In this document: in pieces, positions 1-64,000 of the stretch | Layout of the letters: each line of letters starts with the position of its first letter | How positions within the stretch are numbered: the first letter of the stretch is position 1 | From: Cellulomonas sp. PhB143 | Lineage (GTDB): Bacteria; Actinomycetota; Actinomycetes; Actinomycetales; Cellulomonadaceae | Assembly: GCF_003752595.1 (NCBI RefSeq) | Contig: NZ_RKIJ01000012.1 | Location: 1 to 64,000 of the forward strand | Reading direction: 5' to 3' | DNA: 64,000 nucleotides | Program-made: the position numbers and the translations under genes | The notes under the pieces: model-generated | What the model was told of the DNA's origin: nothing | Database searches by the model: none | What the model saw: only the letters and a program-made list of their open reading frames with translations

Positions 1-115
<115 letters not shown>

Positions 116-155
116 CTTCTCGGCGGAGTGCGGCGGGCGGGGGGAGGGCCGGGAG

Positions 156-488
156 TCAGCGCAGCGGGTGCCAACGGCTGCCCCAGCGGCGCGTCACGCG
201 CGGCGGTGACGCCTCGGCGAGCTCCTCGACCCGGTGGTACACCGCCTGGGCGACCTGCGCCGCCGCCCCGTCCGTGTCGGTGGTGAAGCGGACGGTGACC
301 CGCGCCCGCCCCCGGACCACGCCGACGTCGCTCGACTCGACCGTCGCCAGGCCGGCCGCCGCGGCGGCGGCCGCGGGGACGACGTCGGCCGGGTCGGTCG
401 AGCGGTTCAGGAGCCCGACGGCGAGGGTCACGCGGTAGGACGGCACGGGAGGCAGCCTCGCACGGCGGGCCGCACGATGGGAGCACAC
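156..488 (-). CDS. Small hypothetical protein
   Basis: A 110-codon frame that I do not recognise. The body (from about residue 20) has plausible protein character: an alanine-rich helix, then alternating beta-like segments (RARVTVRF) and a helix ending near the C-terminal tryptophan. The first 19 residues are Arg-rich and unconvincing, so the true start may be the in-frame GTG at 431, giving 91 residues. No signal peptide or membrane segment is seen. The frame is divergent from the VOC gene that starts at 509. Confidence 0.5.
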   Translation of the reverse strand: MCSHRAARRARLPPVPSYRVTLAVGLLNRSTDPADVVPAAAAAAAGLATVESSDVGVVRGRARVTVRFTTDTDGAAAQVAQAVYHRVEELAEASPPRVTRRWGSRWHPLR

Positions 489-508
489 GACGGTGCCGGG
501 GAGGCAGC

Positions 509-907
509 ATGTTCAGCACAGGGTTCAGCGGGTTCTCGGTGGACGACGTCGGGGCGGCGCGCCGCTTCTACGCCGACGTCCTCGGGCTGCGGGTCGAGGG
601 CGAGCAGATGCTGCGCGTCACGCTCGGCCCGGGGCGCACGGTCCTGATCTACCCGAAGGGCCCCGCGCACGTGCCCGCGAGCTTCACGGTCCTCAACCTC
701 GTGGCCGACGACGTCGCGGCCGCCGTCGCCGAGCTGCGCTCGCGCGGCGTCGAGTTCGAGACCTACGAGGGCACGCCGATGCAGGTGGACGACGACGGGG
801 TGTTCCGGGGCGGGCCCGACCCGGACCCCGGCGGCAGCGGGCCGGAGATCGCGTGGTTCACGGACCCGGCCGGCAACGTGCTCTCGGTGATCGGGGACGA
901 CCTCTGA
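509..907 (+). CDS. VOC family (glyoxalase/bleomycin resistance-like) protein
   Basis: 132 residues, the normal size for a single-domain vicinal oxygen chelate protein. It begins with the FSVDDVGAARRFYADVLGL pattern and ends with the usual EIAWFTDPAGNVLSVI strand, so both halves of the beta-alpha-beta-beta-beta fold are present. The ATG has a good ribosome binding site (GGGGAGG at 497-503). VOC proteins bind a metal and act on small electrophilic or aromatic compounds; the substrate cannot be read from the sequence. It converges on crcB with 10 bp between the stop codons. Confidence 0.88.
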   Translation: MFSTGFSGFSVDDVGAARRFYADVLGLRVEGEQMLRVTLGPGRTVLIYPKGPAHVPASFTVLNLVADDVAAAVAELRSRGVEFETYEGTPMQVDDDGVFRGGPDPDPGGSGPEIAWFTDPAGNVLSVIGDDL

Positions 908-924
908 CGCGCCGCGCTCAGAGG
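901..924. terminator. Hairpin containing both convergent stop codons
   Basis: CCTCTGA (901-907) and TCAGAGG (918-924) are perfect inverted arms around a 10-nt GC loop. The arms carry the stop codons of the VOC gene and of the minus-strand crcB. It is probably a bidirectional terminator or mRNA 3' stabiliser; there is no U tract. Confidence 0.5.
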
Positions 925-1286
925 AGGGCGGCGAGGCCCAGCCCCGCCGCGCACGCCGCGACCGCGAGCAGGAGCGTCCCCAGCGCGTTGGTCGCCGCCA
1001 GCCGCGCGCGGCCGGACTGCGCGAGCCGGACCGTCTCGACCATCGCCGTCGAGAACGTCGTGTAGCCGCCGCAGAAGCCCGTGGCGACGAGCAGGTGCCA
1101 GCCCTCGCCGGAGCCGTGGAACAGCACGGCGCCCATGACGACCCCGATGAGGAGCGAGCCGCTGACGTTGACCGTGACCGTCGCCCACGGGAACGCCGTG
1201 CGCAGGCGCGTGCGGACCGCGCCGTCGACCACGAACCGGGTCGCGGCGCCCAGCCCGCCGCAGAGCATCACCAGCAGGAAGGTCAC
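918..1286 (-). CDS. crcB: CrcB/Fluc fluoride ion channel, second subunit
   Basis: 122 residues with four hydrophobic segments, the length and topology of Fluc fluoride channels. It has the family GGxGAxxRF start (GGLGAATRF), the TVNVSGS segment and the GFCGGYTTFST signature whose Phe residues line the fluoride pathway. The GTG start at 1286 overlaps the TGA of the upstream crcB (GTGA), which indicates translational coupling. Two adjacent crcB genes usually encode the two halves of a heterodimeric dual-topology channel that exports fluoride. No fluoride riboswitch is visible upstream, since the genes sit behind a phosphatase gene. Confidence 0.92.
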   Translation of the reverse strand: MTFLLVMLCGGLGAATRFVVDGAVRTRLRTAFPWATVTVNVSGSLLIGVVMGAVLFHGSGEGWHLLVATGFCGGYTTFSTAMVETVRLAQSGRARLAATNALGTLLLAVAACAAGLGLAALL

Positions 1287-1750
1287 GAGGCGGCCCCGGT
1301 CTCCCGGCGGCGCCGGCCGCGCCGGCGGCGTGCTGCCCACCCGACGCCCAGCACGCACGCGGCGTAGCCGAGCACGAGCGTCGCGCCCGCGTAGCCGAGC
1401 GCGGTCGCGACCGCGCCGTCCGCGAGCAGGCGCTCGACCTCGAACGCGAGGCTGGAGAAGGTGGTGAACCCGCCCAGCGCGCCGGTGCCGAGCCCGAGCC
1501 GCGCCCGCCGGGCACGCGCCGTCTCGGTGCCCGGCGCGAGCAGCGCCTCGAGCAGCGCGCCGAGCGCGAACGCGCCGAGCACGTTGGCGACGAGCGTCGG
1601 CAGCGGCCAGCCCGCGGCGACCGGCAGGGCGAGCGCGAGACCGTAGCGCCCGGCGGTCCCGACGGCGCCGCCGGCCGCGACCAGGGCCACGAGCGCGGGC
1701 GTCAGGTGCGCGGGGCGCGCGGCGTCCGCGGGGCCGCCCGCCGCCCGCAT
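1283..1750 (-). CDS. crcB: CrcB/Fluc fluoride ion channel, first subunit
   Basis: 155 residues: a polar N-terminal extension, four membrane segments and a very basic C-terminal tail (RRRRGRRRR). The signatures GTAGRYG, LVANVLGAFALG and GALGGFTTFSS match the fluoride channel family. The opposite charge bias of its paralogue fits a paired antiparallel heterodimer. The ATG at 1750 overlaps the stop of the upstream phosphatase gene (TGATG), so phosphatase, crcB and crcB form one coupled minus-strand unit. Confidence 0.92.
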   Translation of the reverse strand: MRAAGGPADAARPAHLTPALVALVAAGGAVGTAGRYGLALALPVAAGWPLPTLVANVLGAFALGALLEALLAPGTETARARRARLGLGTGALGGFTTFSSLAFEVERLLADGAVATALGYAGATLVLGYAACVLGVGWAARRRRGRRRRETGAAS

Positions 1751-3930
1751 CAGTGGCGCACCGGCAGCGCCTCGGGGGCGCTGCCGGGGTCCCGGCGCAG
1801 CTCGAACCACACCGACTTGCCGCGGGCGCGGCTCACGACGCCCCACCGCGTGGCGAACCGGGCGACCAGCTGCATGCCCCGGCCGCCGGACTCCGACGGG
1901 GACGGGTCGCGCACGACGGGGTGCTCGGGCGACGCGTCGGAGACGGCGACCCGGACCCGCGCGTCGTCGACCCGCACGCTGATCTCGACCGGGGGGAGGC
2001 CGTGGCGCAGCGCGTTCGTCACGAGCTCGCTCGTCAGCAGCATCGCGTCGCGCCGCACGCGGGCGCTGACCGCGCAGCTCTCGAGGAGGTCGTCGACCCA
2101 GCGGCGGGTCGGGCCCGTGGACGCCGGGCCCGGCGCGACGGAGCGGGTGCGACGGACCGGGCTCCGTGTCGCGGTGGCCCGCTCGGCGACGCCCGCCCGC
2201 ACGCGCACGACGAGCACGGCCACGTCGTCCCGCTGGCCCTGCCCGACGACGCCGCGCACCACGGAGTTCGGCAGCGCGCCGGTCGGGGTGTCCGCGTGCT
2301 GGCGCAACGAGGCGAGGACGGACTCGGTGTCGGTGCCCGTGGGCGCGGTGCGGTCCTCGACGAGGCCGTCCGTGTAGAGCACGAGCGTGTCGCCGCGGTG
2401 CAGCTCGGCGACGTGGTCGGTGCGCGGGGTCATCGGCACGACGCCCAGCATCAGGTCGGAGGCACCGTGCAGGATCTCGGCGGTGCCGTCCGCGCGCAGC
2501 ACGAGCGGGGGCAGGTGCCCGGCGCTGGACCACGTGAGCGTGTAGCTGCGCGAGCCGCGGGTCCGGTCGAGCCGCGCGACGAGCGCCGTGCCGGTCGCGT
2601 CGAGACCGAGGCCGTCGTTGGCGCGGTCGAGCAGCCGCAGCAGCGTCGCGGGGGACTCGTCCTGGCTCCACGCGAACGAGCGCAGCATCGAGCGCAGCTG
2701 GCCCATCTGGGCGGCGGCGCGCATGTCGTGCCCGGTGACGTCGCCGATCATCAGCACGGTGGCGTGCTCGTCGAGGACGACGGCGTCGTACCAGTCCCCG
2801 CCGACCTGGTCGACGCGCGCGGCGGGAGAGTAGGTGGCCGCGAGCTCGAGACCCGGGACGGGGGGCAGGCGGGTGAGCATCGCGGTCTGCAGCGTGGTCG
2901 CGACCTCGCGCCGGTCCTCGAGCAGGCGGACCCGGTCGACGGCCTGCAGGGTGTAGCGGGCCAGGGCGCGCTCGACCGAGCGCTCGTCGTCGTCGGGCTC
3001 GTGCGCCGCCTCCCAGACGATGACGACGACGCCGACGGTCCGCTTGCCCGAGAGCATCGGCACGAGGACCCGCGCGCCGGTGCCCGGGTCGATGCGGTCG
3101 GCCGGGAACTCCTCGGCGGCGTGGGCGGCGTCGCGGAACGCGAGGACGGACTGGGTCCGGGCGGCGGTGGCGACGGCCGAGTCGTCGTCCACGGGCACGA
3201 TGAGCGGCTCGTGCACCTCGCCCGGCGGGTGGAACGTGTTGGACGTGAAGGTCAGGGCGGCGCCGGTGGCGTCGGCGAGCGCGAGCCCCGTCCAGCGGGC
3301 GCCGAGGCCGATGGTGGCGACGTGCGTCAGCGTCTCCTCGACGTCCTCGAGCGAGGTCGCGTCCGCGAAGGCCTCGCTGAGCATGAGCAGTGCCCGGCTC
3401 TGCCGGTTGGCCCGGACCGCGGCGTGCTGGATGCGGCGGGCCCGCTCGCGCTCCGCGCGCAGCCGCAGCTCGGCGGTGCACGCCTCGGCGAGGTCGGCGA
3501 GCGCGGCGAGCTCCTCCTCGGTCCAGACGCGGGGCTCCGGCTCGATGGCGCAGAGGGCGCCGACGGCTCGGCCGCGCAGGTCGTGGATCGGGTACCCGGC
3601 GTAGGCGATCACGTCGAGGTCGAGCACGGCGCCGTTGTCCCGGACCAGGTCGTGGGTGCGGGCGTCGTTGACGACCAGCGGGGCGTCGTCGGCCACCGCG
3701 TACTGGCAGAAGGAGTGGCTCAGCGGGGTGCGTCGTGAGCGCTGGATCTCGTCGGGCAGGCCGAGCGCGCCGGGGAACACCTGCTCGTCGTCCATGACGA
3801 GCGAGACGAGCGCCGTCGGCACGCCGAGCTGGCGCTGGACCAGGCGGGCGAAGCGGTCGAACGACGGGTCGGGCTGCGCGCGCCCGAGGCCTGTCTCGAG
3901 CAGGTCGTGCAGCGCCGTCGCGTCGGTCAT
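1750..3930 (-). CDS. GAF-GAF-SpoIIE phosphatase-HATPase regulator
   Basis: 726 residues. An N-terminal GAF domain (about 20-165) is followed by a second GAF-like sensor (about 185-335). A PP2C/SpoIIE serine phosphatase (about 360-560) has the metal-binding motifs GGDWYDAV, GDVTGHD and YTDGL. A C-terminal GHKL ATPase like RsbW/SpoIIAB (about 605-715) has the ELVTNALRHG N-box and a GGRGMQLV motif. Such proteins control partner-switching modules that free sigma factors; here kinase-like and phosphatase parts are on one chain. A TACTGT element sits 5 nt before the ATG, so the mRNA may be leaderless. Coupling to two fluoride channel genes is unusual; no anti-sigma antagonist (STAS) gene is adjacent. 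Confidence 0.92.
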   Translation of the reverse strand: MTDATALHDLLETGLGRAQPDPSFDRFARLVQRQLGVPTALVSLVMDDEQVFPGALGLPDEIQRSRRTPLSHSFCQYAVADDAPLVVNDARTHDLVRDNGAVLDLDVIAYAGYPIHDLRGRAVGALCAIEPEPRVWTEEELAALADLAEACTAELRLRAERERARRIQHAAVRANRQSRALLMLSEAFADATSLEDVEETLTHVATIGLGARWTGLALADATGAALTFTSNTFHPPGEVHEPLIVPVDDDSAVATAARTQSVLAFRDAAHAAEEFPADRIDPGTGARVLVPMLSGKRTVGVVVIVWEAAHEPDDDERSVERALARYTLQAVDRVRLLEDRREVATTLQTAMLTRLPPVPGLELAATYSPAARVDQVGGDWYDAVVLDEHATVLMIGDVTGHDMRAAAQMGQLRSMLRSFAWSQDESPATLLRLLDRANDGLGLDATGTALVARLDRTRGSRSYTLTWSSAGHLPPLVLRADGTAEILHGASDLMLGVVPMTPRTDHVAELHRGDTLVLYTDGLVEDRTAPTGTDTESVLASLRQHADTPTGALPNSVVRGVVGQGQRDDVAVLVVRVRAGVAERATATRSPVRRTRSVAPGPASTGPTRRWVDDLLESCAVSARVRRDAMLLTSELVTNALRHGLPPVEISVRVDDARVRVAVSDASPEHPVVRDPSPSESGGRGMQLVARFATRWGVVSRARGKSVWFELRRDPGSAPEALPVRH

Positions 3931-4019
3931 GCGCCACAGTATCCGCCCCGGGGGCCCGACCCGTTGCGCGGCGTCCGGGACGGTCGCACACTGGACGGAC
4001 GAGATTCTCTTGCCCGGGG

Positions 4020-4730
4020 GTGACCGGAGTGACCCTGACCGACTCGTTCGACATGCTTCCGATGCTGGGACGCGGCAAGCACCGCAACCCGAAGCGGGGC
4101 GCGTGCTTCATGGAGCTCGCGTCCTACCTGGCGGGGGAGAAGTGGTCCGACCACCCCGCGTGCACCCACCCGTTGCTGGCGATGCTGGCGCGCGCGGTGA
4201 ACGACCTGACGTCGAACGCGGGACGACCGCGCCTGGCGCCGCTGGTGCCGTCCGTGATCGGGCTGAACAGCAGCGACCCGCGGTGGGCGGTGCGCATCGC
4301 GCTGCTCGCCGCGCAGACGGCGCTCCCCGTGGCGCCGGCCGACCGTCAGCAGACCCTCGCGGTGGCGGTCCTCGGCTGCGAGCGGATGCTCGACGACCTC
4401 GACGGCCGGGCGCCGGGCTCGCGGACCGACCGGTCCGCGCAGGTTCTCGACGCGCTCCCGACGACGACGGCGTGGGCCGAGCAGTTCTGCGTGGGCGGGC
4501 GGGTGCGCACGAGCAGGTTCGTGCGCGACGCCGCCCCGAGCATCGTCGCGGTGGCGGTCCAGGCGCTCGCGGAGGCCTACGTGTTCGACACCGACGCCGT
4601 GCTGCACGACCTGCTGGCGGACGCCGTCGCGCAGTGCCGCGCGTGGTCGGGCGAGGTGGACGCCTCGGTGCCCGACCTGGTGCCCGAGGACTGGCAGGGC
4701 GTCGTGCGGCCGGCGGGCGTCGACCGCTGA
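4020..4730 (+). CDS. Conserved hypothetical protein (actinobacterial)
   Basis: 236 residues, soluble and largely helical. The segment RGACFMELASYLAGEKWSDH near residues 26-46, followed by HPLLAMLARAVND, resembles conserved actinobacterial proteins of unknown function in which this Cys/Glu/His stretch is constant. No catalytic motif is known to me. The GTG at 4020 is the first start; an internal GTG at 4029 or ATG at 4053 could also serve, since no clear ribosome binding site is seen. The gene stands alone, divergent from the phosphatase gene. Confidence 0.75.
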   Translation: MTGVTLTDSFDMLPMLGRGKHRNPKRGACFMELASYLAGEKWSDHPACTHPLLAMLARAVNDLTSNAGRPRLAPLVPSVIGLNSSDPRWAVRIALLAAQTALPVAPADRQQTLAVAVLGCERMLDDLDGRAPGSRTDRSAQVLDALPTTTAWAEQFCVGGRVRTSRFVRDAAPSIVAVAVQALAEAYVFDTDAVLHDLLADAVAQCRAWSGEVDASVPDLVPEDWQGVVRPAGVDR

Positions 4731-5015
4731 CCTCGGCGGGCCCGCACGTCGGCTCGGTAAACGAACAATAGGCAACATCCCTCGGATGTGTCGTGCCCGA
4801 TGCGGGCCGTTCAGTGCCGCTGCGGGCCTCCTCGCCCGCTCGCCGTGCTAACTCTTGCGCATTTGTGAACGAACGTGTGTGATGGACCGACGACCCGACG
4901 GAGGGTCGTGCGGGGACCACCCTCGCCGGAGCGACGTCGCTCGGGCGCGGACCTGCGGACGACGCGCGCGGCCCCGGAGCACCAGAGATCCATCAGACTC
5001 GACGAGGAGTGGACG
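4731..5015 (+). other. Intergenic region upstream of the GH2 gene
   Basis: 285 bp with lower GC than its surroundings. It contains the heptamer AACGAAC twice, a small CATCC/GGATG inverted repeat and a sigma70-like promoter (separate entry). The repeated heptamer could be half-sites for a carbohydrate regulator, but no regulator gene is adjacent. Confidence 0.45.
4855..4883 (+). promoter_or_regulatory. Putative promoter for the GH2 gene
   Basis: TTGCGC (4855-4860), a 17-bp spacer and TGTGAT (4878-4883). This would give a 5' UTR of about 125 nt before the GH2 start. Confidence 0.4.
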
Positions 5016-8000
5016 ATGTCTCGACTGACAGCGCTGGCACGGGGGGTGAGACCGGGCGGACGCACGATGGCCGCCGTGGTCGCCACCGCCCTGACGATCC
5101 CGCTGGGGGTAGGGGTGGCCGTCGCGGCCGCGCCGAGCTCGGCCGGGGGTGCCACGGGGGCGGTCGCCCCCACCGCGGACCAGCCCGACCTGCGCGCGGG
5201 CCTCAAGGGTGACTACTTCGTCACGACCACGCCGGACTGGCAGCTCACGGACGCCAACCTCAAGGCCACCGTCATCGACCGCCAGATCGACTTCGGCAGC
5301 CTCACCGGCACCTTCGAGGACCTCACGGGCCGCAGCGAGCAGACCGGCGCGCGCTGGACCGGCAGCATCACGCCGGAGAAGAGCGGCACGTACACGTTCT
5401 ACGCCAAGGGCGACAACGGGATGCGCCTGTGGGTCGACGGCAAGCAGCTGCTCGACCACTGGGTCAACGACTGGGAGATCGAGCAGAAGTCCACGACGAT
5501 CACCCTCGAGGCCGGCAAGTCCTACTCGTTCCGGATGGACATGTTCCAGGCCACCGGCGGGGCGAACATGCACCTGTCCTGGTCCACGGACGGCCTCGAG
5601 AAGCAGGTCGTGCCGGCGAGCGCCTTCTCGCTGCCCGAGGACTACGACAGCTTCCCCGCCTTCGGCGAGGTCGACGAGGACGGCACCGGCCTCGACGTGA
5701 CCTTCGCGGACGAGGTCGGCGGCGCCGACGACCTGGCGGACCACGTGCGCCTGACGGTCGACGGCACGAGCTGGCCGATCGACGCGACGAGCGCCTCGGG
5801 CGACGTCCTGCACGCGGACCTCGCGGCCGCGATCAGCCGCGGCGACGACCCGCGGTTCGTCTACGACGGCGAGGGCGACCTCACCGTCGGCGGCGAGGCC
5901 GTGCCCGCGCTGAACTTCCCCGTCGAGAACAGCTCGACCTACCGGATCACCACCCCGTGGGCCGACGACTTCGACAAGGACGCCCCGCTGCCGGAGTACC
6001 CGCGCCCGCAGCTGACGCGCGACGACTGGCAGAACCTCAACGGGCAGTGGGACTTCGCCGGGGCCGAGGCAGGGGACACCCCCGCCGACGTCTCCTACGA
6101 CGAGAAGATCACCGTCCCGTACGCGGTCGAGTCGCAGCTCTCGGGCATCGAGCGCCGCGAGGACCACATGTTCTACCACCGCACGGTCGAGGTCCCGGAG
6201 GGCTGGGACGTCGGTGACGGCAACCGCCTGATGCTCAACTTCGGCGCGGTCGACTACGCGGCGACCGTGTGGGTCAACGGCACGCAGGTGGGCACCCACG
6301 AGGGCGGCTACACGGCGTTCTCGATGGACATCACCGACGCGCTGCAGGGCACCGGCCCGCAGGACGTCGTCGTCGGCGTCGTCGACACGACCGACGGGAC
6401 CAAGCAGGCCGTCGGCAAGCAGACGAACAACCCGGGCGGCATCTTCTACACGCCCACGTCGGGCATCTGGCAGACGGTGTGGATGGAGCCGGTGCCGACG
6501 GCGTCCGTGGACGCCGTGCAGACCACTCCCGACATCGACGACGGCACGGTCGCGCTGACCGTGAAGTCCGCCTCGGCGTCCGACGACGCGACGGTCACCG
6601 CCGTCGCCCGCGACAAGGACGGCGACGAGGTCGGCACGGTCAGCGGAGCGCCGGGCGAGGAGCTCACCCTTCCCGTCCCGGACGCGCACCTGTGGTCGCC
6701 GGACGACCCGTACCTGTACGACGTCGACGTGACCCTCACGGACGGCGCGGCGAGCGACAGCGTCGGCTCGTACGTGGGCATGCGCAAGATCCAGGTGACG
6801 AAGGTCAACGGGGTCAACCGCGTCCAGCTCAACAACAAGACGACGTTCCTCATGTCGACGCTCGACCAGGGCTTCTGGCCCGACGGTCTCTACACCCCGG
6901 CGTCGGACGAGGCGTACAAGTTCGACATCCAGGCCCACAAGGACCTCGGCTTCAACACGCTGCGCAAGCACATCAAGGTCGAGCCGGCGCGGTTCTACTA
7001 CCACGCCGACCAGATGGGCCTGATGATCTGGCAGGACATGCCGAGCGGCTGGTTCAACGACGCCGGCGTGACGGCGCAGGCGCGCCAGACGTGGGAGGCC
7101 CAGAACCACGAGATCATCGAGCAGCACAAGTCCGTGCCCTCGATCATCGGCTGGGTCACCTTCAACGAGGGCTGGGGCGAGTGGAACCTCACCGACACCG
7201 GCCGCATCATCAAGTCGGTCAAGGCGCAGGACCCGAGCCGGCTGGTCGACGGCCACTCCGGCGTGAACTGCTGCTCGTCCAAGGGCGACTCCGGCCAGGG
7301 CGACATGATCGACTACCACCAGTACACGGGACCGGCGTTCCCCAAGCCGGACGCCACCCGTGCGGCGATGGACGGTGAGCACGGCGGGTTCTCGCTCAGC
7401 GTGCTCGGGCACATGTGGCCCGGCGGCTCGGTCAACCCCTACGGAGAGGTGACCGACAAGGCGTCGCTGACCAAGGCGTACGTGCAGAACACCGAGGCGC
7501 TCGTCCGGCCGGCGCAGTGCTACCTGTCGGGCTCCGTGTACACGGAGATCAGCGACGTCGAGGGGGAGCTCAACGGCTTCTACACCTACGACCGCAAGGT
7601 CCTCAAGATGGACGGGGACCAGGTCCGCGACGTCAACCAGAAGGTGATCGCCGCGGCCGAGCGGACCTCGGACGACGTCGACCCGGGCACGCCCGGCCTG
7701 AAGGGCACCGGCTGGTGGAACCTCGACGAGGGCTCCGGCACGACGGCGAAGGACTCCGTGGGCGGGGCGACGGCGACCGCCGTCGGCAACCCGCAGTGGG
7801 TCGCCGGGCACGGTGGCGCGGGCTCCGCGGTCAAGCTCGACGGCACCAAGGACGCCTTCGCCACGAAGGGCCCGGTCGTCGACACGCAGAACAGCTACTC
7901 GGTCTCCGCGTGGGTCCAGCTCGACAAGAAGGTGAACAACTGGGCCACGATCGCTGCGCAGGACGACGCGACGGGCAACAGCGCCTTCTACCTCCAGTAC

Positions 8001-8633
8001 GGGAACGACAACGGCAAGAACGTGTTCGCGTTCTCCTACGAGGGCGAGCCGCGGGCGACCTACGAGGTCGACCCGGTCGGCAAGGGCTGGTACCACGTGA
8101 CCGGCGTCCGCGACTCCGCGACCAACACGCTCACGCTCTACGTCAACGGCAAGCAGGTCGGGCAGTCGTCCGTCTGCGGTGGGTTCGACCCGTCGGGCCC
8201 GCTGACCATCGGGCGCGGCGAGTGGCACGGCAACCCCGTGGACTACTGGCCGGGCTCGATCGACGACGTCCGGACGTTCGACCGCGCGCTGAGCGCGGAC
8301 GAGGTCGTCGACGTCATGAACGGCGAGGGCGCCGAGACGCCCGACCTGTCCGTGGACGTGACGGCGGTCGGGCGGTGCGTGGGGCAGAACGCCTACGTGG
8401 CCGTGCGGGCGACGAACACCGACGACGTCGTGCAGGGTCTGCGGCTGCAGACCCCGTTCGGGTCGAAGACGATGGCGGGGGTGGCGCCGGGCAAGAGCGC
8501 GTCGCAGTCGTTCAACTCGCGTGCCGGGTCGATCGAGGGCGGGTCGGTGACGGTCACCGCGACCGGCACGGTCGACGGTCAGGACGTGACGACGGACGTC
8601 ACGGCCGACTACGACGCGGTCAGCTGCCGCTGA
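5016..8633 (+). CDS. Secreted PA14-GH2-LamG glycoside hydrolase
   Basis: 1205 residues. A Sec signal peptide (hydrophobic stretch at about 20-38) leads into a PA14 carbohydrate-binding domain (about 58-205). GH2 sugar-binding, Ig-like and TIM-barrel domains follow (about 328-880), then a LamG/concanavalin-like domain (about 898-1105) and the C-terminal module (from about 1112). The GH2 acid/base is Glu718 in TFNEGW; Glu788 in DGEHGG is the likely nucleophile. The ATG at 5016 has GAGGAG 6 nt upstream. GH2 enzymes are retaining beta-glycosidases (galactosidase, mannosidase, glucuronidase and others); the exact substrate is unclear. Secretion and binding modules point to extracellular plant or microbial polysaccharide. 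Confidence 0.93.
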   Translation: MSRLTALARGVRPGGRTMAAVVATALTIPLGVGVAVAAAPSSAGGATGAVAPTADQPDLRAGLKGDYFVTTTPDWQLTDANLKATVIDRQIDFGSLTGTFEDLTGRSEQTGARWTGSITPEKSGTYTFYAKGDNGMRLWVDGKQLLDHWVNDWEIEQKSTTITLEAGKSYSFRMDMFQATGGANMHLSWSTDGLEKQVVPASAFSLPEDYDSFPAFGEVDEDGTGLDVTFADEVGGADDLADHVRLTVDGTSWPIDATSASGDVLHADLAAAISRGDDPRFVYDGEGDLTVGGEAVPALNFPVENSSTYRITTPWADDFDKDAPLPEYPRPQLTRDDWQNLNGQWDFAGAEAGDTPADVSYDEKITVPYAVESQLSGIERREDHMFYHRTVEVPEGWDVGDGNRLMLNFGAVDYAATVWVNGTQVGTHEGGYTAFSMDITDALQGTGPQDVVVGVVDTTDGTKQAVGKQTNNPGGIFYTPTSGIWQTVWMEPVPTASVDAVQTTPDIDDGTVALTVKSASASDDATVTAVARDKDGDEVGTVSGAPGEELTLPVPDAHLWSPDDPYLYDVDVTLTDGAASDSVGSYVGMRKIQVTKVNGVNRVQLNNKTTFLMSTLDQGFWPDGLYTPASDEAYKFDIQAHKDLGFNTLRKHIKVEPARFYYHADQMGLMIWQDMPSGWFNDAGVTAQARQTWEAQNHEIIEQHKSVPSIIGWVTFNEGWGEWNLTDTGRIIKSVKAQDPSRLVDGHSGVNCCSSKGDSGQGDMIDYHQYTGPAFPKPDATRAAMDGEHGGFSLSVLGHMWPGGSVNPYGEVTDKASLTKAYVQNTEALVRPAQCYLSGSVYTEISDVEGELNGFYTYDRKVLKMDGDQVRDVNQKVIAAAERTSDDVDPGTPGLKGTGWWNLDEGSGTTAKDSVGGATATAVGNPQWVAGHGGAGSAVKLDGTKDAFATKGPVVDTQNSYSVSAWVQLDKKVNNWATIAAQDDATGNSAFYLQYGNDNGKNVFAFSYEGEPRATYEVDPVGKGWYHVTGVRDSATNTLTLYVNGKQVGQSSVCGGFDPSGPLTIGRGEWHGNPVDYWPGSIDDVRTFDRALSADEVVDVMNGEGAETPDLSVDVTAVGRCVGQNAYVAVRATNTDDVVQGLRLQTPFGSKTMAGVAPGKSASQSFNSRAGSIEGGSVTVTATGTVDGQDVTTDVTADYDAVSCR
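8350..8633 (+). repeat. C-terminal cassette, copy 1
   Basis: These 284 bp match 11856-12139 at all but three positions. They encode the last 94 or so residues of the GH2 protein, from VDVTAVGRCVGQNAYVAV to the final SCR. Two cysteines (GRC and SCR) suggest a disulfide-closed beta-sandwich. The duplication ends at the stop codon and is followed in both places by a related hairpin. Confidence 0.95.
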
Positions 8634-8654
8634 CCTGAGCCGCACAGCACCACC

Positions 8655-8714
8655 GCCGAGCGCGTCATCTGTCGGCCCTCCGGAGCCGGGGGACCGACGG
8701 ATGGCGCGCTCGGC
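8655..8714. terminator. Long palindrome P1 after the GH2 gene
   Basis: A left arm of 21 nt starting GCCGAGCGCGTCATC (8655-8675) pairs with 8694-8714 through 19 Watson-Crick and two G-U pairs, and CCGG/CCGG extends the stem inward. It shares its left arm exactly with P2. It is probably a terminator-type hairpin and lies 21 nt after the GH2 stop. Confidence 0.7.
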
Positions 8715-8743
8715 GCCATCCCGACGACGACATCGAGGTCGCC

Positions 8744-11700
8744 ATGCCGAACCACCCCGTCCCACCACGCCGCGGGCGCCGCGCCGGCACCGCCGCCGTG
8801 CTCGCCGTCGCGCTCGCCGCGACCCTCCCGTCCTTCGGGGCGGTGGCCGCCGAGGCCGATGCACCGCCCGAGGTCGGGCAGGGCACGCACTTCCTCGACC
8901 ACGCCTCGTACCTCGAGGGCATGAACGACCCGGACTGGTACGAGTCGAACATCCCGTTCGTCGACCTCCCGGACGAGAAGATCCAGGACGTCTACTACTA
9001 CCGATGGCGCGTGTGGAAGGAGCACCTGCGGTACACGAACCCGGACGACGGGTGGATCCTCACCGAGTTCCTCGACTGCTGCGGGTACGCCGCGCCCTAC
9101 CAGGCGATCGACGCGGCGGCCGGGCACCAGATCACCGAGGGCCGCTGGGTCCGCGACCGCGAGTACCTCGACGACTACACGAAGTTCTGGCTGACCGGTC
9201 CGGGCGCGGGCGCCAAGCCGGCGACCGAGACGTTCAACCCCGACACCACCGACTGGGCGCACCAGTACAGCTTCTGGGTCGCGAGCGCGGCCTACGGCCG
9301 TGCGAAGGTCACCGGCGACCTCGACGGCCTCGCCGACCTCCTGCCGGAGCTGAAGAAGCAGTACGCCGGCTGGGACGGGCAGTTCGACGAGGACCTCGGC
9401 CTGTACTGGTCGGTGCCGGTGTGGGACGCGATGGAGCTCTCGGCCTCGTCCGCGCAGTCGGACGACCCGTACCACGGAGGCGACGGCTTCCGGCCGACGC
9501 TGAACTCCTACCAGTACGGCGACGCGAGCGCGATCAGCGACATCGCGCGCCTCGTCGGGGACGACGAGACCGCCGCGGAGTACGCGGCGAAGGCCAGAGC
9601 GCTGAAGGCCGCGATGAAGAAGTGGCTGTGGGACCCGGAGCGGCAGTTCTACCTCGCCATGCCGCGCGAGGACAACCCGGACCACGAGCTGCTCGACACC
9701 CGTGAGGAGATCGGCTACGTCCCCTGGCAGTTCGGCGCGGCCGACGACGGGACGAGCGCCGCGTGGTCCCAGCTCCTCGACCCGCAGGGCTTCGCCGCGC
9801 CCTTCGGGCCGACGACGGCGGAGCGCCGCAGCCCCTGGTACACGGACGGCTCGGACGGCTGCTGCCACTGGGACGGCCCGAGCTGGCCGTTCTCCACGTC
9901 GCAGACCCTGACCGGGCTCGCGAACCTGCTGCAGGACGGGCCGGTGCAGGACGTCGTGACCCGCGACGACTACGCCGACGCGCTCGAGACCTACGCGCGC
10001 ACGCAGTACAAGAACGGCAAGCCCTACGTCGCCGAGGCGCACTCGGCCGACCAGGACCGCTGGATCTACGACGGGCAGGCGCACAGCGAGGACTACCTGC
10101 ACTCGACGTACACGGACCTGGTGCTCTCGGGGCTGCTCGGCCTCCAGCCGCAGGCCGACGACACGCTACGGATCGACCCGCTCGTGCCCGCCGACTGGGA
10201 CCACTTCGCGGTGGAGAACGCCCCGTACCACGGGCACGACGTGAGCGTGCTGTGGGACGAGGACGGCTCGCACTATGGACAGGGCCCAGGCCTGAAGGTG
10301 TACGTCGACGGGCGGCTCGTCACGTCGTCGGACACGGTTCAGGGAACGACCGTGACGGTCGGGGAGACGCTGCCCGCGCCGGGCCAGGACGCGCCGAGGG
10401 TCGTGAACGACGCCGCGAACGCGCTGCGCACCGGCTACCCGAAGCCGATCGCCTCGTACACCTGGCGCTCGGACGACGCGTGGAACGGCATCGACGGCAA
10501 GACCTGGTACGACGAGGTGCCGCAGAGCACGCGGTGGACCAACTACTCCTCGCCGAACGCCCAGGACTGGTACGGCGTCGACCTCGGCGTCCCGACGCCG
10601 GTCTCGCACGTGCGCTGGTCCGGGTACTCCGACGGCGGCGGCGTGCGCCCGGCGGCCGGGTACCGGCTGCAGTACCTGCACGACGGCGCGTGGACGGACG
10701 TCCCCGACCAGACTCGCGCGAGCGACGCCCCGGTCGGCAACGGTCCGAACGACGTGACCTTCCCGCAGGTGACGACGACGCAGCTGCGCTTGCTGTTCAC
10801 CAACCCGGCGGGGGCGTTCGTCGGGGTCACGGAGCTGGAGGCGTGGTCGGCGTCGAGCCTGGACGCCGACGTGAGCGTCGGTCCGGCGTCGGCGGCCGGA
10901 CCGGTGCCCGTGGACGGACCGACGCGGGTCACCGTGACGGTGCGCGACACCACCGGCGAGGGGCTCGCCGACGCGGCGGCGTCGCTCGCCCTGCCCGCGG
11001 GGTGGACGAGCGCACCGGTGGGGAGCGCCCCGGGGGCGGTGCCCGCGGGCGGCACGGCGGACTGGGCGTTCACCGTCACCCCGCCGGCCGGGGCGGCGTC
11101 GGGCGCGACGGCGGACGTCCGGGCCGAGGCGACCTACACCGGACCCGGCGGCGCCGCGAGCACGCACACCCGCCAGAGCCTGCGGGTGGCGTACCCGGTG
11201 GGGCCGACGGCGCCGGTCGGCGCGTGGTCGCTCGACGAGGGCCGCGGGACGGTCGCGGCGGACTCCTCCGGCGGCGGGCACGACCTGGCGCTGGCCGGCG
11301 GGCCGTCCTGGACGGCCGGCGCTCCTGGCGGCACCGGCGCGGGCGGGGGCACCGCGCTCACGTTCGACGGGAAGGCGCAGAGCGCGGCCACGAGCGGGCC
11401 GGTGCTCGACACCTCGGGCAGCTTCACGGTCTCCGCGCGGGTGAACCTCGCGTCCACGGGCTCGTGGGCGACGGCGGTCAGCCAGGACGGGACCACGACG
11501 AGCGGCTTCTTCCTGCAGTACTCCGCCGCGGACGGCCGGTTCGCGTTCTCGACGGAGCAGGGCCGGGCGCTCGCGGACGCCGTCCCCGAGAAGGGTCGCT
11601 GGTACCACCTGGTCGGCGTGCGGGACGCCAACGCCGGCACGTACACGCTGTACGTCGACGGCGTCGCCCAGAAGCAGGTGCTCAGCCAGGCGAGCGGGCC

Positions 11701-12139
11701 GGCCACGTCGGGCGCCTTCGCCGTCGGTCGCGGGAAGGCCGGGGGCAGGGCCGCGGACCTCTGGCCGGGGGCGGTCGACGACGTCCGGGCCTGGCAGCGC
11801 GCGCTGCCGGCGGCCGACGTCGCCGCGCTCGACGCGGACGACGCGCCCGCGCTCGCCGTGGACGTGACGGCGGTCGGGCGGTGCGTGGGGCAGAACGCCT
11901 ACGTGGCCGTGCGGGCGACGAACACCGACGACGTCGTGCAGGGTCTGCGGCTGCAGACCCCGTTCGGGTCGACGACGGTGGCGGGCGTGGCGCCGGGCAA
12001 GAGCGCGTCGCAGTCGTTCAACTCGCGTGCCGGGTCGATCGAGGGCGGGTCGGTGACGGTCACCGCGACCGGCACGGTCGACGGTCAGGACGTGACGACG
12101 GACGTCACGGCCGACTACGACGCGGTCAGCTGCCGCTGA
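8744..12139 (+). CDS. Secreted GH63/MGH1-like glycosidase with F5/8C, NEW3-like and LamG modules
   Basis: 1131 residues. A signal peptide (1-36) precedes an (alpha/alpha)6 six-hairpin glycosidase domain (about 45-505). That domain has YSFWVASAAYGR, YWSVPVWDAMELSAS, RPTLNSYQYGDA and a late HWDGPSWPFSTSQ block, the pattern of MGH1-like/GH63 inverting enzymes. A discoidin-type F5/8C domain (about 553-710), a NEW3-like beta domain (about 712-805), a LamG domain (about 825-1035) and the shared C-terminal module (from about 1038) follow. GAGG sits 5 nt before the ATG. The gene lies 110 bp behind the GH2 gene and probably acts on the same extracellular glycan. The substrate is unknown. Confidence 0.9.
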   Translation: MPNHPVPPRRGRRAGTAAVLAVALAATLPSFGAVAAEADAPPEVGQGTHFLDHASYLEGMNDPDWYESNIPFVDLPDEKIQDVYYYRWRVWKEHLRYTNPDDGWILTEFLDCCGYAAPYQAIDAAAGHQITEGRWVRDREYLDDYTKFWLTGPGAGAKPATETFNPDTTDWAHQYSFWVASAAYGRAKVTGDLDGLADLLPELKKQYAGWDGQFDEDLGLYWSVPVWDAMELSASSAQSDDPYHGGDGFRPTLNSYQYGDASAISDIARLVGDDETAAEYAAKARALKAAMKKWLWDPERQFYLAMPREDNPDHELLDTREEIGYVPWQFGAADDGTSAAWSQLLDPQGFAAPFGPTTAERRSPWYTDGSDGCCHWDGPSWPFSTSQTLTGLANLLQDGPVQDVVTRDDYADALETYARTQYKNGKPYVAEAHSADQDRWIYDGQAHSEDYLHSTYTDLVLSGLLGLQPQADDTLRIDPLVPADWDHFAVENAPYHGHDVSVLWDEDGSHYGQGPGLKVYVDGRLVTSSDTVQGTTVTVGETLPAPGQDAPRVVNDAANALRTGYPKPIASYTWRSDDAWNGIDGKTWYDEVPQSTRWTNYSSPNAQDWYGVDLGVPTPVSHVRWSGYSDGGGVRPAAGYRLQYLHDGAWTDVPDQTRASDAPVGNGPNDVTFPQVTTTQLRLLFTNPAGAFVGVTELEAWSASSLDADVSVGPASAAGPVPVDGPTRVTVTVRDTTGEGLADAAASLALPAGWTSAPVGSAPGAVPAGGTADWAFTVTPPAGAASGATADVRAEATYTGPGGAASTHTRQSLRVAYPVGPTAPVGAWSLDEGRGTVAADSSGGGHDLALAGGPSWTAGAPGGTGAGGGTALTFDGKAQSAATSGPVLDTSGSFTVSARVNLASTGSWATAVSQDGTTTSGFFLQYSAADGRFAFSTEQGRALADAVPEKGRWYHLVGVRDANAGTYTLYVDGVAQKQVLSQASGPATSGAFAVGRGKAGGRAADLWPGAVDDVRAWQRALPAADVAALDADDAPALAVDVTAVGRCVGQNAYVAVRATNTDDVVQGLRLQTPFGSTTVAGVAPGKSASQSFNSRAGSIEGGSVTVTATGTVDGQDVTTDVTADYDAVSCR
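11856..12139 (+). repeat. C-terminal cassette, copy 2
   Basis: Identical to 8350-8633 except for three substitutions near the middle: one Lys-to-Thr, one Met-to-Val and one silent. The preceding LamG domains of the two proteins are far more diverged, so this cassette was exchanged or homogenised recently. Confidence 0.95.
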
Positions 12140-12149
12140 CCCACACGTT

Positions 12150-12209
12150 GCCGAGCGCGTCATCTGTCGGTCGAGAACGTCGATCGGGCCGACAGATGAC
12201 GCGCTCGGC
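12150..12209. terminator. Long perfect palindrome P2 between convergent genes
   Basis: Perfect 21-bp arms (12150-12170 and 12189-12209, starting GCCGAGCGCGTCATC) around an 18-nt loop. It lies between the GH63-like gene and the convergent DUF1059 gene, so it can terminate both. Its left arm is identical to P1. Confidence 0.8.
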
Positions 12210-12227
12210 GGTGGGGCGGGCCCGCGG

Positions 12228-12464
12228 TCAGCTCTCGGGGAGCTCCGCGAAGGCCGCCTTGGTGTCGTTGTACCAACCCATGGACTTCTTCGGGTGCATC
12301 CAGCGGCCCCGCATGGCGTCGCTCGCCTCGCGGTGGCTCTCGTCGCCCGCCTTCCGGGTCTCCTTGAGGTGCTGGTCCTGGGCGTTGATGACGTCGTCGG
12401 CCGTCTCGCCGTGGTGCTCCAGGTCGCAGGAGCCGCCGAGCTGGCGGCAGGTCATGGTCTTCAT
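12228..12464 (-). CDS. DUF1059 family small protein
   Basis: 78 residues. It starts MKTMTCRQLGGSCDLEHHGE, typical of the small DUF1059 proteins with conserved Cys and His residues that may bind a metal, and continues with the conserved DVINAQDQHLKET and MHPKKSMGWYND segments. The ATG at 12464 is supported by AAGGAGA upstream. It lies downstream of the ECF41 sigma factor on the same strand (111 bp), so it may belong to that regulon. Function unknown. Confidence 0.88.
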   Translation of the reverse strand: MKTMTCRQLGGSCDLEHHGETADDVINAQDQHLKETRKAGDESHREASDAMRGRWMHPKKSMGWYNDTKAAFAELPES

Positions 12465-12575
12465 CGTTCCGTCTCCTTCGGTGTGGTCCGGACCGCGTCG
12501 CGGCCGGTTCGTGCCTGCGGTCGATGGTGCTCGTCTGTCCGACGATCGGCACGCCGCGAACGTGACCAGCACCGC

Positions 12576-13451
12576 TCAGTGCTGCCCGGGTCGTGGCTGT
12601 CCGGGTCGTCGCTGTCGTTCCGCACCGTCCCGGCGGACCACCCGGGCAAGCACCTCGGGCTCGGCGCGGAACGTGATGCCCCGCACCAGGCCACCGGAGA
12701 CGGCGAAGTCGAACAGGACCCTCGCCTCGCCACGGTGGAACCACGCGGCGCCGGGGCGGTCGTCGGCGAACACCGCGAGCGCCGCCCGGGCGCTGCCGTC
12801 GAAGAACGTCGCGACCTCGCGAGGCCCCTCGATCCGCCCCGGCGTGCCGACCCGGATCGCCGCGTCGTCGGCCGTGACCACCGCGTCGGGGGCGAGGAGC
12901 CGCAGCAGCCGGTCGAAGTCGCCCTCCCGCGCGGCCGCCATGAACGCGTCGACGACCTCCCAGGTGGCGAGCGCGTCCTCGTGCGCAGGCTGGGCGACCT
13001 TCGCGCGGGCGCGCGAGGCGAGCTTCCGCGCCGCGACGGGGGTGGTGCCGAGGACGGCGGCGACCGCGGAGAACTCGAAGCCGAAGCTGTCGTGCAGCAC
13101 GAACGCCACCCGCTCCTGGGGCGAGAGCCGGTCGAGGACCACCTGGAGGGCGGCGCCCACGGTGGCGGCGAGCGCGACGGCGTCGGCCGGGTCCGGAGTC
13201 CCCGCGGAGGTCGCGGACTCCGCGACCTCCCCGACCGGTGCGGGCACCCGTGCTCGCAACCTGTCCAGGCACAGCCGGGTGGTCACCGTGGTCAGCCAGG
13301 CGGGAAGGTTCTCGATGTCGGCGTCGGTCCGGTGCAGCCGGAGCCATGCCTGCTGCACCACGTCCTCGGCCTCGGTGCGGTCTCCCAGCACCCGCGCGGC
13401 GATGCCGACGAGGCGCGTCCGTTCTCCCTCGAAGATCTCCGTCTGTCCCAC
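12576..13451 (-). CDS. ECF41/SigJ-type sigma factor with SnoaL-like C-terminus
   Basis: 291 residues. Sigma region 2 (about 10-75, ARVLGDRTEAEDVVQQAWLR) and region 4 (about 115-170, LDRLSPQERVAFVLHDSFGF and a helix-turn-helix) are followed by a SnoaL/NTF2-like domain of about 110 residues. That domain is diagnostic of the ECF41 group, where it tunes sigma activity without an anti-sigma protein. The GTG at 13451 follows GGAAGGG; another GTG lies at 13460. ECF41 genes often neighbour an oxidoreductase or carboxymuconolactone decarboxylase target. None is present here, only the DUF1059 gene. Confidence 0.92.
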   Translation of the reverse strand: MGQTEIFEGERTRLVGIAARVLGDRTEAEDVVQQAWLRLHRTDADIENLPAWLTTVTTRLCLDRLRARVPAPVGEVAESATSAGTPDPADAVALAATVGAALQVVLDRLSPQERVAFVLHDSFGFEFSAVAAVLGTTPVAARKLASRARAKVAQPAHEDALATWEVVDAFMAAAREGDFDRLLRLLAPDAVVTADDAAIRVGTPGRIEGPREVATFFDGSARAALAVFADDRPGAAWFHRGEARVLFDFAVSGGLVRGITFRAEPEVLARVVRRDGAERQRRPGQPRPGQH

Positions 13452-13534
13452 GGGGCACACCCTTCCGGTTCGATCCGTCGACTGCTCGACGAACCGCCCG
13501 GGCCGGACGTGACCGGCGGTCCCGGCCCGGGCCC

Positions 13535-14233
13535 TCAGCGCAGGCGGCTGAACGCCTCCGCCTTCTTCACGTCGCCTGCGACCATGATCGTGTCGTCCTC
13601 GGTGAGCACGGTCGTGTTGCTCGCGTAGGTCCACGTCCCGCCCTGGGGGCGGAACGCGACGATCGTCACGTCATACTTCGGCCGCAGGTTCGACGTGCCG
13701 AGGGGGATCCCGACGAACTCGGCGGGCGGCGTCGTCCGGACCATGACGAACCCGTCCTCGACCTCGATGAAGTCCTGCATCGAGCCGCGCACGAGGTGCG
13801 CGACGCGCTTGCCCATGTCGTGCTCGGGGCGGATGACGTGCGGCACGCCGAGCTGTTCGAGGATCTGGGCGTGCGCGTGGCTGATCGCCTTGGCCCAGAT
13901 CTGCACGCTGTCGTAGCGCAGCAGCAGGGAGGTGGTGAGCAGGCTCGCCTCGATGTTGCTGCCGATCCCGACGACGGCGCGGTCGTACTCGTGCACCGCG
14001 AGCTGGCGCAGCACCTCGTCCTTGGTCGAGTCGGCGCGCACGACGTGCGTGAGCTGGCCGTTGAGGCTCTGCACGACCTCCTCGTCGGAGTCGATGCCGA
14101 GCACCTCGGTCCCGGTCGCGACGAGCTCGCGGGCGAGCGAGCGGCCGAACCGGCCGAGGCCGATGACGGCCACCGAGTCGGCGTCGGCGAGCCGCTCCGC
14201 GGGGCGCTGACCGAACCACTGTCCCCTAGCCAA
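13535..14233 (-). CDS. trkA: Potassium uptake regulatory subunit TrkA/KtrA (RCK domain)
   Basis: 232 residues. An RCK_N Rossmann domain binds nucleotide through GLGRFGRSLARELVATG with the acidic end of beta-2 at GIDSDEE; an RCK_C domain fills about 145-225 (FVGIPLG...DDTIMVAG). This single-RCK size is that of KtrA/TrkA proteins, which gate the TrkH/KtrB pore in response to ATP/ADP or c-di-AMP. The start is probably TTG at 14233, overlapping the end of the pore gene by 8 bp, so the two are coupled. Confidence 0.93.
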   Translation of the reverse strand: MARGQWFGQRPAERLADADSVAVIGLGRFGRSLARELVATGTEVLGIDSDEEVVQSLNGQLTHVVRADSTKDEVLRQLAVHEYDRAVVGIGSNIEASLLTTSLLLRYDSVQIWAKAISHAHAQILEQLGVPHVIRPEHDMGKRVAHLVRGSMQDFIEVEDGFVMVRTTPPAEFVGIPLGTSNLRPKYDVTIVAFRPQGGTWTYASNTTVLTEDDTIMVAGDVKKAEAFSRLR

Positions 14234-15581
14234 TGATGGGCCTCTCCTTCGGGAGCTCGTACAGGCGGGTGCGGCGGCGCAGGACGAGCGCCGTCGCGAG
14301 GGTGATGGGGCCGAGCCGGCCCACGAACATGAGGACGACGAGGACGAGCTGACCGAGGGCGGGCAGGTCGGCGGTGATGCCCGTGGACAGCCCGACCGTG
14401 GCGAACGCCGAGATCGCCTCGAACAGCGTCCGGTCGAGCCCGAAGTCCTCGAGCATCATCAGCACCATCGTCGCACCGACGACCGCCGCGACCGAGAGCA
14501 GGGCGACGCTGATCGCCTGGCGGTGGGTCGAGCGGGGCAGCCGACGGCCGAGGACGTTGACGGCGACGTCCCCGCGGACCTCGGCGAGGATGATGAAGAA
14601 CAGGACGGCGAACGTCGTGACCTTGATGCCGCCGCCGGTGCCGGCGGGGCCGGCGCCGATGAACATGAGGATGTCCGTCCCGAACCAGCCGGTCGACGTC
14701 ATGGCGCCGGTGTCGATGCTGTTGAAGCCCGCGGTGCGCGCCATCGTCGACTGGGTGAACGCCGCCAGGAGCTTGCCTCCGAGGCCCAGCCCGCCGAGGG
14801 TCGCGGGGTTGGTCCACTCGACGGCGAGGAAGAACCCGGTGCCGACCGCGAGGAGGACGGCGGAGACGACGACGACGATCCGCGTGTTCATGGTCCAGTG
14901 CACGGGTCGGCGGAAGGTGCGGTGGAGCTCGTGCAGCACGGGGAACCCCATCCCGCCGGCGATGACGGCCACGCACAGCGGGAGGAGGATCGCCGGGTCC
15001 GTCCCGTACCCGATGAGGTTGTCGGAGAAGAGCGCGAAGCCGGCGTTGTTGAACGCCGAGACGGCGTGGAAGACCGCCAGCCAGAGCGCGTGCACGGGGT
15101 TCTCGCCGTAGCCGACCCACCACCGCAGCCACAGGACCAGGGCGACCCCGCCCTCGAAGAGCAGGGCGGTCGTGAGGATCCGCGTGGCCAGGCCCCGGAC
15201 GCCGCCGATCTGCTCCGTCTTCGTCTCGCTCGCGGCGGTGAGCCGCGTGCGCAGGCCCATGCGCCGGGCCACGACGATGCCGAGGACGGTCGCGAACGTC
15301 ATCACGCCGAGCCCGCCGACCTGCACGAGCAGGAGGATCACGACGTCGCCGAACCCCGTCCAGTACGTGCGGACGTCGACGGTCGAGAGCCCGGTGACGC
15401 AGACGGCGGACGCCGCCGTGAACAGCGCGTCCATGAACGTTGCGCCGCCGCGCCCGGCGCGGGCGACCGGCAGCATGAGCGCGGCGGTGCCGACCGCGAG
15501 CGCGGAGAAGAAGCCGAGCACGATGACCTGCGCGGGGTGCAGCCCGCGCAGGCGGGCGACCACGCGCGTCAGGACCGGCAC
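14226..15581 (-). CDS. trkH: TrkH/KtrB family potassium transporter
   Basis: 451 residues of membrane protein with the four repeated pore loops of the TrkH/KtrB/HKT superfamily. These are recognisable by Gly filter residues in TAASAVCVTGLST, HAVSAFNNAGF, ARTAGFNSID and SAFATVGLSTGI. It imports potassium together with the TrkA subunit encoded immediately downstream. It begins with a basic, membrane-proximal helix (MPVLTRVVARLRGLHPAQ). The pair forms an operon. Confidence 0.95.
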   Translation of the reverse strand: MPVLTRVVARLRGLHPAQVIVLGFFSALAVGTAALMLPVARAGRGGATFMDALFTAASAVCVTGLSTVDVRTYWTGFGDVVILLLVQVGGLGVMTFATVLGIVVARRMGLRTRLTAASETKTEQIGGVRGLATRILTTALLFEGGVALVLWLRWWVGYGENPVHALWLAVFHAVSAFNNAGFALFSDNLIGYGTDPAILLPLCVAVIAGGMGFPVLHELHRTFRRPVHWTMNTRIVVVVSAVLLAVGTGFFLAVEWTNPATLGGLGLGGKLLAAFTQSTMARTAGFNSIDTGAMTSTGWFGTDILMFIGAGPAGTGGGIKVTTFAVLFFIILAEVRGDVAVNVLGRRLPRSTHRQAISVALLSVAAVVGATMVLMMLEDFGLDRTLFEAISAFATVGLSTGITADLPALGQLVLVVLMFVGRLGPITLATALVLRRRTRLYELPKERPIIG

Positions 15582-15613
15582 GAGGTCAGAGCCTAGACCG
15601 GTCCACCCCGGGT

Positions 15614-15673
15614 GCCGAGCACGTCATCGGTGCCGTTCCCGACGTCGGATCCGCGACGGACGACGTGCTCGGC
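15614..15673. terminator. Palindrome P3 after the MarR gene
   Basis: GCCGAGCACGTC (15614-15625) and GACGTGCTCGGC (15662-15673) pair perfectly over 12 bp, with weaker internal pairing. The left arm continues ATC and GGT, the same order as P1 and P2. It lies between the end of the marR gene and the start of trkH. Confidence 0.65.
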
Positions 15674-15678
15674 GTGAT

Positions 15679-16206
15679 TCATTCCCGGTCGGCCGCCGCC
15701 GGGCACGCGGCGTCGAGCCCCGCGTTCACGGTGTCGGCGATCTCCGCGAGCTCGGCGACCTGCGCGGGGGTCAGGTGCGCGAGCAGGTGGCGGCGGATGG
15801 ACCGGGCCCGGCTGCAGCGGGCCGCGGCGACGGCCGCGCGCCCGGTGGGGGTGAGGACGACGTCGGCTCCCCGGCCGTCGTCGGCGGCCGCCTCGCGCTC
15901 GACGAGCCCGCGGGACTCCATGCGGCGCAGCTGGTGGGACAGTCGGGACTTCTCCCACTCGACGGCGCGGCGGAGGTCGATGGTGCGCCGGCGGCCGCCG
16001 GGCCGGACGTCGAGGGCGGCCAGGACGGCGAGGTCGGCGTCCGAGAGGTCGGCCTCGGCGGCGAGCTCGCGCGCGAGATGCTGGCCGACGCGCATCTGCA
16101 TCCGCTGGTAGGACCTCCAGGCGCGCTCCTCGACGGGGTCGAGCGAGCCGACGTCGGCGGCGGTCGCGGCGGCGCCGGGCTCGGCGCGGGTGGAGGTGGT
16201 GGTCAT
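15679..16206 (-). CDS. MarR family transcriptional regulator
   Basis: 175 residues with a MarR-type winged helix: SDADLAVLAALDV, the recognition-helix region VEWEKSRLSHQLRRMESRGLV, and a wing containing DDGRGADVVLTPTGRAAV. It probably represses the divergent LLM-hemerythrin gene 52 bp away; a 10-bp palindrome lies between them. A TAGGCT element lies 6 nt before the ATG, so the mRNA is probably leaderless. The ligand is unknown. Confidence 0.92.
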   Translation of the reverse strand: MTTTSTRAEPGAAATAADVGSLDPVEERAWRSYQRMQMRVGQHLARELAAEADLSDADLAVLAALDVRPGGRRRTIDLRRAVEWEKSRLSHQLRRMESRGLVEREAAADDGRGADVVLTPTGRAAVAAARCSRARSIRRHLLAHLTPAQVAELAEIADTVNAGLDAACPAAADRE

Positions 16207-16212
16207 CGCGCC

Positions 16213-16218
16213 AGCCTA
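16213..16218 (-). promoter_or_regulatory. -10 element of the leaderless marR promoter
   Basis: TAGGCT on the minus strand, 6 nt before the marR ATG at 16206. Confidence 0.6.
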
Positions 16219-16227
16219 CCGTTTGGT

Positions 16228-16237
16228 TGACGTGTCA
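16228..16237. promoter_or_regulatory. Candidate MarR operator
   Basis: TGACGTGTCA is an inverted repeat (TGAC and GTCA around GT) midway between two divergent leaderless promoters. It is placed to block both. Confidence 0.4.
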
Positions 16238-16245
16238 TCCAGGGA

Positions 16246-16251
16246 TAGTGT
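16246..16251 (+). promoter_or_regulatory. -10 element of the leaderless LLM-hemerythrin promoter
   Basis: TAGTGT, 7 nt before the ATG at 16259; TTGGTT lies 17 bp further upstream as a weak -35. Confidence 0.55.
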
Positions 16252-16258
16252 CCGAACC

Positions 16259-17851
16259 ATGGACTACGGCCACGACCTGCTGTTCGGCAGCTTCCTCACC
16301 CCCGACGCCTCGGCGCCCGAGCGCGTCGTCGGGCTCGGGCAGCTCAGCGACCAGGTCGGGCTGGACCTCGTCACGGTCCAGGACCACCCGTACCAGGCGC
16401 GGTTCCTCGACGCGTGGACGCTGCTGTCGACCATCGCCGCGACGACCGTGAACGTGCGGGTCGCGCTCAACGTCGCCAACCTCCCGCTGCGGCCGCCCGC
16501 GGTGCTCGCCCGGAGCCACGCCGCCCTCGACCTGCTCAGCGGCGGGCGCGTCGAGCTCGGCCTCGGCGGCGGTGCGTTCTGGGACGCGATCGAGGCCAAC
16601 GGCGGCCCGCGCCGCACGCCGGGCGAGACCGTCGCCTCCGTCGAGGAGGCCGTCCGGATCGTCCGGGCCCTCTGGGACGAGGGCGCCACCGGCGCCGTCC
16701 AGGAGCGCGGCGACGTCTACGACGTGCACGGCGCGCACCGTGGCCCCGCCCCGGCGCACGACATGTCGATCTGGGTCGGCGCCGTCGGGCCGCGCATGCA
16801 GCGCCTCGTGGGCCGGCTCGCGGACGGCTGGCTGCCGTCGATGATGTACCTCGGCCCGGAGAAGCTCCCGGAGGCCCACGCCCGCATCGACGAGGCGGCG
16901 CTCGCTGCCGGCCGGGCGCCGTCGGACGTCCGCCGCCTGTACAACGTCGCCGGGCGCTTCACCTCGGGGTCGGGGCGCGGCCTGCTGCAGGGTCCGGCGA
17001 CGGTCTGGGCGGAGCAGCTCGCGGACCTCGCGCTGGGCCAGGGGATCAGCGCGTTCATCATGGCGGGCGACGACCCCGACGTGATCCGTCGGTTCGCCCA
17101 GGAGGTCGCCCCGGCCGTGCGCGAGCAGGTCGAGGCGGAACGACTGACCGGCGGAGCGACGACCAAGGAGGACCCGGCGGCGGTGGCGGAGGCCGACGGG
17201 TCCCGGGGCGTCGAGGACGCGCGCGGGACGGTGAGCGTGCGCGGCGGGTTCACCGTCACCCCCACGCCCGACGACGGGACCCGCCGCAGCGTCGTCCAGG
17301 TCTGGGACGAGTCGACGCGCCCGACGGCGCCCGCCGCACCCGAGGGGCACGAGTACACGGCGCACGAGAACGCGACCGGCCAGCAGCTCGTCGACATCCA
17401 CGACCACCTGCGCGCGGAGCTCGCCCAGGTCGAGGAGCTCATCGGGCAGGTCGAGGCCGGCGCGATCAGCGTCGGCGCGGCGCGCTCGCACATCAGCACG
17501 ATGACGATGCGGCAGAACAGCTGGACGCTCGGCACCTACTGCGAGTCGTACTGCCGGCTCGTCACGACGCACCACACGATCGAGGACCGCAGCATGTTCC
17601 CGAGCCTGCGGCGGTTCGAGCCGCGCCTCGGCCCGGTGGTGGACCGCCTCGAGGAGGAGCACGTCGCGATCCACGACGTGCTCGAGGCGGTCGACCAGGC
17701 GCTCGTCGCGATGGTCGGCGAGGAGGACCAGGCCGCGGGGCTCGCGGGCCTGCGCGCCGCCGTCGACCTGCTCAGCGACACCCTGCTCTCGCACCTGTCC
17801 TACGAGGAGCGCGAGCTGGTGGAGCCGCTGGCCCGCCTCGGCGTCGTCTGA
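16259..17851 (+). CDS. LLM flavin-dependent oxidoreductase fused to a hemerythrin domain
   Basis: 530 residues. The first 300 or so form a luciferase-like TIM barrel (LLM, F420- or FMN-dependent): the DHPYQARFLDAWTLLS start, SGGRVELGLGGGAFW and the WVGAVGPRM region are typical. A linker of about 65 residues leads to a four-helix hemerythrin/HHE domain (about 375-525) with IHDHLR, THHTIEDRSMFP, EEEHVAIHD and LLSHLSYEERE, which supply the His/Glu ligands of a diiron site. A fused oxygen- or NO-sensing/storing site beside a flavin site suggests oxygen- or redox-linked chemistry. A MarR gene is divergent. The substrate is unknown. Confidence 0.93.
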   Translation: MDYGHDLLFGSFLTPDASAPERVVGLGQLSDQVGLDLVTVQDHPYQARFLDAWTLLSTIAATTVNVRVALNVANLPLRPPAVLARSHAALDLLSGGRVELGLGGGAFWDAIEANGGPRRTPGETVASVEEAVRIVRALWDEGATGAVQERGDVYDVHGAHRGPAPAHDMSIWVGAVGPRMQRLVGRLADGWLPSMMYLGPEKLPEAHARIDEAALAAGRAPSDVRRLYNVAGRFTSGSGRGLLQGPATVWAEQLADLALGQGISAFIMAGDDPDVIRRFAQEVAPAVREQVEAERLTGGATTKEDPAAVAEADGSRGVEDARGTVSVRGGFTVTPTPDDGTRRSVVQVWDESTRPTAPAAPEGHEYTAHENATGQQLVDIHDHLRAELAQVEELIGQVEAGAISVGAARSHISTMTMRQNSWTLGTYCESYCRLVTTHHTIEDRSMFPSLRRFEPRLGPVVDRLEEEHVAIHDVLEAVDQALVAMVGEEDQAAGLAGLRAAVDLLSDTLLSHLSYEERELVEPLARLGVV

Positions 17852-17861
17852 CCCCCGCCCC

Positions 17862-17936
17862 GCACCCGCCCGCCCGCCCCGCACCCGCACCCGCCCGCCC
17901 GCCCCGCACCCGCACCCGCCCGCCCGCCCCGCACCC
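17862..17936. repeat. 25-bp tandem repeat, three perfect copies
   Basis: The unit starts GCACCCGCCCGCC and is repeated three times without change directly after the LLM-hemerythrin gene. It abuts palindrome P4. It is noncoding C-rich sequence. Confidence 0.85.
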
Positions 17937-18000
17937 GCCGAGAAGTCGAATTCCGCCCCGAAATCTCGGATTTCTGGGGCGGAATTCGACTTCTCGGCGG
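17935..18000. terminator. Long palindrome P4
   Basis: A 31-nt left arm (17935-17965, starting CCGCCGAGAAGTCGAATTC) pairs with 17969-18000 with a single bulged T; the loop is 3 nt. It lies after the LLM-hemerythrin gene and closely resembles P6 at 36373. Confidence 0.8.
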
Positions 18001-18061
18001 GGCCTCCGCGGGGCCTCCGCGGCACCCCGGCGGCACCCCGGGGGAGCTCCCCGGCGCGGGG

Positions 18062-18067
18062 TAGCGT
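18062..18067 (+). promoter_or_regulatory. -10 element of the leaderless PatB-like gene
   Basis: TAGCGT, 6 nt before the GTG start at 18074. Confidence 0.55.
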
Positions 18068-18073
18068 GGTCGC

Positions 18074-19303
18074 GTGGCCATCGACACCCCTGACGCCCCG
18101 GCGACCGACCTGCACACCCCCCTGGACGAGCTGACCCTCGACGACCTCCGCCGTCGGACGTCCGTCAAGTGGCGCGCGTACGAGCCGGACGTGCTGCCCC
18201 TGTGGGTCGCCGAGATGGACGTGACGATCGCCCCGGCCGTGCAGGAGGCCATCGGCCGGGCCCTGCGCGACGGCGACACCGGCTACGACTTCGGCCCCGC
18301 CTACGCCGAGGCGCTCGCGGCCTTCGCCGAGCAGCGCTGGGGCTGGACCCTCGACGTCGCGCGCACCCGCGCGGTCGCCGACGTCATGGGCGGGCTCACC
18401 GACGTCATCAAGGTCCTCACCGGGCCGGGGGACGCCGTCGTCGTCTCCCCGCCCGTCTACCCGCCCTTCTACGGCTTCCCCGGGAACGAGGGCCGGCGCA
18501 TCGTCGAGGCCCCGCTCGCGGCCGACGGCCGGATCGATCCCGCCACCCTGGAGGCCGCCTTCGCGAGCGCGACCGGCGCCGGGGTGTTCGGGCGCGGCTC
18601 GGGCGCCGGCCGGCGCGCCGTCTACCTGCTGTGCAACCCGCACAACCCGACCGGCGTCGCGCACACTCCGGCGGAGCTGGAGGGCGTCCTCGCGCTCGCG
18701 GCCCGCTACGGCGTGCGGGTGGTCTCGGACGAGATCCACGCCCCGGTCGGCGGCCACCTCGGCACCGACGGCCCCCGGTACACGCCGCTGCTCACCGTCC
18801 CGGGCGCGGACGACGCGTTCGCCGTCCTCTCCGCGTCCAAGGCCTGGAACCTCGCGGGGCTCCGGACGGCCGTGGTCGTCGGCGGCCCGGGCGCGGCCGC
18901 GGACCTCGCGCGCATCCCGGAGGAGGCGAACCACGGCGTCTCGCACCTCGCCGTCATCGCGCACGCCGCGGCCCTGCGCGACGGCGTCGGCTGGCTCGAC
19001 TCGACGCTCGCCGGCATCGCGCGGAACAAGGCCCTCTTCGGCGACCTCGTCGCCCGGCACCTGCCCGACGCCCGGTACGCGCCCGCGGAGGCCACGTACC
19101 TTGGCTGGCTCGACTGCCGGGGGATGCCCGACGACGTCTCGCGCGCCCCGGCGCGCTTCTTCCACGACCGGGCACGGGTGGCCGTCAACGAGGGCGCGGG
19201 GTTCGGCACGGGCGGCGCCGGGTTCGTGCGGGTCAACCTCGCGACGTCCCCGGCGATCCTCACCGAGGCGGTCGAGCGCATGGCGGGAGCCCTGGCCCGC
19301 TAA
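18074..19303 (+). CDS. MalY/PatB-like PLP-dependent C-S lyase (class I/II aminotransferase fold)
   Basis: 409 residues. The N-terminus RRTSVKWRAYEPDVLPLWVAEMD is the hallmark of the MalY/PatB branch (cystathionine beta-lyase, not true aminotransferases). CNPHNPTGVAH and SDEIHAPV bind the PLP ring, and Lys in SASKAWNLAGLR forms the Schiff base. The enzyme cleaves cystathionine or cysteine conjugates to a thiol, pyruvate and ammonia. A sulfur role fits the cystine-type transporter 3.6 kb downstream, though they are not an operon. Confidence 0.93.
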   Translation: MAIDTPDAPATDLHTPLDELTLDDLRRRTSVKWRAYEPDVLPLWVAEMDVTIAPAVQEAIGRALRDGDTGYDFGPAYAEALAAFAEQRWGWTLDVARTRAVADVMGGLTDVIKVLTGPGDAVVVSPPVYPPFYGFPGNEGRRIVEAPLAADGRIDPATLEAAFASATGAGVFGRGSGAGRRAVYLLCNPHNPTGVAHTPAELEGVLALAARYGVRVVSDEIHAPVGGHLGTDGPRYTPLLTVPGADDAFAVLSASKAWNLAGLRTAVVVGGPGAAADLARIPEEANHGVSHLAVIAHAAALRDGVGWLDSTLAGIARNKALFGDLVARHLPDARYAPAEATYLGWLDCRGMPDDVSRAPARFFHDRARVAVNEGAGFGTGGAGFVRVNLATSPAILTEAVERMAGALAR

Positions 19304-19361
19304 CCTGTGCCCGGGCGAACCGCCCGCACCGCGCCGGCTGTCGGAACGCAGGGGGAGACGC

Positions 19362-21413
19362 ATGGCTGCACGTCCTGTCGGTGGAGCCCGTCGAGCCCCG
19401 CGAGGTGCCCGACGGCGGCGCACCGCCTGGGCGGTCGCGCTCGCCCCCGTCCTGGGGCTGGGCCTGACCGCCTGCACGGCCGACGACCCCGCGCCCGAGC
19501 CGGTGGCGACGGCGCTCGCGTCCGGTCTCGCGAGCACGGACCCCGACGCGCTCGACGCCGTGCGCTTCACGGACACCGACGCCGGCACGGTCACCACCGA
19601 GCGGGACGCGGTGCTCGCGGGCCTCGGCGACGCCCCGCGCACCGCGAAGGTCGGCACGGTCGTGGTCCACGACGCGGAGGGCGACGGGCCGAAGACCGCC
19701 ACGGCGACGCTCGACTGGACCTGGGACGTGTCCGCGGCGAAGCCCTGGACCTACTCGACCGTGGTGGACCTCGAGCTCGCCGAACCTGGCCCGGACGACG
19801 GCGACGGGGCCTCGGACGCCGCCCCGCGCTGGGAGGTCGCCTGGGACACCGACGACCTCGCGCCCGACCTGAAGGCGGGCGACACCCTGCACCGCACGCG
19901 GGTTGCGCCCCCCCGGGCGGACGTCGTCGGGCAGGACGGGGCGACGATCGTCACCGAGCGCAAGGTCGCGCACCTCGGGATCGACAAGACCCACGTGGAC
20001 GCCGCCGGCCAGGAGCAGTCGGCGCGCGACCTGGCGTCCGGCCTCGGCTACGACCCCGACGCGTTCGCGGCGAAGGTCGCCGCCGCCGGCCCCAAGGCGT
20101 TCGTCGAGCTCGTCACGCTGCGCGAGCCCGAGGCCCGGGACGACTTCTCCGCGGTGGAGGACGTCCCCGGGGCGTCGTCCATACCCGACGAGCAGCCGCT
20201 CGCGCCCACCCGCGAGTTCGCGGCGCCCGTCCTCGGGCGCGCGGGCGACGCGACCGCCGAGGTCGTCGACGCCTCGCACGGCGCGATCGAGGCGGGCGAC
20301 GTCGTCGGCCTCTCCGGCATCCAGGCCGCCTACGACGACCAGCTGCGCGGGACGCCCGGGGTGAGCGTGACCGCCGTCGGCGGCAAGCAGCTCGACGGGA
20401 GCGCCGGCACGACGCGCGAGGTCTTCTCGACGGACCCCGTGCCGGGGACCCCGCTGCAGACGACCCTCGACGTCGACGACCAGGAGATCGCCGAGCAGGT
20501 GCTCGGCGAGCCCGACTCGCCCAGCGCCATCGTGGCGATCGACGTGCCGACGGGCGACGTCCTCGCGGCCGCGAGCGCCGGGAGCGACGGGATGTCCACG
20601 GCGACGCTCGGGCAGTACGCGCCGGGGTCGACGTTCAAGGTCGCGACGACGCTCGGCATGCTGCGGGCCGGGCTCACCCCCGACACAAAGGTCCCGTGCA
20701 CGAAGACGCTGACGGTCGACGGCCGCACGTTCCAGAACGTGCCCGGCTATCCGGACAGCTCGATCGGCGACATCCCCCTGAGCGAGGCGTTCGCGCACTC
20801 GTGCAACACGGCGATGATCTCCCAGGCCGGCACCGTGGACCAGCAGGCGCTGCACGACGCCGCAGCCGATCTCGGGCTCGGGGTCGTGGCCCCGGGGCTG
20901 GGCGTGCCCGCGTACTTCGGCGACGTGCCGGCGGACTCGACGGGCACCACGCACGCGGCGTCGATGATCGGGCAGGGCAAGGTGCTCGCGTCGCCGCTGT
21001 CCATGGCGACGCTCGCGGCGAGCGTGGCGGCGGGGGAGCGCGTCTCGCCGGTGCTGGTGCGGCCGGACGGCGATGCTGCCGGCGCGGCGACCCCCGGCGC
21101 GTCGGCGACCCCGACGCCCGAGGCGACCCCCGCGCCGTCGGCCCTCACGAAGGACGAGGCGGGCACGCTGCACGAGCTGATGCGCGGGGTCGTCACCGAC
21201 GGCAGCGCGACCGACCTGCAGGACCTGCCCGGGGACCTGGCTGCCAAGACCGGGACCGCCGAGTACGGGGACGGCTCGAAATCGCACGCATGGATGATCG
21301 CGATCCAGGACGACCTCGCGGTCGCGGCGATGGTCGAGAACGGCACGAGCGGGTCGACGACCGCCGGGCCGCTGATGCACGAGTTCCTGCAGCGGGTCGA
21401 CGCGGCGAGCTAG
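19362..21413 (+). CDS. Lipoprotein penicillin-binding protein (transpeptidase) with MecA-type N-terminal domain
   Basis: 683 residues. A basic N-terminus and hydrophobic segment end in the lipobox LTAC, so it is probably a lipoprotein. An NTF2-like MecA_N domain (about 45-165) and a dimerisation domain (about 170-345) precede the transpeptidase. Active-site motifs are S423-T-F-K, S480-C-N and K629-T-G, all intact. It cross-links peptidoglycan outside the membrane, and the MecA-like architecture is often associated with low beta-lactam affinity. AGGGGGAG precedes the ATG. Its stop overlaps the convergent corA stop in a CTAG. Confidence 0.93.
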   Translation: MAARPVGGARRAPRGARRRRTAWAVALAPVLGLGLTACTADDPAPEPVATALASGLASTDPDALDAVRFTDTDAGTVTTERDAVLAGLGDAPRTAKVGTVVVHDAEGDGPKTATATLDWTWDVSAAKPWTYSTVVDLELAEPGPDDGDGASDAAPRWEVAWDTDDLAPDLKAGDTLHRTRVAPPRADVVGQDGATIVTERKVAHLGIDKTHVDAAGQEQSARDLASGLGYDPDAFAAKVAAAGPKAFVELVTLREPEARDDFSAVEDVPGASSIPDEQPLAPTREFAAPVLGRAGDATAEVVDASHGAIEAGDVVGLSGIQAAYDDQLRGTPGVSVTAVGGKQLDGSAGTTREVFSTDPVPGTPLQTTLDVDDQEIAEQVLGEPDSPSAIVAIDVPTGDVLAAASAGSDGMSTATLGQYAPGSTFKVATTLGMLRAGLTPDTKVPCTKTLTVDGRTFQNVPGYPDSSIGDIPLSEAFAHSCNTAMISQAGTVDQQALHDAAADLGLGVVAPGLGVPAYFGDVPADSTGTTHAASMIGQGKVLASPLSMATLAASVAAGERVSPVLVRPDGDAAGAATPGASATPTPEATPAPSALTKDEAGTLHELMRGVVTDGSATDLQDLPGDLAAKTGTAEYGDGSKSHAWMIAIQDDLAVAAMVENGTSGSTTAGPLMHEFLQRVDAAS

Positions 21414-22489
21414 AGCCAGCCGCGGCGCTTGAACGCCCAGAACAGCCCGAGGCCGAGCACCAGCATCAGCACGATCGAGGCCGGGTAGCCCCAGTGCCAC
21501 GCGAGCTCCGGCATCCACGCGAAGTTCATCCCGTAGATCGCGGCGACGAGCGTCGGGGTGAACAGGATCGCGGCCCACGAGGAGATCCGCTTCATGTCCT
21601 CGTTCTGCCGCTGCCCGACGAGCGTGGCGTTGACGGTGAGGATGCGCTCGAGGCTGTCGCGCACCTCGGCGACGTGCTCGGCGACCCGCTGCAGATGGTC
21701 GTCGACGTCCTGCAGGTAGTCCTGCAGGGCGCGCGGCACCGCGTGGGTGTCGAACCCGCGGCGCAGGCGGGCGACGACGGCGCGCAGGGGGACGACGGCG
21801 CGCTGGAGGTCGATGACCTCGCCGCTGAGGCGGTAGATGCGCTCGGGGGCGGCGTCGTCGCCGGTGAAGACCTGCCGCTCGATCTCGTCGACGTCCACCT
21901 CGATGCCGTCCAGGACGGGCCCGTAGCCGTCGACGACCTGGTCGAGCATCGCGTACAGGAAGGACTCGGGGCCGAGGTCGAGGACCTCGGGCGGGACGGG
22001 GGTGTGGTCGATCGTCGGCCAGGGGGCGCCGCGCTCGGCTCCGTGCCGCACGACGACGACGGTGCGCCCCTGCAGGACGACGTGCAGCTCGGTGAGGACC
22101 ACGTCCTCCTGGTCGTCGAGGTACGCCGCGGCGCGCACGACCGCGAAGAGCGCGTCCCCGTGCCGCTCGAGCTTGGGCCGCTGCTTGCCGTGGATGAGGT
22201 CCTCGACCAGCAGCGGCGGCAGGGAGAGCGTCTCGGCGAGCGCCGTGATCTCCGTCTCGTCCGGGTGGTCGTAGGTGACCAGCGCGATGGACCCGGTGCG
22301 GGTGGCGTGCTCGATCGCGGCGGCCACCGTCTGCGGCCCGGGGTGCTCGGTCGCCTGCTGCTCGGCGGAGACCGGGACGCCGCCGCGGTACTCGGTGATC
22401 TCGGCGGTCGGGGCGGGCGCGCCGGCGTCCGTCCCTGCGGCGGCGGGTCGGCGGCGGCCGGACTGCGGCCGCGACGGGATGCGGTACAT
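21410..22489 (-). CDS. corA: CorA-type magnesium/cobalt transporter
   Basis: 359 residues: a long cytosolic alpha/beta domain, a long coiled helix (LQDYLQDVDDHLQRVAEHV...), then two C-terminal membrane helices. The first helix ends in the YGMNF signature required for ion selection, and the basic tail FKRRGWL follows the second. CorA pentamers import Mg2+ or related divalent ions. The ATG at 22489 has a perfect AGGAGG 5 nt upstream. It converges with the PBP gene, sharing the CTAG that holds both stop codons. Confidence 0.95.
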   Translation of the reverse strand: MYRIPSRPQSGRRRPAAAGTDAGAPAPTAEITEYRGGVPVSAEQQATEHPGPQTVAAAIEHATRTGSIALVTYDHPDETEITALAETLSLPPLLVEDLIHGKQRPKLERHGDALFAVVRAAAYLDDQEDVVLTELHVVLQGRTVVVVRHGAERGAPWPTIDHTPVPPEVLDLGPESFLYAMLDQVVDGYGPVLDGIEVDVDEIERQVFTGDDAAPERIYRLSGEVIDLQRAVVPLRAVVARLRRGFDTHAVPRALQDYLQDVDDHLQRVAEHVAEVRDSLERILTVNATLVGQRQNEDMKRISSWAAILFTPTLVAAIYGMNFAWMPELAWHWGYPASIVLMLVLGLGLFWAFKRRGWL

Positions 22490-22592
22490 GCGGTCCTCCT
22501 GCCGTGCGGTTCGGGTGCGGTGCATGCCGAGCCTAGCCGCGTCGTCGGGCCCCAGGATGCGGACGCGGGAAGGATCCGGGTGCCTCGCCGGT

Positions 22593-22598
22593 TACCCT
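22593..22598 (+). promoter_or_regulatory. Putative -10 element of the leader-symporter transcript
   Basis: TACCCT; transcription from about 22605 would place the CTGA repeat and the leader peptide in the 5' UTR. No convincing -35 is seen. Confidence 0.35.
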
Positions 22599-22620
22599 CG
22601 GCGAGCACCACGCACCAGCA

Positions 22621-22648
22621 CTGACTGACTGACTGACTGACTGACTGA
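22621..22648. repeat. Tetranucleotide repeat (CTGA)7
   Basis: Seven perfect tandem copies of CTGA just before the leader peptide's ribosome binding site. TGA occurs in every frame, so the tract cannot be coding. Confidence 0.95.
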
Positions 22649-22660
22649 CAGGGAGTCCTC

Positions 22661-22674
22661 CACGTGATCACGTG
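22661..22674. promoter_or_regulatory. Perfect palindrome over the leader start codon
   Basis: CACGTGATCACGTG is perfectly self-complementary and contains the leader's GTG start. It could be a protein-binding site or could hide the start codon in a hairpin. Confidence 0.35.
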
Positions 22675-22735
22675 GCACCTGACCGAACGCCGCGCCGTCG
22701 ACCTGCACCGGGTCGCCAGCGCGATGTGTCGCTGA
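22664..22735 (+). CDS. Cysteine-type regulatory leader peptide (23 aa)
   Basis: GTG start with GGGAG 8 nt upstream. The peptide ends RRAVDLHRVASAMCR followed by TGA. It matches the pattern of short actinobacterial leader peptides with RR-x-VDL-x-R-x-S/A-S-A-x-C-R endings that precede sulfur assimilation genes. Translation of the penultimate Cys codon is expected to sense Cys-tRNA and to control the downstream gene by attenuation or translational coupling. The next gene is a DAACS symporter 218 bp downstream. A GCGCGTC/GACGCGC hairpin follows at about 22747-22763. Confidence 0.75.
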   Translation: MITWHLTERRAVDLHRVASAMCR

Positions 22736-22815
22736 CCCCTGCTCCCGCGCGTCGCTGACGCGCCGGTGCCGCGCTGCGCGCTCCTCGTCCCTGAGCTGCG
22801 CCCGCCCCGGCACCC

Positions 22816-22927
22816 GACCTGTCAGACCCTCGCCCCGCCATAGCGGGGCCCACGTCTGACAGGTCCCCTCCTCCCCGACCTGTCAGACCCTCGCCCCGCC
22901 CTGGCGGGGCTGAGGTCTGACAAGGTC
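22816..22927. promoter_or_regulatory. Two tandem palindromes between leader and symporter
   Basis: Copy 1 (22816-22865) and copy 2 (22877-22927) both begin GACCTGTCAGACCCTCGCCC. Each folds on itself through GACCTGTCAGAC/GTCTGACAGGTC (copy 2 has one bulge) plus an inner GCCCCG/CGGGGC stem. They could be attenuator or terminator hairpins, or a duplicated operator. There is no U tract. Confidence 0.65.
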
Positions 22928-22953
22928 CGCACGCACTCTCGAAAGGTTGCGCC

Positions 22954-24507
22954 GTGCCCTCCACGCACAGCTCCGTCCCCGCCACGCCGCCCAGCACAGC
23001 GCCCGCCGACACCGCAGCGCCCGACGACGTCGCCGCGCCCCCGCGTCGGCGTCGCCCCCGCTGGCTGCGGCTCCCGTCCTTCTCGGTCCAGATTGTCCTG
23101 GGCCTCGTCCTCGGCATCCTGCTGGGCTGGCTCGCGCTCTCGATGGGCCCCGTCGACGCGGGCACGGACGCCGAGTCGCCCAACTGGCTGACGACCACGC
23201 TCGACACCATCGGCAGCTCGTTCGTCACCCTGCTCAAGGCGGTCGTCCCACCGCTCGTGTTCACCGCCATCGTCGCGTCGATCGCGAACCTGCGGAAGGT
23301 CACGAACGCGGCGCGGCTCGCCGGCCAGACCCTCCTGTGGTTCGCCATCACGGCGCTGATCTCGGTGACCGTGGGCATCGGCCTCGGGCTCCTGTTCCAG
23401 CCGGGCAACAACTCCTCGCTCAGCCCCGACCAGGGCTCCGCGCCCGACGGTGGCGGCACCTGGATGGACTTCCTCGACGGCCTGATCCCGGGCAACTTCC
23501 TGGGCATCGGCGCGGGCACCGAGCTGCAGACGGGCACGGACGGCGCCACCACCGGCGCGACCACGTCGATCTCCTTCAACGTGCTGCAGATCGTCGTCGT
23601 CGCGCTCGTCGTGGGCATCGCGGCACTGAAGGTCGGGCGCAAGGCCGACCCGTTCGTCGACCTGAACCGCTCGGCGCTCGCCGTGATCCAGACGGTGCTG
23701 TGGTGGATCATCCGCCTCGCGCCGCTGGGCACGCTGGGCCTCATCGGCAACGCGATCGCCACGTACGGCTGGGACCTGCTGGCGCCGCTCGCGACCTTCG
23801 CGCTCGCGATCTACACCGGCCTGTTCGTCGTCCTGTTCGTGGTCTACCCGCTGGTCCTGCGCTCGAACGGCCTGAAGGTCATGAGCTACTTCCGCGGCGC
23901 GTGGCCGGCGATCCAGCTCGCGTTCGTCTCCCGGTCCTCGATCGGCACCCTGCCCGTGACGCAGCGCGTCGTGGAGCGCAACCTCGGCGTCCCGCGCGAG
24001 TACGCGTCGTTCGCGGTGCCGCTCGCCTCGACGACCAAGATGGACGGCTGCGCCTCGATCTACCCGGCGATCTCGGCGATCTTCGTCGCGCAGATCTTCG
24101 ACATCCACCTGACGATCACCGACTACCTGCTCATCGCGTTCGTCTCCGTCGTCGGCTCGGCCGCGACCGCCGGGCTCACGGGCGCGCTCGTCATGCTGAC
24201 GCTGACCCTGTCGACGCTGGGTCTGCCGCTCGCGGGCGTCGGGCTGCTCATCGCGATCGACCCGATCCTCGACATGGGCCGCACCGCGGTGAACGTCGCG
24301 GGCCAGGCGCTCGTCCCGACAGTCGTCGCCAAGCGCGAGGGGATCATCGACCTCGAGCAGTACGAGTCCTCCAGCACGGAGGACCTGTTCAGCGACGACG
24401 AGGTCGAGGACGACGGCGTCGCGGCGGATCAGGACGCCGTCGCCGACGAGACAGGCGGCCGGACGCCGTCGGGCGCCCGGGAGCGGGAGCTCGAGCCGGC
24501 GCGCTGA
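22954..24507 (+). CDS. DAACS-family amino acid/dicarboxylate:cation symporter, possible cystine importer
   Basis: 517 residues. A polar Pro/Arg-rich N-terminus of about 45 residues precedes eight membrane helices and two re-entrant loops of the glutamate-transporter (DAACS) fold. Serine-rich SRSSIGTLPVT (loop 1), STTKMDGCASIYP (TM7 region) and IDPILDMGRTAVNVAG (TM8 substrate site) are visible. An acidic tail follows. The family includes C4-dicarboxylate, glutamate and L-cystine (TcyP) importers. The Cys-type leader peptide upstream favours cystine or another sulfur substrate; this is inference. The GTG start has GAAAGG upstream. Confidence 0.9.
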   Translation: MPSTHSSVPATPPSTAPADTAAPDDVAAPPRRRRPRWLRLPSFSVQIVLGLVLGILLGWLALSMGPVDAGTDAESPNWLTTTLDTIGSSFVTLLKAVVPPLVFTAIVASIANLRKVTNAARLAGQTLLWFAITALISVTVGIGLGLLFQPGNNSSLSPDQGSAPDGGGTWMDFLDGLIPGNFLGIGAGTELQTGTDGATTGATTSISFNVLQIVVVALVVGIAALKVGRKADPFVDLNRSALAVIQTVLWWIIRLAPLGTLGLIGNAIATYGWDLLAPLATFALAIYTGLFVVLFVVYPLVLRSNGLKVMSYFRGAWPAIQLAFVSRSSIGTLPVTQRVVERNLGVPREYASFAVPLASTTKMDGCASIYPAISAIFVAQIFDIHLTITDYLLIAFVSVVGSAATAGLTGALVMLTLTLSTLGLPLAGVGLLIAIDPILDMGRTAVNVAGQALVPTVVAKREGIIDLEQYESSSTEDLFSDDEVEDDGVAADQDAVADETGGRTPSGARERELEPAR

Positions 24508-24526
24508 CGCCGGACCCCGTCCGGCG
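24508..24526 (+). terminator. Terminator hairpin after the symporter
   Basis: CGCCGGAC/GTCCGGCG arms around CCC, directly after the stop codon at 24505-24507. Confidence 0.6.
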
Positions 24527-24527
24527 G

Positions 24528-24768
<241 letters not shown>

Positions 24769-24789
24769 CGGGGGCCACGGCCGACCGGC

Positions 24790-24795
24790 TAGGTT
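24790..24795 (+). promoter_or_regulatory. -10 element of the leaderless exonuclease gene
   Basis: TAGGTT, 6 nt before the ATG at 24802. Confidence 0.55.
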
Positions 24796-24801
24796 GGCGC
24801 C

Positions 24802-25782
24802 ATGGCCGAGAACCGCGAGAAGCTGCTCCTGCTCGACACCGCCTCGCTGTACTTCCGCGCCTTCTACGGCGTGCCCGACTCGCTCCGCGCGCCCGACGGC
24901 ACCCCCGTCAACGCCGTGCGCGGCCTGCTCGACATGGTCGCGACCCTGGTCACCGAGCACCGCCCCACGCGCCTCGTCGCCTGCTGGGACGACGACTGGC
25001 GCCCCGCCTTCCGCGTCGCGGCGATCGGTTCCTACAAGGCCCACCGCGTCCGGGTCGACGACGGCTCCGCGCACCCCGCGCCCACCCACGGCGCGGGCAG
25101 CGCGAGCGTCGAGGAGGTCCCCGACGCGCTCGTCCCGCAGGTGCCGGTGATCGTCGAGGTGCTCGCCGCCCTGGGCGTCGCGCGGGTCGGCTGCCCGGGC
25201 TACGAGGCCGACGACGTCATCGGCACCCTCGTGGCCCGCGAGGCCGACGGCGCCCGCTCCCCCGTCGACGTCGTCACCGGCGACCGGGACCTGTTCCAGC
25301 TCGTGGACGACGACGCCCGGGTCCGGGTCCTGTACACCTCGCGCGGCATCCGGAACCTCGACGTGGTCGACGAGGCCCGGCTCGCGGAGCGGTACGGCGT
25401 CGCCTCCGGCCGGGCGTACGCGGACATGGCCACGCTGCGCGGCGACCCGTCCGACGGCCTGCCCGGCGTGCCGGGCATCGGGGAGAAGACGGCGGCCGCG
25501 CTCCTCGCGCGGCACGGCGACCTCGCGGGGCTGCTCGCTGCCCGGGACGACCCGGCGGACCGGACGCTGACCGCGACCCAGCGCCGCCGGCTCGTCGAGG
25601 CCGCCGACTACCTCGAGGCCGCTCCCGTCGTCGTGACGGTCGCCCCGGACGCACCGCTGGGGGACGTCGCCGACGCCCTGCCGTCGGCCCCCGCGGACCC
25701 CGCCGCCCTCGGCTCCCTGGCCGAGCGCTGGGGCCTCGGGTCGAGCGTGCAGCGCGTGCTCACGGCGCTCGCGACAGACTGA
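24802..25782 (+). CDS. 5'-3' exonuclease (FEN/PolA N-terminal type)
   Basis: 326 residues, equivalent to a stand-alone 5'-nuclease domain of DNA polymerase I. Metal-binding acidic residues lie in LLLDTASLYFRAFYG, GYEADDVIGTL and VTGDRDLFQLV. A helix-hairpin-helix follows in DGLPGVPGIGEKTAAALL. It would remove RNA primers or flaps during replication and repair. Free-standing copies are common in actinobacteria in addition to PolA. The mRNA is probably leaderless. Confidence 0.94.
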   Translation: MAENREKLLLLDTASLYFRAFYGVPDSLRAPDGTPVNAVRGLLDMVATLVTEHRPTRLVACWDDDWRPAFRVAAIGSYKAHRVRVDDGSAHPAPTHGAGSASVEEVPDALVPQVPVIVEVLAALGVARVGCPGYEADDVIGTLVAREADGARSPVDVVTGDRDLFQLVDDDARVRVLYTSRGIRNLDVVDEARLAERYGVASGRAYADMATLRGDPSDGLPGVPGIGEKTAAALLARHGDLAGLLAARDDPADRTLTATQRRRLVEAADYLEAAPVVVTVAPDAPLGDVADALPSAPADPAALGSLAERWGLGSSVQRVLTALATD

Positions 25783-25813
25783 CGGCGCCCGGGGAGGCTC
25801 CCCGGGCGCCGTC
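25781..25813. terminator. Strong terminator hairpin
   Basis: 15-bp perfect arms (GACGGCGCCCGGGGA and its complement) around GGC. It overlaps the exonuclease stop codon and serves the convergent M6 protease gene as well. Confidence 0.75.
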
Positions 25814-25848
25814 GTCGTGCGGCTACCGCACCGTCAGACCGACCGCTG

Positions 25849-28257
25849 TCAGCTGACCTTGATCTTCATGCTGGTGCCCTCGTCCTGCAGCACCTTGATC
25901 TTCACGCCCGCGGCCGGCAGCTTGACGCCGATGCCCGGCAGCTCCGGGTACCAGAACTGCTTGGTGTCGTCGAACGTCGGCGCCGCGGCCTGGCCACGGA
26001 CGTAGTTCGGCGCGCCGTTGACGTGCAGCGTCATCGAGTCGGCCTTGTCGAGCCCGAAGGTCGCGTCGTAGACCTGCACGCGCCCGCGGAACGGCTGACC
26101 GGTGGTGAGCTGGTAGAACGGCTGCGGGTGCGCGTCGATGATCAGGTTGCGACCGCTGCCCGGGTGGACGCTCGTGTTGTTGTCCGCCACCGAGGTGTCC
26201 CAGTAGCTGACCAGCAGGCCGTCCTGGTAGGCGAAGTTGTCCACCTTGTCCGGCGCCGCCGCCCCGTACCCGAAGTCGTACGGGCCGGTCTTCAGGTACT
26301 GGTCGTGCTTGACGTAGTCCCGCTGGCCGGCGACGTAGTAGTTCGAGAAGTCGGCGGTCGTGGACGCGCCGACGACGGAGAACCCGTCGAACGACCAGGT
26401 CGCCCCGCCGTCCTCGGCACCCTCGGCCAGACCGCCCAGGGTGATGTCGTCCACGAAGAAGCCGTCGGGGAGCGACTGGACGTTGCCCGCCGCGCCGCCG
26501 TCGGTCACGTACCGGAAGCGCAGGTCGACCGTCGTCCCGGCATACGCCGAGAGGTCCGCGGTCACCGTGTCCCAGCCGTCGCTCGTGCCGTCGATGCCGT
26601 TGTTCTGCTTGACGGTGGACGCGGAGGTCGGCAGCGGCGTGAAGCCCGAGCCGGAGTCGACCTCGACGAGGGCGTAGTCGTAGCCCTTCTCGATGTCGTA
26701 CCTCGCCTGGAAGCTCAGCGTGGCCGCGGTGGCCGGCACGTCGACCGACCGGCTCATCGAGACGTCGAGGTCGTCGCCGGTGCCGGAGTAGAACTGCTTG
26801 GTCCCGGTCGCGGGCGCGCCGAGCTGCGTGGTCACCTTCTTCTTCGGGAGCACGACGACGGCCGCCTGGGCGTCGGTCGTGTTGTACTCCTGCGGGCCGA
26901 GCTTCAGCGTGCGGGTGTTGCCCGCCGGGACCACCTCGTAGTCGAGCCAGCCGAGCTGGAGCTTGTTCCACGCGCCGATGTCTCCGGCGCGCTCGCCGAT
27001 TCCGGCGTCCGTCGCGGACCGCAGACGGCTCTGCGCCATCAGCGTCCACCACTCGTTCGAGTTGGTGCCGCCGGCGGTGTCGTAGTCGTCCGGCAGACCG
27101 AGGTCGTGGCCGTACTCGTGCGCGAACACGCTGCGGCCGCCGTTCTCGGGCTGCACGGTGTAGTCGCCGATCCAGATGTCGGAGTCGCCGATCTGCGTGC
27201 CGCCGAGGTCGGAGCCGTCGGCGCCGCCCTGGCCCGGGTAGACGTTGTAGGCGTACCAGCGGTGGCTCCAGATGGCGTCCTCGCCGTACGTCGGGTCGCC
27301 GTCCGCCTCGTCACCGCCGGCGTGCACGATCTGGAAGTGGTCGATGTACCCGTCGGGCTCGTTGAAGTTGCCGTCGCCGTCGACGTCGTAGCGGTCCCAC
27401 TGGTCGTAGGACTCGAGCTCGGCCTCGACCGAGGCCTTCGAGCGCCCGGCGTCGATCTGCTCCTGGTACCAGGCCTTCGACGCGTCCGCCACGAGCGCCC
27501 ACGCGCCCTGGTCGGTGCGGCCGTAGCGCGCCTCGTTGTAGGGCACCTTCACCCAGTCGGTGACCTCGCCGTTCACGCTGTAGCGACCCGAGGACTGCTC
27601 CTCGTAGTAGTTCTTCAGCGAGTCGCCCTTGCCGAAGTACAGGTCCTGGAAGTGGGGCTGGTCGAAGTCGGGCTGCCAGACCGTCGAGTTGTCCTTCGTG
27701 CGGTCGGGCTCGGGGATCTCGTTGTGCAGGGGGCCGTCGAAGCGGATCGGCCCCGGTGTGTCGGGGTCCGTGTCCTCGTCGGGGAAGTCGGGGTGACGCT
27801 CGTTCCCGAACTCCGCGAGGATCACGAAGATCTTGTCCGTCTTCTCCCGCGAGAGCTCGACGTACTGCGACTTCTTCGTCGCGGCGCCGGCCTTCGCCTT
27901 CTTGGCGGCCTTCGCGTCCGCCTTCGCCTGGGCCGACGCCGGGGCGCCGAGCTTCTGCGCGCTCGCCGACGCCGCGGCGTCGGCGTTGTCCGCGACGGTC
28001 TCGCCGACCTTGACGACGGTGCTGCCGTTGATCTTCTGGGTCTTCAGGTCGCCGTCGAGGACGCCGGTGACGGCGGACTGGCGCAGTGCGCTCTGCTTGT
28101 CCGCGAGGGGGTTGGGCAGGTTGTCGGACTTCGCCTGCCCGGACTCCGGCGCGACGGGAGGGGATGCCCCGTCGGACCCGAAGGCCGCGCCGGCGCCGAT
28201 GACGCTGGTCGCGACGAGCGAGAGGCCGACGAGGCCTCCGATGACTCTTCTCTGCAC
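25849..28257 (-). CDS. Secreted M6 family metalloprotease (immune inhibitor A-like)
   Basis: 802 residues. A signal peptide (about 1-25, RRVIGGLVGLSLVATSVIGAGA) precedes a propeptide. The M6 catalytic domain has the zinc site H380-E-Y-G-H384 followed by DLGLPDD. A conserved WWTLMAQSRL segment and jelly-roll/MAM-like beta domains follow, with an immune inhibitor A-type C-terminus. Such enzymes are extracellular zinc endopeptidases. The GTG at 28257 is chosen because GGAGG lies 7 nt upstream; a longer start at 28320 lacks this. An AT-richer region upstream (about 28340-28430) probably holds its promoter. Confidence 0.93.
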   Translation of the reverse strand: MQRRVIGGLVGLSLVATSVIGAGAAFGSDGASPPVAPESGQAKSDNLPNPLADKQSALRQSAVTGVLDGDLKTQKINGSTVVKVGETVADNADAAASASAQKLGAPASAQAKADAKAAKKAKAGAATKKSQYVELSREKTDKIFVILAEFGNERHPDFPDEDTDPDTPGPIRFDGPLHNEIPEPDRTKDNSTVWQPDFDQPHFQDLYFGKGDSLKNYYEEQSSGRYSVNGEVTDWVKVPYNEARYGRTDQGAWALVADASKAWYQEQIDAGRSKASVEAELESYDQWDRYDVDGDGNFNEPDGYIDHFQIVHAGGDEADGDPTYGEDAIWSHRWYAYNVYPGQGGADGSDLGGTQIGDSDIWIGDYTVQPENGGRSVFAHEYGHDLGLPDDYDTAGGTNSNEWWTLMAQSRLRSATDAGIGERAGDIGAWNKLQLGWLDYEVVPAGNTRTLKLGPQEYNTTDAQAAVVVLPKKKVTTQLGAPATGTKQFYSGTGDDLDVSMSRSVDVPATAATLSFQARYDIEKGYDYALVEVDSGSGFTPLPTSASTVKQNNGIDGTSDGWDTVTADLSAYAGTTVDLRFRYVTDGGAAGNVQSLPDGFFVDDITLGGLAEGAEDGGATWSFDGFSVVGASTTADFSNYYVAGQRDYVKHDQYLKTGPYDFGYGAAAPDKVDNFAYQDGLLVSYWDTSVADNNTSVHPGSGRNLIIDAHPQPFYQLTTGQPFRGRVQVYDATFGLDKADSMTLHVNGAPNYVRGQAAAPTFDDTKQFWYPELPGIGVKLPAAGVKIKVLQDEGTSMKIKVS

Positions 28258-28486
28258 GGTGGAACCTCCGCTTTGAGGGAGATCCGACGGCGGGCGGTGG
28301 TGTGCCTGTCGCCGGGTCATGACCGCCCCCGCACGCGGGGACCGCGCCAAACATAAGCGCGAATGACGTGGATCACACAGCGAATCATCAGGATTTATCA
28401 GGAAATTTACATCTCGAGGGAGTATCGAGACCCGGCCGCGACTTGAAGTGTGCCCACAGCAACTCTCGCCACGCACGCCAGAGGGC
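28258..28486. other. Intergenic, AT-richer region upstream of the M6 protease
   Basis: It contains a direct repeat (ATCAGGA twice, 3 nt apart, near 28386-28402) and a half-conserved CRP-like site (AATGA-N6-TCACA, 28362-28377). A TATGTT on the minus strand at 28350-28355 may be the protease -10. Confidence 0.35.
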
Positions 28487-29908
28487 TCAGCGCGGCTCCG
28501 CGGCCGGCGTCGTGCGGGGCATGAGCAGCGCAGCCGCCGTCATCCCGACGGCGGCCACGGCGACCCCCACGAAGACCACGGTGGAGGCGTCCTGCACCGC
28601 CCCGGCGTCGGACGCCCCGCCGCCGCTGCGCGCGAGGACCCCGTTCGCCAGCGCACCGAAGACGGCCACGCCCACGGCGCTGCCGATCGAGCGGGAGAAC
28701 ATGTTCGTCCCCGTGACGACGCCGCGCTCGCCCCAGCCGACGCTGCTCTGCGCCGCGATGGTGCTCGGCGCGGCGACGAGCCCGAGACCCAGGCCGACGA
28801 CGAAGGTGCTCGCCGCGACCGAGGCCACCGACGGGGTCCCCGAGAGCCAGGCCATGAGGACCGCGCCGAGGACGGCGAGCGCGCACCCGACGAGCACGGT
28901 GCTGCGGAACCCGATGCGCAGGTAGAAGCGACCCGAGAGCGACGCCGCGAGGGGCCAGCCGATCGTCATCGCGGCCAGCGCGAGACCGGACGTCAGCGGC
29001 GAGACGCCGAGCGTGCCCTCGAGGAACGTCGGCACGTACGAGGTGAGCCCGATGAGCACCGCCCCGACCCCGAGCGCGACGAGGGCGGTCGAGAGCAGCA
29101 GCCGGCGCGAGAACACCCACAGCGGCAGGACGGGCTCGGGCGCGCGCCGCTCCACCAGGACGAAAGCGAGGAGCAGCACGGTGCCGAGCCCGTAGCCGGC
29201 GAGGCTCGGCCACGCGTCCCACGCCCACGCCTCGCCGCCCTCGAGCGTCGCGAGGATGACGAGGGTCAGGCCGGTGGTCAGCAGGACGCCGCCCGACCAG
29301 TCGATCCGGTGCGGGCGGCGCTCGACGTCCTCGTGGAAGCTGCGGGCCAGCAGCCAGGCGGCGGCCACGCAGACGGGCACGTTGACGAAGAAGATCCATC
29401 GCCAGATCCCGAGCTCGGAGAACACGCCCCCGAGCGTCGGGCCGACGACGGACGAGACGGCCCACACGCTGGCCAGGTAGCCCTGGACGCGGGCCCGCTC
29501 GGCCACCGTGTAGATGTCGCCCACGACCGTGATGGCGATCGGCTGGATCGCCCCGGCGCCGAGGCCCTGCACCACCCGGAAGGCGATGAGCGCGGGCATC
29601 GACCACGCGAACCCGCACAGGAGCGAGCCCGCGAGGAACAGCGCGATGCCGAGCAGCAGGATCGGCTTGCGCCCGACGGTGTCGGCGAGCTTGGCGTAGA
29701 TCGGCACGGAGACCGCCTGAGCGAGCAGGTACACCGAGAAGAGCCAGGGGAACTCGGCGAACCCGCCGAGGTCGTCGACGATCGAGGGGACGGCGGTCGC
29801 GAGGATGGTGGCGTCGATCGCGATCAGCCCGGTCGAGACCATCAGCGCGATCAGCACCGGGCCCCGCTCGGACCGGAAGCCGACGCCCGTGGTCTGCTGC
29901 TGGGTCAC
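28487..29908 (-). CDS. MFS drug exporter, DHA2 (14-TM) type
   Basis: 473 residues, nearly all membrane helices. It has the DHA2 start STGLIAIDATILATAVPSIVDDLGG, the motif A loop KLADTVGRKPILLLG, and the antiporter motif C region SVVGPTLGGVFSE. Such proton antiporters export drugs, dyes or small metabolites. The GTG at 29908 is the last start before the first helix. No regulator is adjacent; the next genes upstream are a divergent VapBC-like pair. Substrate unknown. Confidence 0.92.
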   Translation of the reverse strand: MTQQQTTGVGFRSERGPVLIALMVSTGLIAIDATILATAVPSIVDDLGGFAEFPWLFSVYLLAQAVSVPIYAKLADTVGRKPILLLGIALFLAGSLLCGFAWSMPALIAFRVVQGLGAGAIQPIAITVVGDIYTVAERARVQGYLASVWAVSSVVGPTLGGVFSELGIWRWIFFVNVPVCVAAAWLLARSFHEDVERRPHRIDWSGGVLLTTGLTLVILATLEGGEAWAWDAWPSLAGYGLGTVLLLAFVLVERRAPEPVLPLWVFSRRLLLSTALVALGVGAVLIGLTSYVPTFLEGTLGVSPLTSGLALAAMTIGWPLAASLSGRFYLRIGFRSTVLVGCALAVLGAVLMAWLSGTPSVASVAASTFVVGLGLGLVAAPSTIAAQSSVGWGERGVVTGTNMFSRSIGSAVGVAVFGALANGVLARSGGGASDAGAVQDASTVVFVGVAVAAVGMTAAALLMPRTTPAAEPR

Positions 29909-29965
29909 GGCTCGGCAACCCCGCGGCGGTCCACGGTGTTCCCCGCCCCGTGGCCATGCTCCTGC

Positions 29966-29971
29966 TACGGT
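29966..29971 (+). promoter_or_regulatory. -10 element of the leaderless antitoxin gene
   Basis: TACGGT, 6 nt before the ATG at 29978. A second ATG at 29972 would start inside the expected promoter-to-start gap. Confidence 0.5.
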
Positions 29972-29977
29972 ATGAGC

Positions 29978-30241
29978 ATGTCGGTCCTCGAGCGGCGCCT
30001 GCAGATCCTCATCGACACCGAGCGGTACGCCCTGCTCGAGAACGAGGCCACCCGCCGCGGGGCCTCCGTGGCGACGGTCGTCCGCGAGGCGATCGACGCG
30101 CACTTCGCGTCCGACGCCGACGCCCGTGCGGTGGCGGCCCGGGCCCTCCTCGACGCGGCGCCTTCGGACACGCCCGCCGAGCCGGACTGGTCGCGGTCCA
30201 AGCAGCACCTGGCCGACGACGTCGACGCGCGGCTCGCGTGA
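29978..30241 (+). CDS. Ribbon-helix-helix antitoxin of a VapBC-like pair
   Basis: 87 residues. The N-terminal 45 or so form a ribbon-helix-helix DNA-binding fold (ERRLQILIDTERYALLENEATRRGASVATVVREAIDAHF). The acidic, Trp-containing C-terminus (PAEPDWSRSKQHLADD) is the usual toxin-wrapping tail. It is expected to bind and neutralise the PIN toxin encoded next and to autorepress the operon. Its stop overlaps the toxin's GTG (GTGA). Confidence 0.85.
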   Translation: MSVLERRLQILIDTERYALLENEATRRGASVATVVREAIDAHFASDADARAVAARALLDAAPSDTPAEPDWSRSKQHLADDVDARLA

Positions 30242-30669
30242 CCCGCCCCGAACCGCCTCGCCGGCTGTTCGTCGACACGGCCGTGCTCGCGTACGCGCTC
30301 GGCGGCGAGCACGCGATGCGCGGCCCGTGCAGGGCGCTGCTCGAGGCCGCCGCCCGTGGCGACGTCGAGCTGCACGCGAGCGTCGAGATGGTCCAGGAGC
30401 TCCTGCACCACCGGCTCCGCCGCGGCGACCGGGCGGCTGCCGTCGCCCAGGCGCGCGGCGCGGCCGCGGCGTGCGTGCTCCACCCGTTCGACGCCGACGT
30501 GCTGGCCCGGGCCGTCGACCTGGTCGAGCAGGCGGGCCTCGGCGGGCGCGACGCCGTGCATGCGGCGACGGCCTTGCAGCACGGGTTCGCCGCGCTCGTC
30601 TCCCCCGACCGCGACTTCGACGCCGTCCCGGGCGTCGAGCGGCTCGACCCGGGCCGGCTCACGCTCTGA
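30238..30669 (+). CDS. vapC: PIN-domain ribonuclease toxin, VapC-like
   Basis: 143 residues, the usual VapC size. The four acidic active-site positions are visible: FVDTAVLAY, EMVQELLHH, GRDAVHAATA and VSPDRDFDAV. VapC toxins cleave specific tRNAs or rRNA in a Mg2+-dependent way when the antitoxin is lost. It is translationally coupled to the antitoxin gene. Confidence 0.88.
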   Translation: MTRPEPPRRLFVDTAVLAYALGGEHAMRGPCRALLEAAARGDVELHASVEMVQELLHHRLRRGDRAAAVAQARGAAAACVLHPFDADVLARAVDLVEQAGLGGRDAVHAATALQHGFAALVSPDRDFDAVPGVERLDPGRLTL

Positions 30670-30697
30670 CGGCCGTCCGCGACCGGGGCGTCCGGCA

Positions 30698-30765
30698 CCG
30701 AGTTCGATGCACCGGCGCGAGTTCGATGCCGCGGGGTCGAACTCGCGCGCCAGCATCGATCTCGG
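30698..30765. terminator. Palindrome P5 between convergent genes
   Basis: CCGAG...CTCGG ends, with TTCGATGC/GCATCGAT (one mismatch) and an inner CGCGAGTTCGA/TCGAACTCGCG pairing. It lies between vapC and the aldehyde dehydrogenase gene and is related to the P4/P6 group through its GTCGAA(C/T)TC core. Confidence 0.6.
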
Positions 30766-30792
30766 CGGGTGGGCTCAGGCTCTGACGGCCGG

Positions 30793-32274
30793 TCAGCGCT
30801 CCGGGACCGCCAGCGCCACGTACTTGGTCTCGAGGTACTCCTCGATGCCCTCGGCCCCGCCCTCGCGCCCGAACCCGCTGGCCTTGATGCCGCCGAACGG
30901 CGCCGCCGGGTTGGAGACGATGCCGGCGTTGAGACCGACCATCCCGGTCTCGAGACGCTCGCTCACCCGGATCGCCCGGTCGAGGTCCTGCGTGAACAGG
31001 TACGCGGTGAGGCCGAGCTCGGTGTCGTTCGCGGCGCGCACCGCCTCGTCCTCGTCGTCGAACACGCTGATCGGCGCGACGGGGCCGAAGACCTCCTCCC
31101 GGAGGATGCGGGCGCCGTCGGGCACTCCCGTCAGCACGGTGGGTCGGTAGAAGTAGCCGGGGCCGTCGACCCGCTCGCCGCCGACGACCGCCTCCGCGCC
31201 CCGCTCGACGGCGTCGCCCACGAGCTCCTCGACCTTCTCGCGCGTCGCGTCGTCCACGAGGGGGCCGACGTCGGTGCCCTCCGCCGTCCCGTGGCCGAGG
31301 GTCAGGGCGTCGAAGCGCTCGGCGAGCCGCGTGGCGAACTCGTCGGCGACCGAGCGGTGCACGTGGAACCGGTTGGCGGCGGTGCACGCCTCGCCGACGT
31401 TACGCATCTTGGCGAGCATGGCGCCCTCGACGGCGCGGTCGAGGTCGGCGTCCTCGAGGACGAGGAACGGCGCGTTGCCGCCGAGCTCCATCGAGACGCG
31501 CAGGAGGTTCTGCGCCGACTGCTCGACGATGCGCCGCCCCACCTCGGTGGAGCCGGTGAACGAGACCTTGCGCAGCCGGGGGTCGGCGAGCAGCGTCCCG
31601 GAGACCTCGCCCGACGAGCGGGTGGTGACGACGTTCAGCACCCCGTCCGGCAGGCCCGCCTCGGCGAGGATGCCCGCGAGGGCGAGCATGCTCAGCGGGG
31701 TCGCGGACGCCGGCTTGACCACCATCGTGCAGCCCGCCGCGATCGCGGGACCGATCTTGCGCGTGCCCATGGCGAGCGGGAAGTTCCAGGGCGTGACGAA
31801 CAGGCACGGGCCGACGGGCTGCTTCATGGTGAGCAGGCGCGAGCCGCCCGCGGGCGCGGTGGACCAGCGGCCGGAGATCCGCACGGCCTCCTCGGAGTAC
31901 CAGCGGAAGAACTCCGCGGCGTAGGAGATCTCGGCGCGCGACTCCGCGAGGGACTTGCCCATCTCCAGGGTCATCACGGCGGCGAGCTCGTCGATCCGCT
32001 CGGTGACGGTCTCGAAGGCGCGGCGCAGGATCTCGCCGCGCTCGCGCGGGGCCGTGGCGGCCCACCCGGCCTGCGCCGCGACGGCCGCGTCGAGCGCGGC
32101 GGTCGCGTCCTCGACGCCCGCGTCCGGGACGCGGGCGAGGTCGTCGCCGTTGCCCGGGTCCTCGACCGTGAACGTCTCCCCGGAGGCGGCGTCGCGCCAT
32201 CGGCCCCCGACGAACAGCTGCGTGGGGACGTCGGGCAGGGACAGGTGGGCGGAGGTGTCGATCGAGGTGCTCAT
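30793..32274 (-). CDS. NAD(P)-dependent aldehyde dehydrogenase, succinate-semialdehyde dehydrogenase-like
   Basis: 493 residues, full length for the ALDH family. VTPWNFPLAMGTRKIGPAIAAG and FTGSTEVGRRI form the cofactor site, the general base Glu is in MELGGNAPF, and the catalytic Cys is in GEACTAANRF. PFGGIKASGFGREGG near the end is typical of the GabD/SSADH branch. It oxidises an aldehyde, probably succinate semialdehyde, to the acid. GGAGGG ends one base before the ATG, which is too close, so the start could be leaderless. No GABA transaminase is adjacent. Confidence 0.93.
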   Translation of the reverse strand: MSTSIDTSAHLSLPDVPTQLFVGGRWRDAASGETFTVEDPGNGDDLARVPDAGVEDATAALDAAVAAQAGWAATAPRERGEILRRAFETVTERIDELAAVMTLEMGKSLAESRAEISYAAEFFRWYSEEAVRISGRWSTAPAGGSRLLTMKQPVGPCLFVTPWNFPLAMGTRKIGPAIAAGCTMVVKPASATPLSMLALAGILAEAGLPDGVLNVVTTRSSGEVSGTLLADPRLRKVSFTGSTEVGRRIVEQSAQNLLRVSMELGGNAPFLVLEDADLDRAVEGAMLAKMRNVGEACTAANRFHVHRSVADEFATRLAERFDALTLGHGTAEGTDVGPLVDDATREKVEELVGDAVERGAEAVVGGERVDGPGYFYRPTVLTGVPDGARILREEVFGPVAPISVFDDEDEAVRAANDTELGLTAYLFTQDLDRAIRVSERLETGMVGLNAGIVSNPAAPFGGIKASGFGREGGAEGIEEYLETKYVALAVPER

Positions 32275-32319
32275 CCCTCCACTCTCGTGCGGCCGCGCGC
32301 CCGTGGCATCCTGGGCGCC

Positions 32320-32634
32320 ATGAGCCCCGGTGACCTGCCCCGCGTCACCCCGCGCTCCGGGGGCGAGCGCGCGAGCGTGTTCCTCGGCGTCGTCGCGCTC
32401 GCGACCGTCGCCGTCTCCACGCTCGGCACCCTCCCGTCCTACCGCGCCGCGCTCGCGCAGGGGTTCGACGCCGTCGTGCTGCTCGGCCTGCTGATGGTCG
32501 CGGTCGGCGTGGTCGGCGGAACCGGCCTCACCGTCGCGCGCTACCGGACGGTGAGGCCGGCCTGGCCGTACCCGTGGTCGGGCGCCGCGCTGGCCTTCGC
32601 GGGGACCTGGGTCGCGTACCTCGGGGTGGGCTGA
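32320..32634 (+). CDS. Small membrane protein, unknown
   Basis: 104 residues with three hydrophobic helices (about 21-37, 48-68 and 86-103) and a polar N-terminus. I do not recognise a family. CATCCT lies 7 nt before the ATG, so it may be leaderless. It is divergent from the aldehyde dehydrogenase gene (45 bp). Confidence 0.7.
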   Translation: MSPGDLPRVTPRSGGERASVFLGVVALATVAVSTLGTLPSYRAALAQGFDAVVLLGLLMVAVGVVGGTGLTVARYRTVRPAWPYPWSGAALAFAGTWVAYLGVG

Positions 32635-32673
32635 GGGACTCCCCGCCGGCGCGCGGCCGCGCACCCGCGCCGG

Positions 32674-32679
32674 TAGCGT
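32674..32679 (+). promoter_or_regulatory. Putative -10 element of the double-VOC gene
   Basis: TAGCGT; transcription from about 32686 gives a 44-nt leader that carries GAAGGAG. Confidence 0.4.
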
Positions 32680-32729
32680 CGTCGAGCGTCCGCCGGACCG
32701 TCCGTGAGCGACAGCGAAGGAGCCCGCCC

Positions 32730-33506
32730 GTGCCCGCACGCTCAGAGGTGCCCGTCGGGGCGCCCGTCTGGAACGATCTCGCGACGCGCGACCTGGGGTC
32801 GACCGTCGCCTTCTACACGGCGCTCTTCGGCTGGGAGCACACCGACCTCGGGGCCGACGTCGGCCACTACGGGAGCTTCACGCTCGACGGCGAGCTCGTC
32901 GCCGGCGTCGGGCCGGTGCCCGACCCGTCGCGCGCGCCGGGCTGGGCGGTCTACCTGCGCTCCGCCGACGCGCGCGCGACGCTCGAGCGGGTGCGCGCGG
33001 CGGGCGGGACCGTGCTCTGGGGGCCGCACGACGTCCCCGGCCAGGGCGTCATGGCGGGCGTGCGGGACCCGTCGGGCGCGGCGGTGTCCGTGTGGGAGCC
33101 GCGCGGCCACCCCGGGTTCGCGGTCGTCGCGGAGCCGGGCGCACCGGCGTGGCACGAGCTGCTGAGCACGGGCTACCGCGCCGCCGTGGCCTTCTACGAG
33201 GAGGCGTTCGGCTGGTCCGTCGAGGTCCAGGGGGACAGCGACGAGTTCCGGTACTGCGTGGACCAGGTCGACGGCGAGCAGCACGCCGGGATCATGGACG
33301 CCTCCGCCTGGCTGGGCGACGAGCCCTCGCACTGGAGTGTGTACCTGCTCGTCGAGGACACCGACGAGGCGGTCGCGCGGGCGGTCGAGCTCGGCGGCAG
33401 CGTGTCGATGGCACCGGAGGACTCCCCGTACGGCCGGATGGCGGTGCTGGCGGACCCGCAGGGCTCGCCGTTCAAGGTCATCTCCGCGCCCGACGGCGCC
33501 GCCTAG
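32730..33506 (+). CDS. Double-domain VOC family protein
   Basis: 258 residues made of two VOC halves (about 8-125 and 135-255). Each starts with a W-(N/H)-(D/E)-L and (V/A)AFY motif (WNDLATRDLGSTVAFYTALFGW; WHELLSTGYRAAVAFYEEAFGW). Each closes with a DPxG strand. This is the common fused glyoxalase-like architecture in actinobacteria, with unknown substrate. GTG at 32730 with GAAGGAG 7 nt upstream. It converges on ppc across a strong hairpin. Confidence 0.9.
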   Translation: MPARSEVPVGAPVWNDLATRDLGSTVAFYTALFGWEHTDLGADVGHYGSFTLDGELVAGVGPVPDPSRAPGWAVYLRSADARATLERVRAAGGTVLWGPHDVPGQGVMAGVRDPSGAAVSVWEPRGHPGFAVVAEPGAPAWHELLSTGYRAAVAFYEEAFGWSVEVQGDSDEFRYCVDQVDGEQHAGIMDASAWLGDEPSHWSVYLLVEDTDEAVARAVELGGSVSMAPEDSPYGRMAVLADPQGSPFKVISAPDGAA

Positions 33507-33519
33507 GGCACGCCGGCCG

Positions 33520-33570
33520 GCCCGACGACGGGGCGCACCCTCGCGCGGAGGGTGCGCCCCGTCGTCGGGC
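33520..33570. terminator. Perfect 23-bp terminator hairpin
   Basis: Arms 33520-33542 and 33548-33570 (starting GCCCGACGACGGGG) are perfectly complementary around a 5-nt loop. It lies between the convergent VOC and ppc genes and should work in both directions. Confidence 0.8.
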
Positions 33571-33584
33571 ACGGGCGGGCCCGG

Positions 33585-36296
33585 TCAGCCGGTGTTCTGC
33601 AGACCGGCCGAGACCCCGTTGACCGTGAGCAGCAGCAGGTGCCGCAGCTGGTCGGTGGTGGCCTCGCTGAGGCCGTCGTCGTTGCCGTTGCGCAGGGCGG
33701 CGAGCGCCCGTACCTGGATCAGCGACAGGGCGTCCACGTACGGCGAGCGGAGCTGGACGGCACGCCCGAGGACCCGGCGCTGCTGCAGCGGCCAGCGGCT
33801 GCCCGTGATCTTCAGGACCCACTCGCGCGTCAGGCGCAGCTCGGTGAGCACCATCTCGGCGAGGTCGGCGCGGTCGCCGAGCGCGAGGTACCGCTCGGCG
33901 ATGCGCGCGTCCGTCTTGGCGAGCGACATCTCGACGTTGTCCAGCAGCGTCGCGAACAGCGGCCACTCCTGGTGCGCGCGGCGCAGCTCCTCGACGTCGC
34001 CGAAGTCCCGCAGCGCCGTGCCCAGGCCGTACCAGCCGGCGAGGTTGATGCGCGCCTGCGACCAGGAGAAGACCCACGGGATCGCGCGCAGGTCGTCGAG
34101 CGAGTTGACCGAGAGGCCGCGCTTGGCGGGACGCGAGCCGATCGGCAGCAGGCCGACCTCCTCGAGCGGGGTGACCTCCGCGAACCACTGCGGGAACCCG
34201 TCGGCGCGCACCAGCTCGTGGAACCGGGTGCGCGAGGTGCGGTCGAGCTCGGCGGCCATGTCCGCGAACCGCGCCGTCGCCTCCGCGTTGCGCTTCTCCA
34301 CGGAGGGCGCCGACTGCAGCAGGGTCGCCGCGGCGACCTGCTCGATGTGCCGCTCGGCGATGTCCTTGTCGCCGTAGCGGGCGAGGATGACCTCGCCCTG
34401 CTCGGTGAGCTTGAAGCGTCCCTCGACCGAGCCCGGGGGCTGGGCGAGCACGGCGCGGTTCGCGGGGCCGCCGCCGCGTCCGAGCGCACCGCCGCGGCCG
34501 TGGAAGAGGGTCAGCGCGATGTCGTGGCGCTGGGCCCACTGCGCGATGCGCTGCTGGGCGTCGTGCAGCGAGAGGGTCGCCGAGACGGGGCCGACGTCCT
34601 TGGACGAGTCCGAGTAGCCGAGCATGACCTCGACCTTGCGGCCGTTCTCGGCCAGGCGCGCCTGGACCTCGGGGAGCTCGAGCATCGACTCGAGGATGTC
34701 GACGCTGTTGTTCAGGTCGTCGAAGGTCTCGAACAGCGGGACCGCGTCGATCACGGGGGCGTCGGCGGGGTCCGGGAACGCGTACCGGGCGAGGCGGTAG
34801 ACGGCCGCCATGTGCTCGGGGGCCTGCGTGAACGAGACGACGTACCGTCGCGCCGCGCGGATGCCGTAGCGCTTCTGGACGGAGCCGATCGCGCGGTAGG
34901 TGTCGAGGACCTCGCGCGTCATGGGCGCCAGGTCGCCGTGCACGCCGTGCTCCTCGAGGTCCGCGAGCGCGGCCGCGTGCACCTGCGAGTGCTGGCGCAC
35001 CTCGAGCTCGGCGAGGTGGAACCCGAAGGTCTGCACCTGCCACAGGAGGTTCTGCAGGGAGCCGTAGGCGGCACGCGGCGCCCCGGCCGCGAGCAGCGAC
35101 TCCTGGATCACGCGCAGGTCCGCCTCCAGCTCCTCCGGTGAGGGGTAGGAGAGGTCGGCGTCGCGGGCGTGGGTGGCCTCGAGGCGCGCGGCGACGAACA
35201 TCAGGGCCGCGCGGTGCGGCTCGCTCGGCGACTCGGCGTCGGCGTGGTCGCTCGCCTCCGGCGAGAGCTGGCGCTGGCGCTGGCGCAGCGCGAGCAGGGC
35301 CGGCGAGGCGGGCGTGCCGTCCTGGTCGAGCGTGATCCGGGCGACGACCTCGTCCGCGGAGCCGCGCAGCGCGGCGACGGCGCGCTCGGACGCGAGCGCC
35401 GCGGCGGCCCGGGTGACCTCCGAGGTGACGTTCGGGTTGCCGTCGCGGTCGCCGCCGATCCAGCTGCCGAGGCTCACGAACGGGCGGGCGAGCGGCTCCT
35501 GGCGTCCCGCCTGGTCCTTGAGGAGCCAGTCGTCGAGCCGGCGGTAGACCGTCGGGAAGGTCTCGAACATCGTGGACTCGAAGACGCCGAGCGCCGTCTT
35601 GACCTCGTCGAGCACGGTCGGCTTGGCCGCGCGGATCGGCGACGTGCGCCAGAGGGCGTCGATCGAGGCGAGCATCGCGCGCTCGTTCTCGGCGAGCGAC
35701 GGACCGCCGAGGTGCAGCGTGTCGCGCTCCTCGAGCAGCCGCGAGATGCGACGGATGCCCTGCGAGACGGCGCGGCGGCGCGCCTCGGTGGGGTGGGCCG
35801 TGAGGACCGGGCGGAACTCCAGGGCCTGCACGCGGCGCAGCGCCTCGTCGTGGCCGACCTCGCCGACGAGCTGCTCGAACGCGGCGGGGAGGCTGTCGTC
35901 GCTCGCGGCCACGACCGTCGTCGTCCGCGACTCGCGCTCGCGCAGGACGCGCACGCGGTGGAACTCCTCCGCGAGGTTCGCGAGGTGGAAGTAGCAGGTG
36001 AACGCGCGGGCCACCTGCTCGGCGCGCTCGAGGCTGAAGCCGGCGACGAGGCCCTCGGCCTCCTCGAGGGCGCCCTGGTTCTCGCCGGACGGGTCGTACT
36101 CGTCGTACGCCTCGATGACGAGCTCGCGCAGCCGCTCGACGTCGTCGAGCAGCGCCTGCCCGCCCGACTCGGTGAGGACGGTCCCGAGCAGGCCGCCGAG
36201 GAGGCGGACGTCGTCCCGCAGCTGGTCCGGGACGTCGTGCCGGGCCAGGCCGCGGCCGGCTCCCGACGGGTCCGGGGTGGGTTCGGTGTCAGTCAC
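33585..36296 (-). CDS. ppc: Phosphoenolpyruvate carboxylase
   Basis: 903 residues, standard size. Catalytic motifs are present: the His region VLTAHPTEARRR, GSWIGGDRDGNPNV, the mobile loop FHGRGGALGRGGGP, SLRDDL-type end segments and the invariant C-terminal QNTG. It carboxylates PEP to oxaloacetate to refill the TCA cycle. The GTG at 36296 is chosen because TACCCT lies exactly 7 nt before it; the GTG at 36302 has no ribosome binding site. Confidence 0.96.
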   Translation of the reverse strand: MTDTEPTPDPSGAGRGLARHDVPDQLRDDVRLLGGLLGTVLTESGGQALLDDVERLRELVIEAYDEYDPSGENQGALEEAEGLVAGFSLERAEQVARAFTCYFHLANLAEEFHRVRVLRERESRTTTVVAASDDSLPAAFEQLVGEVGHDEALRRVQALEFRPVLTAHPTEARRRAVSQGIRRISRLLEERDTLHLGGPSLAENERAMLASIDALWRTSPIRAAKPTVLDEVKTALGVFESTMFETFPTVYRRLDDWLLKDQAGRQEPLARPFVSLGSWIGGDRDGNPNVTSEVTRAAAALASERAVAALRGSADEVVARITLDQDGTPASPALLALRQRQRQLSPEASDHADAESPSEPHRAALMFVAARLEATHARDADLSYPSPEELEADLRVIQESLLAAGAPRAAYGSLQNLLWQVQTFGFHLAELEVRQHSQVHAAALADLEEHGVHGDLAPMTREVLDTYRAIGSVQKRYGIRAARRYVVSFTQAPEHMAAVYRLARYAFPDPADAPVIDAVPLFETFDDLNNSVDILESMLELPEVQARLAENGRKVEVMLGYSDSSKDVGPVSATLSLHDAQQRIAQWAQRHDIALTLFHGRGGALGRGGGPANRAVLAQPPGSVEGRFKLTEQGEVILARYGDKDIAERHIEQVAAATLLQSAPSVEKRNAEATARFADMAAELDRTSRTRFHELVRADGFPQWFAEVTPLEEVGLLPIGSRPAKRGLSVNSLDDLRAIPWVFSWSQARINLAGWYGLGTALRDFGDVEELRRAHQEWPLFATLLDNVEMSLAKTDARIAERYLALGDRADLAEMVLTELRLTREWVLKITGSRWPLQQRRVLGRAVQLRSPYVDALSLIQVRALAALRNGNDDGLSEATTDQLRHLLLLTVNGVSAGLQNTG

Positions 36297-36303
36297 GGTC
36301 ACG

Positions 36304-36309
36304 AGGGTA
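36304..36309 (-). promoter_or_regulatory. -10 element of the leaderless ppc promoter
   Basis: TACCCT on the minus strand, 7 nt before the GTG at 36296. Confidence 0.5.
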
Positions 36310-36372
36310 GCGGCACCGTGTTTCGTGCAGACGGCGCGTTCACATGCCGACCCGCGGCCCGGTGCCCGACGT

Positions 36373-36438
36373 CCGCCGAGACGTCGAACTCTGCCCCTGT
36401 TCTGGCCAGAACGGGGGCAGAGTTCGACGTCTCGGCGG
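36373..36438. terminator. Long palindrome P6, no loop
   Basis: Two 33-nt halves (36373-36405 and 36406-36438, starting CCGCCGAGACGTCGAACTC) are complementary at 32 of 33 positions, with a GTTCTGGCCAGAAC centre. It follows the end of aidB and precedes ppc. It resembles P4. Confidence 0.8.
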
Positions 36439-36466
36439 GAAGGCTCGGCGGGCCCGGGCGGTCTCG

Positions 36467-38173
36467 TCAGGGCGCGCGGTGGCGCGCCAGGACCGCGGTC
36501 AGGTCCGTGCCGCGCGGCAGGGCACCGTAGCCGTGCGCCCGCTCCTCCCCCAGCCGGGCCGCGACGAACGCCTCCGCGGTGCCCGACGGCGCGTGGCGCA
36601 CCAGCAGCGAGGCCTGCAGCCCGAGCGCCATCGCCTCGACGAGGCGGCGCGCCTGCCCCTGCGCGCCGCCCGGGTCGGCGACGGCGTCCCGCACGAGCCG
36701 GTCGGTGCGGGCCGTGTGCGCGTCGAGCACCGGGTGCGCGCCCGCGGTGGTCGCGAGCTCGGCCCGGAACGCCTCGAGCGACGCGGGCTCCCGGGCGATC
36801 GCCCGCAGCACGTCGAGCGCGATGACGTTCCCCGAGCCCTCCCAGATCGCCATGACGGGCTGCTCGCGGTACCGGCGCGCGAGCGGGAACGTCTCCGTGT
36901 ACCCGTTGCCCCCGAGGCACTCCATCGCCTCGGCGGCGTGGTGGGGGCCGCGCTTGCACACCCAGTACTTGCCGACCGCGGTGGCCAGCCGCGCGAAGGC
37001 GCGCTCCTGCTCGGCCTCGACGGCGTCGCCGGCGTCGTACGCGGCCGCGAGGCGCAGCGACGTCAGTGTCGCCGCCTCGGACTCGAGCGCGAGGTCCGCG
37101 AGCACCGCCGTCATCGCCGGCTGGTCGACGAGTCGGGCGCCGAAGGCCGCCCGGTGCTCGGCGTGCCACAGCGCCTCGGCGACGCCCTGCCGCATGCCCG
37201 CGGCGGAGCCGTGCACGCAGTCGAGGCGCGTGCGCCCGACCATCTCGATGATCGTGCGCACCCCGCGGTCGACCTCGCCGACGAGGTGCCCGACGGTCCC
37301 GTCGAGCTCGACCTCGCTCGAGGCGTTCGACCGGTTGCCGAGCTTGTCCTTGAGCCGCTGGACCCGGAAGACGTTGCGGGCCCCGTCCTCGAGGACGCGC
37401 GGCACGAGGAAGCAGGTGGGCGCGGCGGCGTCGGCCACCTTCGCGAGCACGAGGAAGGCGTCGGACATCGGCGCCGAGCAGAACCACTTGTGCCCGGTGA
37501 GCAGGTAGGTCCCGACCTCGCCGTCCCCGCCCGCGGCGTCGGCCCGGACGGCGACGGTGGTGTTGGCGCGCACGTCGCTGCCGCCCTGCTTCTCGGTCAT
37601 CGCCATCCCGACCAGCGCCCCGGGCTTGTCCGCCGGCGCGGCGAGCCGACCGTCGTACCCGCGGGACAGGAGCCGCGGCCGCCACAGGTCCGCGAGCGCC
37701 GGCGCGTGCGCGAGGGACGGCACGGCCGCGTGCGTCATGGAGACGGGGCAGGCGTGGCCGGGCTCGACCTGGGCGAACAGCCCGAAGACGGCGGCGCGCG
37801 CCACGTTCGCACCGGGGCGCGGCTCCGCCCAGGCGCTGGTGTGGGCGCCGTGCCCGACGGCGGCCCCCAGCACCCGGTGGTAGGCGGGGTGGTAGTCGAT
37901 CTCGTCGACGCGGTGGCCCCAGCGGTCGTGGGTGCGCAGCACCGGCTCGTGCACGTTCGCCGCCTCGGCGTCCGCCTGGAACCCGGCCGAGCCGACGAGC
38001 CTGCCGACCTGCGTCAGGTGCTCCTCGGCCCAGGCGGCGCCGAACGCGGCGACGCCCTCGCGGAGCACGGGCGCGGCGGCGTACTCGTCGACCTCGGTGC
38101 GGGGCGGCGGCTGGTTGCGCACCTCGTGGGTGGTGCGCGGGGCGGGGCGGGTGAGAGGTGACGGGGCGCTCAT
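36467..38173 (-). CDS. aidB: AidB-like acyl-CoA dehydrogenase family protein
   Basis: 568 residues. It has the AidB-specific long N-terminal region (TRPAPRTTHEVRNQPPP; DRWGHRVDEIDYHPAYH), the acyl-CoA dehydrogenase FAD motifs (GMAMTEKQGGSDVRANTT, HKWFCSAP) and the late ECLGGNGYTE and AIWEGSGNV segments with the catalytic Glu position. AidB binds DNA and protects against alkylation in E. coli. The neighbouring divergent endonuclease IV gene (68 bp away) supports a DNA-damage role. Confidence 0.92.
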   Translation of the reverse strand: MSAPSPLTRPAPRTTHEVRNQPPPRTEVDEYAAAPVLREGVAAFGAAWAEEHLTQVGRLVGSAGFQADAEAANVHEPVLRTHDRWGHRVDEIDYHPAYHRVLGAAVGHGAHTSAWAEPRPGANVARAAVFGLFAQVEPGHACPVSMTHAAVPSLAHAPALADLWRPRLLSRGYDGRLAAPADKPGALVGMAMTEKQGGSDVRANTTVAVRADAAGGDGEVGTYLLTGHKWFCSAPMSDAFLVLAKVADAAAPTCFLVPRVLEDGARNVFRVQRLKDKLGNRSNASSEVELDGTVGHLVGEVDRGVRTIIEMVGRTRLDCVHGSAAGMRQGVAEALWHAEHRAAFGARLVDQPAMTAVLADLALESEAATLTSLRLAAAYDAGDAVEAEQERAFARLATAVGKYWVCKRGPHHAAEAMECLGGNGYTETFPLARRYREQPVMAIWEGSGNVIALDVLRAIAREPASLEAFRAELATTAGAHPVLDAHTARTDRLVRDAVADPGGAQGQARRLVEAMALGLQASLLVRHAPSGTAEAFVAARLGEERAHGYGALPRGTDLTAVLARHRAP

Positions 38174-38229
38174 CGCCTCATCCTCGCGCGCTCGGCGCGC
38201 GGGCGCGTGGCGCTGCGCCGGGCACCGCC

Positions 38230-38235
38230 TAGGCT
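38230..38235 (+). promoter_or_regulatory. -10 element of the leaderless nfo promoter
   Basis: TAGGCT, 6 nt before the ATG at 38242. Confidence 0.6.
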
Positions 38236-38241
38236 CGGCAC

Positions 38242-39024
38242 ATGCGCATCGGAGCCCACGTCGACCAGGCGGACGCGATCACCCAGGCCCAGCAGATGGG
38301 GGCCGACGTCGCCCAGGTGTTCCTGAGCGACCCCCAGTCCTGGAAGGGGTGCGACATCACGTACCCCGGCGGGGCCGACGCGCTGCGCGCGGACGCGGCG
38401 GCGGCAGACCTGCGGCTCGTGGTGCACGCCCCGTACGTCATCAACGTGGCCTCGACGAACAACCGCATCCGGATCCCGTCGCGCAAGCTCCTGCAGAAGA
38501 TCATGGACGGCGCGGCGCAGATCGGGGCGGCGGGCGTCGTCGTCCACGGCGGGCACGTGACCGCCGCCGACGACCCGGCGAAGGGCTTCGACAACTGGCG
38601 CAAGGCGGTCGAGGCGCTCGAGACGGACGTGCCGGTCCTGATCGAGAACACGGCCGGCGGCGAGCACTCCATGGCGCGGCGCCTCGAGCGGATCGAGCAG
38701 CTCTGGGCGGCCGTCACGGCGGCGGAGGGCGGCGCCGAGGTCGGTCTCACGCTCGACACCTGCCACGCGCACGCGGGCGGGATCGACCTGGCCGGGGCGG
38801 TCGACGCGATCCGCGCGATCACGGGGCGCATCGACCTGGTGCACGCCAACGGGAGCATCGGCGCCTTCGACTCCGGACAGGACCGGCACACGGCGCTCAC
38901 CGGGGGCACCATCGACCCGCAGGTGCTCGTGGACCTGGTCCGCGCCGCGGACGCCCCCGTCGTGTGCGAGACCCACGCCACGGCGCCCGACGACGTGGCC
39001 TGGTTGCGCGCTCAGGTCGCCTGA
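38242..39024 (+). CDS. nfo: Endonuclease IV (AP endonuclease)
   Basis: 260 residues, TIM barrel. Zinc ligands appear in order: VHAPYVIN, VHGGHV, LIENTAGGEHSM, LTLDTCHAHAG, VHANGS, GQDRHTA and CETHAT. It cleaves DNA 5' to abasic sites and removes 3' blocking groups during base excision repair. The mRNA is leaderless by position. It is divergent from aidB. Confidence 0.95.
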   Translation: MRIGAHVDQADAITQAQQMGADVAQVFLSDPQSWKGCDITYPGGADALRADAAAADLRLVVHAPYVINVASTNNRIRIPSRKLLQKIMDGAAQIGAAGVVVHGGHVTAADDPAKGFDNWRKAVEALETDVPVLIENTAGGEHSMARRLERIEQLWAAVTAAEGGAEVGLTLDTCHAHAGGIDLAGAVDAIRAITGRIDLVHANGSIGAFDSGQDRHTALTGGTIDPQVLVDLVRAADAPVVCETHATAPDDVAWLRAQVA

Positions 39025-39069
39025 CTCTCCCGCCCCTCCACAGCCGTCGCGCACCGCGCCGAGCGGACA

Positions 39070-39092
39070 CTCGGGCCGTGCGGGCGCCCGAG
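39070..39092. terminator. Terminator hairpin after nfo
   Basis: CTCGGGC (39070-39076) and GCCCGAG (39086-39092) pair across a 9-nt loop between the convergent nfo and SRPBCC genes. Confidence 0.5.
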
Positions 39093-39125
39093 CCGCCGCT
39101 GCCGCCGCCGTTCTGACGGGCGCGA

Positions 39126-39620
39126 TCAGCCCTGGAGCGCCGAGCCCATCTCGTTGGGCGTGCCCGCCGCTGCCACCTCGATGTCGCCGAGGTCGCGGCG
39201 CAGGCCTGCGCTGGTGGCGATGGCACCGATCCCGCCGAAGAGCTTGACGAGCGACTTCTGCACGGCGCCCGCCTCCTCCGTGGGGTCACCGCGGAAGTGC
39301 ACGACGACCCGCGTCTTCGGGCCGATCGCCTGGAGCTCGAAGATCGTGGTGTACCGCACGCCCGAGCTCCACGCCTCGATGCGCGTGGAGACGCCCGGCT
39401 CCACGGCCACGACCTCCATCTCCTCGGAGGCGGACCTGCCGAGGATGCGACGCGTCTCGCGCCATCGCAGCCCGACCTCGTAGACCTCTCCCTCGAGGAC
39501 CTCGATCTTCTCGACGCCGCGCAGCACCTGCGCGGCGTTCGTGGTGTCGGTGACGACACGCCAGACAGCGTCTCGCGGAGCGTCCATCACCCGTGTCTCG
39601 ACGATCTCCCGCTGAACCAT
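39126..39620 (-). CDS. SRPBCC/START-like protein (polyketide cyclase-type fold)
   Basis: 164 residues with a helix-grip fold: the start ETRVMDAPRDAVWRVVTDTTNAAQVL, the central strand LGRSASEEMEVVAVEPG, and a long C-terminal helix. Such proteins bind hydrophobic ligands; the exact role is unknown. The ATG at 39620 has TACCGT 5 nt upstream (minus strand), so it may be leaderless. It stands alone, convergent to nfo. Confidence 0.85.
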   Translation of the reverse strand: MVQREIVETRVMDAPRDAVWRVVTDTTNAAQVLRGVEKIEVLEGEVYEVGLRWRETRRILGRSASEEMEVVAVEPGVSTRIEAWSSGVRYTTIFELQAIGPKTRVVVHFRGDPTEEAGAVQKSLVKLFGGIGAIATSAGLRRDLGDIEVAAAGTPNEMGSALQG

Positions 39621-39810
39621 GCTCGACGGTATCGCCCCGTGCCACGTCCCCGCCAGAGATCGCGACCGCCTCGTCCACACCGCCCGAGGTCCCTCTGCGG
39701 AGGGCGCCCGCATCGTGCATCCTGGACGGGTCAGCACGGGTGAAGGGACAGCTCGGTGTCCCTGCGGTTCTCCGTGACACGTATCAGCCGGGGGCCGTGA
39801 GGAGACGTCT

Positions 39811-40329
39811 GTGTCCGCAGCGATCAGCTCCCGCCCCGCCCCCGACGGCTTCGCCGAGCTGCGGTGCTGGAGCGTGTGGGGCACGGACGACCTCTCCCGC
39901 TTCCGCGAGTCGATGCTCTCCGCGCTGCGGTCGCTGACCGCGGAGCCGGCCGGCACCGCGGCAGCGGGGACAGGGTCAGCGGGGACAGGGGCAGCGCTCC
40001 AGCGCGACCCCCGCGCCGATCCCCCCGCCGAGACCGCGCAGGACATCGTCCTCGTCTCGAGCGAGCTCGCCGCGAACGCGCTGTGCCACGGCGGCACGCC
40101 CGCGCTGGTGCGCCTGCGCAGCGACGGCCGCTCGTACCTCGTCGAGGTGATCGACGGCGCCCCCGCCGCGGCGCCGCACGTCGCGGGACAGCGGCCCGCC
40201 GGCCGCGGCGGCTTCGGCCTGCGCGTGGCCGACCGCCTCGCCCGCGAGGTCGGCTGGTTCTCGACCGAGACCGCGAAGCACGTCTGGGCGCTGTTCCCCG
40301 CGCCCCGGCCCCTCGCCGCCGCAGGCTGA
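39811..40329 (+). CDS. Stand-alone GHKL ATPase (anti-sigma regulatory factor-like)
   Basis: 172 residues, single HATPase_c domain of the RsbW/SpoIIAB type. The N-box is in SSELAANALCHGGTP, followed by VIDGAP and GRGGFGLRVADRLA. Such proteins phosphorylate STAS antagonists or bind sigma factors. The low-complexity insert at about 48-65 (Ala/Gly/Thr) is odd. GTG at 39811 with GAGGAG upstream. Two SpoIIE phosphatases elsewhere in the window could belong to the same kind of circuit. Confidence 0.88.
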   Translation: MSAAISSRPAPDGFAELRCWSVWGTDDLSRFRESMLSALRSLTAEPAGTAAAGTGSAGTGAALQRDPRADPPAETAQDIVLVSSELAANALCHGGTPALVRLRSDGRSYLVEVIDGAPAAAPHVAGQRPAGRGGFGLRVADRLAREVGWFSTETAKHVWALFPAPRPLAAAG

Positions 40330-40360
40330 GCGCCGCCGCAGGCACAGCACCCACACGTCT

Positions 40361-40379
40361 CCCACCCACAAGAGGTGGG
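40361..40379 (+). terminator. Terminator hairpin with T-containing tail
   Basis: CCCACC/GGTGGG arms around CACAAGA, followed by TTGTCC. Confidence 0.5.
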
Positions 40380-40505
40380 TTGTCCCCCCTGTGCGGCGTG
40401 CGCCCCCCGCCTACGATCGACAGATCTGCATGTGCGGGCACGCCGCTCGTGGACCACGGCTGGGAAGTCGACACCGTGCAACAGCTGCGACAGCGAGGAC
40501 CCCGC

Positions 40506-41600
40506 ATGACCACCGTCACCCCCGGCTTCCGCCCGACGACGCCCCGCAGCGGCTCGGCGCGGAACGTCACGAGCACCTACACCGAGCTCTCCCGAGCGGT
40601 CCGCGAGGCGGGCCTGCTCCGCAAGACCCCGGTGTTCTACGGCGTCATGGCCGGGGTCCTCACCCTCGCCCTCGCCGGGTGCGTCGCCGGGTTCGTGCTG
40701 CTCGGGGACTCGTGGTTCCAGCTCCTGGTGGCCGGAGCGCTCGGGATCGTCATGACCCAGTTCTCGTTCCTCACCCACGAGGCCGCGCACCGCGTCGTCT
40801 TCGAGTCGGGCCGGACGAACGACCGGGTGGGCCGGCTGCTCGCGAACGGCGTCGTCGGCATCAGCTACTCGTGGTGGATGTCCAAGCACACCCGCCACCA
40901 CGCGAACCCGAACAAGGTGGGCAAGGACCCGGACATCGCGATGGACACGATCGTCTTCACCGAGGACGACGCGACCACGATGCGCGACACCTGGCTGACC
41001 TGGATCCACCGCTACCAGGGGTGGCTGTTCTTCCCGCTGCTCACCCTCGAGGGCGCGAACCTGCACCTGGTCTCGATCCGCTCCCTGCTGGCCTCGCCGC
41101 CGTCGCGCGAGAAGGTCCAGGAGCTCGCGACGATCGCGGCGCGCCTCGTGATCGTGGGGGCGCTCGTCTTCTGGGCCCTCCCCCTGGGCCTGGCGTTCGC
41201 GTTCTTCGGCGTCTGGGGTGCGGTGTTCGGCGTCTACATGGGTGCCTCGTTCGCTCCGAACCACAAGGGCATGGCCATCCTGCCCGCCGACTCGAAGCTC
41301 GACTTCCTCAGCAAGCAGGTCCTCACGTCGCGCAACATCATCGGCGGACGACGGATGAACCTGCTCATGGGCGGGCTCAACTTCCAGATCGAGCACCACC
41401 TGTTCCCGAGCATGCCCCGCCCCCACCTGATGGCGGCCCGGGTGCTCGTGAAGGAGCACTGCGCCCGGCTCGGCATGCCGTACACCGAGACCCGCCTGCG
41501 CACCTCGTACCTGATCGTCGTGCGGTACCTGAACACCGTCGGGCTCAAGGCCCGCGACCCGTTCGACTGCCCGATGTTCCGCCAGCTCCGCCGCGGCTGA
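40506..41600 (+). CDS. Membrane fatty acid desaturase (acyl-lipid type)
   Basis: 364 residues with four or more membrane helices and the three diiron histidine boxes: HEAAH (from residue 91), KHTRHHA and QIEHHLFP. The Q in the third box is typical of front-end/acyl-lipid desaturases of actinobacteria. It introduces a double bond into membrane acyl chains using O2 and reduced ferredoxin. A ferredoxin reductase gene is not adjacent. GAGGAC precedes the ATG. The stop codon sits in a perfect hairpin. Confidence 0.93.
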   Translation: MTTVTPGFRPTTPRSGSARNVTSTYTELSRAVREAGLLRKTPVFYGVMAGVLTLALAGCVAGFVLLGDSWFQLLVAGALGIVMTQFSFLTHEAAHRVVFESGRTNDRVGRLLANGVVGISYSWWMSKHTRHHANPNKVGKDPDIAMDTIVFTEDDATTMRDTWLTWIHRYQGWLFFPLLTLEGANLHLVSIRSLLASPPSREKVQELATIAARLVIVGALVFWALPLGLAFAFFGVWGAVFGVYMGASFAPNHKGMAILPADSKLDFLSKQVLTSRNIIGGRRMNLLMGGLNFQIEHHLFPSMPRPHLMAARVLVKEHCARLGMPYTETRLRTSYLIVVRYLNTVGLKARDPFDCPMFRQLRRG

Positions 41601-41613
41601 GCCGCGGCGGAGC
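41585..41613. terminator. Perfect hairpin with the desaturase stop codon as loop
   Basis: GCTCCGCCGCGGC and GCCGCGGCGGAGC (13 bp) flank the TGA at 41598-41600. Confidence 0.65.
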
Positions 41614-41654
41614 CAGGGTTCGGCAAGGTCGGTGAGGGGCCGGCGGGACGCCGG

Positions 41655-42074
41655 TCAGGCCACCGTCGCGTCGACCGTGACCTCGATGTTGCCGCGCGTC
41701 GCGTTCGAGTACGGGCAGACCTGGTGGGCCGCCTCCACGAGCGCGTCGGCCGTCGCCTGGTCCACCCCGCCGAGCTCGGCGTGCAGGGCGACCGAGAGCT
41801 GGAACCCGACCTCGAGCGGGTGGATCCCGACCTCGGCGACGACGGCCGAGTCGGTGATCGGCGCCTTCTGCTTGCCCGCGACGAGCTTGAGGGCGGAGTG
41901 GAAGCACGCCGCGTACCCGGCGGCGAAGAGCTGCTCCGGGTTCGTCGCGCCGCCCGCGCCGCCCATCTCGGTCGGAACCGCGAGCTCGACGTCGAGGATG
42001 CCGTCGTCGGTGCGCGAGCGGCCGTTGCGGCCCTCGCCCGTGGCGGTGGCGATCGCGGTGTAGATGGTTGCCAT
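41655..42074 (-). CDS. ohr: Organic hydroperoxide resistance protein (Ohr/OsmC)
   Basis: 139 residues. The two redox cysteines are in AACFHSAL and VCPYSNATRGN, and the N-terminal half has the Ohr-type GGAGGATNPEQLFAAGYAA segment. Ohr reduces organic hydroperoxides with lipoamide-linked electrons. The ATG has GGAGGAG upstream. It is divergent from a TetR gene rather than the usual MarR-type ohrR. Confidence 0.95.
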   Translation of the reverse strand: MATIYTAIATATGEGRNGRSRTDDGILDVELAVPTEMGGAGGATNPEQLFAAGYAACFHSALKLVAGKQKAPITDSAVVAEVGIHPLEVGFQLSVALHAELGGVDQATADALVEAAHQVCPYSNATRGNIEVTVDATVA

Positions 42075-42088
42075 GGTGCGCTCCTCCG

Positions 42089-42110
42089 GTAGAGTTACTA
42101 GTTCGTCTAC
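42089..42110. promoter_or_regulatory. Candidate TetR operator between ohr and tetR
   Basis: An imperfect 22-bp palindrome, GTAGAG...TCTAC around a perfect ACTAGT centre. It sits in the 60-bp divergent gap and would control both genes. Confidence 0.65.
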
Positions 42111-42134
42111 TACGAGACCACGGAGGCGGGTGCG

Positions 42135-42746
42135 ATGCAAGCGACCGGTGCTGTGACGTCGTCGGGCGCCGGTGGCCCGCGAGACCCCGGAGGATCCGCG
42201 CGGGAGCGGATCCTCGCCGCCGCCACCGAGCTCTTCTACGCCGACGGCGTCCGCGCCGTGAGCGCCGACCGCATCATCGCCGCGGCCGGGGTCTCGAAGG
42301 TCACCTTCTACCGCCACTTCCCCACCAAGGACGCCCTCGTGGTCGCCTCCCTCGAGGCCACCGGTGCCCGGGAGCGGGCGCTGATCGACCGCGCCTGCGC
42401 CGCGAACCCCGGCCGCCCCGCCGACACGCTGCGCTTCCTCGCGACGCTCGCCGGCGAGCTCGCGTGCCGGCCGGGGTTCCGGGGGTGCGCCTTCATCAAC
42501 GCCGCCGCCGAGCACCCCGACGCCGACCACCCCGTGCGGGCCGTGATCGCCGCGCACCGCGCCTGGTACACGGAGACCTTCCGCCGGCTCGCGGCCGAGC
42601 TCGGCGTCGACCACCCGGCGGACGTCGCGGAGGAGCTCATGATGCTGCGCGACGGCGCGATGGTCGCGGGGTACGTCGGGGGGCCCGACGCCGTCGCCGC
42701 GCGGCTCGCGAGCGCCGGTCGCGCCGTGCTCCTCGCCCACGGCTGA
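42135..42746 (+). CDS. TetR/AcrR family regulator
   Basis: 203 residues. The HTH (about 24-70) reads RERILAAATELFYADGVRAVSADRIIAAAGVSKVTFYRHFPTKDAL in family style. The C-terminal ligand domain contains PGFRGCAFINAAAEH, a Cys that could sense peroxide. It probably regulates the divergent ohr, taking the place of OhrR. The ATG has GGAGG 8 nt upstream. Confidence 0.92.
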   Translation: MQATGAVTSSGAGGPRDPGGSARERILAAATELFYADGVRAVSADRIIAAAGVSKVTFYRHFPTKDALVVASLEATGARERALIDRACAANPGRPADTLRFLATLAGELACRPGFRGCAFINAAAEHPDADHPVRAVIAAHRAWYTETFRRLAAELGVDHPADVAEELMMLRDGAMVAGYVGGPDAVAARLASAGRAVLLAHG

Positions 42747-42753
42747 CCGGCGA

Positions 42754-42759
42754 TAGCCT
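42754..42759 (+). promoter_or_regulatory. -10 element of the leaderless esterase gene
   Basis: TAGCCT, 7 nt before the ATG at 42767 and just after the tetR stop. Confidence 0.5.
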
Positions 42760-42766
42760 CACGACC

Positions 42767-43576
42767 ATGGCCCTGATGCGCTGCGACTTCTTCTCCGACG
42801 TCCTCGGGGTCAGCACCTCGATGACAGTGATCCTGCCCCAGCGCACCGAGGAGCAGATCGGCATGGCCGGCGCCGCCGCGGACCCCGACGTCGCCCTGCC
42901 GCCGGTGCTGTACCTGCTGCACGGGCTGAGCGACGACGACACGACCTGGGCCCGCCGCACCTCGATCGAGCGCTACGTCGCGGACCGGGGGATCGCCGTC
43001 GTCATGCCCCGCGTGGAGCGGAGCTTCTACCACGACGAGGCGCACGGGCGGCGGTACTGGACCTTCCTCACGCAGGAGCTGCCGCGCGTCGTCCACGCCT
43101 TCTTCCGGGTGTCCGCGCGCCGCGAGGACACCTTCGTGGCGGGGCTGTCCATGGGCGGGTACGGGGCGGTGCGCTGGGCGCTGCGCCACCCCGACAAGTT
43201 CGCGGCCGCGGCGAGCCTCTCGGGCGTCCTCGACCTCGCGGACGACGACGTGCGCGAGCGGCGGCCCGAGGTCTTCGACCTCGTCCTCGGCGGCCGCTCC
43301 CCGGTCGGCACGGACAGCGACCTGCTCCACCTGCTGCGCACGCGCGCGCAGCAGCAGGCCGCGGGGCACGGCGCACCGGAGCTCCCCGCGCTCTATGTCG
43401 CCTGCGGGACCGAGGACGAGCTCCTCGACGGGAACCGCGCCTTCCTCGCCGAGGCCGAGCGCCTCGGCGTCCCCGTCACCGCCGACCTCGGCCCCGGCGA
43501 GCACGAGTGGGGGCTGTGGGACCGGCAGGTCCGGGACGTGCTCGACTGGCTGCCGCGCACGCCCCGGACCGCCTGA
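42767..43576 (+). CDS. Esterase D-type alpha/beta hydrolase
   Basis: 269 residues, esterase/S-formylglutathione hydrolase family. The oxyanion-hole and lid region is LLHGLSDDDTTW, the nucleophile Ser is in GLSMGGYGA, the Asp is in ACGTEDELLD and the His is in GPGEHEWGLWD. Substrate unknown; small acyl esters are typical. It lies 20 bp after the tetR gene but may have its own leaderless promoter. Confidence 0.9.
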   Translation: MALMRCDFFSDVLGVSTSMTVILPQRTEEQIGMAGAAADPDVALPPVLYLLHGLSDDDTTWARRTSIERYVADRGIAVVMPRVERSFYHDEAHGRRYWTFLTQELPRVVHAFFRVSARREDTFVAGLSMGGYGAVRWALRHPDKFAAAASLSGVLDLADDDVRERRPEVFDLVLGGRSPVGTDSDLLHLLRTRAQQQAAGHGAPELPALYVACGTEDELLDGNRAFLAEAERLGVPVTADLGPGEHEWGLWDRQVRDVLDWLPRTPRTA

Positions 43577-43577
43577 G

Positions 43578-45155
43578 TCAGCCCGCGGCCACGGGCTCGC
43601 CGGCGCGGTCCTCCGGGCTGTCGACGGTCACCGCCGGCTCGGCCCGGTGCGCGCCACGGACGGCACCGGCGGCGGCGGCATCGCGCTGCTCCGTGAACCG
43701 CGCGCGGCGGGCCTTGGTGCGGAACAGGAGAGCGACGACCACGGCGCCGACGAAGAAGAACCCCGCCGACCAGAGGTAGGCGACGTCGTAGCTGTGCAGC
43801 GCGGCCTCCGCGGCCACGGCCGGGGACGCCGGCAGGTGCGACGAGACGTAGGTGGCGGCCGCCGTCGCGGCGAGCGTGTTGAGCACCGCCGTGCCGATGG
43901 CCCCGCCGATCTGCTGGCTCGTGGAGACCATGGCCGACGCCACGCCCGCGTGCTCCCGGTCCACGCCGAGCGTCGCGAGCTGGAAGGCCGGCGGCATGGT
44001 GCAGCCGGCGCCGATGCCCATGAGGACGAGACCGGGCAGGACCCCGGAGGCGTACGTGCTGTCGGCGCCGAGCTGGGTGAACCACAGGAGGCCGATCCCG
44101 GAGAGGGTCAGGCCGAAGGGCACGAGGACCTTGGGGCCGAACCGGCCGAGGGCCCAGTTCGTGGACACCTGCGCGGTGATCATGATCGAGACGACCATGC
44201 CGAGGAACGCGAAGCCGGTCTCCATCGGTGAGTACCCGAGCGAGGACTGCAGGTAGTACGTCAGGAACAGGAACACGCCGAACATCCCCGAGCCGGCCAC
44301 GAGGATGGCGACGTACGAGCCGCCGCGGTCGCGGTCGGCGACGACGCTCAGCGGCAGCAGCGCGTGCGGGCTGCGGCGCTGGCTGGCGACGAACCCGGCG
44401 AGGAGCAGCACGGCGGCGGCGAGCGGGACCCAGGTCCAGGGCGAGCCCCACCCCTCGGGCTCGGCCCGGGAGAAGCCGTAGACGAGGGCGAACAGGCCCG
44501 AGGTCACGAGCAGGACGCCGGGGATGTCGAGCTTCTGGCGGCGCGTCTCCTCGTGCCTCGGGAGCAGGACGAGCGCCGCGATGAACGCGACGAGGGCGAA
44601 GAACAGGTTGACGTACAGGTTCCAGCGCCAGTTGAAGTTCTCGGTGAGGTACCCGCCGAGCAGGAGGCCGACGGCGCCGCCCATCCCGGCGATCGCCCCG
44701 AAGACGCCGAAGGCGCGGCCGCGCTCCTTCGGGTCGGTGAACGTCGTCGTGAGGATCGACAGGGCGGCCGGCGCGAGCAGCGCGCCGAAGACGCCCTGCA
44801 GGGCGCGGGCGCCGACGAGCATGCCGAAGCTTCCGGCCGCGCCGCCGAGCGCCGAGGCGCCCGCGAAGCCGACCAGACCGATGAGCAGGGTCCGGCGCCG
44901 GCCGACGAGGTCGGACAGCCGCCCGCCGAGGAGCAGGAGGCTCCCGAAGGCGAGCGCGTAGGCGGTGACGATCCACTGCCGGTTGTTGTCGCTGAAGCCG
45001 AGGTCGGCCTGGGCGGACGGCATCGCGATGTTCACGATGGTCGCGTCGAGCACGACCATGAGCTGGGCCAGGGCGACGGTCGCGAGGACGAACCATCGGC
45101 GCCGGTGCGGCACGGCGGTGGTCGTGGCCTTGTGGCTGGGGTGGGCAGACGGCAT
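43578..45155 (-). CDS. MFS drug exporter, DHA2/EmrB type
   Basis: 525 residues, about 14 membrane helices. It starts LAQLMVVLDATIVNIAMPSAQADLG (motif D1), followed by GRLSDLVGRRRTLLIG (motif A) and GGAVGLLLGGYLTE (motif C). It exports hydrophobic drugs by proton antiport. The ATG at 45155 has GGAG upstream. A TetR gene is divergent with a 40-bp palindrome between them, so drug-induced derepression is likely. It converges with the esterase gene; the stops are 1 bp apart. Confidence 0.93.
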   Translation of the reverse strand: MPSAHPSHKATTTAVPHRRRWFVLATVALAQLMVVLDATIVNIAMPSAQADLGFSDNNRQWIVTAYALAFGSLLLLGGRLSDLVGRRRTLLIGLVGFAGASALGGAAGSFGMLVGARALQGVFGALLAPAALSILTTTFTDPKERGRAFGVFGAIAGMGGAVGLLLGGYLTENFNWRWNLYVNLFFALVAFIAALVLLPRHEETRRQKLDIPGVLLVTSGLFALVYGFSRAEPEGWGSPWTWVPLAAAVLLLAGFVASQRRSPHALLPLSVVADRDRGGSYVAILVAGSGMFGVFLFLTYYLQSSLGYSPMETGFAFLGMVVSIMITAQVSTNWALGRFGPKVLVPFGLTLSGIGLLWFTQLGADSTYASGVLPGLVLMGIGAGCTMPPAFQLATLGVDREHAGVASAMVSTSQQIGGAIGTAVLNTLAATAAATYVSSHLPASPAVAAEAALHSYDVAYLWSAGFFFVGAVVVALLFRTKARRARFTEQRDAAAAGAVRGAHRAEPAVTVDSPEDRAGEPVAAG

Positions 45156-45195
45156 GGGTGCGCTCCGGGGGAAAGACTGGGGGTTCGAGACGTCC

Positions 45196-45201
45196 AGCCT
45201 A
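45196..45201 (-). promoter_or_regulatory. -10 element of the MFS promoter
   Basis: TAGGCT on the minus strand immediately beside the operator arm. Confidence 0.5.
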
Positions 45202-45241
45202 ATACAGAACCCGTGAGTTTCGAAACTGGGGAGTTCTGTAT
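45202..45241. promoter_or_regulatory. Long palindromic operator between MFS and tetR
   Basis: ATACAGAAC (45202-45210) and GTTCTGTAT (45233-45241) are perfect outer arms, and AGTTTCGAAACT is a perfect palindrome at the centre. This suggests a doubled TetR binding site covering both divergent promoters. Confidence 0.75.
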
Positions 45242-45299
45242 GATGGACGGCAGCAGCAGGACGAGAGTCAGCGGACGAGAGACAGGGACGGAACCTCAG

Positions 45300-45956
45300 G
45301 TGGACTCGGCGACGACGGCGGGCACGAACCCTACGAGCGGGAGCATCCTCGCGGAGGCCGCAGCAGCCGGCCCCGCGGTCTGCCGCCGCGGGCGCCCGCG
45401 GGACGCCGCCCTCGACGCGACCATCCTCGACGCCGCCCGGGCCCTGGTGACCGAGCGAGGCTTCGACGGCACGACCATGGACGCGGTCGCCGCGCGGGCC
45501 GGGACCGGCAAGGCCACGCTGTACCGCCGGTGGGGCTCGAAGACCGACCTCGTCGTCGACGCCGTCGCGTGCGCGAAGCCCACGCTGGGCGTCGAGGACG
45601 TCCCCGACACCGGCAGCCTGCGCGGGGATCTCGACGCCGCCCGCCGCCTCATGCACCACGACACCGACGACGCGCTGGTCTCCGCCCTGCTCTCGGAGGT
45701 CCGCCGCGAGCCCCTCCTCGCGCAGTCCGTCCACGAGCGCGCCGTCGCGTCGAAGGTCCGCCTGATGCGCGGGCTGCTCGAGCGCGCGGAGCGCCGCGGC
45801 GAGGTCCCGCCGGGTCGCGACCTGGACCTCCTCGCGGCGGTCGTCCCCGCCATGGTGTCCTACCACCGCGTGATCGCGGGCCTGCCCGCCGACCGGGAGT
45901 TCCTCGACCGCGTCCTCGGCGAGGTGCTGGTTCCCCTGGCCACCGGGCCGCGCTGA
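45300..45956 (+). CDS. TetR/AcrR family regulator of the MFS exporter
   Basis: 218 residues from the GTG at 45300. The HTH is at about 43-85 (TILDAARALVTERGFDGTTMDAVAARAGTGKATLYRRWGSK) after a basic RRGRPRD arm. The C-terminal domain is of the TetR_C type (DRVLGEVLVPL). Upstream ATGs at 45240 and 45243 lie inside the operator and in a TATGAT -10-like element, so the later GTG is preferred. It probably represses the divergent exporter. Confidence 0.88.
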   Translation: MDSATTAGTNPTSGSILAEAAAAGPAVCRRGRPRDAALDATILDAARALVTERGFDGTTMDAVAARAGTGKATLYRRWGSKTDLVVDAVACAKPTLGVEDVPDTGSLRGDLDAARRLMHHDTDDALVSALLSEVRREPLLAQSVHERAVASKVRLMRGLLERAERRGEVPPGRDLDLLAAVVPAMVSYHRVIAGLPADREFLDRVLGEVLVPLATGPR

Positions 45957-45996
45957 GCAGCACCGCGCTGAGCAGCACCGCGCAGAGCCGCACCGC
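45952..45996. repeat. 15-bp tandem repeat, three copies, spanning the tetR stop
   Basis: GCTGAGCAGCACCGC twice, then GCAGAGCCGCACCGC. The first copy contains the TGA of tetR. Confidence 0.7.
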
Positions 45997-46051
45997 GCAG
46001 CGCGGAGCAGGCCGGCGTGCGAGCTCTCCGGGCGCGTGGTGCGCTCGACGC

Positions 46052-46636
46052 ATGACACAGACACCGCCGGCACCGGCCGAGCAGACCCTCGAAGGACGGC
46101 GCGTGCTCGCCGTCGTCACGAACTACGGCGTCGAGCAGGACGAGCTCGTCGTCCCCGTCGAGCACCTGCGGGCGCGCGGCGCGGTGGTCGACGTCGCCGC
46201 CGCCACGTCCGACGCGGTCGAGACGCTCGTGGGCGACAAGGACCCCGGGCGGACGGTCACGCCGGACACGACCCTGGCCGACGTCGACCCGTCCGGATAC
46301 GACCTGCTGCTCGTGCCGGGCGGCACGATCAACGCCGACACGCTGCGCCAGGACGACGACGCGCGGCGCATCGCGAAGGAGTTCGCGACCTCCGGCCGGA
46401 GCGTCGCGGCGATCTGCCACGGCCCGTGGCTGCTCGTGGACGCCGGGGTCGTCGAGGGCAAGACGCTCACGTCCTACGCCTCCCTCGCCCCGGACCTGCG
46501 CAACGCGGGGGCCGCGGAGTGGGTCGACGAGCCCGTGAAGACCTGCCCGGCGAGCGGCTGGACGCTGATCACGTCGCGCACGCCCCGCGATCTCGACGAC
46601 TTCCTCGCCGCCGTGGACGAGGAGCTCGCGGCGTGA
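46052..46636 (+). CDS. DJ-1/PfpI family protein (class I glutamine amidotransferase-like)
   Basis: 194 residues. The nucleophile-elbow Cys is in AAICHGPWLL and the preceding strand is YDLLLVPGGT, diagnostic of PfpI/YhbO-type proteins. These act as deglycases or general stress protectants. It overlaps the next gene by GTGA, linking it to a second stress-type protein. A weak ribosome binding site is seen. Confidence 0.9.
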   Translation: MTQTPPAPAEQTLEGRRVLAVVTNYGVEQDELVVPVEHLRARGAVVDVAAATSDAVETLVGDKDPGRTVTPDTTLADVDPSGYDLLLVPGGTINADTLRQDDDARRIAKEFATSGRSVAAICHGPWLLVDAGVVEGKTLTSYASLAPDLRNAGAAEWVDEPVKTCPASGWTLITSRTPRDLDDFLAAVDEELAA

Positions 46637-47124
46637 GCGCCGAGGCCACGGACGCCCAGCGCGAGACGGTCCGCTCGATCGTCGGGGACGCCCGGATCGC
46701 CATGCTCACCACGCTCGACGCCGACGGCGCCCTGGTCAGCCGCCCCATGGGCGTGCAGGCCACGGAGGAGGACGCCGACCTCTGGTTCTTCGCCGACGCC
46801 CACGCCCACACGGCCGGTGAGGTCGCGCACGACGCCCGGGCGAACGCCGCGTTCTCGACGTCCTCGTCGTGGCTGTCGGTCTCGGGGCGGCTCGCCGTCG
46901 TCCGCGACCTCGACGCGATCCGCGAGCACTGGGGCCCGTCCGCGGAGGCATGGTTCCCCGACGGCCCCGAGACGCCCGGCGTGGTGCTCCTGCGCCTGCA
47001 CGCCGAGACCGCGGAGTACTGGGACGCCCCGGGCGGTCGCCTGGTCACCGCCGTGAGCCTCGTCCGCGCGAAGGTCACCGGGAAGCGCTTCGAGGGCGGC
47101 GAGAACGAGACCGTCGGGCTCTGA
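46633..47124 (+). CDS. General stress protein 26-like flavin-binding (PPOX) protein
   Basis: 163 residues. It has the split-barrel flavin-binding fold of the pyridoxamine 5'-phosphate oxidase superfamily: RIAMLTTLDADGALVSRPM, LWFFADAHAH and YWDAPGGRL. Members bind FMN or FAD and are induced by stress. It is translationally coupled to the PfpI-like gene. It converges on the DUF389 gene; both stops lie in a small palindrome. Confidence 0.9.
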   Translation: MSAEATDAQRETVRSIVGDARIAMLTTLDADGALVSRPMGVQATEEDADLWFFADAHAHTAGEVAHDARANAAFSTSSSWLSVSGRLAVVRDLDAIREHWGPSAEAWFPDGPETPGVVLLRLHAETAEYWDAPGGRLVTAVSLVRAKVTGKRFEGGENETVGL

Positions 47125-47134
47125 GGGGCCTCAG
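47121..47134. terminator. Palindrome containing both convergent stop codons
   Basis: CTGAGG-GG-CCTCAG. The TGA of the PPOX gene and the complement of the DUF389 TGA lie in the two arms. Confidence 0.45.
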
Positions 47135-48246
47135 TCGCCCGACGGCGCCTCGGTGACCCGCTCGCCGACGGTGTGCAGCACCACCACGTCCGGGTCGAGC
47201 GGCACGAGCTCGTCGACCCGGTCCTGGAGAGCGTCGACGTCCGGCAGGTCCGCGGGGCTGCGCACGGAGACGAGCACCTGGTCGGCCTGCCACGTCACGT
47301 CCTCGACGCTCGCGCCCGGGGTGTCGGCGAGCCAGCGCTCCGCCGCGCCCTGGACCTGCACCGTCCACAGCGACTGCAGGACGACGCTGACCGTGTTGGC
47401 GACCATCGGCACCGCGACCACCACGGCGACCAGGGCGATGATCACGTACGTCCGGCGGCGGCGCCGGGTGCCCTCCGCCGTCGCCGCGCGGACCACGACC
47501 GCCTCGCGCGGGTAGCCGGCGACGGTGAAGACCACCGTCGAGGCGATGACCAGGGCGACGACGTTCGAAGTGAACAGCAGCAGGGCGCCGACGGCGAGGG
47601 CAGGCGCGCCCTCCCCGAGGCAGACGCCCACCACCCCCAGCGGCGGGACGAGGGAGATGGCGATCGCGATACCGGGCAGCACGTCCCCGAGGTCGCGGCG
47701 GGAGAGCGCGATCGACCCCGCGAAGCCCGTCGCGAAGGCCGCGACGAGGTCGAGCAGCCCGGGCGACGTGCGCCCCGTGACCTGCGGGTTGGACAGGACG
47801 TCGGACCCGTCCGGCAGCACGAGCGCCGCGAGCACGCCGATGAGGACGACGAGCGCCACGCCGCTGACGACGTAGACCAGCGACCGGCCGATCTGCCGGC
47901 CCCGTCCGGTGACGATGCCGAGCCCGATCCCGAGGATGGGCGTCGAGAGCGGCGCGATGATCATGGCCCCGATGACCGTGGCCGTGGAGTCCGTGATGAC
48001 GCCCGCGACGGCGATGACGCCCGACAGGACGAGCATGGCCCAGAAGGCCGACCGCTTCGCGCGGGTGTCGCCCGAGTCCAGGTCGAGCCGGTCCGTGAGC
48101 TCGGCGAGGCTACGGCGCTGGTTGTCCGGGACCAGGCCCCAGAAGCGGCGCCGGATCTCCGGCGGCCGCACCGCCGGCTCCTCGTCGCGGTGGGGCAGGG
48201 ACTGCGGGGTGATGGTCGCCATGGCTGTGCCGATCGTGCGTGCCAC
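47131..48246 (-). CDS. DUF389 membrane protein
   Basis: 371 residues. A cytosolic N-terminus (RRRFWGLVPDNQRRSLAELTDRLD) is followed by six or seven helices carrying the DUF389 signature (GVITDSTATVIGAMIIAPLSTPILGIGLG; AIAISLVPPLGVVGVCLG) and a C-terminal soluble domain. Function unknown; roles in ion or small-solute handling have been suggested for the family. The start could be GTG at 48246 or ATG at 48222; neither has a strong ribosome binding site. Confidence 0.9.
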   Translation of the reverse strand: MARTIGTAMATITPQSLPHRDEEPAVRPPEIRRRFWGLVPDNQRRSLAELTDRLDLDSGDTRAKRSAFWAMLVLSGVIAVAGVITDSTATVIGAMIIAPLSTPILGIGLGIVTGRGRQIGRSLVYVVSGVALVVLIGVLAALVLPDGSDVLSNPQVTGRTSPGLLDLVAAFATGFAGSIALSRRDLGDVLPGIAIAISLVPPLGVVGVCLGEGAPALAVGALLLFTSNVVALVIASTVVFTVAGYPREAVVVRAATAEGTRRRRRTYVIIALVAVVVAVPMVANTVSVVLQSLWTVQVQGAAERWLADTPGASVEDVTWQADQVLVSVRSPADLPDVDALQDRVDELVPLDPDVVVLHTVGERVTEAPSGD

Positions 48247-48340
48247 GGTCCGCGCCGACGGCAGCGTCCCGGCCGGCGCGCAGGCGCGCTCGGCCGACCA
48301 AGTATGGCCTACGCGCCGCCCGTCAGCTCACGAGCCACGC

Positions 48341-51300
48341 TCAGCCCCGCCGCCGCCGCGAGACCACGACCAGGCCGCCGCCCACGACGAGCAGCACGAG
48401 GGCCCCGGCGAGCCACGGGAGCACGTCCGCACCGGTGACGCCGAGGTGGTCGGGGCTGCCGCCCGCGCCCCCCGAGCCGCCGTCCGACCCGCCGCCGCCC
48501 GGCGTCGGGCCGCCGTCGCCCACGACCGTCAGGTCGGCGGACGCGGTGTCGTTCGCGGCCACCGGGTCGAGGGCCGTCGTGGCGACCGTCGCCGTGTTCG
48601 TGTGCTCGCCGGCCTTCGCGCCCGTCGCGGTCACCGTCACGGTGACGTCGTCGCCGACGGCGAGGTCGCCCAGGTCGCACGCGACGTCCTGCCCTTCGAC
48701 GGTGCACGAGCGGCCGTCGCCCGCGCCGTCCTCACCCGTGACGTGCGCGGCCGTCGGGACGACGCCGGCCGGGAACGGGTCCTCGAGGGTCGCGTCGGTC
48801 GCGGTCCCCGGCCCGAGGTTCGTCACCCCGAGCGTGTAGGTCACCGTGCCGCCGACGCCGACCTGCGGCTGGTCGACCGACTTCGTCACCGCGAGGTCCG
48901 CGGTCGCGGCCGCCGCCGTGACGGTCGCCGAGTCGGCGTTGTTCACGAGCACCGGGTCGTACGGGTGGCTCCCGTCGCGGGGCGCCTTCACGGTGCTCGT
49001 CATGGTCGCCGCCTCGTCCACGGTCGCGACGACCGTCAGCTGCGCCTGGGGCTCGTCCTTCGCCGCGCGCGCCACGTCCAGGTCGCCCACCGTCCACACG
49101 GACGTGCCGGTGTCGAGCGAGCCGACCGTCGCCTCGGAGGAGACGTAGGTCAGGCCGTCGGGCAGGACGCCGTCGACGTCCACCGCCTCGGCCGGGTCGG
49201 GGCCGAGGTTGTCGACGTCGACCGTGAACGTCACCGTGTCGCCGACCGCGACGACGGGCCGGTCCACGGCCTCGGTCACCGCGACGTCCGCGACCGGGAC
49301 GCGGTAGACCGCGGAGTCCTTGTCGTTCGAGCGGTCGGGGTCCCGCACCGCGTGGCTCGCGATCTGCGCCGTGTTACGGACGGTGCCGGACGCCCCCGCG
49401 GGGACGACGACGCCGACCGTGAGGGTGCGCGAGGCGCCGTCGGGCAGGTCCCCGACGGTCCAGGTGCCCGTGGCCCTGTCGAACGTCGTACCGTCCGGCG
49501 CGTCGACGTCGGTCACCTCGGCGGCGCCCCCGGCCGCGAGGCCCGGGTCGGCGACGGTGACGTCGCTGTTGTCGTCCGGCCCGTCGTTGCGGACCGTGAC
49601 GGTCCAGTCGACGCCGTCCCCGGGCTGCGCCGTCGGCGTCGAGACGTCCTTGGTGAGCACGAGGTCCGAGAGCGCGACGACGTTCACCCGCGCCGTGTCC
49701 CGGTTGTTCGAGCGGTCCGTGTCCCGCTGGTCCACGTGGTTCAGGGACACGACGTTCTTCTGCGGCCCGACGGCGTCCGCGGTCGCCGTGACCGTGAGCG
49801 TCGCGGTGTCGTTCGCCCCGAGCGTGCCGACGGTCCAGTCGCCCGACGACGGGTCGAACGTGCCGTCCTGGGTGTCGCTGGAGGTGATGGTCATCCCGTC
49901 CGGGAAGACGTCGCTCAGCACCAGGCCGGTCGCGGTCCGGCCGGCGTCGCCCTCGGCCGGGAGGTTCGTGGCCGTGATCGTGTAGGCGACCTGGTCGCCC
50001 AGCGGCACCGCGGAGACGGGCACGCCGGGCGTCACCGCGGCGGCCTTCTTGGTCACGGCGATGTCGAGCGGCGCCTTCGTGGTCGCGAGCTCCGCGGAGT
50101 CGGAGTCGTTGTCCGGGTCGGTGTCCACGAAGCCCGCGGCGCGGGAGTCGATCGTCACCGTGTTGGTGTGCGTGCCCGGACCGGTGACGGTGCCCTGCAC
50201 GGTGAGCCGAGCCGTCTGCCCCGGCTCGAGGGTGCCGACCTGCCAGCGCCGGACGGCGTCGTCGACGCTGCCCTGGGTCACGTCGGCCGAGCCCGGGACG
50301 ACGTCGACGCCCTTCGGGCCCTCGTCCCGCACGACGACCTTGCCGACCGTCTCGTCGCCGTGGTTCGTCGCCTCGACCGTGTAGGTCACGGTGTCGCCGA
50401 CGACGACGCCCTCGGCCGGGTCGACGGACTTGGTGACCCCGAGATCGGACTCGGGCCCGCGGACCGTGAGGGTCGCGGACGCCGTGTCGTTGTCGGGGTC
50501 CGTGTCGGACGGCGTCGAGGCGCTCAGCGTGGCGACGTTCGTGAAGTCGCCGAGCCGCGTCGTCCCGACCACGAAGTCGTAGGTCGCCGTGTCGCCCTCG
50601 GCGAGGTCGCCGATCGTCCAGGTCCCGGTCTTCGCGTCGTACGTGCCGTCGCCCCCGGAGGCGTCGGCGTCGTAGGTCAGGCCCTGCGGCAGCGCGTCGG
50701 TGAGCGTCACGCCGGTGCCGTCGAACGGCCCGTCGTTGGTCGCGGTCACGCGGAACGTGGCCGGCGAGCCCGCGGGGACGTCCGCGCGGGGCTGCGGGGC
50801 GCCGTCGGCGTCGAGCACGGACTTGTGCACCGCGATGTCGAGCGTCGGCGTCACCGGGTCGATGGTGGCGGACGCGGAGTCGTTGCTCGGGTCGGTGTCC
50901 TGCTGGACCATCCCCGTGCGGGTCGCGGTGTTGGTGATCTCGGACCCCGCGCCGACGGTCGCGGTCAGGTGCAGCGTCGCGGCGTCGCCCGGCTCGAGGT
51001 CGCCGACGGACCAGGCGCCCGTGTCCTCGTCGTAGTCGACGGGGTCGGCGTCGGGCGAGGCGGCCGAGACGAAGGTAAGGCCGGCGGGCAGGTCGTCGGT
51101 GACGACCACGTCCTGCGCGAGGCTGGGCCCGTCGTTCGTCGCGGTGACCGTGTAGGTGACGTCGTCGCCGACGACGGGGGTGTCGTCGTCGACCGTCTTG
51201 GTGACGGCGACGTCGGTGGCGACGCCGATCGTCGCCCGGTCCTCCGGCGAGGTGACCTGCTGCCCGAGGGCGGTCTCCGCGGTCGCGTAGGCCGTGTTGG

Positions 51301-52975
51301 TGACCTCGCCGGCGTCGTCGACGTCGTCCGCGGCCACGGTGTAGGTGCCGGTGCAGGTCGTGGACGCGCCCGCGGCGAGGACCCCCGCGTCGCAGACCAC
51401 CTGGTCGGCACCGGGCAGCTTGTCGTCCGTGACGGCGACCCCGCGCAGCGCGGAGCCGCCGGTGTTCGTGACCTCGTAGGAGTACTGCACGTCCTGGCCG
51501 ACGGCGTACGGGCCGGGGGTCGTCACCGACTTGTCGAGGGTGAGCGCGGAGGTGAGCGGGACCGTCACGGTGGCGTCGTTCGAGTCCACGTCGCCCGCGA
51601 CCGGGGCGGTCCCGTGGGCCGTGGCCACGTTCGTGACCGCGTCCGAGCCCGCGTCGGCCGCGGTGACCGTGTACGTGCCGTGGCACGTGACGGTCGACCC
51701 CTGGGCGGGCGCCGGGGGCAGCGGGTCCGTGGGGCACGTGATGTCGCCGGTGTCGATCTTGTCGTCGGTGATCGAGAGCGCCGAGACGGGCTCCTGCCCG
51801 GCGTTCGTCACGGTGTAGACGTACGGGATCTTCGTGCCCGGGGTGATCACGGCGGGCAGCGGCTCGCCCGACCGGTCGACCGCCTTCTCGAGGTTGAGCT
51901 CGTTGAGCGGGTCGATGGTGCGCACCTTCACGCCACGGACCAGGTGGATGTCCGTCGAGCCGCCGGTCGAGGCGGAGAGGCCGAACTTGTACGTCGAGGG
52001 CGTGCCCTTCGGCGCCACGGTGCGCAGCTCCTCGACCCAGGGGCCGCCCGGCGCGTACTGCACCTGGACGATCACCTGGGGCGCCTCGTCACCGGTCTTC
52101 GGGGTGACCTGGACGTTGATGGTGCGCTCGGACGCCTCGAGGGTGTCACCGCGCAGGCTGCCGTGCAGGGTGCTGACCGGTCGCTCCGGGTCCACGACCG
52201 GCTGCTCGACGGTGGAGGTGAGGAAGCAGTAGCCGGTCGTGCCGTTGCCGGGGCCGCGGAGCGTGACGACGTTGGGCGCCGCCGGGCCCTCCGTGAAGCT
52301 CGTCGAGCGCTGGCCGGCCGGGCACTGGTTGCCGCGGGCCTCGCCGTCGTCGTAGAAGTTGCCGTAGGAGTCCATGCCGACGCCGAGGTAGCCGCCGCCG
52401 ATGCCGGGGGTGCCGTTGCGCTGCGCGTAGCCGAGGCTGCCGCCGTCGGCGCCGGGCGCGGTGAGGTCGGTGGCGCCGTCGACGAGGAAGAAGCCGATCC
52501 CGTCGGCGCCCGTGCCCCCGTACTGGTACTTGTCGAACGTGAACGAGATGCCCGCCGACGAGGGCAGCGGCGTGTTGTACAGGATGCTGCCCCGGGCGAA
52601 CCCGGCGGCGTCGGTCATCTGCAGGTAGCCGGGCGTCCCGCCCACCGTCGGCGGACCGGGGTGCGGGCCGTTCTGCTGCTCGACGACCTGGTGGGCGGAG
52701 CAGTCCGGGATCTGCGCCTGGTCCGCGGGGGCGGCCTGGCCCTCGGGCGTGCCGGTGAGGCAGGCGTCCCCCTGCACGGTCCACGCCGGGTCGGTGACCG
52801 TCGAGCCCTCGAAGGTCTCGTCCGTCACGGCCGTGCCGCCGCTCGGCGGGTCCGCGGCGGCGGGGCCCGCCGTGACCACGGCGCCCGCGAACGCCGAGGC
52901 CCCGAGCAGCACCGCGGCCGTCGACCCCGCGATCCACGTGCGCGCGCGTGCGGGGAGGATCGTGCGTCGGTTCAT
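48341..52975 (-). CDS. Giant lectin/DUF11-repeat surface protein with LGVTG sorting signal
   Basis: 1544 residues. A signal peptide (about 1-41) leads to an L-type lectin-like domain (about 48-330, with YQYGGTGADGIGFFLVDG). Two DUF7507-like repeats with paired Cys follow, then seven DUF11 Ig-like repeats of about 120-130 residues, each starting near a (V/A)TK(S/T)VD-type strand and ending DxDxxNDxA. The end is LGVTG, a hydrophobic helix and RRRRG, a cell-wall sorting signal of the LAxTG/LPxTG kind. It is probably a fibrous sugar-binding adhesin. AAGGA lies 5 nt before the ATG. No sortase gene is nearby. Confidence 0.93.
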   Translation of the reverse strand: MNRRTILPARARTWIAGSTAAVLLGASAFAGAVVTAGPAAADPPSGGTAVTDETFEGSTVTDPAWTVQGDACLTGTPEGQAAPADQAQIPDCSAHQVVEQQNGPHPGPPTVGGTPGYLQMTDAAGFARGSILYNTPLPSSAGISFTFDKYQYGGTGADGIGFFLVDGATDLTAPGADGGSLGYAQRNGTPGIGGGYLGVGMDSYGNFYDDGEARGNQCPAGQRSTSFTEGPAAPNVVTLRGPGNGTTGYCFLTSTVEQPVVDPERPVSTLHGSLRGDTLEASERTINVQVTPKTGDEAPQVIVQVQYAPGGPWVEELRTVAPKGTPSTYKFGLSASTGGSTDIHLVRGVKVRTIDPLNELNLEKAVDRSGEPLPAVITPGTKIPYVYTVTNAGQEPVSALSITDDKIDTGDITCPTDPLPPAPAQGSTVTCHGTYTVTAADAGSDAVTNVATAHGTAPVAGDVDSNDATVTVPLTSALTLDKSVTTPGPYAVGQDVQYSYEVTNTGGSALRGVAVTDDKLPGADQVVCDAGVLAAGASTTCTGTYTVAADDVDDAGEVTNTAYATAETALGQQVTSPEDRATIGVATDVAVTKTVDDDTPVVGDDVTYTVTATNDGPSLAQDVVVTDDLPAGLTFVSAASPDADPVDYDEDTGAWSVGDLEPGDAATLHLTATVGAGSEITNTATRTGMVQQDTDPSNDSASATIDPVTPTLDIAVHKSVLDADGAPQPRADVPAGSPATFRVTATNDGPFDGTGVTLTDALPQGLTYDADASGGDGTYDAKTGTWTIGDLAEGDTATYDFVVGTTRLGDFTNVATLSASTPSDTDPDNDTASATLTVRGPESDLGVTKSVDPAEGVVVGDTVTYTVEATNHGDETVGKVVVRDEGPKGVDVVPGSADVTQGSVDDAVRRWQVGTLEPGQTARLTVQGTVTGPGTHTNTVTIDSRAAGFVDTDPDNDSDSAELATTKAPLDIAVTKKAAAVTPGVPVSAVPLGDQVAYTITATNLPAEGDAGRTATGLVLSDVFPDGMTITSSDTQDGTFDPSSGDWTVGTLGANDTATLTVTATADAVGPQKNVVSLNHVDQRDTDRSNNRDTARVNVVALSDLVLTKDVSTPTAQPGDGVDWTVTVRNDGPDDNSDVTVADPGLAAGGAAEVTDVDAPDGTTFDRATGTWTVGDLPDGASRTLTVGVVVPAGASGTVRNTAQIASHAVRDPDRSNDKDSAVYRVPVADVAVTEAVDRPVVAVGDTVTFTVDVDNLGPDPAEAVDVDGVLPDGLTYVSSEATVGSLDTGTSVWTVGDLDVARAAKDEPQAQLTVVATVDEAATMTSTVKAPRDGSHPYDPVLVNNADSATVTAAAATADLAVTKSVDQPQVGVGGTVTYTLGVTNLGPGTATDATLEDPFPAGVVPTAAHVTGEDGAGDGRSCTVEGQDVACDLGDLAVGDDVTVTVTATGAKAGEHTNTATVATTALDPVAANDTASADLTVVGDGGPTPGGGGSDGGSGGAGGSPDHLGVTGADVLPWLAGALVLLVVGGGLVVVSRRRRG

Positions 52976-53037
52976 CGGGGTCCTTCGCCGGTGCCGCGGC
53001 AGGAGCTGCAGCGCAGAGGTGGTCAGGGGCTGCTCCC

Positions 53038-53066
53038 ACTATGGCGGGTTCCGGACACTCGTCCAA
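53038..53066 (-). promoter_or_regulatory. Putative promoter of the surface protein gene
   Basis: On the minus strand: TTGGAC (53066-53061), a 17-bp spacer and CATAGT (53043-53038). Confidence 0.5.
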
Positions 53067-53070
53067 GTAC

Positions 53071-53086
53071 TGTGACCGACGTCACG
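53071..53086. promoter_or_regulatory. CRP/GlxR-like binding site
   Basis: TGTGA-CCGACG-TCACG differs from the TGTGA-N6-TCACA consensus at one base. It sits just upstream of the -35 of the surface protein promoter, about 48 bp before the expected start of transcription, a place typical for activation. Confidence 0.55.
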
Positions 53087-53102
53087 AGCGGTCGCGGAAC
53101 GC

Positions 53103-53315
53103 CTACCAGGCGCTGTGCCCGAGGCCCCAGGAACCCTCGTCGCGCTCGGCCGGGCGCGCCTCGCGGCGTTCGCGGCGCGGCTCCGGCGCGCCCGCGCCCT
53201 CGACGGCGTCGATGCGCCGCCGGCTGAAGAACCCGTCGATCCCGCCGGCGTCGTTCTGCGCGCGGCGCCAGGCCTTCTCGGCCTTCTTCCGTGCCTTCTC
53301 GATCTCGGTGCTCAT
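53103..53315 (-). CDS. Small charged hypothetical protein
   Basis: 70 residues: a basic coiled N-terminal helix (MSTEIEKARKKAEKAWRRAQ), a GGIDGFFSRRRID turn and an Arg/Glu-rich tail ending HSAW. I do not recognise it. GGAGAACGG before the ATG is a reasonable ribosome binding site. It stands alone between the surface protein gene and the divergent HTH gene. Confidence 0.6.
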   Translation of the reverse strand: MSTEIEKARKKAEKAWRRAQNDAGGIDGFFSRRRIDAVEGAGAPEPRRERREARPAERDEGSWGLGHSAW

Positions 53316-53436
53316 CCGTTCTCCGTGCTCATCGGACCGAGCCTAGGCGGACCCCGACGGGCCGCCCGCACCGTGCGGGCGTGTCGATGATCACGGGCGG
53401 GCGCCGTCGTGCGGGGGTGGCGCCGGCGGCGTACCG

Positions 53437-53472
53437 TGATCAACATATCCGTTGATCAACCGATGGGTTGAT
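53437..53472. promoter_or_regulatory. Two overlapping inverted repeats before the ArsR-like gene
   Basis: TGATCAAC-N6-GTTGATCA (53437-53458, perfect) and ATCAACC-GATG-GGTTGAT (53455-53472, perfect) share ATCA. They are likely operators for autoregulation by the winged-helix protein. Confidence 0.65.
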
Positions 53473-53490
53473 GAAGAGAGGAGGGGACCC

Positions 53491-53835
53491 GTGCCCATGG
53501 CCACGAGCACCGACGAGGCGCGGCTCGACCGGGCCTTCCTGGCTCTCGCCGACCCGGTCCGGCGCGCGATGGTCGCCCGCCTGTCCCGGGGTCCCGCGAC
53601 CGTCACCGAGCTCGCCGCCCCCTTCCCCATCACCACGCAGGCCGTCTCCCGGCACGTCCGGGTGCTGCAGGAGGCCGGGCTCGTCACGCGCACGCGCGAC
53701 GCCCAGAAGCGACCGTGCCATCTCGACGCGGCCGCACTCGAGGCGCTGACCGGCTGGATCGACCGGTACCGCCTCGCCGCCGAGCGACGCTTCCGCAGCC
53801 TCGACCGGCTGCTGTCCACCGAGGAGAAGCCATGA
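53491..53835 (+). CDS. ArsR-type winged-helix regulator
   Basis: 114 residues from the GTG at 53491 (an ATG lies at 53497). The HTH is LADPVRRAMVARLSRGPATVTELAAPF, and the recognition helix region ITTQAVSRHVRVLQEAGLV is typical of the ArsR subgroup paired with AHSA1/SRPBCC genes. No metal-binding Cys is seen. GAGGAGGGG lies upstream. It overlaps the SRPBCC gene by ATGA. Confidence 0.92.
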   Translation: MPMATSTDEARLDRAFLALADPVRRAMVARLSRGPATVTELAAPFPITTQAVSRHVRVLQEAGLVTRTRDAQKRPCHLDAAALEALTGWIDRYRLAAERRFRSLDRLLSTEEKP

Positions 53836-54311
53836 GCACGCACCCCACCACCGTGACCGCCCCCGAAGGCCTGCCCTACATCGACGTCGTCCGCGACTTC
53901 GACGCACCGCCCGCCGCCGTCTTCCGCGCCTGGACGGACCCCTCGCTGGTGGCGCAGTGGCTCCGGCCGGACCGCCTGACCATGGAGATCGACCACTACG
54001 ACGCCCGCACCGGCGGCTCGTGGGCCTACTCCCACCGCGGGCCCGACGGCGAGGCGTACGCCTTCCACGGGACGTTCCACTCCGTCGTGCCCGACGAGTC
54101 GATCACCCAGACCTTCGAGTTCGGGGGCTACCCCGGGCACGCCAGCCTGGAGCGGCTGACGTTCGAGCCGCTCGAGGGCGGCGGCACGCGCACCCGCTCG
54201 CACGCCGTGTTCGAGTCCGTCGAGGACCGCGACGGGATGATCGCGAGCGGCATGGAGGGCGGTCTCAGCGAGGGGTACGCGCACCTGGACGACCTGCTCG
54301 CGGCGCCCTGA
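53832..54311 (+). CDS. AHSA1-type SRPBCC domain protein
   Basis: 159 residues of the Aha1/CalC-like helix-grip family: YIDVVRDFDAPPAAVFRAWTDPSLVAQWLRP start, a SWAYSHRGPDG loop and a C-terminal helix GGLSEGYAHLDDLL. It is coupled to the ArsR-like regulator. Such pairs are common, but their ligands are mostly unknown. Confidence 0.92.
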   Translation: MSTHPTTVTAPEGLPYIDVVRDFDAPPAAVFRAWTDPSLVAQWLRPDRLTMEIDHYDARTGGSWAYSHRGPDGEAYAFHGTFHSVVPDESITQTFEFGGYPGHASLERLTFEPLEGGGTRTRSHAVFESVEDRDGMIASGMEGGLSEGYAHLDDLLAAP

Positions 54312-54325
54312 GCCGCGACGAGCCC

Positions 54326-54331
54326 TAGGCT
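54326..54331 (+). promoter_or_regulatory. -10 element of the leaderless 131-aa membrane protein gene
   Basis: TAGGCT, 7 nt before the ATG at 54339. Confidence 0.6.
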
Positions 54332-54338
54332 CGGCCGC

Positions 54339-54734
54339 ATGACCTCCTCCACGGCCCGCGGCGCGGCCGCCCCCACCCTCGGGCCGGCCTTCTGGGTCGC
54401 CGCGGCGGTCACGCTGGTCAGCGCGTTCGTCAGCCTCGGGTACTCCGTGGCGGGCGTGATCGCCGACGGGGCGAGCGACGAGTACGCCCTGTACGCCGCG
54501 AGCCGGAGCGTCGCCCTCGCGGCCGCCGCGATCGCCGTGCTCACGGCCCGCTCGACGCGGGTGCTGCTCGTCGTCGGAGGCGCCATGACGATCGTGCAGG
54601 CCTTCGACGGGCTCATCGGGCTGACGATCGACGACACCGTGAAGACCGTCGGCCCGTTCGCGGCGGCCGTCGTCACGGCCGTCGCGCTCGGGTTCGCCGC
54701 CCGCGAGGCGCGACGGCCCGGCGCGCGGCGCTGA
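54339..54734 (+). CDS. Four-helix membrane protein, unknown
   Basis: 131 residues with four hydrophobic helices (about 16-40, 53-70, 74-94 and 102-120). No family is recognised with certainty; the layout resembles small DoxX-like or unassigned actinobacterial membrane proteins. Probably leaderless. Confidence 0.75.
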   Translation: MTSSTARGAAAPTLGPAFWVAAAVTLVSAFVSLGYSVAGVIADGASDEYALYAASRSVALAAAAIAVLTARSTRVLLVVGGAMTIVQAFDGLIGLTIDDTVKTVGPFAAAVVTAVALGFAAREARRPGARR

Positions 54735-54753
54735 GCGCCGGGCTGCGCCGGGC

Positions 54754-55509
54754 TCAGGCCTCGGTGCGGTGGACGACCTTCGCGGAGACCTGGTCGCGCG
54801 GCATCATCAGCACCTGGTCGATGTTCACGTGCGAGGGCCGGGTCGCGACCCAGCGGACCGTCTCCGCGACGTCGTCGGCCGTCAGCGCGTCCACGCCGCG
54901 GTAGACCGCGTCCGCCTTCTCCTGGTCGCCCTTGAAGCGCACCAGGCTGAAGTCGGTCTGCACCATGCCCGGGTCGATCTCGCTGACCCGCACCGGCTGC
55001 CCGAGCAGCTCGAGCCGCAGCACGCGCGAGAGCGCGGCGACGCCGAACTTCGCGGCGTTGTACCCGGCACCCCCCTGGTAGGCCTCGCGGGCGGCGGTCG
55101 AGCCGATCGTGATGACCTGGCCGTCGCCCGAGGCGAGGAGCGCCGGGAGCAGCGCCTTGGTGACGCGCACCGTGCCGAGGACGTTCGTCTCGTACATCCA
55201 GCGCCAGTCCTCGAGGTCCGCGTCCGCGACCGCGTCGGTGCCCTTGGCGCCGCCGGCGTTGTTCACGAGGACGTCGCAGCGCGGCACCTGCGCGACGAAC
55301 GCGGCGACGGACGCGTCGTCGGTCACGTCGAGCGCCACGGCGGTGCCCCCGCACTCCGCGGCGACCTGCTCGAGCCGCTCGACGCGGCGGGCGCCGAGCA
55401 CGACGTGGTAGCCGGCGCCCGCGAGCGCCCGCGCCGTCGCCGCGCCGATGCCGCTGCTCGCTCCGGTTACCACGGCCACGGGGCCGGTGCTGGGGGTGGG
55501 GCTCGTCAT
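54754..55509 (-). CDS. Short-chain dehydrogenase/reductase
   Basis: 251 residues. The NAD(P) motif TGASSGIG is near residue 16, NNAG at about 85, and the catalytic Ser and the Tyr/Lys pair are in GSTAAREAYQGGAGYNAAKFGV. It resembles the YdfG-type NADP-dependent branch (serine or 3-hydroxy acid dehydrogenase). Substrate unproven. AGAGGA precedes the ATG. Confidence 0.93.
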   Translation of the reverse strand: MTSPTPSTGPVAVVTGASSGIGAATARALAGAGYHVVLGARRVERLEQVAAECGGTAVALDVTDDASVAAFVAQVPRCDVLVNNAGGAKGTDAVADADLEDWRWMYETNVLGTVRVTKALLPALLASGDGQVITIGSTAAREAYQGGAGYNAAKFGVAALSRVLRLELLGQPVRVSEIDPGMVQTDFSLVRFKGDQEKADAVYRGVDALTADDVAETVRWVATRPSHVNIDQVLMMPRDQVSAKVVHRTEA

Positions 55510-55545
55510 GCTGGGTCCTCTCGATGATGCGTCGTTCGTTCGGTC

Positions 55546-56769
55546 CTACGGTAGGTCGCCCCCGGGGTGCCGGTGCCCCGTCGCCTCGTACCCGACGACC
55601 GTGACCCAGGGCGCGGCGGCCACCGCGAGCAGGGCCACGACGAGCGACGCCCCGGCCGCGGCGAGCCCGAGCGCGACCAGCAGCACCGCGGCGGTGACCG
55701 CGAGGAGCACCAGGTGCAGCCGCTCGAGGGAGGCCAGCAGGTAGCCGTAGAGCGCGAAGACGAGCACCACGAACACCAGGCAGGGCACCGCGACCGCCAG
55801 CACGGTCCCGGTCTCGCCGAGCTCCGTGCGCCCCTCGACGAAGTACGCCGCCACGTGCAGGCCGGCCCCGACCGCCGCGATCGCCCCGTACACGAGCATG
55901 TGGCCGTACCCCCACACGAACGAGCGGTCGCGCCGCGCGTGCAGCACCTGGGCGGACGGCACGAGGAAGTACACCCACCACATGCCGAAGATGAGGGCGA
56001 CGCCAGCGAACCCGACCAGCAGCGCGTCGGCCGACCAGCCCTGCTCCTGGACGACGGCGGAGATCGACGCCGTCGTGCCGAGCACCCCCTCGCCGAGCGC
56101 GATGATCGCGAGCAGGCCGTACCGCTCGGCGATGTGGTGCGGGTTCCACGGGGTCGACGTCGTCCCCCGCCGCTCCGCCACGACCGGGACCGCCATCTCG
56201 AGCACCACGAGGGCACCGGCCATGGTGATCTCGACCCCGAAGGACAGGTGGACGAGCCCGGAGGCGACCCATCCGACCTGGACGAGCACGATGAGCAGGG
56301 CGTAGGTGCGGCACACGGAGCGCCGCGCCGCGTCGCTCCGGCCGGCCCGGAGCCACAGGGCGGCCATCGCCACGCGCATCACCACGTACCCCGCGATCAC
56401 CACGGCGTTGTCCGGGCTCTCGCGCAGCGCCACCGACTCGAAGAACTCCGGCAGGCCGAGCGCGACCAGCAGCACCCCGAGCATCTGGACCATCGTCAGG
56501 AGCCGGAAGCCCCAGTCGTCCGTGTCGTACGCGGAGGCGAACCACGAGTAGTTCACCCACGGCCAGCACGTCGCGAAGACCGCGACGGCGAACCCGAGCA
56601 GGGCGCTCGCCACGTAGCCCTCGGAGAGCAGGTGGGCGAGCTCGTCGCTCGCGGCCCCGAAGGCGACCACGAGGGTGAGGTCGAAGAGCAGCTCCAGCGG
56701 GGTCGACGCCCGGTGCGGCTCGTGCGGGTCCCGCCCGCGCATCGGGACCAGGCCGTGGGTCAGGCTCAC
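55546..56769 (-). CDS. Low temperature requirement protein A (LtrA)
   Basis: 407 residues, about ten membrane helices. It has the LtrA start RASTPLELLFDLTLVVAFG, then WPWVNYSWFASAYDTDDW and the conserved HHIAERYGLLAIIALGE. The biochemical role of LtrA is not known; it was named for growth at low temperature in Listeria. GTG at 56769 overlaps the stop of ubiA (GTGA), so it is coupled to the prenyltransferase gene. Confidence 0.92.
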   Translation of the reverse strand: MSLTHGLVPMRGRDPHEPHRASTPLELLFDLTLVVAFGAASDELAHLLSEGYVASALLGFAVAVFATCWPWVNYSWFASAYDTDDWGFRLLTMVQMLGVLLVALGLPEFFESVALRESPDNAVVIAGYVVMRVAMAALWLRAGRSDAARRSVCRTYALLIVLVQVGWVASGLVHLSFGVEITMAGALVVLEMAVPVVAERRGTTSTPWNPHHIAERYGLLAIIALGEGVLGTTASISAVVQEQGWSADALLVGFAGVALIFGMWWVYFLVPSAQVLHARRDRSFVWGYGHMLVYGAIAAVGAGLHVAAYFVEGRTELGETGTVLAVAVPCLVFVVLVFALYGYLLASLERLHLVLLAVTAAVLLVALGLAAAGASLVVALLAVAAAPWVTVVGYEATGHRHPGGDLP

Positions 56770-57611
56770 GCGACCGCCACGTACGGCGCCGCGGCGACCA
56801 GCTGCACCACGCACAGCGCCGCGACGCCCATGCTCAGCGCGAACGGGGCCCGGCTGCGGGGACGCGTCGCGCCCACGACGCCGGCGGCCACCGCGAGCGC
56901 CAGCGCGAGCACGCCGCACACGACCGTCACCGTGCCCGGGACCCGCTCGGGCCCGAGCACGACGACGAGGCTCGCGGCCACGAGCAGGGCCGGCGCCGCG
57001 ACGCTCGCCCCCCGCCGTCCGAGCCGGTGCGGGAACCCGCGCACCCCGGTCGCACGGTCGTCCTCCAGGTCCGGCAGGACGTTCGCCACGTGCGCGCCGA
57101 CGCCGAGCAGCGCGGCGCCGAGCACCGCCCACCAGGCCACGACGCGCCCGTCCTGCGGCGCCGCGACCACGAAGGCGGCGAGCAGCCCGAACGAGACGGC
57201 GTACGGCAGCCACGACAGCACGGTCGACTTGAACCACGCGTTGTAGGACCACGCCCCGGCGACGGCGAGCACGTGCAGCGACCCCGCGACCCACCCCGTC
57301 GCGAACGACAGGACGACGCACACCGCGAGCGCCGCGACGGCGCAGGTCCGCAGCAGGTCCGGGGTGACGGCGCCCGCCACCGACGGCTTGTCGGTGCGCC
57401 CGACGGCGCGGTCCCGCCCCGCGTCCAGCCAGTCGTTGGACCAGCCCACCGAGACCTGCCCGGCGAGCACCGCCAGCGTCACGAGGGTCGCGGTGCCCAC
57501 GCCCGAGCCGATGCCGACGGAGAGCGACAGGGCCAGGAGGGTGACGACCGCCGCCGGCCCGGCGTGGGTCGCCACGAGCAGACCCCGCGCGCGCACCCCG
57601 ACCGCCGTCAT
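56766..57611 (-). CDS. UbiA family prenyltransferase
   Basis: 281 residues, eight to nine helices. The first Asp motif is in WSNDWLDAGRDRAVGR and the second is in NVLPDLEDDRATG, both needed to bind prenyl diphosphate and Mg2+. It transfers a prenyl chain to an aromatic acceptor. The divergent type III PKS operon 88 bp away supplies a plausible phenolic acceptor; otherwise it could act in quinone or carotenoid-like pathways. TAGCGT lies 7 nt before the ATG. Confidence 0.93.
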   Translation of the reverse strand: MTAVGVRARGLLVATHAGPAAVVTLLALSLSVGIGSGVGTATLVTLAVLAGQVSVGWSNDWLDAGRDRAVGRTDKPSVAGAVTPDLLRTCAVAALAVCVVLSFATGWVAGSLHVLAVAGAWSYNAWFKSTVLSWLPYAVSFGLLAAFVVAAPQDGRVVAWWAVLGAALLGVGAHVANVLPDLEDDRATGVRGFPHRLGRRGASVAAPALLVAASLVVVLGPERVPGTVTVVCGVLALALAVAAGVVGATRPRSRAPFALSMGVAALCVVQLVAAAPYVAVA

Positions 57612-57618
57612 GCTCGGG

Positions 57619-57624
57619 ACGCTA
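57619..57624 (-). promoter_or_regulatory. -10 element of the leaderless ubiA promoter
   Basis: TAGCGT on the minus strand, 7 nt before the ATG at 57611. Confidence 0.55.
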
Positions 57625-57699
57625 GCCGCTCGGCCGGGGACGGGCGAGCGGCGCCCGACCCCGCGCGCGAGCCGCCCGGCCCGGTGCGACGATTCGGGC

Positions 57700-58824
57700 A
57701 TGTCGCGCGTCCTCGCCGTCGGGCCGGTACTGCCCGAGCACCGCAGCGCGCAGGGCGCCGTCACCGCCGCCCTGGGTCCGCTGGTCACCCCTCCGGGGCG
57801 CCGCCGCGCGCTGATGGAGCGCCTGCACGCCTCCGCCGGCGTCGAGACCCGGCACCTGGTCCTGCCGCTCGAGGCGTACGCGGGCGTGACCTCCTTCGGG
57901 GCGGCGAACGCGCTGTTCGTCCGGGAGGGGACCGCGCTGGCCGAGCGGGCGTGCCGCGACGCGCTGACCGCCGCCGGCGTGCGGCCCGAGGAGGTCGACC
58001 TCCTCCTGTTCACGTCCGTCACCGGGGTCTCCGCACCCTCCCTGGACGCGCTGCTCGTGCAGCGGCTCGGCCTGCGCGAGGACGTGCGGCGCTTCCCGTC
58101 GTTCGGGCTCGGGTGCGTCGCCGGCGCCGTCGGTCTGGCCCGCGCCCACGACCACCTCGTCGGGCACCCGCACGACGTCGTCCTGCTCGTCTCGGTCGAG
58201 CTGTGCTCCCTGACCTTCCAGCACGGCGACGACTCCACCGCGAACCTCGTCGCGAGCGGGCTGTTCGGGGACGGGGCGGCGGCCGTGGTGCTCGCGGGCG
58301 AGGCGTACGAGGGCACGGCGCCCGAGCGCATCGCGCAGCCTGGGGCCGAGCCGCCAGCCCTGCGGGTCCTCGACTCGCGCAGCCGCCTGTACCCGGACAC
58401 CACGGACGAGCTCGGCTGGGACGTGCGCGACACGGGCTTCGGCATCGTGCTCTCCGCCGCCCTGCCGGACGTGATCCGCTCCCACCTCGCCGCCGACGTC
58501 AAGTCCCTGCTCGCCGCGCACGAGCTCGACGTGCCCGACGTCGGCGCGTGGGTCGTGCACGCCGGCGGCCCCAAGGTCGTCGACGCGGTCCGCGACGCCC
58601 TGGGCCTCGCCGAGTCCGACGTGGCCCGCACCCGCGAGATCCTGCGCGCCCAGGGCAACCTGTCGTCGTCGTCCGTGCTGCACGTGCTCGCCGCGACCAC
58701 CGCCGACGACGCGCCCGCGCCCGGCCGGTACGCGGTGCTCATGGCGTTCGGTCCCGGGGTGAGCGCCGAGCTGGTGCTGCTGCGCCGGGATACTGCAGCG
58801 GCGCCGGCGACGGGCACCCGCTGA
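57700..58824 (+). CDS. Type III polyketide synthase
   Basis: 374 residues, chalcone synthase-like fold. The catalytic triad is Cys139 in GLGCVAGA, His287 in VHAGGPKV and Asn320 in QGNLSSSSV. Such enzymes condense malonyl-CoA on an acyl starter to make alkylresorcinols, alkylpyrones or naphthalenes. The following methyltransferase and flavoprotein match the order of the srsABC phenolic-lipid operon of Streptomyces griseus. Its stop overlaps the next start (TGATG). Confidence 0.95.
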   Translation: MSRVLAVGPVLPEHRSAQGAVTAALGPLVTPPGRRRALMERLHASAGVETRHLVLPLEAYAGVTSFGAANALFVREGTALAERACRDALTAAGVRPEEVDLLLFTSVTGVSAPSLDALLVQRLGLREDVRRFPSFGLGCVAGAVGLARAHDHLVGHPHDVVLLVSVELCSLTFQHGDDSTANLVASGLFGDGAAAVVLAGEAYEGTAPERIAQPGAEPPALRVLDSRSRLYPDTTDELGWDVRDTGFGIVLSAALPDVIRSHLAADVKSLLAAHELDVPDVGAWVVHAGGPKVVDAVRDALGLAESDVARTREILRAQGNLSSSSVLHVLAATTADDAPAPGRYAVLMAFGPGVSAELVLLRRDTAAAPATGTR

Positions 58825-59351
58825 TGCCCGTCGCCTACCTCGTGCTCGTGGCCCTGACGGCCGTCGAGCGCCTCGCCGAGCTGGTGGTCTCGACACGCAA
58901 CGCGCGGTGGTCGTTCGCCCGGGGCGGCGTCGAGTCCGGCCGCCGGCACTTCGGCCCCATGGTCGCCCTGCACACGGCCCTGCTCGTGGCCTGCGTCGCG
59001 GAGGTCGTGGTCGCCGACCGCCCGTTCCTGCCGTGGCTCGGCTGGCCGATGCTCGCGCTCGTGCTCGCGAGCCAAGGCCTGCGCTGGTGGTGCATCGCCA
59101 CGCTCGGGCCGCGCTGGAACACGCGGGTCATCGTGGTGCCCGGCCTCGCGCTCGTGGCGAAGGGCCCCTACCGGTGGATCCCGCACCCTAACTACGTGGC
59201 CGTCGTCGTCGAGGGGTTCGCGCTGCCGCTGGTGCACACGGCGTGGCTCACGGCGCTGGCGTTCACCGTCCTGAACGCCTGGCTGCTGCTCGGCTTCCGG
59301 ATCCCCGTCGAGGAGCGCGCCCTGGAGCGCGCGCGGCGGCCCGTGCTGTGA
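58824..59351 (+). CDS. Isoprenylcysteine carboxyl methyltransferase-like membrane methyltransferase
   Basis: 175 residues, four to five helices. The ICMT/PEMT signature is near the end: GPYRWIPHPNYVAVVVEGFALPL, with the late VEERAL motif. In phenolic-lipid operons the equivalent gene O-methylates the PKS product. It is coupled on both sides (TGATG and GTGA). Confidence 0.92.
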   Translation: MPVAYLVLVALTAVERLAELVVSTRNARWSFARGGVESGRRHFGPMVALHTALLVACVAEVVVADRPFLPWLGWPMLALVLASQGLRWWCIATLGPRWNTRVIVVPGLALVAKGPYRWIPHPNYVAVVVEGFALPLVHTAWLTALAFTVLNAWLLLGFRIPVEERALERARRPVL

Positions 59352-60457
59352 ACGGCGCCCCGGACGGCCCCGACGTGCTCGTCGTCGGCGGCGGGCCCGT
59401 GGGCCTCGCGTGCGCGATCGAGGCGCGGCTCGCCGGGTTGAGCGTCGTCGTCGTCGAGCCGCGGGAGGCGCCGGTCGACAAGGCCTGCGGCGAGGGGCTC
59501 ATGCCGGGGGCGCTGCGCGCGGTGCAGCGCCTCGGCGTCGACCCCCCGGGGCACGACCTCGCGGGGATCAGCTACCGCGCCGGCGCGCTCGTCGCGGACC
59601 ACCGGTTCGCGGGCGGCCCGGGGCGCGGCGTGCGGCGCACCACCCTGCACGCCGCGCTGGCCGGGCGGGCGGCGGAGCTCGGCGCCGCGACCGTCGCCGG
59701 CCGCGTCGAGGCCCTCACGCTGCGCGCCGACGGCGCGGGGGTCACGCTGCGCGCCGACGGCGAGCGCTCCGGCGCCCACCAGGTCCATGCCCACCAGATA
59801 TATGCCCACCAGATCCATGCCCACCAGATCCATGCCCGCCACGTCCTCGCGTGCGACGGCCTGCACTCGACGGTCCGGCGCCTGCTCGACCTCGAGGTCC
59901 CCCCGCGCGCCCGCGGGCGCCGGTTCGGCCTGCGCCGCCACTTCCGGGTCGCCCCCTGGACCGACCTCGTCGAGGTGCACTGGGGCGCGCGCGTCGAGGC
60001 GTACGTGACGCCGGTCGCGCCCGACGTCGTCGGCGTCGCCCTCCTGGGCCCGCGCGGCACCGCGTTCGACGACGAGCTCGCGGCGCTGCCCGGGCTGGCG
60101 GCGCACCTGCGCGGCGCCGAGCCGCTGGGCCCCGTCCGGGGCGCGGGGCCGCTGCGCCAGGACACCCGGCGGCGCGCCCTCGGCCCGGTGCGCCTCGTCG
60201 GGGACGCGTCCGGGTACGTCGACGCCCTCACGGGCGAGGGCCTGCGGGTGGGGCTCGCCCAGGCGCGGGCCGTCGTCGGGCACCTGGAGGACCCGGCCGG
60301 GTACGAGCGGGCCTGGTCGCGCGCGACCCGCGACTACCGGGTGCTCACCAGCGCGCTCGTGCGCGCGGCGACGTCCCCGGCCCGCGGCGCGATCGTCCCC
60401 CTGGCCCGCGCGGTGCCGCCGCTGTACGGGGCCGTCGTCGAGCGCCTCGCGCGCTGA
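59348..60457 (+). CDS. FAD-dependent oxidoreductase (geranylgeranyl reductase/hydroxylase family)
   Basis: 369 residues. The FAD motif VLVVGGGPVGLACAIEAR is at residues 10-27, followed by DKACGEGLMPGALRA, CDGLHSTVRR and VGDASGYVDALTGEGL, the GGR/monooxygenase pattern. In the operon it could hydroxylate or reduce the polyketide or prenyl product. A His-rich tandem repeat of five residues (143-162) sits just before the CDGLHS segment and looks like a recent expansion. GTG overlaps the previous stop. Confidence 0.92.
   Translation: MNGAPDGPDVLVVGGGPVGLACAIEARLAGLSVVVVEPREAPVDKACGEGLMPGALRAVQRLGVDPPGHDLAGISYRAGALVADHRFAGGPGRGVRRTTLHAALAGRAAELGAATVAGRVEALTLRADGAGVTLRADGERSGAHQVHAHQIYAHQIHAHQIHARHVLACDGLHSTVRRLLDLEVPPRARGRRFGLRRHFRVAPWTDLVEVHWGARVEAYVTPVAPDVVGVALLGPRGTAFDDELAALPGLAAHLRGAEPLGPVRGAGPLRQDTRRRALGPVRLVGDASGYVDALTGEGLRVGLAQARAVVGHLEDPAGYERAWSRATRDYRVLTSALVRAATSPARGAIVPLARAVPPLYGAVVERLAR
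59774..59833 (+). repeat. 15-bp tandem repeat inside the flavoprotein gene
   Basis: Four copies (GCCCACCAGATCCAT and variants) encode AHQVH, AHQIY, AHQIH and AHQIH; a degenerate fifth follows. In-frame, so changes in copy number keep the reading frame. Confidence 0.95.
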
Positions 60458-60460
60458 GGC

Positions 60461-60466
60461 TAGGCT
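60461..60466 (+). promoter_or_regulatory. -10 element of the leaderless SpoIIE phosphatase gene
   Basis: TAGGCT, 7 nt before the GTG at 60474, four bases after the flavoprotein stop. Confidence 0.6.
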
Positions 60467-60473
60467 CTCGCGG

Positions 60474-62087
60474 GTGGACGACGCGTGGTTCGCCGCGGCG
60501 ACCCGCGGCTCCGAGACCGGTGGCCTCGCGCGCGCCGTGGACTGGGCGGCGACGCCGCTGGGCGACCCGTCGGGCTGGCCCGCGGGCCTGCGCTCCGCCG
60601 TGGAGCTGTGCTTCGCGACCCGGTTCCCGGTGATGCTCGTCTGGGGCCCGGAGCTCACGATGGTCTACAACGACGGCTACCGCGAGATGCTCGGCACCCA
60701 CAAGCGCGACCTGGCGATGGGCGTCCCGGTCGCGGAGGTCTGGGCGGAGATCTGGGACGGCATCGGCCCGCTGTTCGACCAGGTGCTCACCACGGGCGAG
60801 CCGGTCTGGTGCGTGGACGAGCCGCTCGTCATGCAGCGCTCGGGGTACGTCGAGGACACCTGGTTCACGTTCGGCTACAGCGCGCTGCGCGACGCCGACG
60901 GCACCGTGCGCGGGGCCATCGACATCGCCACGGAGACCACGCAGCAGGTCGTCGAACGCCGCCGCATGCGCACGCTCGGTGAGCTCTCCGCGCGCCTGCA
61001 GGCCCTGCCCGACGACGTGGGCCGGCTCACGCGGACCGTCACCGAGGTGCTGGACGCCTCGGACGACGTCGCCCACACCGACCTGTACGTCACCACCGGT
61101 CCGATCCCGACGCTCGTCGCGTCGACGCACCCCACGGACCTGGTCGACGACGTCATGGTCGCCGAGATCGTCGCCACGGGGATCAGCGCGGTCGTCGACG
61201 GCACGTTCGTCGCGCCCCTGCTCGCCGCCCACCCGTCACGCCGGGTCGGCGCGGTGGTGCTGGCTCCGAGCCCGCGCCGGCCCTTCGACGAGCGCTACGA
61301 GGAGTTCCTGCAGCTCGTCGCCACGACCGTGGGCACGGCCCTGTCGGCGACGCTCGGCCACCTGCGCGAGGTCGGCGAGCTGCGCGACCGGAGCGACGCG
61401 CTGCAGGCCTCCCTGTTCCCGGCGCTCGAGCTCGGGCCCGGCTGGCACACCCTGTACCGCCCCGCCGACGGGCGCCTGCTCGTCGGCGGCGACTGGTACG
61501 ACGTCGTCGACCTCGGGCAGGGGCGCACGGGGGTGGTCGTGGGCGACTGCGTGGGGCACGGGCTCGGGGCCGCGGCCGTCATGGGTCAGCTGCGCAGCGC
61601 GGCCCGCGCCCTGATGCTCGCCGGCGCCCGGCCCGGCGCCGTCCTCGAGGGCCTCGACCGGGTCGCGCGCACGGTGCCCGGCGCGGCGTTCGCGACGGTG
61701 CTGTGCGGCGTGGTCGACGCCGCGACCGGCGAGCTCGTCTACTCCAGCGCGGGGCACCTGCCGGCGGTCGTGTCCGGGACGGGCGGGGCGCGCCTGCTCG
61801 ACGGCGGCCGGGGCACGCCCCTGACCGTGGACCTCGGGGCGCGTCCCGACGCCCGCACCATGCTCGCCCAGGGCGACACGCTGGTGCTCTACACCGACGG
61901 CCTGGTCGAGCGGCGCGAGGAGACCCTGGACGCCGGGCTCGGCCGGCTGGTGGCGACCGTGCCGCGGCTGCTCGCCCGGCACGGCCCGGCCGGGCTGGCC
62001 GGCGCCCTCGTCGACGCGCTGCTGCCCGCCGGCGCCCGGGACGACGTCGCGCTCGTGGTCCACGAGCACGGGCGGCTCAGCCGGTGA
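60474..62087 (+). CDS. PAS-like/GAF-like sensor with SpoIIE (PP2C) phosphatase domain
   Basis: 537 residues. An N-terminal PAS-like domain (about 40-160, FPVMLVWGPELTMVYNDGYREMLG) and a degenerate GAF-like segment (about 170-300) precede a PP2C domain (about 320-535) with GGDWYDVV, GDCVGHG and LYTDGLVERREE. It is a serine phosphatase acting on anti-sigma antagonists. Unlike the regulator at 1750-3930 it has no HATPase domain. It overlaps the convergent 105-aa gene by 11 bp. Confidence 0.92.
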   Translation: MDDAWFAAATRGSETGGLARAVDWAATPLGDPSGWPAGLRSAVELCFATRFPVMLVWGPELTMVYNDGYREMLGTHKRDLAMGVPVAEVWAEIWDGIGPLFDQVLTTGEPVWCVDEPLVMQRSGYVEDTWFTFGYSALRDADGTVRGAIDIATETTQQVVERRRMRTLGELSARLQALPDDVGRLTRTVTEVLDASDDVAHTDLYVTTGPIPTLVASTHPTDLVDDVMVAEIVATGISAVVDGTFVAPLLAAHPSRRVGAVVLAPSPRRPFDERYEEFLQLVATTVGTALSATLGHLREVGELRDRSDALQASLFPALELGPGWHTLYRPADGRLLVGGDWYDVVDLGQGRTGVVVGDCVGHGLGAAAVMGQLRSAARALMLAGARPGAVLEGLDRVARTVPGAAFATVLCGVVDAATGELVYSSAGHLPAVVSGTGGARLLDGGRGTPLTVDLGARPDARTMLAQGDTLVLYTDGLVERREETLDAGLGRLVATVPRLLARHGPAGLAGALVDALLPAGARDDVALVVHEHGRLSR

Positions 62088-62394
62088 CCTCGCGACCGTC
62101 CACCACCATCTGCCCCGGCAGCGGATGGGGACGCGCGAGCACCGCCGGGTCTCCCGTCCTCGCGACCACGAGCTCCACCGCGGAGCCCTCGACCAGGGCG
62201 GCGAGGAGGGGGTCCCGCACCGAGACGTCGAGATCGGTCCCGACGACGCCGGGGCCGACGAGGTCCGCCACGTCCGGTACCGGATCCGACGAGTCGACCG
62301 CGAGGGTCAGGAGCGTGTAGCCCGGTCGTGCCGCGTCCGGCCTCGCGGCGCGCGCCCGCCCCGTCACGCGGGTGAGGTTCTCGATGATGGGCAC
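62077..62394 (-). CDS. Small hypothetical protein downstream of the ATP-grasp gene
   Basis: 105 residues, soluble, beta-rich with short strands (YTLLTLAVDSS, VELVVARTG). Not recognised. GTG at 62394, 19 bp after the ATP-grasp stop on the same strand. TACGGT lies exactly 7 nt before it, so it may also have its own leaderless promoter. Confidence 0.7.
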   Translation of the reverse strand: MPIIENLTRVTGRARAARPDAARPGYTLLTLAVDSSDPVPDVADLVGPGVVGTDLDVSVRDPLLAALVEGSAVELVVARTGDPAVLARPHPLPGQMVVDGREVTG

Positions 62395-62401
62395 GCGAGC
62401 G

Positions 62402-62407
62402 ACCGTA
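62402..62407 (-). promoter_or_regulatory. -10 element of the leaderless 105-aa gene
   Basis: TACGGT on the minus strand, 7 nt before the GTG at 62394. Confidence 0.45.
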
Positions 62408-62413
62408 CGCCGC

Positions 62414-63304
62414 TCAGGCCGCCTGGAGGAGGTCGGCGACGGCGTCGCTGATCGGCGCGCCCGTCTCCGCCTCGTACCAGCTGAAGGCGGGCATGGGGTT
62501 CACCTCGAAGCACACCCAGCCGCCGTCCGGGCGGCGCCGCAGGTCCACGCCCCCGAGCGGCAGACCGAGCCGGGAGACCACCTCGACGCACGAGCGCCGG
62601 ACGTCGTCGGGCAGCGTGGTCCGGCGCAGCTCGGCGGACCTCCCGCCCGAGCGCGCGTAGCGGTAGTCGTCGGCGTCGCTCTCGATCTCCACGGCGATCG
62701 CGGCCTGCCCGACCACGTGCACCCGCACGTCCGTCCCGGGGACGACCGCCTGGAACTGCGTGGGCAGGTGCCGGACCCGGGCGAGGTCGTCGCCCGGGTT
62801 CAGGCGCCGGACGATCGAGCGCACGCCGCTCACCGACTTGTAGACGAGCGGCCCCACCTCGGCGGCGAACGCCTCGACCGCGGCCGGGTCGTCGGTGACC
62901 AGCGTCGACGGCACCTCGAGGCCGCACTCCGCGACGAGCTGCTGCTGCAGCGGCTTCGACGCGTTGGTCTGCGCGGGCTCCAGGCGGTTGACGACGAGCG
63001 CGTCCGTGACGTCCAGCCAGGACAGGAGCGCCGCGTCGCAGAGCTCTGCCCGCCGCTGCTGCTCGCTCGGCAGCCGGGGCAGGCCGAGGGGCCGGGCGTA
63101 GACCGCGGTGACCTCCGCGACGTCGAACCACGCCCCCGGCAGGCGCACGGTGCCGTGCACACCGTCGGCGTCGGCCACGAGGTCCACGCGGCACCGGCCC
63201 AGGATCGCCTGGTCGATCGTGGTGACCGCTGCGCCGCGCTCGGCGAGGCGGGCCGCGACCATCACGAGCGGGTCGTCGTCCGCGCGGCCGAGGAGGACGA
63301 TCAC
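62414..63304 (-). CDS. ATP-grasp ligase (RimK-like)
   Basis: 296 residues. The N-terminal preATP-grasp region is MIVLLGRADDDPLVMVAARLAERG, followed by QTNASKPLQQQL, the ATP-binding Lys in PLVYKSVSGVRS, and the metal-binding E-x-N in VCFEVNPMPAFSWYE. ATP-grasp enzymes form amide bonds from a carboxyl phosphate. The acceptor is unknown. It is coupled to the upstream gene (GTGA), whose product could be a partner or substrate-recognition protein. Confidence 0.9.
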   Translation of the reverse strand: MIVLLGRADDDPLVMVAARLAERGAAVTTIDQAILGRCRVDLVADADGVHGTVRLPGAWFDVAEVTAVYARPLGLPRLPSEQQRRAELCDAALLSWLDVTDALVVNRLEPAQTNASKPLQQQLVAECGLEVPSTLVTDDPAAVEAFAAEVGPLVYKSVSGVRSIVRRLNPGDDLARVRHLPTQFQAVVPGTDVRVHVVGQAAIAVEIESDADDYRYARSGGRSAELRRTTLPDDVRRSCVEVVSRLGLPLGGVDLRRRPDGGWVCFEVNPMPAFSWYEAETGAPISDAVADLLQAA

Positions 63305-63981
63305 GCCGACCACCGCCGCTCGGACCCTGCCTCGGCGGCGCACCACCGCGCGAACGCCTCGGCACCGACCGCGTCGACCGGCGGGCAGGGCGTCGCGTCG
63401 GCGACGGCACCGCCCGACCACACGACGCCCAGCAGGCGGCACCCCGCCGCCTCGGCGAGCCGGGCGACCCCGGGGGCCAGGTCCTGGCGCGCGCCGCACG
63501 CCCCGGGCGCCGCACGCCCGTCGACGACCAGCTCGAGCACGGAACCCGCCGGCAGCGGGGACGGGGCCCCGAGCCGGGCAGGCACGACCGGGAGCCCCAC
63601 CCGTGCCGCCGCGCGCACCCAGGCGGGCCGGTCCCAGCCCGGCCCGGTGAGGTCGGCGCCGGTGGGCCGGTTCACGACGGAGCTCCCCTGGCCGTACAGC
63701 CAGGAGACGACGAGGGCGGTCGCCTCCGCCGTCGCGTAGTCGCGGTCCGCGGCCGCCGCGGCGGCGAACGGCGCCGGGGAGACCGCAGCGACCCGCACCC
63801 AGAGCAGGCCGTGCCCACGACCCTCGGGCCGCGGGCGCCCGTGCGCGTCGACCCGGTGAGCCCATCCGCGGCGCACCAGCTGCGCCGGGGTGGAGAGGGT
63901 CACCGGCGTGCCCCGGCGCCGGGCGGCGCGCGCCACGAGGAGCGCGCCGCCGTCGAACGCGTCGGCGACGATCGTCAGCAC
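63301..63981 (-). CDS. Unknown partner protein of the ATP-grasp enzyme (possibly incomplete)
   Basis: 226 residues if started at the GTG at 63981. The frame is open to the window edge, so the gene may be longer. It begins TIVADAFDGGALLVARAARRRG, like a Rossmann/preATP-grasp domain, and has HGLLWVRVAAVSPAPF and LEAAGCRLLGVVW-like strands, but no ATP-grasp metal motif. It may be a degenerate ATP-grasp paralogue. It overlaps the ATP-grasp start. Confidence 0.7.
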   Translation of the reverse strand: MLTIVADAFDGGALLVARAARRRGTPVTLSTPAQLVRRGWAHRVDAHGRPRPEGRGHGLLWVRVAAVSPAPFAAAAAADRDYATAEATALVVSWLYGQGSSVVNRPTGADLTGPGWDRPAWVRAAARVGLPVVPARLGAPSPLPAGSVLELVVDGRAAPGACGARQDLAPGVARLAEAAGCRLLGVVWSGGAVADATPCPPVDAVGAEAFARWCAAEAGSERRWSA

Positions 63982-64000
63982 GGCCGGGACCCCGTCAGAC

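Follow-up and report, generated by a model that had tools for sequence, protein, structure and literature searches.

Flavodiiron proteins consist of a metallo-β-lactamase diiron domain joined to a flavodoxin. Both of these domains are absent, by Pfam, from the protein considered here, in which a luciferase-like (LLM) barrel and a hemerythrin domain are fused on one chain. The barrel is common to the fusion and to the LLM class oxidoreductases (PF00296; e.g., Mer, Fgd, SfnG and SsuD), a class for which the papers searched gave no member with a hemerythrin domain. In the literature searched, which took in few subscription journals, no published description of an LLM-hemerythrin fusion was found, and in the public plasmid records seen the fusion carries the generic annotation 'LLM class flavin-dependent oxidoreductase'.

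Several described proteins share one half of this architecture. The RIC proteins (YtfE and ScdA) have an HHE site with an equivalent set of four His and two Glu; in YtfE the diiron ligands are H84, H129, E133, H160, H204 and E208, as given in the accessible part of PMC9268430. The fusion differs from RIC in an invariant fifth His, in a CxxxC pair in the second helix, and in having a flavin-type enzyme as partner. Where YtfE begins with a ScdA_N domain and its CC motif, Pfam places the LLM barrel at the N-terminus of the fusion. The mycobacterial hemerythrin-like proteins (HLPs), Rv2633c and Mka HLP, are likewise actinobacterial diiron proteins, and the peroxide and NO chemistry considered below is theirs (PMC8913304, accessible part). 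That paper lists four His, two Glu and a Tyr as ligands in Mka HLP, compared with five conserved His and a fused barrel here.

A related CxxxC hemerythrin module also occurs behind another F420/flavin-type oxidoreductase domain. In four proteins of a genus designated g33 (L132, L133, L134 and L138), a PF04075 F420H2-dependent quinone-reductase domain is fused to such a module, and the order is that of the fusion in all four proteins scanned. In these proteins, unlike the fusion, the N-terminal domain is an unrelated one and there is no His at the position of H472.

For the regulation of the fusion gene the nearest comparison is RosR of Corynebacterium glutamicum, whose operator core is reportedly GTTGAYRYRTCAAC and whose targets are said to be monooxygenase and FMN-reductase genes. 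RosR belongs to the MarR family, its gene is divergent, and H2O2 lowers its DNA binding (PMC5401885, accessible part).

The Fusion Gene and Its Protein

The window, the whole stretch of DNA analyzed, is 64,000 nucleotides long and comes from Cellulomonas sp. PhB143. The fusion is encoded by a single open frame on its forward strand, with ATG at 16259 and the stop codon at 17849-17851. Pfam recognizes PF00296 (Bac_luciferase) at residues 9-228 (E 4.3e-41, 141.7 bits against a cut-off of 27.9) and PF01814 (Hemerythrin) at residues 376-521 (E 5.5e-14, 53.2 bits against a cut-off of 25.3). The fusion protein is the only PF01814 match in the genome. A preliminary description, made from the letters of the sequence, had placed an LLM barrel and a hemerythrin domain on one chain; the single frame and the two domain matches agree with this, and its coordinates, domains, ligands and neighboring gene are all correct. 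The features of the gene are as follows.

16259 to 17851, + strand: LLM-hemerythrin fusion gene, 530 aa (one frame; both domains above Pfam cut-offs; 83 aligned fusions)
16259 to 17158, + strand: LLM (luciferase-like) barrel, residues ~1-300 (Pfam; AlphaFold2 model; match to 8qq8)
17156 to 17257, + strand: linker, variable and probably disordered, residues ~300-333 (pLDDT <50 at 300-327; no conservation in fusion alignments)
17258 to 17338, + strand: conserved N-terminal arm of the hemerythrin domain (PTPDDGxR...WDExxRP), residues 334-360 (pLDDT >90 in the domain-only model; also on the free-standing hemerythrins L101, L104 and L118)
17384 to 17821, + strand: hemerythrin/HHE four-helix diiron domain, residues 376-521 (PF01814; AlphaFold2 pLDDT 90; DcrH-Hr and FBXL5 hemerythrin matches, Z ~12)
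17399 to 17401, + strand: predicted iron ligand H381 (invariant in 83/83 fusions)
17570 to 17572, 17582 to 17584, 17660 to 17662 and 17672 to 17674, + strand: predicted ligands H438, E442, H468 and H472, in that order (invariant in 83/83)
17792 to 17794 and 17804 to 17809, + strand: predicted ligands H512 and E516/E517 (invariant in 83/83)
17540 to 17554, + strand: CxxxC pair C428/C432, 10 and 6 residues ahead of H438 (83/83 fusions; 17/18 distant homologues)

Occurrence and History

The hemerythrin part alone was searched against GTDB species genomes, and the best 80 of 263 relatives were kept. These 80 named loci include 72 in-frame LLM fusions and 3 that are cut by a contig start. Two others (L100 and L107) have LLM sequence upstream in another frame, and three (L101, L104 and L118) have no LLM sequence nearby. 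The hosts are Micromonospora, Kribbella, Actinoplanes, Actinomadura, Nonomuraea, Streptosporangium, Phytoactinopolyspora, Pseudonocardia, Nocardioides, Nakamurella and others, so that the fused relatives span several actinobacterial families. The preliminary description had called for a domain-database search for the LLM-hemerythrin architecture and had considered that relatives might carry the two domains on separate proteins; Pfam finds the architecture, and with 72 of the best 80 named hits fused, fusion is, on these sequence counts, the normal state of this hemerythrin subtype.

Within the same family, 126 of 150 genomes have a match at E 1e-30 or better. At least 11 of the matches listed are full-length, and these 11 proteins all align across both domains; the other listed matches cover mainly the barrel. 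A thinner sample of the phylum gave 22 of 396 genomes matching the hemerythrin profile at E 1e-10, and five LLM fusions among the matched proteins, the window's own included.

In L101, L104 and L118 this hemerythrin subtype stands by itself, PTPDDG arm included, and the flanks examined gave no LLM sequence. In Micromonospora tarensis (L107) the barrel and the hemerythrin domain are in different frames, through either a frameshift or an assembly error.

The alignment of 83 fusions used below is rich in Micromonospora and Kribbella, so its rows are not independent. Left out of it are L107, which is in two frames, the window's own L119, and L009-L012, which are the same loci as the named records L039, L040, L057 and L054. 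Comparison of the LLM domain in 86 fusion and 43 LLM-only rows gave 62 positions conserved in both sets and none conserved in the fusions alone. Because conservation of the LLM domain is the same with and without hemerythrin, the hemerythrin domain looks like an accessory to the barrel, whose chemistry appears to be independent of it.

An LLM tree was built by a quick method with SH-aLRT support only, from 103 of 142 rows, after removal of the L120 row and of those Micromonospora and Kribbella rows that were nearly identical. On this tree the fusion state changes four times, and at least two of the changes are forced by well-supported branches. A single gain followed by losses and a small number of independent gains are both possible histories. 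LLM-only sequences are nested among the fusions, which indicates that the barrel can do without the hemerythrin domain.

The Diiron Site

The predicted ligands form the pattern H381, H438xxxE442, H468xxxH472 and H512xxxE516E517. The preliminary description had reported a complete set of hemerythrin His and Glu ligands, and variable ligands among relatives would have spoken against it; H381, H438, E442, H468, H472, H512, E516 and E517 are each kept in all 83 aligned fusions, and the pattern is therefore not a matter of chance. E387, W422, C428, Y431, C432, H439, D443, E467 and D479 are also invariant. This second group contains the CxxxC pair, invariant in the same 83 proteins, on which the preliminary description did not remark. 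The segment around it (416-430) has pLDDT <50 in the full-length model and ranks with the least confident stretches of the domain. In the alignment of 18 distant relatives (L124-L141), none has a His at the H472 position and 17 retain CxxxC. The fusion clade is thus distinguished by its five His, its terminal Glu and the CxxxC of the second helix.

In O2-carrying hemerythrins the terminal carboxylate is an Asp, five residues after the last His. A fifth His, the counterpart of H472, is also present in these proteins. In all 83 fusions the last ligand motif is instead HxxxEE, and to judge from this motif, with Glu where the O2 carriers have Asp, the diiron site belongs to the HHE type. The preliminary description offered oxygen delivery, peroxide protection or NO sensing coupled to monooxygenation. 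Each of the three may still apply, and plain O2 delivery is the weakest, both because of the Glu in place of Asp and because O2-binding hemerythrins are negligible in number in Actinobacteria, according to the accessible part of a survey (PMC4919030).

The profile of the hemerythrin domain gave no match at E 0.01 among PDB sequences, and Foldseek with the domain gave none below E 0.001. VIA-align returned a Pyrococcus protein, de novo bundles, DcrH-Hr and FBXL5 at Z 11-13, a range in which helical bundles can match through arrangement alone. The PTPDDG segment was considered as a dock between the two domains, an idea that was dropped because the segment belongs to the hemerythrin domain.

Fold and Cofactor of the Barrel

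The AlphaFold2 model of the barrel aligns with methylene-H4MPT reductase (8qq8) at Z 32.7 and rmsd 2.0 over 269 residues; with the PF00296 score (141.7 against 27.9 bits) this fold places the protein in the LLM superfamily. Its nearest solved folds are those of two F420 enzymes, Mer and Fgd, with FMN monooxygenases (SfnG and SsuD among them) only slightly behind; VIA-align Z values are ~28-33 across the four. The full-length model (pTM 0.58) does not fix the placing of the barrel relative to the hemerythrin domain, and segment 300-327 of the linker between them has pLDDT <50.

Genes for F420 synthesis were scored in the 15 fusion genomes that could be searched whole. CofD is above its cut-off in 9 of the 15 and is missing by this measure in 6; in five CofD-less genomes it was also not found in the DNA around CofE. 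CofG, half of the FO synthase, is above cut-off in only 3 (12 are without it) and CofH in 2, while a third genome (Oerskovia flava, G011) has an 847-residue frame that matches both halves, although its CofH score falls short of the cut-off. CofE occurs in 14 of the 15, which tempers the view that fusion hosts lack F420 altogether. The genome of the window has CofD and CofE and no match to CofG or CofH.

The fusion is kept in all 15 hosts while F420 genes are missing from some, so that a need for F420 made by the host is unlikely, and F420 is, on this gene content, unlikely as the universal cofactor of the fusion. FMN is the simpler reading; salvage of F420 or FO would rescue the F420 alternative. 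The patchiness of the pathway is an observation in its own right, since CofD and CofE occur without FO synthase in the genome of the window and CofE without CofD in five others, which hints at salvage of FO or F420, or at decay of the pathway.

The Regulator and Its Site

A MarR-family gene lies divergently beside the fusion gene, with a palindrome in the intergenic region, much as the preliminary description had stated.

15679 to 16206, - strand: divergent MarR-family regulator gene, 175 aa (Pfam MarR_2; orthologues likewise divergently placed in L057 and L114)
16225 to 16240, no strand: operator-like palindrome GGTTGACGTGTCATCC (in the 52-bp intergenic region; type A copies in L057 and L114)

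The product of the gene belongs to the MarR family by its MarR_2 match (38.7 bits against a cut-off of 27). Orthologues with an identical divergent placement occur in Oerskovia flava (L057, 65%) and Micromonospora rosaria (L114, 49%). A BLAST search with this protein had hinted that the regulator was not conserved; this was wrong, as two other MarR types fill the same place. Divergent MarR-family genes stand beside 52 of the 83 fusions, a lower bound in that 4 of the 31 misses (L120-L123) had <600 bases of upstream DNA. They fall into three sequence types, A (n=3: the window, Oerskovia flava and Micromonospora rosaria), B (n=45) and C (n=4); representatives of B and C were confirmed as MarR by Pfam. 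The gene is absent beside the fusion in the two nearest relatives (Paraoerskovia, L039, and Sediminihabitans, L040) and at most Kribbella loci, and the regulator is therefore not obligatory. An opposite-strand MarR-like gene is also found beside the barrel gene at 17 of 19 LLM-only loci inspected in the same family. Among 29 loci from across the phylum (26 without and 3 with hemerythrin), there is a single MarR-like frame nearby, and it is not divergent. The pairing of MarR and LLM genes exists with and without hemerythrin, and is not universal.

The exact sequence GGTTGAYGYRTCAWCC occurs once in the 3.2 Mb genome, at the site between the two genes; for the looser form GGTTGANNNNTCAWCC, ~0.07 matches per strand are expected from base composition. 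Sites like GGTTGAYGYRTCAWCC are present in all type A intergenic regions, one in the window and two each in Oerskovia flava and Micromonospora rosaria. In the Oerskovia flava genome (G011) GGTTGANNNNTCAWCC is found only between the fusion and MarR genes, and three relatives that lack the MarR gene (G060, G044 and G075) do not contain it. Other palindromes, picked out by eye, take the same place beside types B and C: ATGTTCTGTTTGACAGAACAT in L076, and TTCGTGGCACGAA in L060, L091 and L117.

A second operator-like site in the genome of the window, GGTTGATGGGTCAACC, has one mismatch and lies just upstream of a nitroreductase-family gene (L143, G000:C3:422227). It is a near-perfect palindrome with ideal half-sites, and ~0.04 sites of its form, GGTTGANNNNTCAACC, are expected in the genome from composition. 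With a score of 234.4, where the cut-off is 152, the gene matches malonic semialdehyde reductase. The search of the Oerskovia flava genome gave no second site of this kind. The nitroreductase-family gene is a possible second target of the window's MarR protein, and a small flavoenzyme regulon is only suggested. The likeness to RosR is one of arrangement, a divergent MarR gene, together with the motif and targets ascribed to RosR; the two Cys of the window's MarR protein are not kept in all three type A proteins.

No conserved neighbor besides MarR stood out when flanking frames, antisense frames included, were clustered for 22 chosen loci and the window. Neither a sigma-70-like promoter nor a T-tailed terminator was found at 15600-18120. 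Downstream of the fusion gene, at 17940-17995, there is a long hairpin made of GAGAAGTCGAATTCCG and its reverse complement ~40 bases apart (-61 kcal/mol, z -8.9). At ≤1 mismatch the genome contains 28 forward and 35 reverse copies of the arm (control 0), and among 187 loci the arm matches only those of the Cellulomonas sp. PhB143 genome. It looks like a genome-wide family of hairpin repeats.

Possible Functions

The tentative reading preferred here, with a probability of about 0.45, is that of an LLM oxidoreductase, probably FMN-dependent and under the control of a repressor, to which an HHE-type diiron domain that would handle O2, peroxide or NO is flexibly tethered. The MarR protein would repress both genes through the palindrome at 16225-16240 and release it on meeting a small oxidant or aromatic compound. 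The barrel would bind a flavin, probably FMN, and reduce or oxygenate that compound, while the diiron site would react with O2, peroxide or NO that comes with flavin turnover or with nitrosative stress. Its most likely role would be that of a local scavenger, acting like a catalase or peroxidase, or of a redox switch. The CxxxC pair may tune or re-reduce the diiron site. The most economical account makes the domain a tethered accessory for handling O2, peroxide or NO close to the flavin. Mka HLP, a hemerythrin-like protein whose structure is known, acts as an NO peroxidase and is weakly active as a catalase; its four His and Tyr ligand (PMC8913304, accessible part), set against the five conserved His of the fusion, mean that this reactivity is not simply transferable.

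The diiron domain might serve an F420H2-dependent reductase instead, and this hemerythrin subtype would then partner deazaflavin enzymes in general. Mer and Fgd, to which the barrel is structurally closest, are F420 enzymes, the NCBIfam matches listed are mostly to F420 LLM subfamilies, the PF04075-hemerythrin fusions have the same CxxxC in the four proteins scanned, and CofD and CofE occur in 9 and 14 of the 15 fusion hosts. We regard this as unlikely, given that none of the NCBIfam subfamily cut-offs, those of the F420 models included, is reached in the 25 of 31 matches listed (best 113.3 against 166.9 bits) and that CofD is below cut-off or absent in 6 of 15 hosts (in five also around CofE) and CofG in 12. 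It is similarly improbable that the diiron domain turns over nothing itself and acts as a sensor or switch for O2, NO or redox state that gates the barrel allosterically or sterically. Hemerythrin domains are often joined to signalling domains (PMC4919030, accessible part), and the flexible linker of the model and the invariant CxxxC near the diiron site in the sequence would suit such a part; yet the fusion protein has no signalling domain, and the barrel shows no conservation specific to fusions.

Electrons might also pass from reduced flavin on the barrel, perhaps through CxxxC, to a diiron site that reduces NO, peroxide or O2, in an enzyme expressed on demand under MarR repression. This second, independently assembled flavodiiron-type enzyme seems distinctly unlikely to us; if it were real, the fusion would be a hemerythrin-fold counterpart of flavodiiron proteins and flavohemoglobin, and the PF04075-hemerythrin fusions a parallel deazaflavin version. 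Least probable, and very unlikely, is an iron donor or Fe-S repair module of the RIC kind. The ligand pattern does contain the whole YtfE set of four His and two Glu, and a Glu directly precedes a ligand His in both proteins (E467-H468 here, E159-H160 in YtfE; PMC9268430, accessible part), but Pfam finds no ScdA_N domain and the fifth His, H472, is invariant in 83/83 fusions.

Significance

The fusion protein is real, conserved and common to many soil actinobacteria, and has apparently never been studied. What is new and testable about it is the way in which known parts are combined, and not the kind of system: the domains are known, and no description of their pairing was found. If the diiron site is active, the fusion would add a flavin-plus-diiron enzyme to the few that are known, and the enzyme with its repressor and operator would be a small, ready-made system for probing hemerythrin domains beside flavin enzymes.

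Follow-up and report, generated by a model that had tools for sequence, protein, structure and literature searches.

A putative cysteine-sensing leader peptide upstream of a DAACS symporter gene in Cellulomonas: conservation, control codon and possible regulation through Rho

Leader peptides with Cys codons near their stop codon have been described in Mycobacterium, P. acnes and B. longum, where they precede cys operons and cbs, carry runs of Cys and lack a conserved terminator; for such actinobacterial cys leaders without terminators, Rho has been proposed (Seliverstov 2005, PMC1262725). The mycobacterial poly-Cys leaders, which reportedly respond to cysteine (Canestrari et al. 2020) and are represented by the NCBIfam models NF042933 (Ms5788A) and NF042936 (Ms4527A), have their Cys runs beside the stop, belong to sulfur targets and are translated leaderless. 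A further model, NF042934 (putative leader peptide), describes a short ORF with the core RRxVDLxRxxSAxC before a sulfur-linked gene. In the alphaproteobacterial order Rhodobacterales, uORFC-8-2 before cysS is a Cys-codon uORF attenuator with tandem Cys, predominantly UGC codons, and an intrinsic terminator with a U-run (PMC8632094).

Here, we discuss a short ORF in front of a symporter gene in a 64,000-nt stretch of DNA (the window; Cellulomonas sp. PhB143, GCF_003752595.1, NZ_RKIJ01000012.1, positions 1-64,000, forward strand) [Table 1]. Comparative sequence data make it likely that a cysteine-sensing leader of the NF042934 type controls this DAACS symporter within a sulfur/cysteine regulon, with Rho as the most probable means.

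Table 1. Features of the leader-symporter region, in window coordinates.
Feature	Position	Strand	Basis
Possible -10 element TACCCT (TANNNT type)	22593-22598	+	Resemblance to consensus only
(ACTG)x7 tetranucleotide repeat, presumed leader 5' UTR	22620-22647	+	Sequence
Shine-Dalgarno of leader, GGGAG, 8 nt before start	22651-22655	+	Sequence
Leader peptide ORF, MITWHLTERRAVDLHRVASAMCR then stop, NF042934 member	22664-22735	+	Profile match, conservation before orthologous symporters
Control Cys codon TGT (UGU)	22727-22729	+	Codon counts across leader family
Spacer between leader and gene, rich in C and poor in G (C 48%, G 28%); candidate region for Rho loading	22736-22940	+	Composition
Hairpin 1, first copy of dispersed palindromic repeat	22816-22865	.	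Sequence, BLAST
Hairpin 2, second copy of dispersed palindromic repeat	22877-22927	.	Sequence, BLAST
Shine-Dalgarno of symporter, AAAGG	22942-22946	+	Sequence
Symporter of the DAACS (SDF) family, predicted to import cystine or a different cysteine source	22954-24507	+	PF00375 E 6e-98

The leader and its relation to described leaders

The ORF starts with GTG, encodes 23 amino acids ending in RVASAMCR and stops at TGA; its only Cys codon, a UGU, is the penultimate sense codon. The initial annotation had read it as a 23-codon frame with a proper ribosome binding site and this same C-terminus, a reading confirmed by the sequence and by the match to NF042934 (35 bits, E 7.6e-9; curated cut-off 27 bits). 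A search of the whole genome returned the window leader as the sole NF042934 match above cut-off. Its scores against NF042933 (32.4 bits, cut-off of 45) and NF042936 (18.3 bits) lie under the respective cut-offs. As a peptide, the window leader is indistinguishable from the NF042934 family, with which it has the core and the place before a putatively sulfur-linked gene in common; a DAACS symporter is, however, not among the targets named in the description of the model.

The likeness to the mycobacterial poly-Cys leaders extends to the Cys beside the stop, the sulfur targets of its family at the class level and a similar core. The window leader differs from them in that it has one Cys where they have runs, in that a Shine-Dalgarno sequence and a presumed 5' UTR precede it whereas they are translated leaderless, and in that its target is a transporter. 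Hence it is not of the leaderless poly-Cys type, and poly-Cys ends were found only in one genus (g20) and in a MAG. With the leaders of PMC1262725 it shares the Cys near the stop, the lack of a conserved terminator and the suggested role of Rho, but neither their Cys runs nor their cys and cbs targets. The proposed function resembles that of uORFC-8-2, which differs in its tandem Cys, its UGC preference, its terminator and its host lineage.

Two features around the ORF are not shared with the relatives. The (ACTG)x7 repeat, situated between the presumed promoter and the leader ribosome binding site, is a possible slippage site; it was not found at the equivalent place in the relatives G001-G003. 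A palindrome at the start codon, CCACGTGATCACGTGG, is present in the window and had been regarded as part of an attenuator; it is absent from the leaders of relatives, and we rejected it as a functional element. An Rfam search of the region gave only a chance match to a microRNA family (22.4 bits; gathering score 82).

Conservation of the leader and of its control codon

Absence of the leader before orthologous symporters, which the initial annotation had named as refuting its reading, is not what the comparison shows. Among 120 genomes of the same taxonomic family as the window genome, 43 carry the symporter, and a Cys-containing leader precedes it in 43/43. In 38 of these carriers it is an NF042934 match on the same strand, at most 360 bp upstream of the symporter; in G078 the leader VSPWNLTERRTVDLHLVASALCRR was recognized by inspection. 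The remaining four carriers, all of genus g20, have longer leaders with an expanded Cys part, ending in TCCLPCCC, TCCLPCCCC, TGCCRTCC and MGCCRTWC before the stop. Such derived poly-Cys leaders before the symporter (L021, L166, L167, L168 and L053) are those of one genus and an Actinomycetales MAG. Moreover, codon-position entropy in 28 distinct family leaders is 0.36, 0.39 and 0.74 bits at positions 1, 2 and 3, respectively, and this concentration of variation at third positions indicates that the peptide is under selection.

In a set of named genomes, leaders precede symporter homologues in Sediminihabitans, Cellulomonas, Luteimicrobium, Cellulosimicrobium, Actinotalea, Georgenia, Blastococcus, Geodermatophilus, Jiangella, Nocardioides and Nocardiopsis, while the reverse strand upstream of the homologues in this set gave no match; the same arrangement occurs in three class-level genomes (L202, L228 and L252). 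No leader was found upstream of Arthrobacter, Devosia and Agrobacterium homologues. Poly-Cys ORFs before the Arthrobacter and Devosia homologues that lack a leader show no excess (10 versus 21 on the reverse strand), and two loci within this search set, L053 and L109, do carry leaders. None was found before two Cellulomonas homologues (L041 and L043) either; here the leader is lost and a palindrome-like TACAACGTTGNAA site lies upstream in its place.

The control Cys can be defined as the residue ten positions past the V of VDL. In 133 distinct leaders, drawn from the family, the named-genome set, the order and the class, two of which have the codon at a shifted position, the control codon is TGT in 129, TGA in three and TGG in one, and TGC in none; in the family leaders of the NF042934 type it is TGT in every one. 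At their remaining Cys positions these leaders have TGC 110 times and TGT 27 times (Fisher p about 1e-48 for control versus other Cys codons, a value in which independence is overstated because the sequences are related), and in the symporter genes TGC outnumbers TGT by 34 to 1. The base following the control codon is C or T in 123/126 leaders. That the preferred synonym is missing in many families can hardly be accounted for without some constraint on the codon. Being specific to one position, the UGU could reflect a constraint at the level of the RNA rather than of decoding. This lock on UGU is the least expected part of the finding, and the literature covered, which excludes the most relevant paper (Canestrari 2020), gives no earlier report of it. 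Tentatively, and at somewhat less than an even chance, it may mark a single-codon cysteine sensor, acting through slow wobble reading of UGU or through an overlapping RNA element, of a Rho-controlled regulon that includes a hitherto unassigned cystine-type symporter subfamily.

In four symporter leaders (L025, L056, L058 and L060) the control position is occupied by TGA or TGG, which means that the Cys codon is dispensable there or that the leader is decaying. Together with the second leader of L193, they keep the UG of the codon and never show UGC. That these four retain the core without the Cys codon, and that the VDL/RxxS core is more conserved than stalling at a Cys codon would require, would fit a microprotein or arrest peptide, in which the sequence RRxVDLxRxxSA is sensed rather than the supply of Cys-tRNA. 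We consider this improbable, given that the poly-Cys derivatives lose most of the core while retaining and multiplying Cys, and that the targets of the leaders are sulfur genes.

A short ORF that arose by chance, with an unremarkable glutamate or C4-dicarboxylate symporter behind it, would agree with the best NCBIfam models of the symporter, DctA and GltP, each of which scores far under its cut-off. The conservation in 43/43 family carriers already refutes this explanation, and the unique match in the genome and the UGU lock also stand against it; its probability is practically nil.

The symporter and the other leader targets

The symporter is the only PF00375 protein encoded in the genome. 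An AAAGG-type site close before its start recurs in relatives. The initial annotation had taken it for a member of the transporter family that includes the L-cystine importer TcyP. It has 29.5% identity to E. coli TcyP (YdjN), with which it shares the DAACS/SDF family, and 29.6% to GltP. A maximum-likelihood tree places it in a clade (98/98) apart from TcyP (100/99) and from GltP/DctA (99/99). The identity and the separate clade rule out a TcyP orthologue, so that the relationship is a distant one. What stands is the resemblance in TM7 and TM8, the substrate-binding helices: set against GltP, DctA and SstT, both proteins have GCAxxYPA in TM7, which is one residue longer, and they share SRSS in HP1 and a proline and DMGRT in TM8. 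Within TM7, TKMDG in the symporter replaces GQNG of TcyP, and HP2 differs too. The leader and these TcyP-like signatures, taken together, suggest as the likeliest substrate a source of cysteine, for which cystine is a plausible candidate. Directly past the stop codon of the symporter gene, positions 24530-24775 of the window consist of about 245 bp in which near-pure runs of G give way to runs of C; the stretch resembles an artefact of assembly or sequencing, or otherwise an extreme homopolymer palindrome.

The genes found behind related leaders bear on the same question. At the class level, NF042934-type leaders precede sulfurtransferases, sulfite/nitrite reductase-like proteins, APS kinase and DUF4395-like proteins, as well as LLM oxidoreductase, substrate-binding proteins and a ThiS/MoaD-like small protein (assigned by reading of the sequence; no NCBIfam match). 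Within the family, the targets besides the symporter are an NMT1-type ABC importer, DUF4395 and 2OG-Fe oxygenases. In some family genomes (L169-L172 and L175) the oxygenase behind the NF042934 leader is isopenicillin-N-synthase-like, which suggests a sulfur-related role for it. The conservation of the leader before orthologous symporters and the sulfur genes among its other targets make the cysteine/sulfur-linked reading put forward in the initial annotation well supported at the level of sequence.

The same does not hold for a MalY/PatB-like C-S lyase, 3.6 kb upstream, that had been thought to be linked. The gene is present (18074-19303) and its assignment was confirmed at the subfamily level (TIGR04350, E 1.5e-72, under its cut-off). 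As a general partner it was rejected: among 80 homologous loci it lies in the neighbourhood only in Sediminihabitans and Oerskovia (2/80).

The leader-gene spacer and a candidate mechanism

Two tandem hairpins in the spacer, at 22816-22927, had been proposed as a compact attenuator. They give the window spacer very high stability (z -12.3), which would suit an intrinsic-terminator attenuator in which the leader controls the hairpins as a terminator. The hairpins are, however, copies of a dispersed repeat for which BLAST returned 29 matches in the genome; it was not found at the equivalent place in relatives, whose spacers have no common hairpin, and no U-tract follows the hairpins. The conserved hairpin with a U-tract between leader and gene that characterizes trp-type attenuators is thus missing here, and we regard this alternative as very improbable and reject the tandem hairpins as a conserved attenuator. 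At most, they are a lineage-specific addition. The repeat, GACCTGTCAGACC...GGTCTGACAGGTC with an inner GC hairpin, occurs at about 19 other sites in the window genome (G000). Four of six other copies examined lie between convergent genes, so the repeat may stop transcription, which speaks for a terminator function of some kind; possibly, it is a bidirectional terminator or a REP-like element.

What the spacers do have in common is their composition. In the family they contain about 48% C and 29% G, with a skew of -0.24 +/- 0.04 (39 loci), compared with -0.01 +/- 0.12 for 77 control 5' regions; upstream of homologues without a leader (34 in number) it is -0.06. Class-level spacers before other genes behave as the family spacers do (skew -0.23, negative in 52/53). 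C-rich, G-poor RNA is the composition of Rho loading sites, and a rho gene is present in the genome. The spacer composition, the presence of Rho and the earlier proposal for actinobacterial cys leaders (PMC1262725) lead us to favour Rho-dependent attenuation over its main rival, translational attenuation.

In translational attenuation, stalling at the UGU would refold the spacer and free the ribosome binding site of the symporter without Rho. Such a mechanism is stated for cysteine genes of M. smegmatis in a 2026 paper that cites Canestrari 2020, and the spacers are somewhat more stable than shuffled sequences (mean z -2.1; below -2 in 14/39). However, the spacers showed no conserved pairing able to mask the AAAGG site. 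In genus g8 the ends of the spacer are kept while its middle is poorly conserved, and no convincing covariation of pairing was seen there, as judged by eye. Nor would translational attenuation need a uniform excess of C over G. We therefore consider this alternative unlikely, although it deserves more weight than the other rivals discussed above.

For the favoured Rho-dependent mechanism, the following model can be suggested. When Cys-tRNA is plentiful, the ribosome would complete the leader and depart at the UGA beside the control codon. Its departure would expose the C-rich, G-poor spacer, and Rho would most likely end transcription before the symporter gene. If, by contrast, Cys-tRNA is scarce, the ribosome would stall at the single UGU and cover the start of the spacer, such that transcription could run on and the importer would be made. 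The model builds on what the sequences show, namely the ORF with its conservation, the UGU lock, the composition of the spacer and the sulfur context of the leader family; to these it adds, by inference, the stalling upon Cys-tRNA shortage, termination by Rho and, as the substrate, a source of cysteine that is probably cystine.

The symporter adds a new target to leader regulons of a type already known. The UGU lock pinpoints the control codon, and a one-base synonymous change could probe single-codon sensing. Collectively, the leader-controlled sulfur regulon is now extended to a DAACS symporter, and a subfamily annotated as dicarboxylate/amino acid:cation symporter is given a probable role, import of a cysteine source under the control of cysteine.
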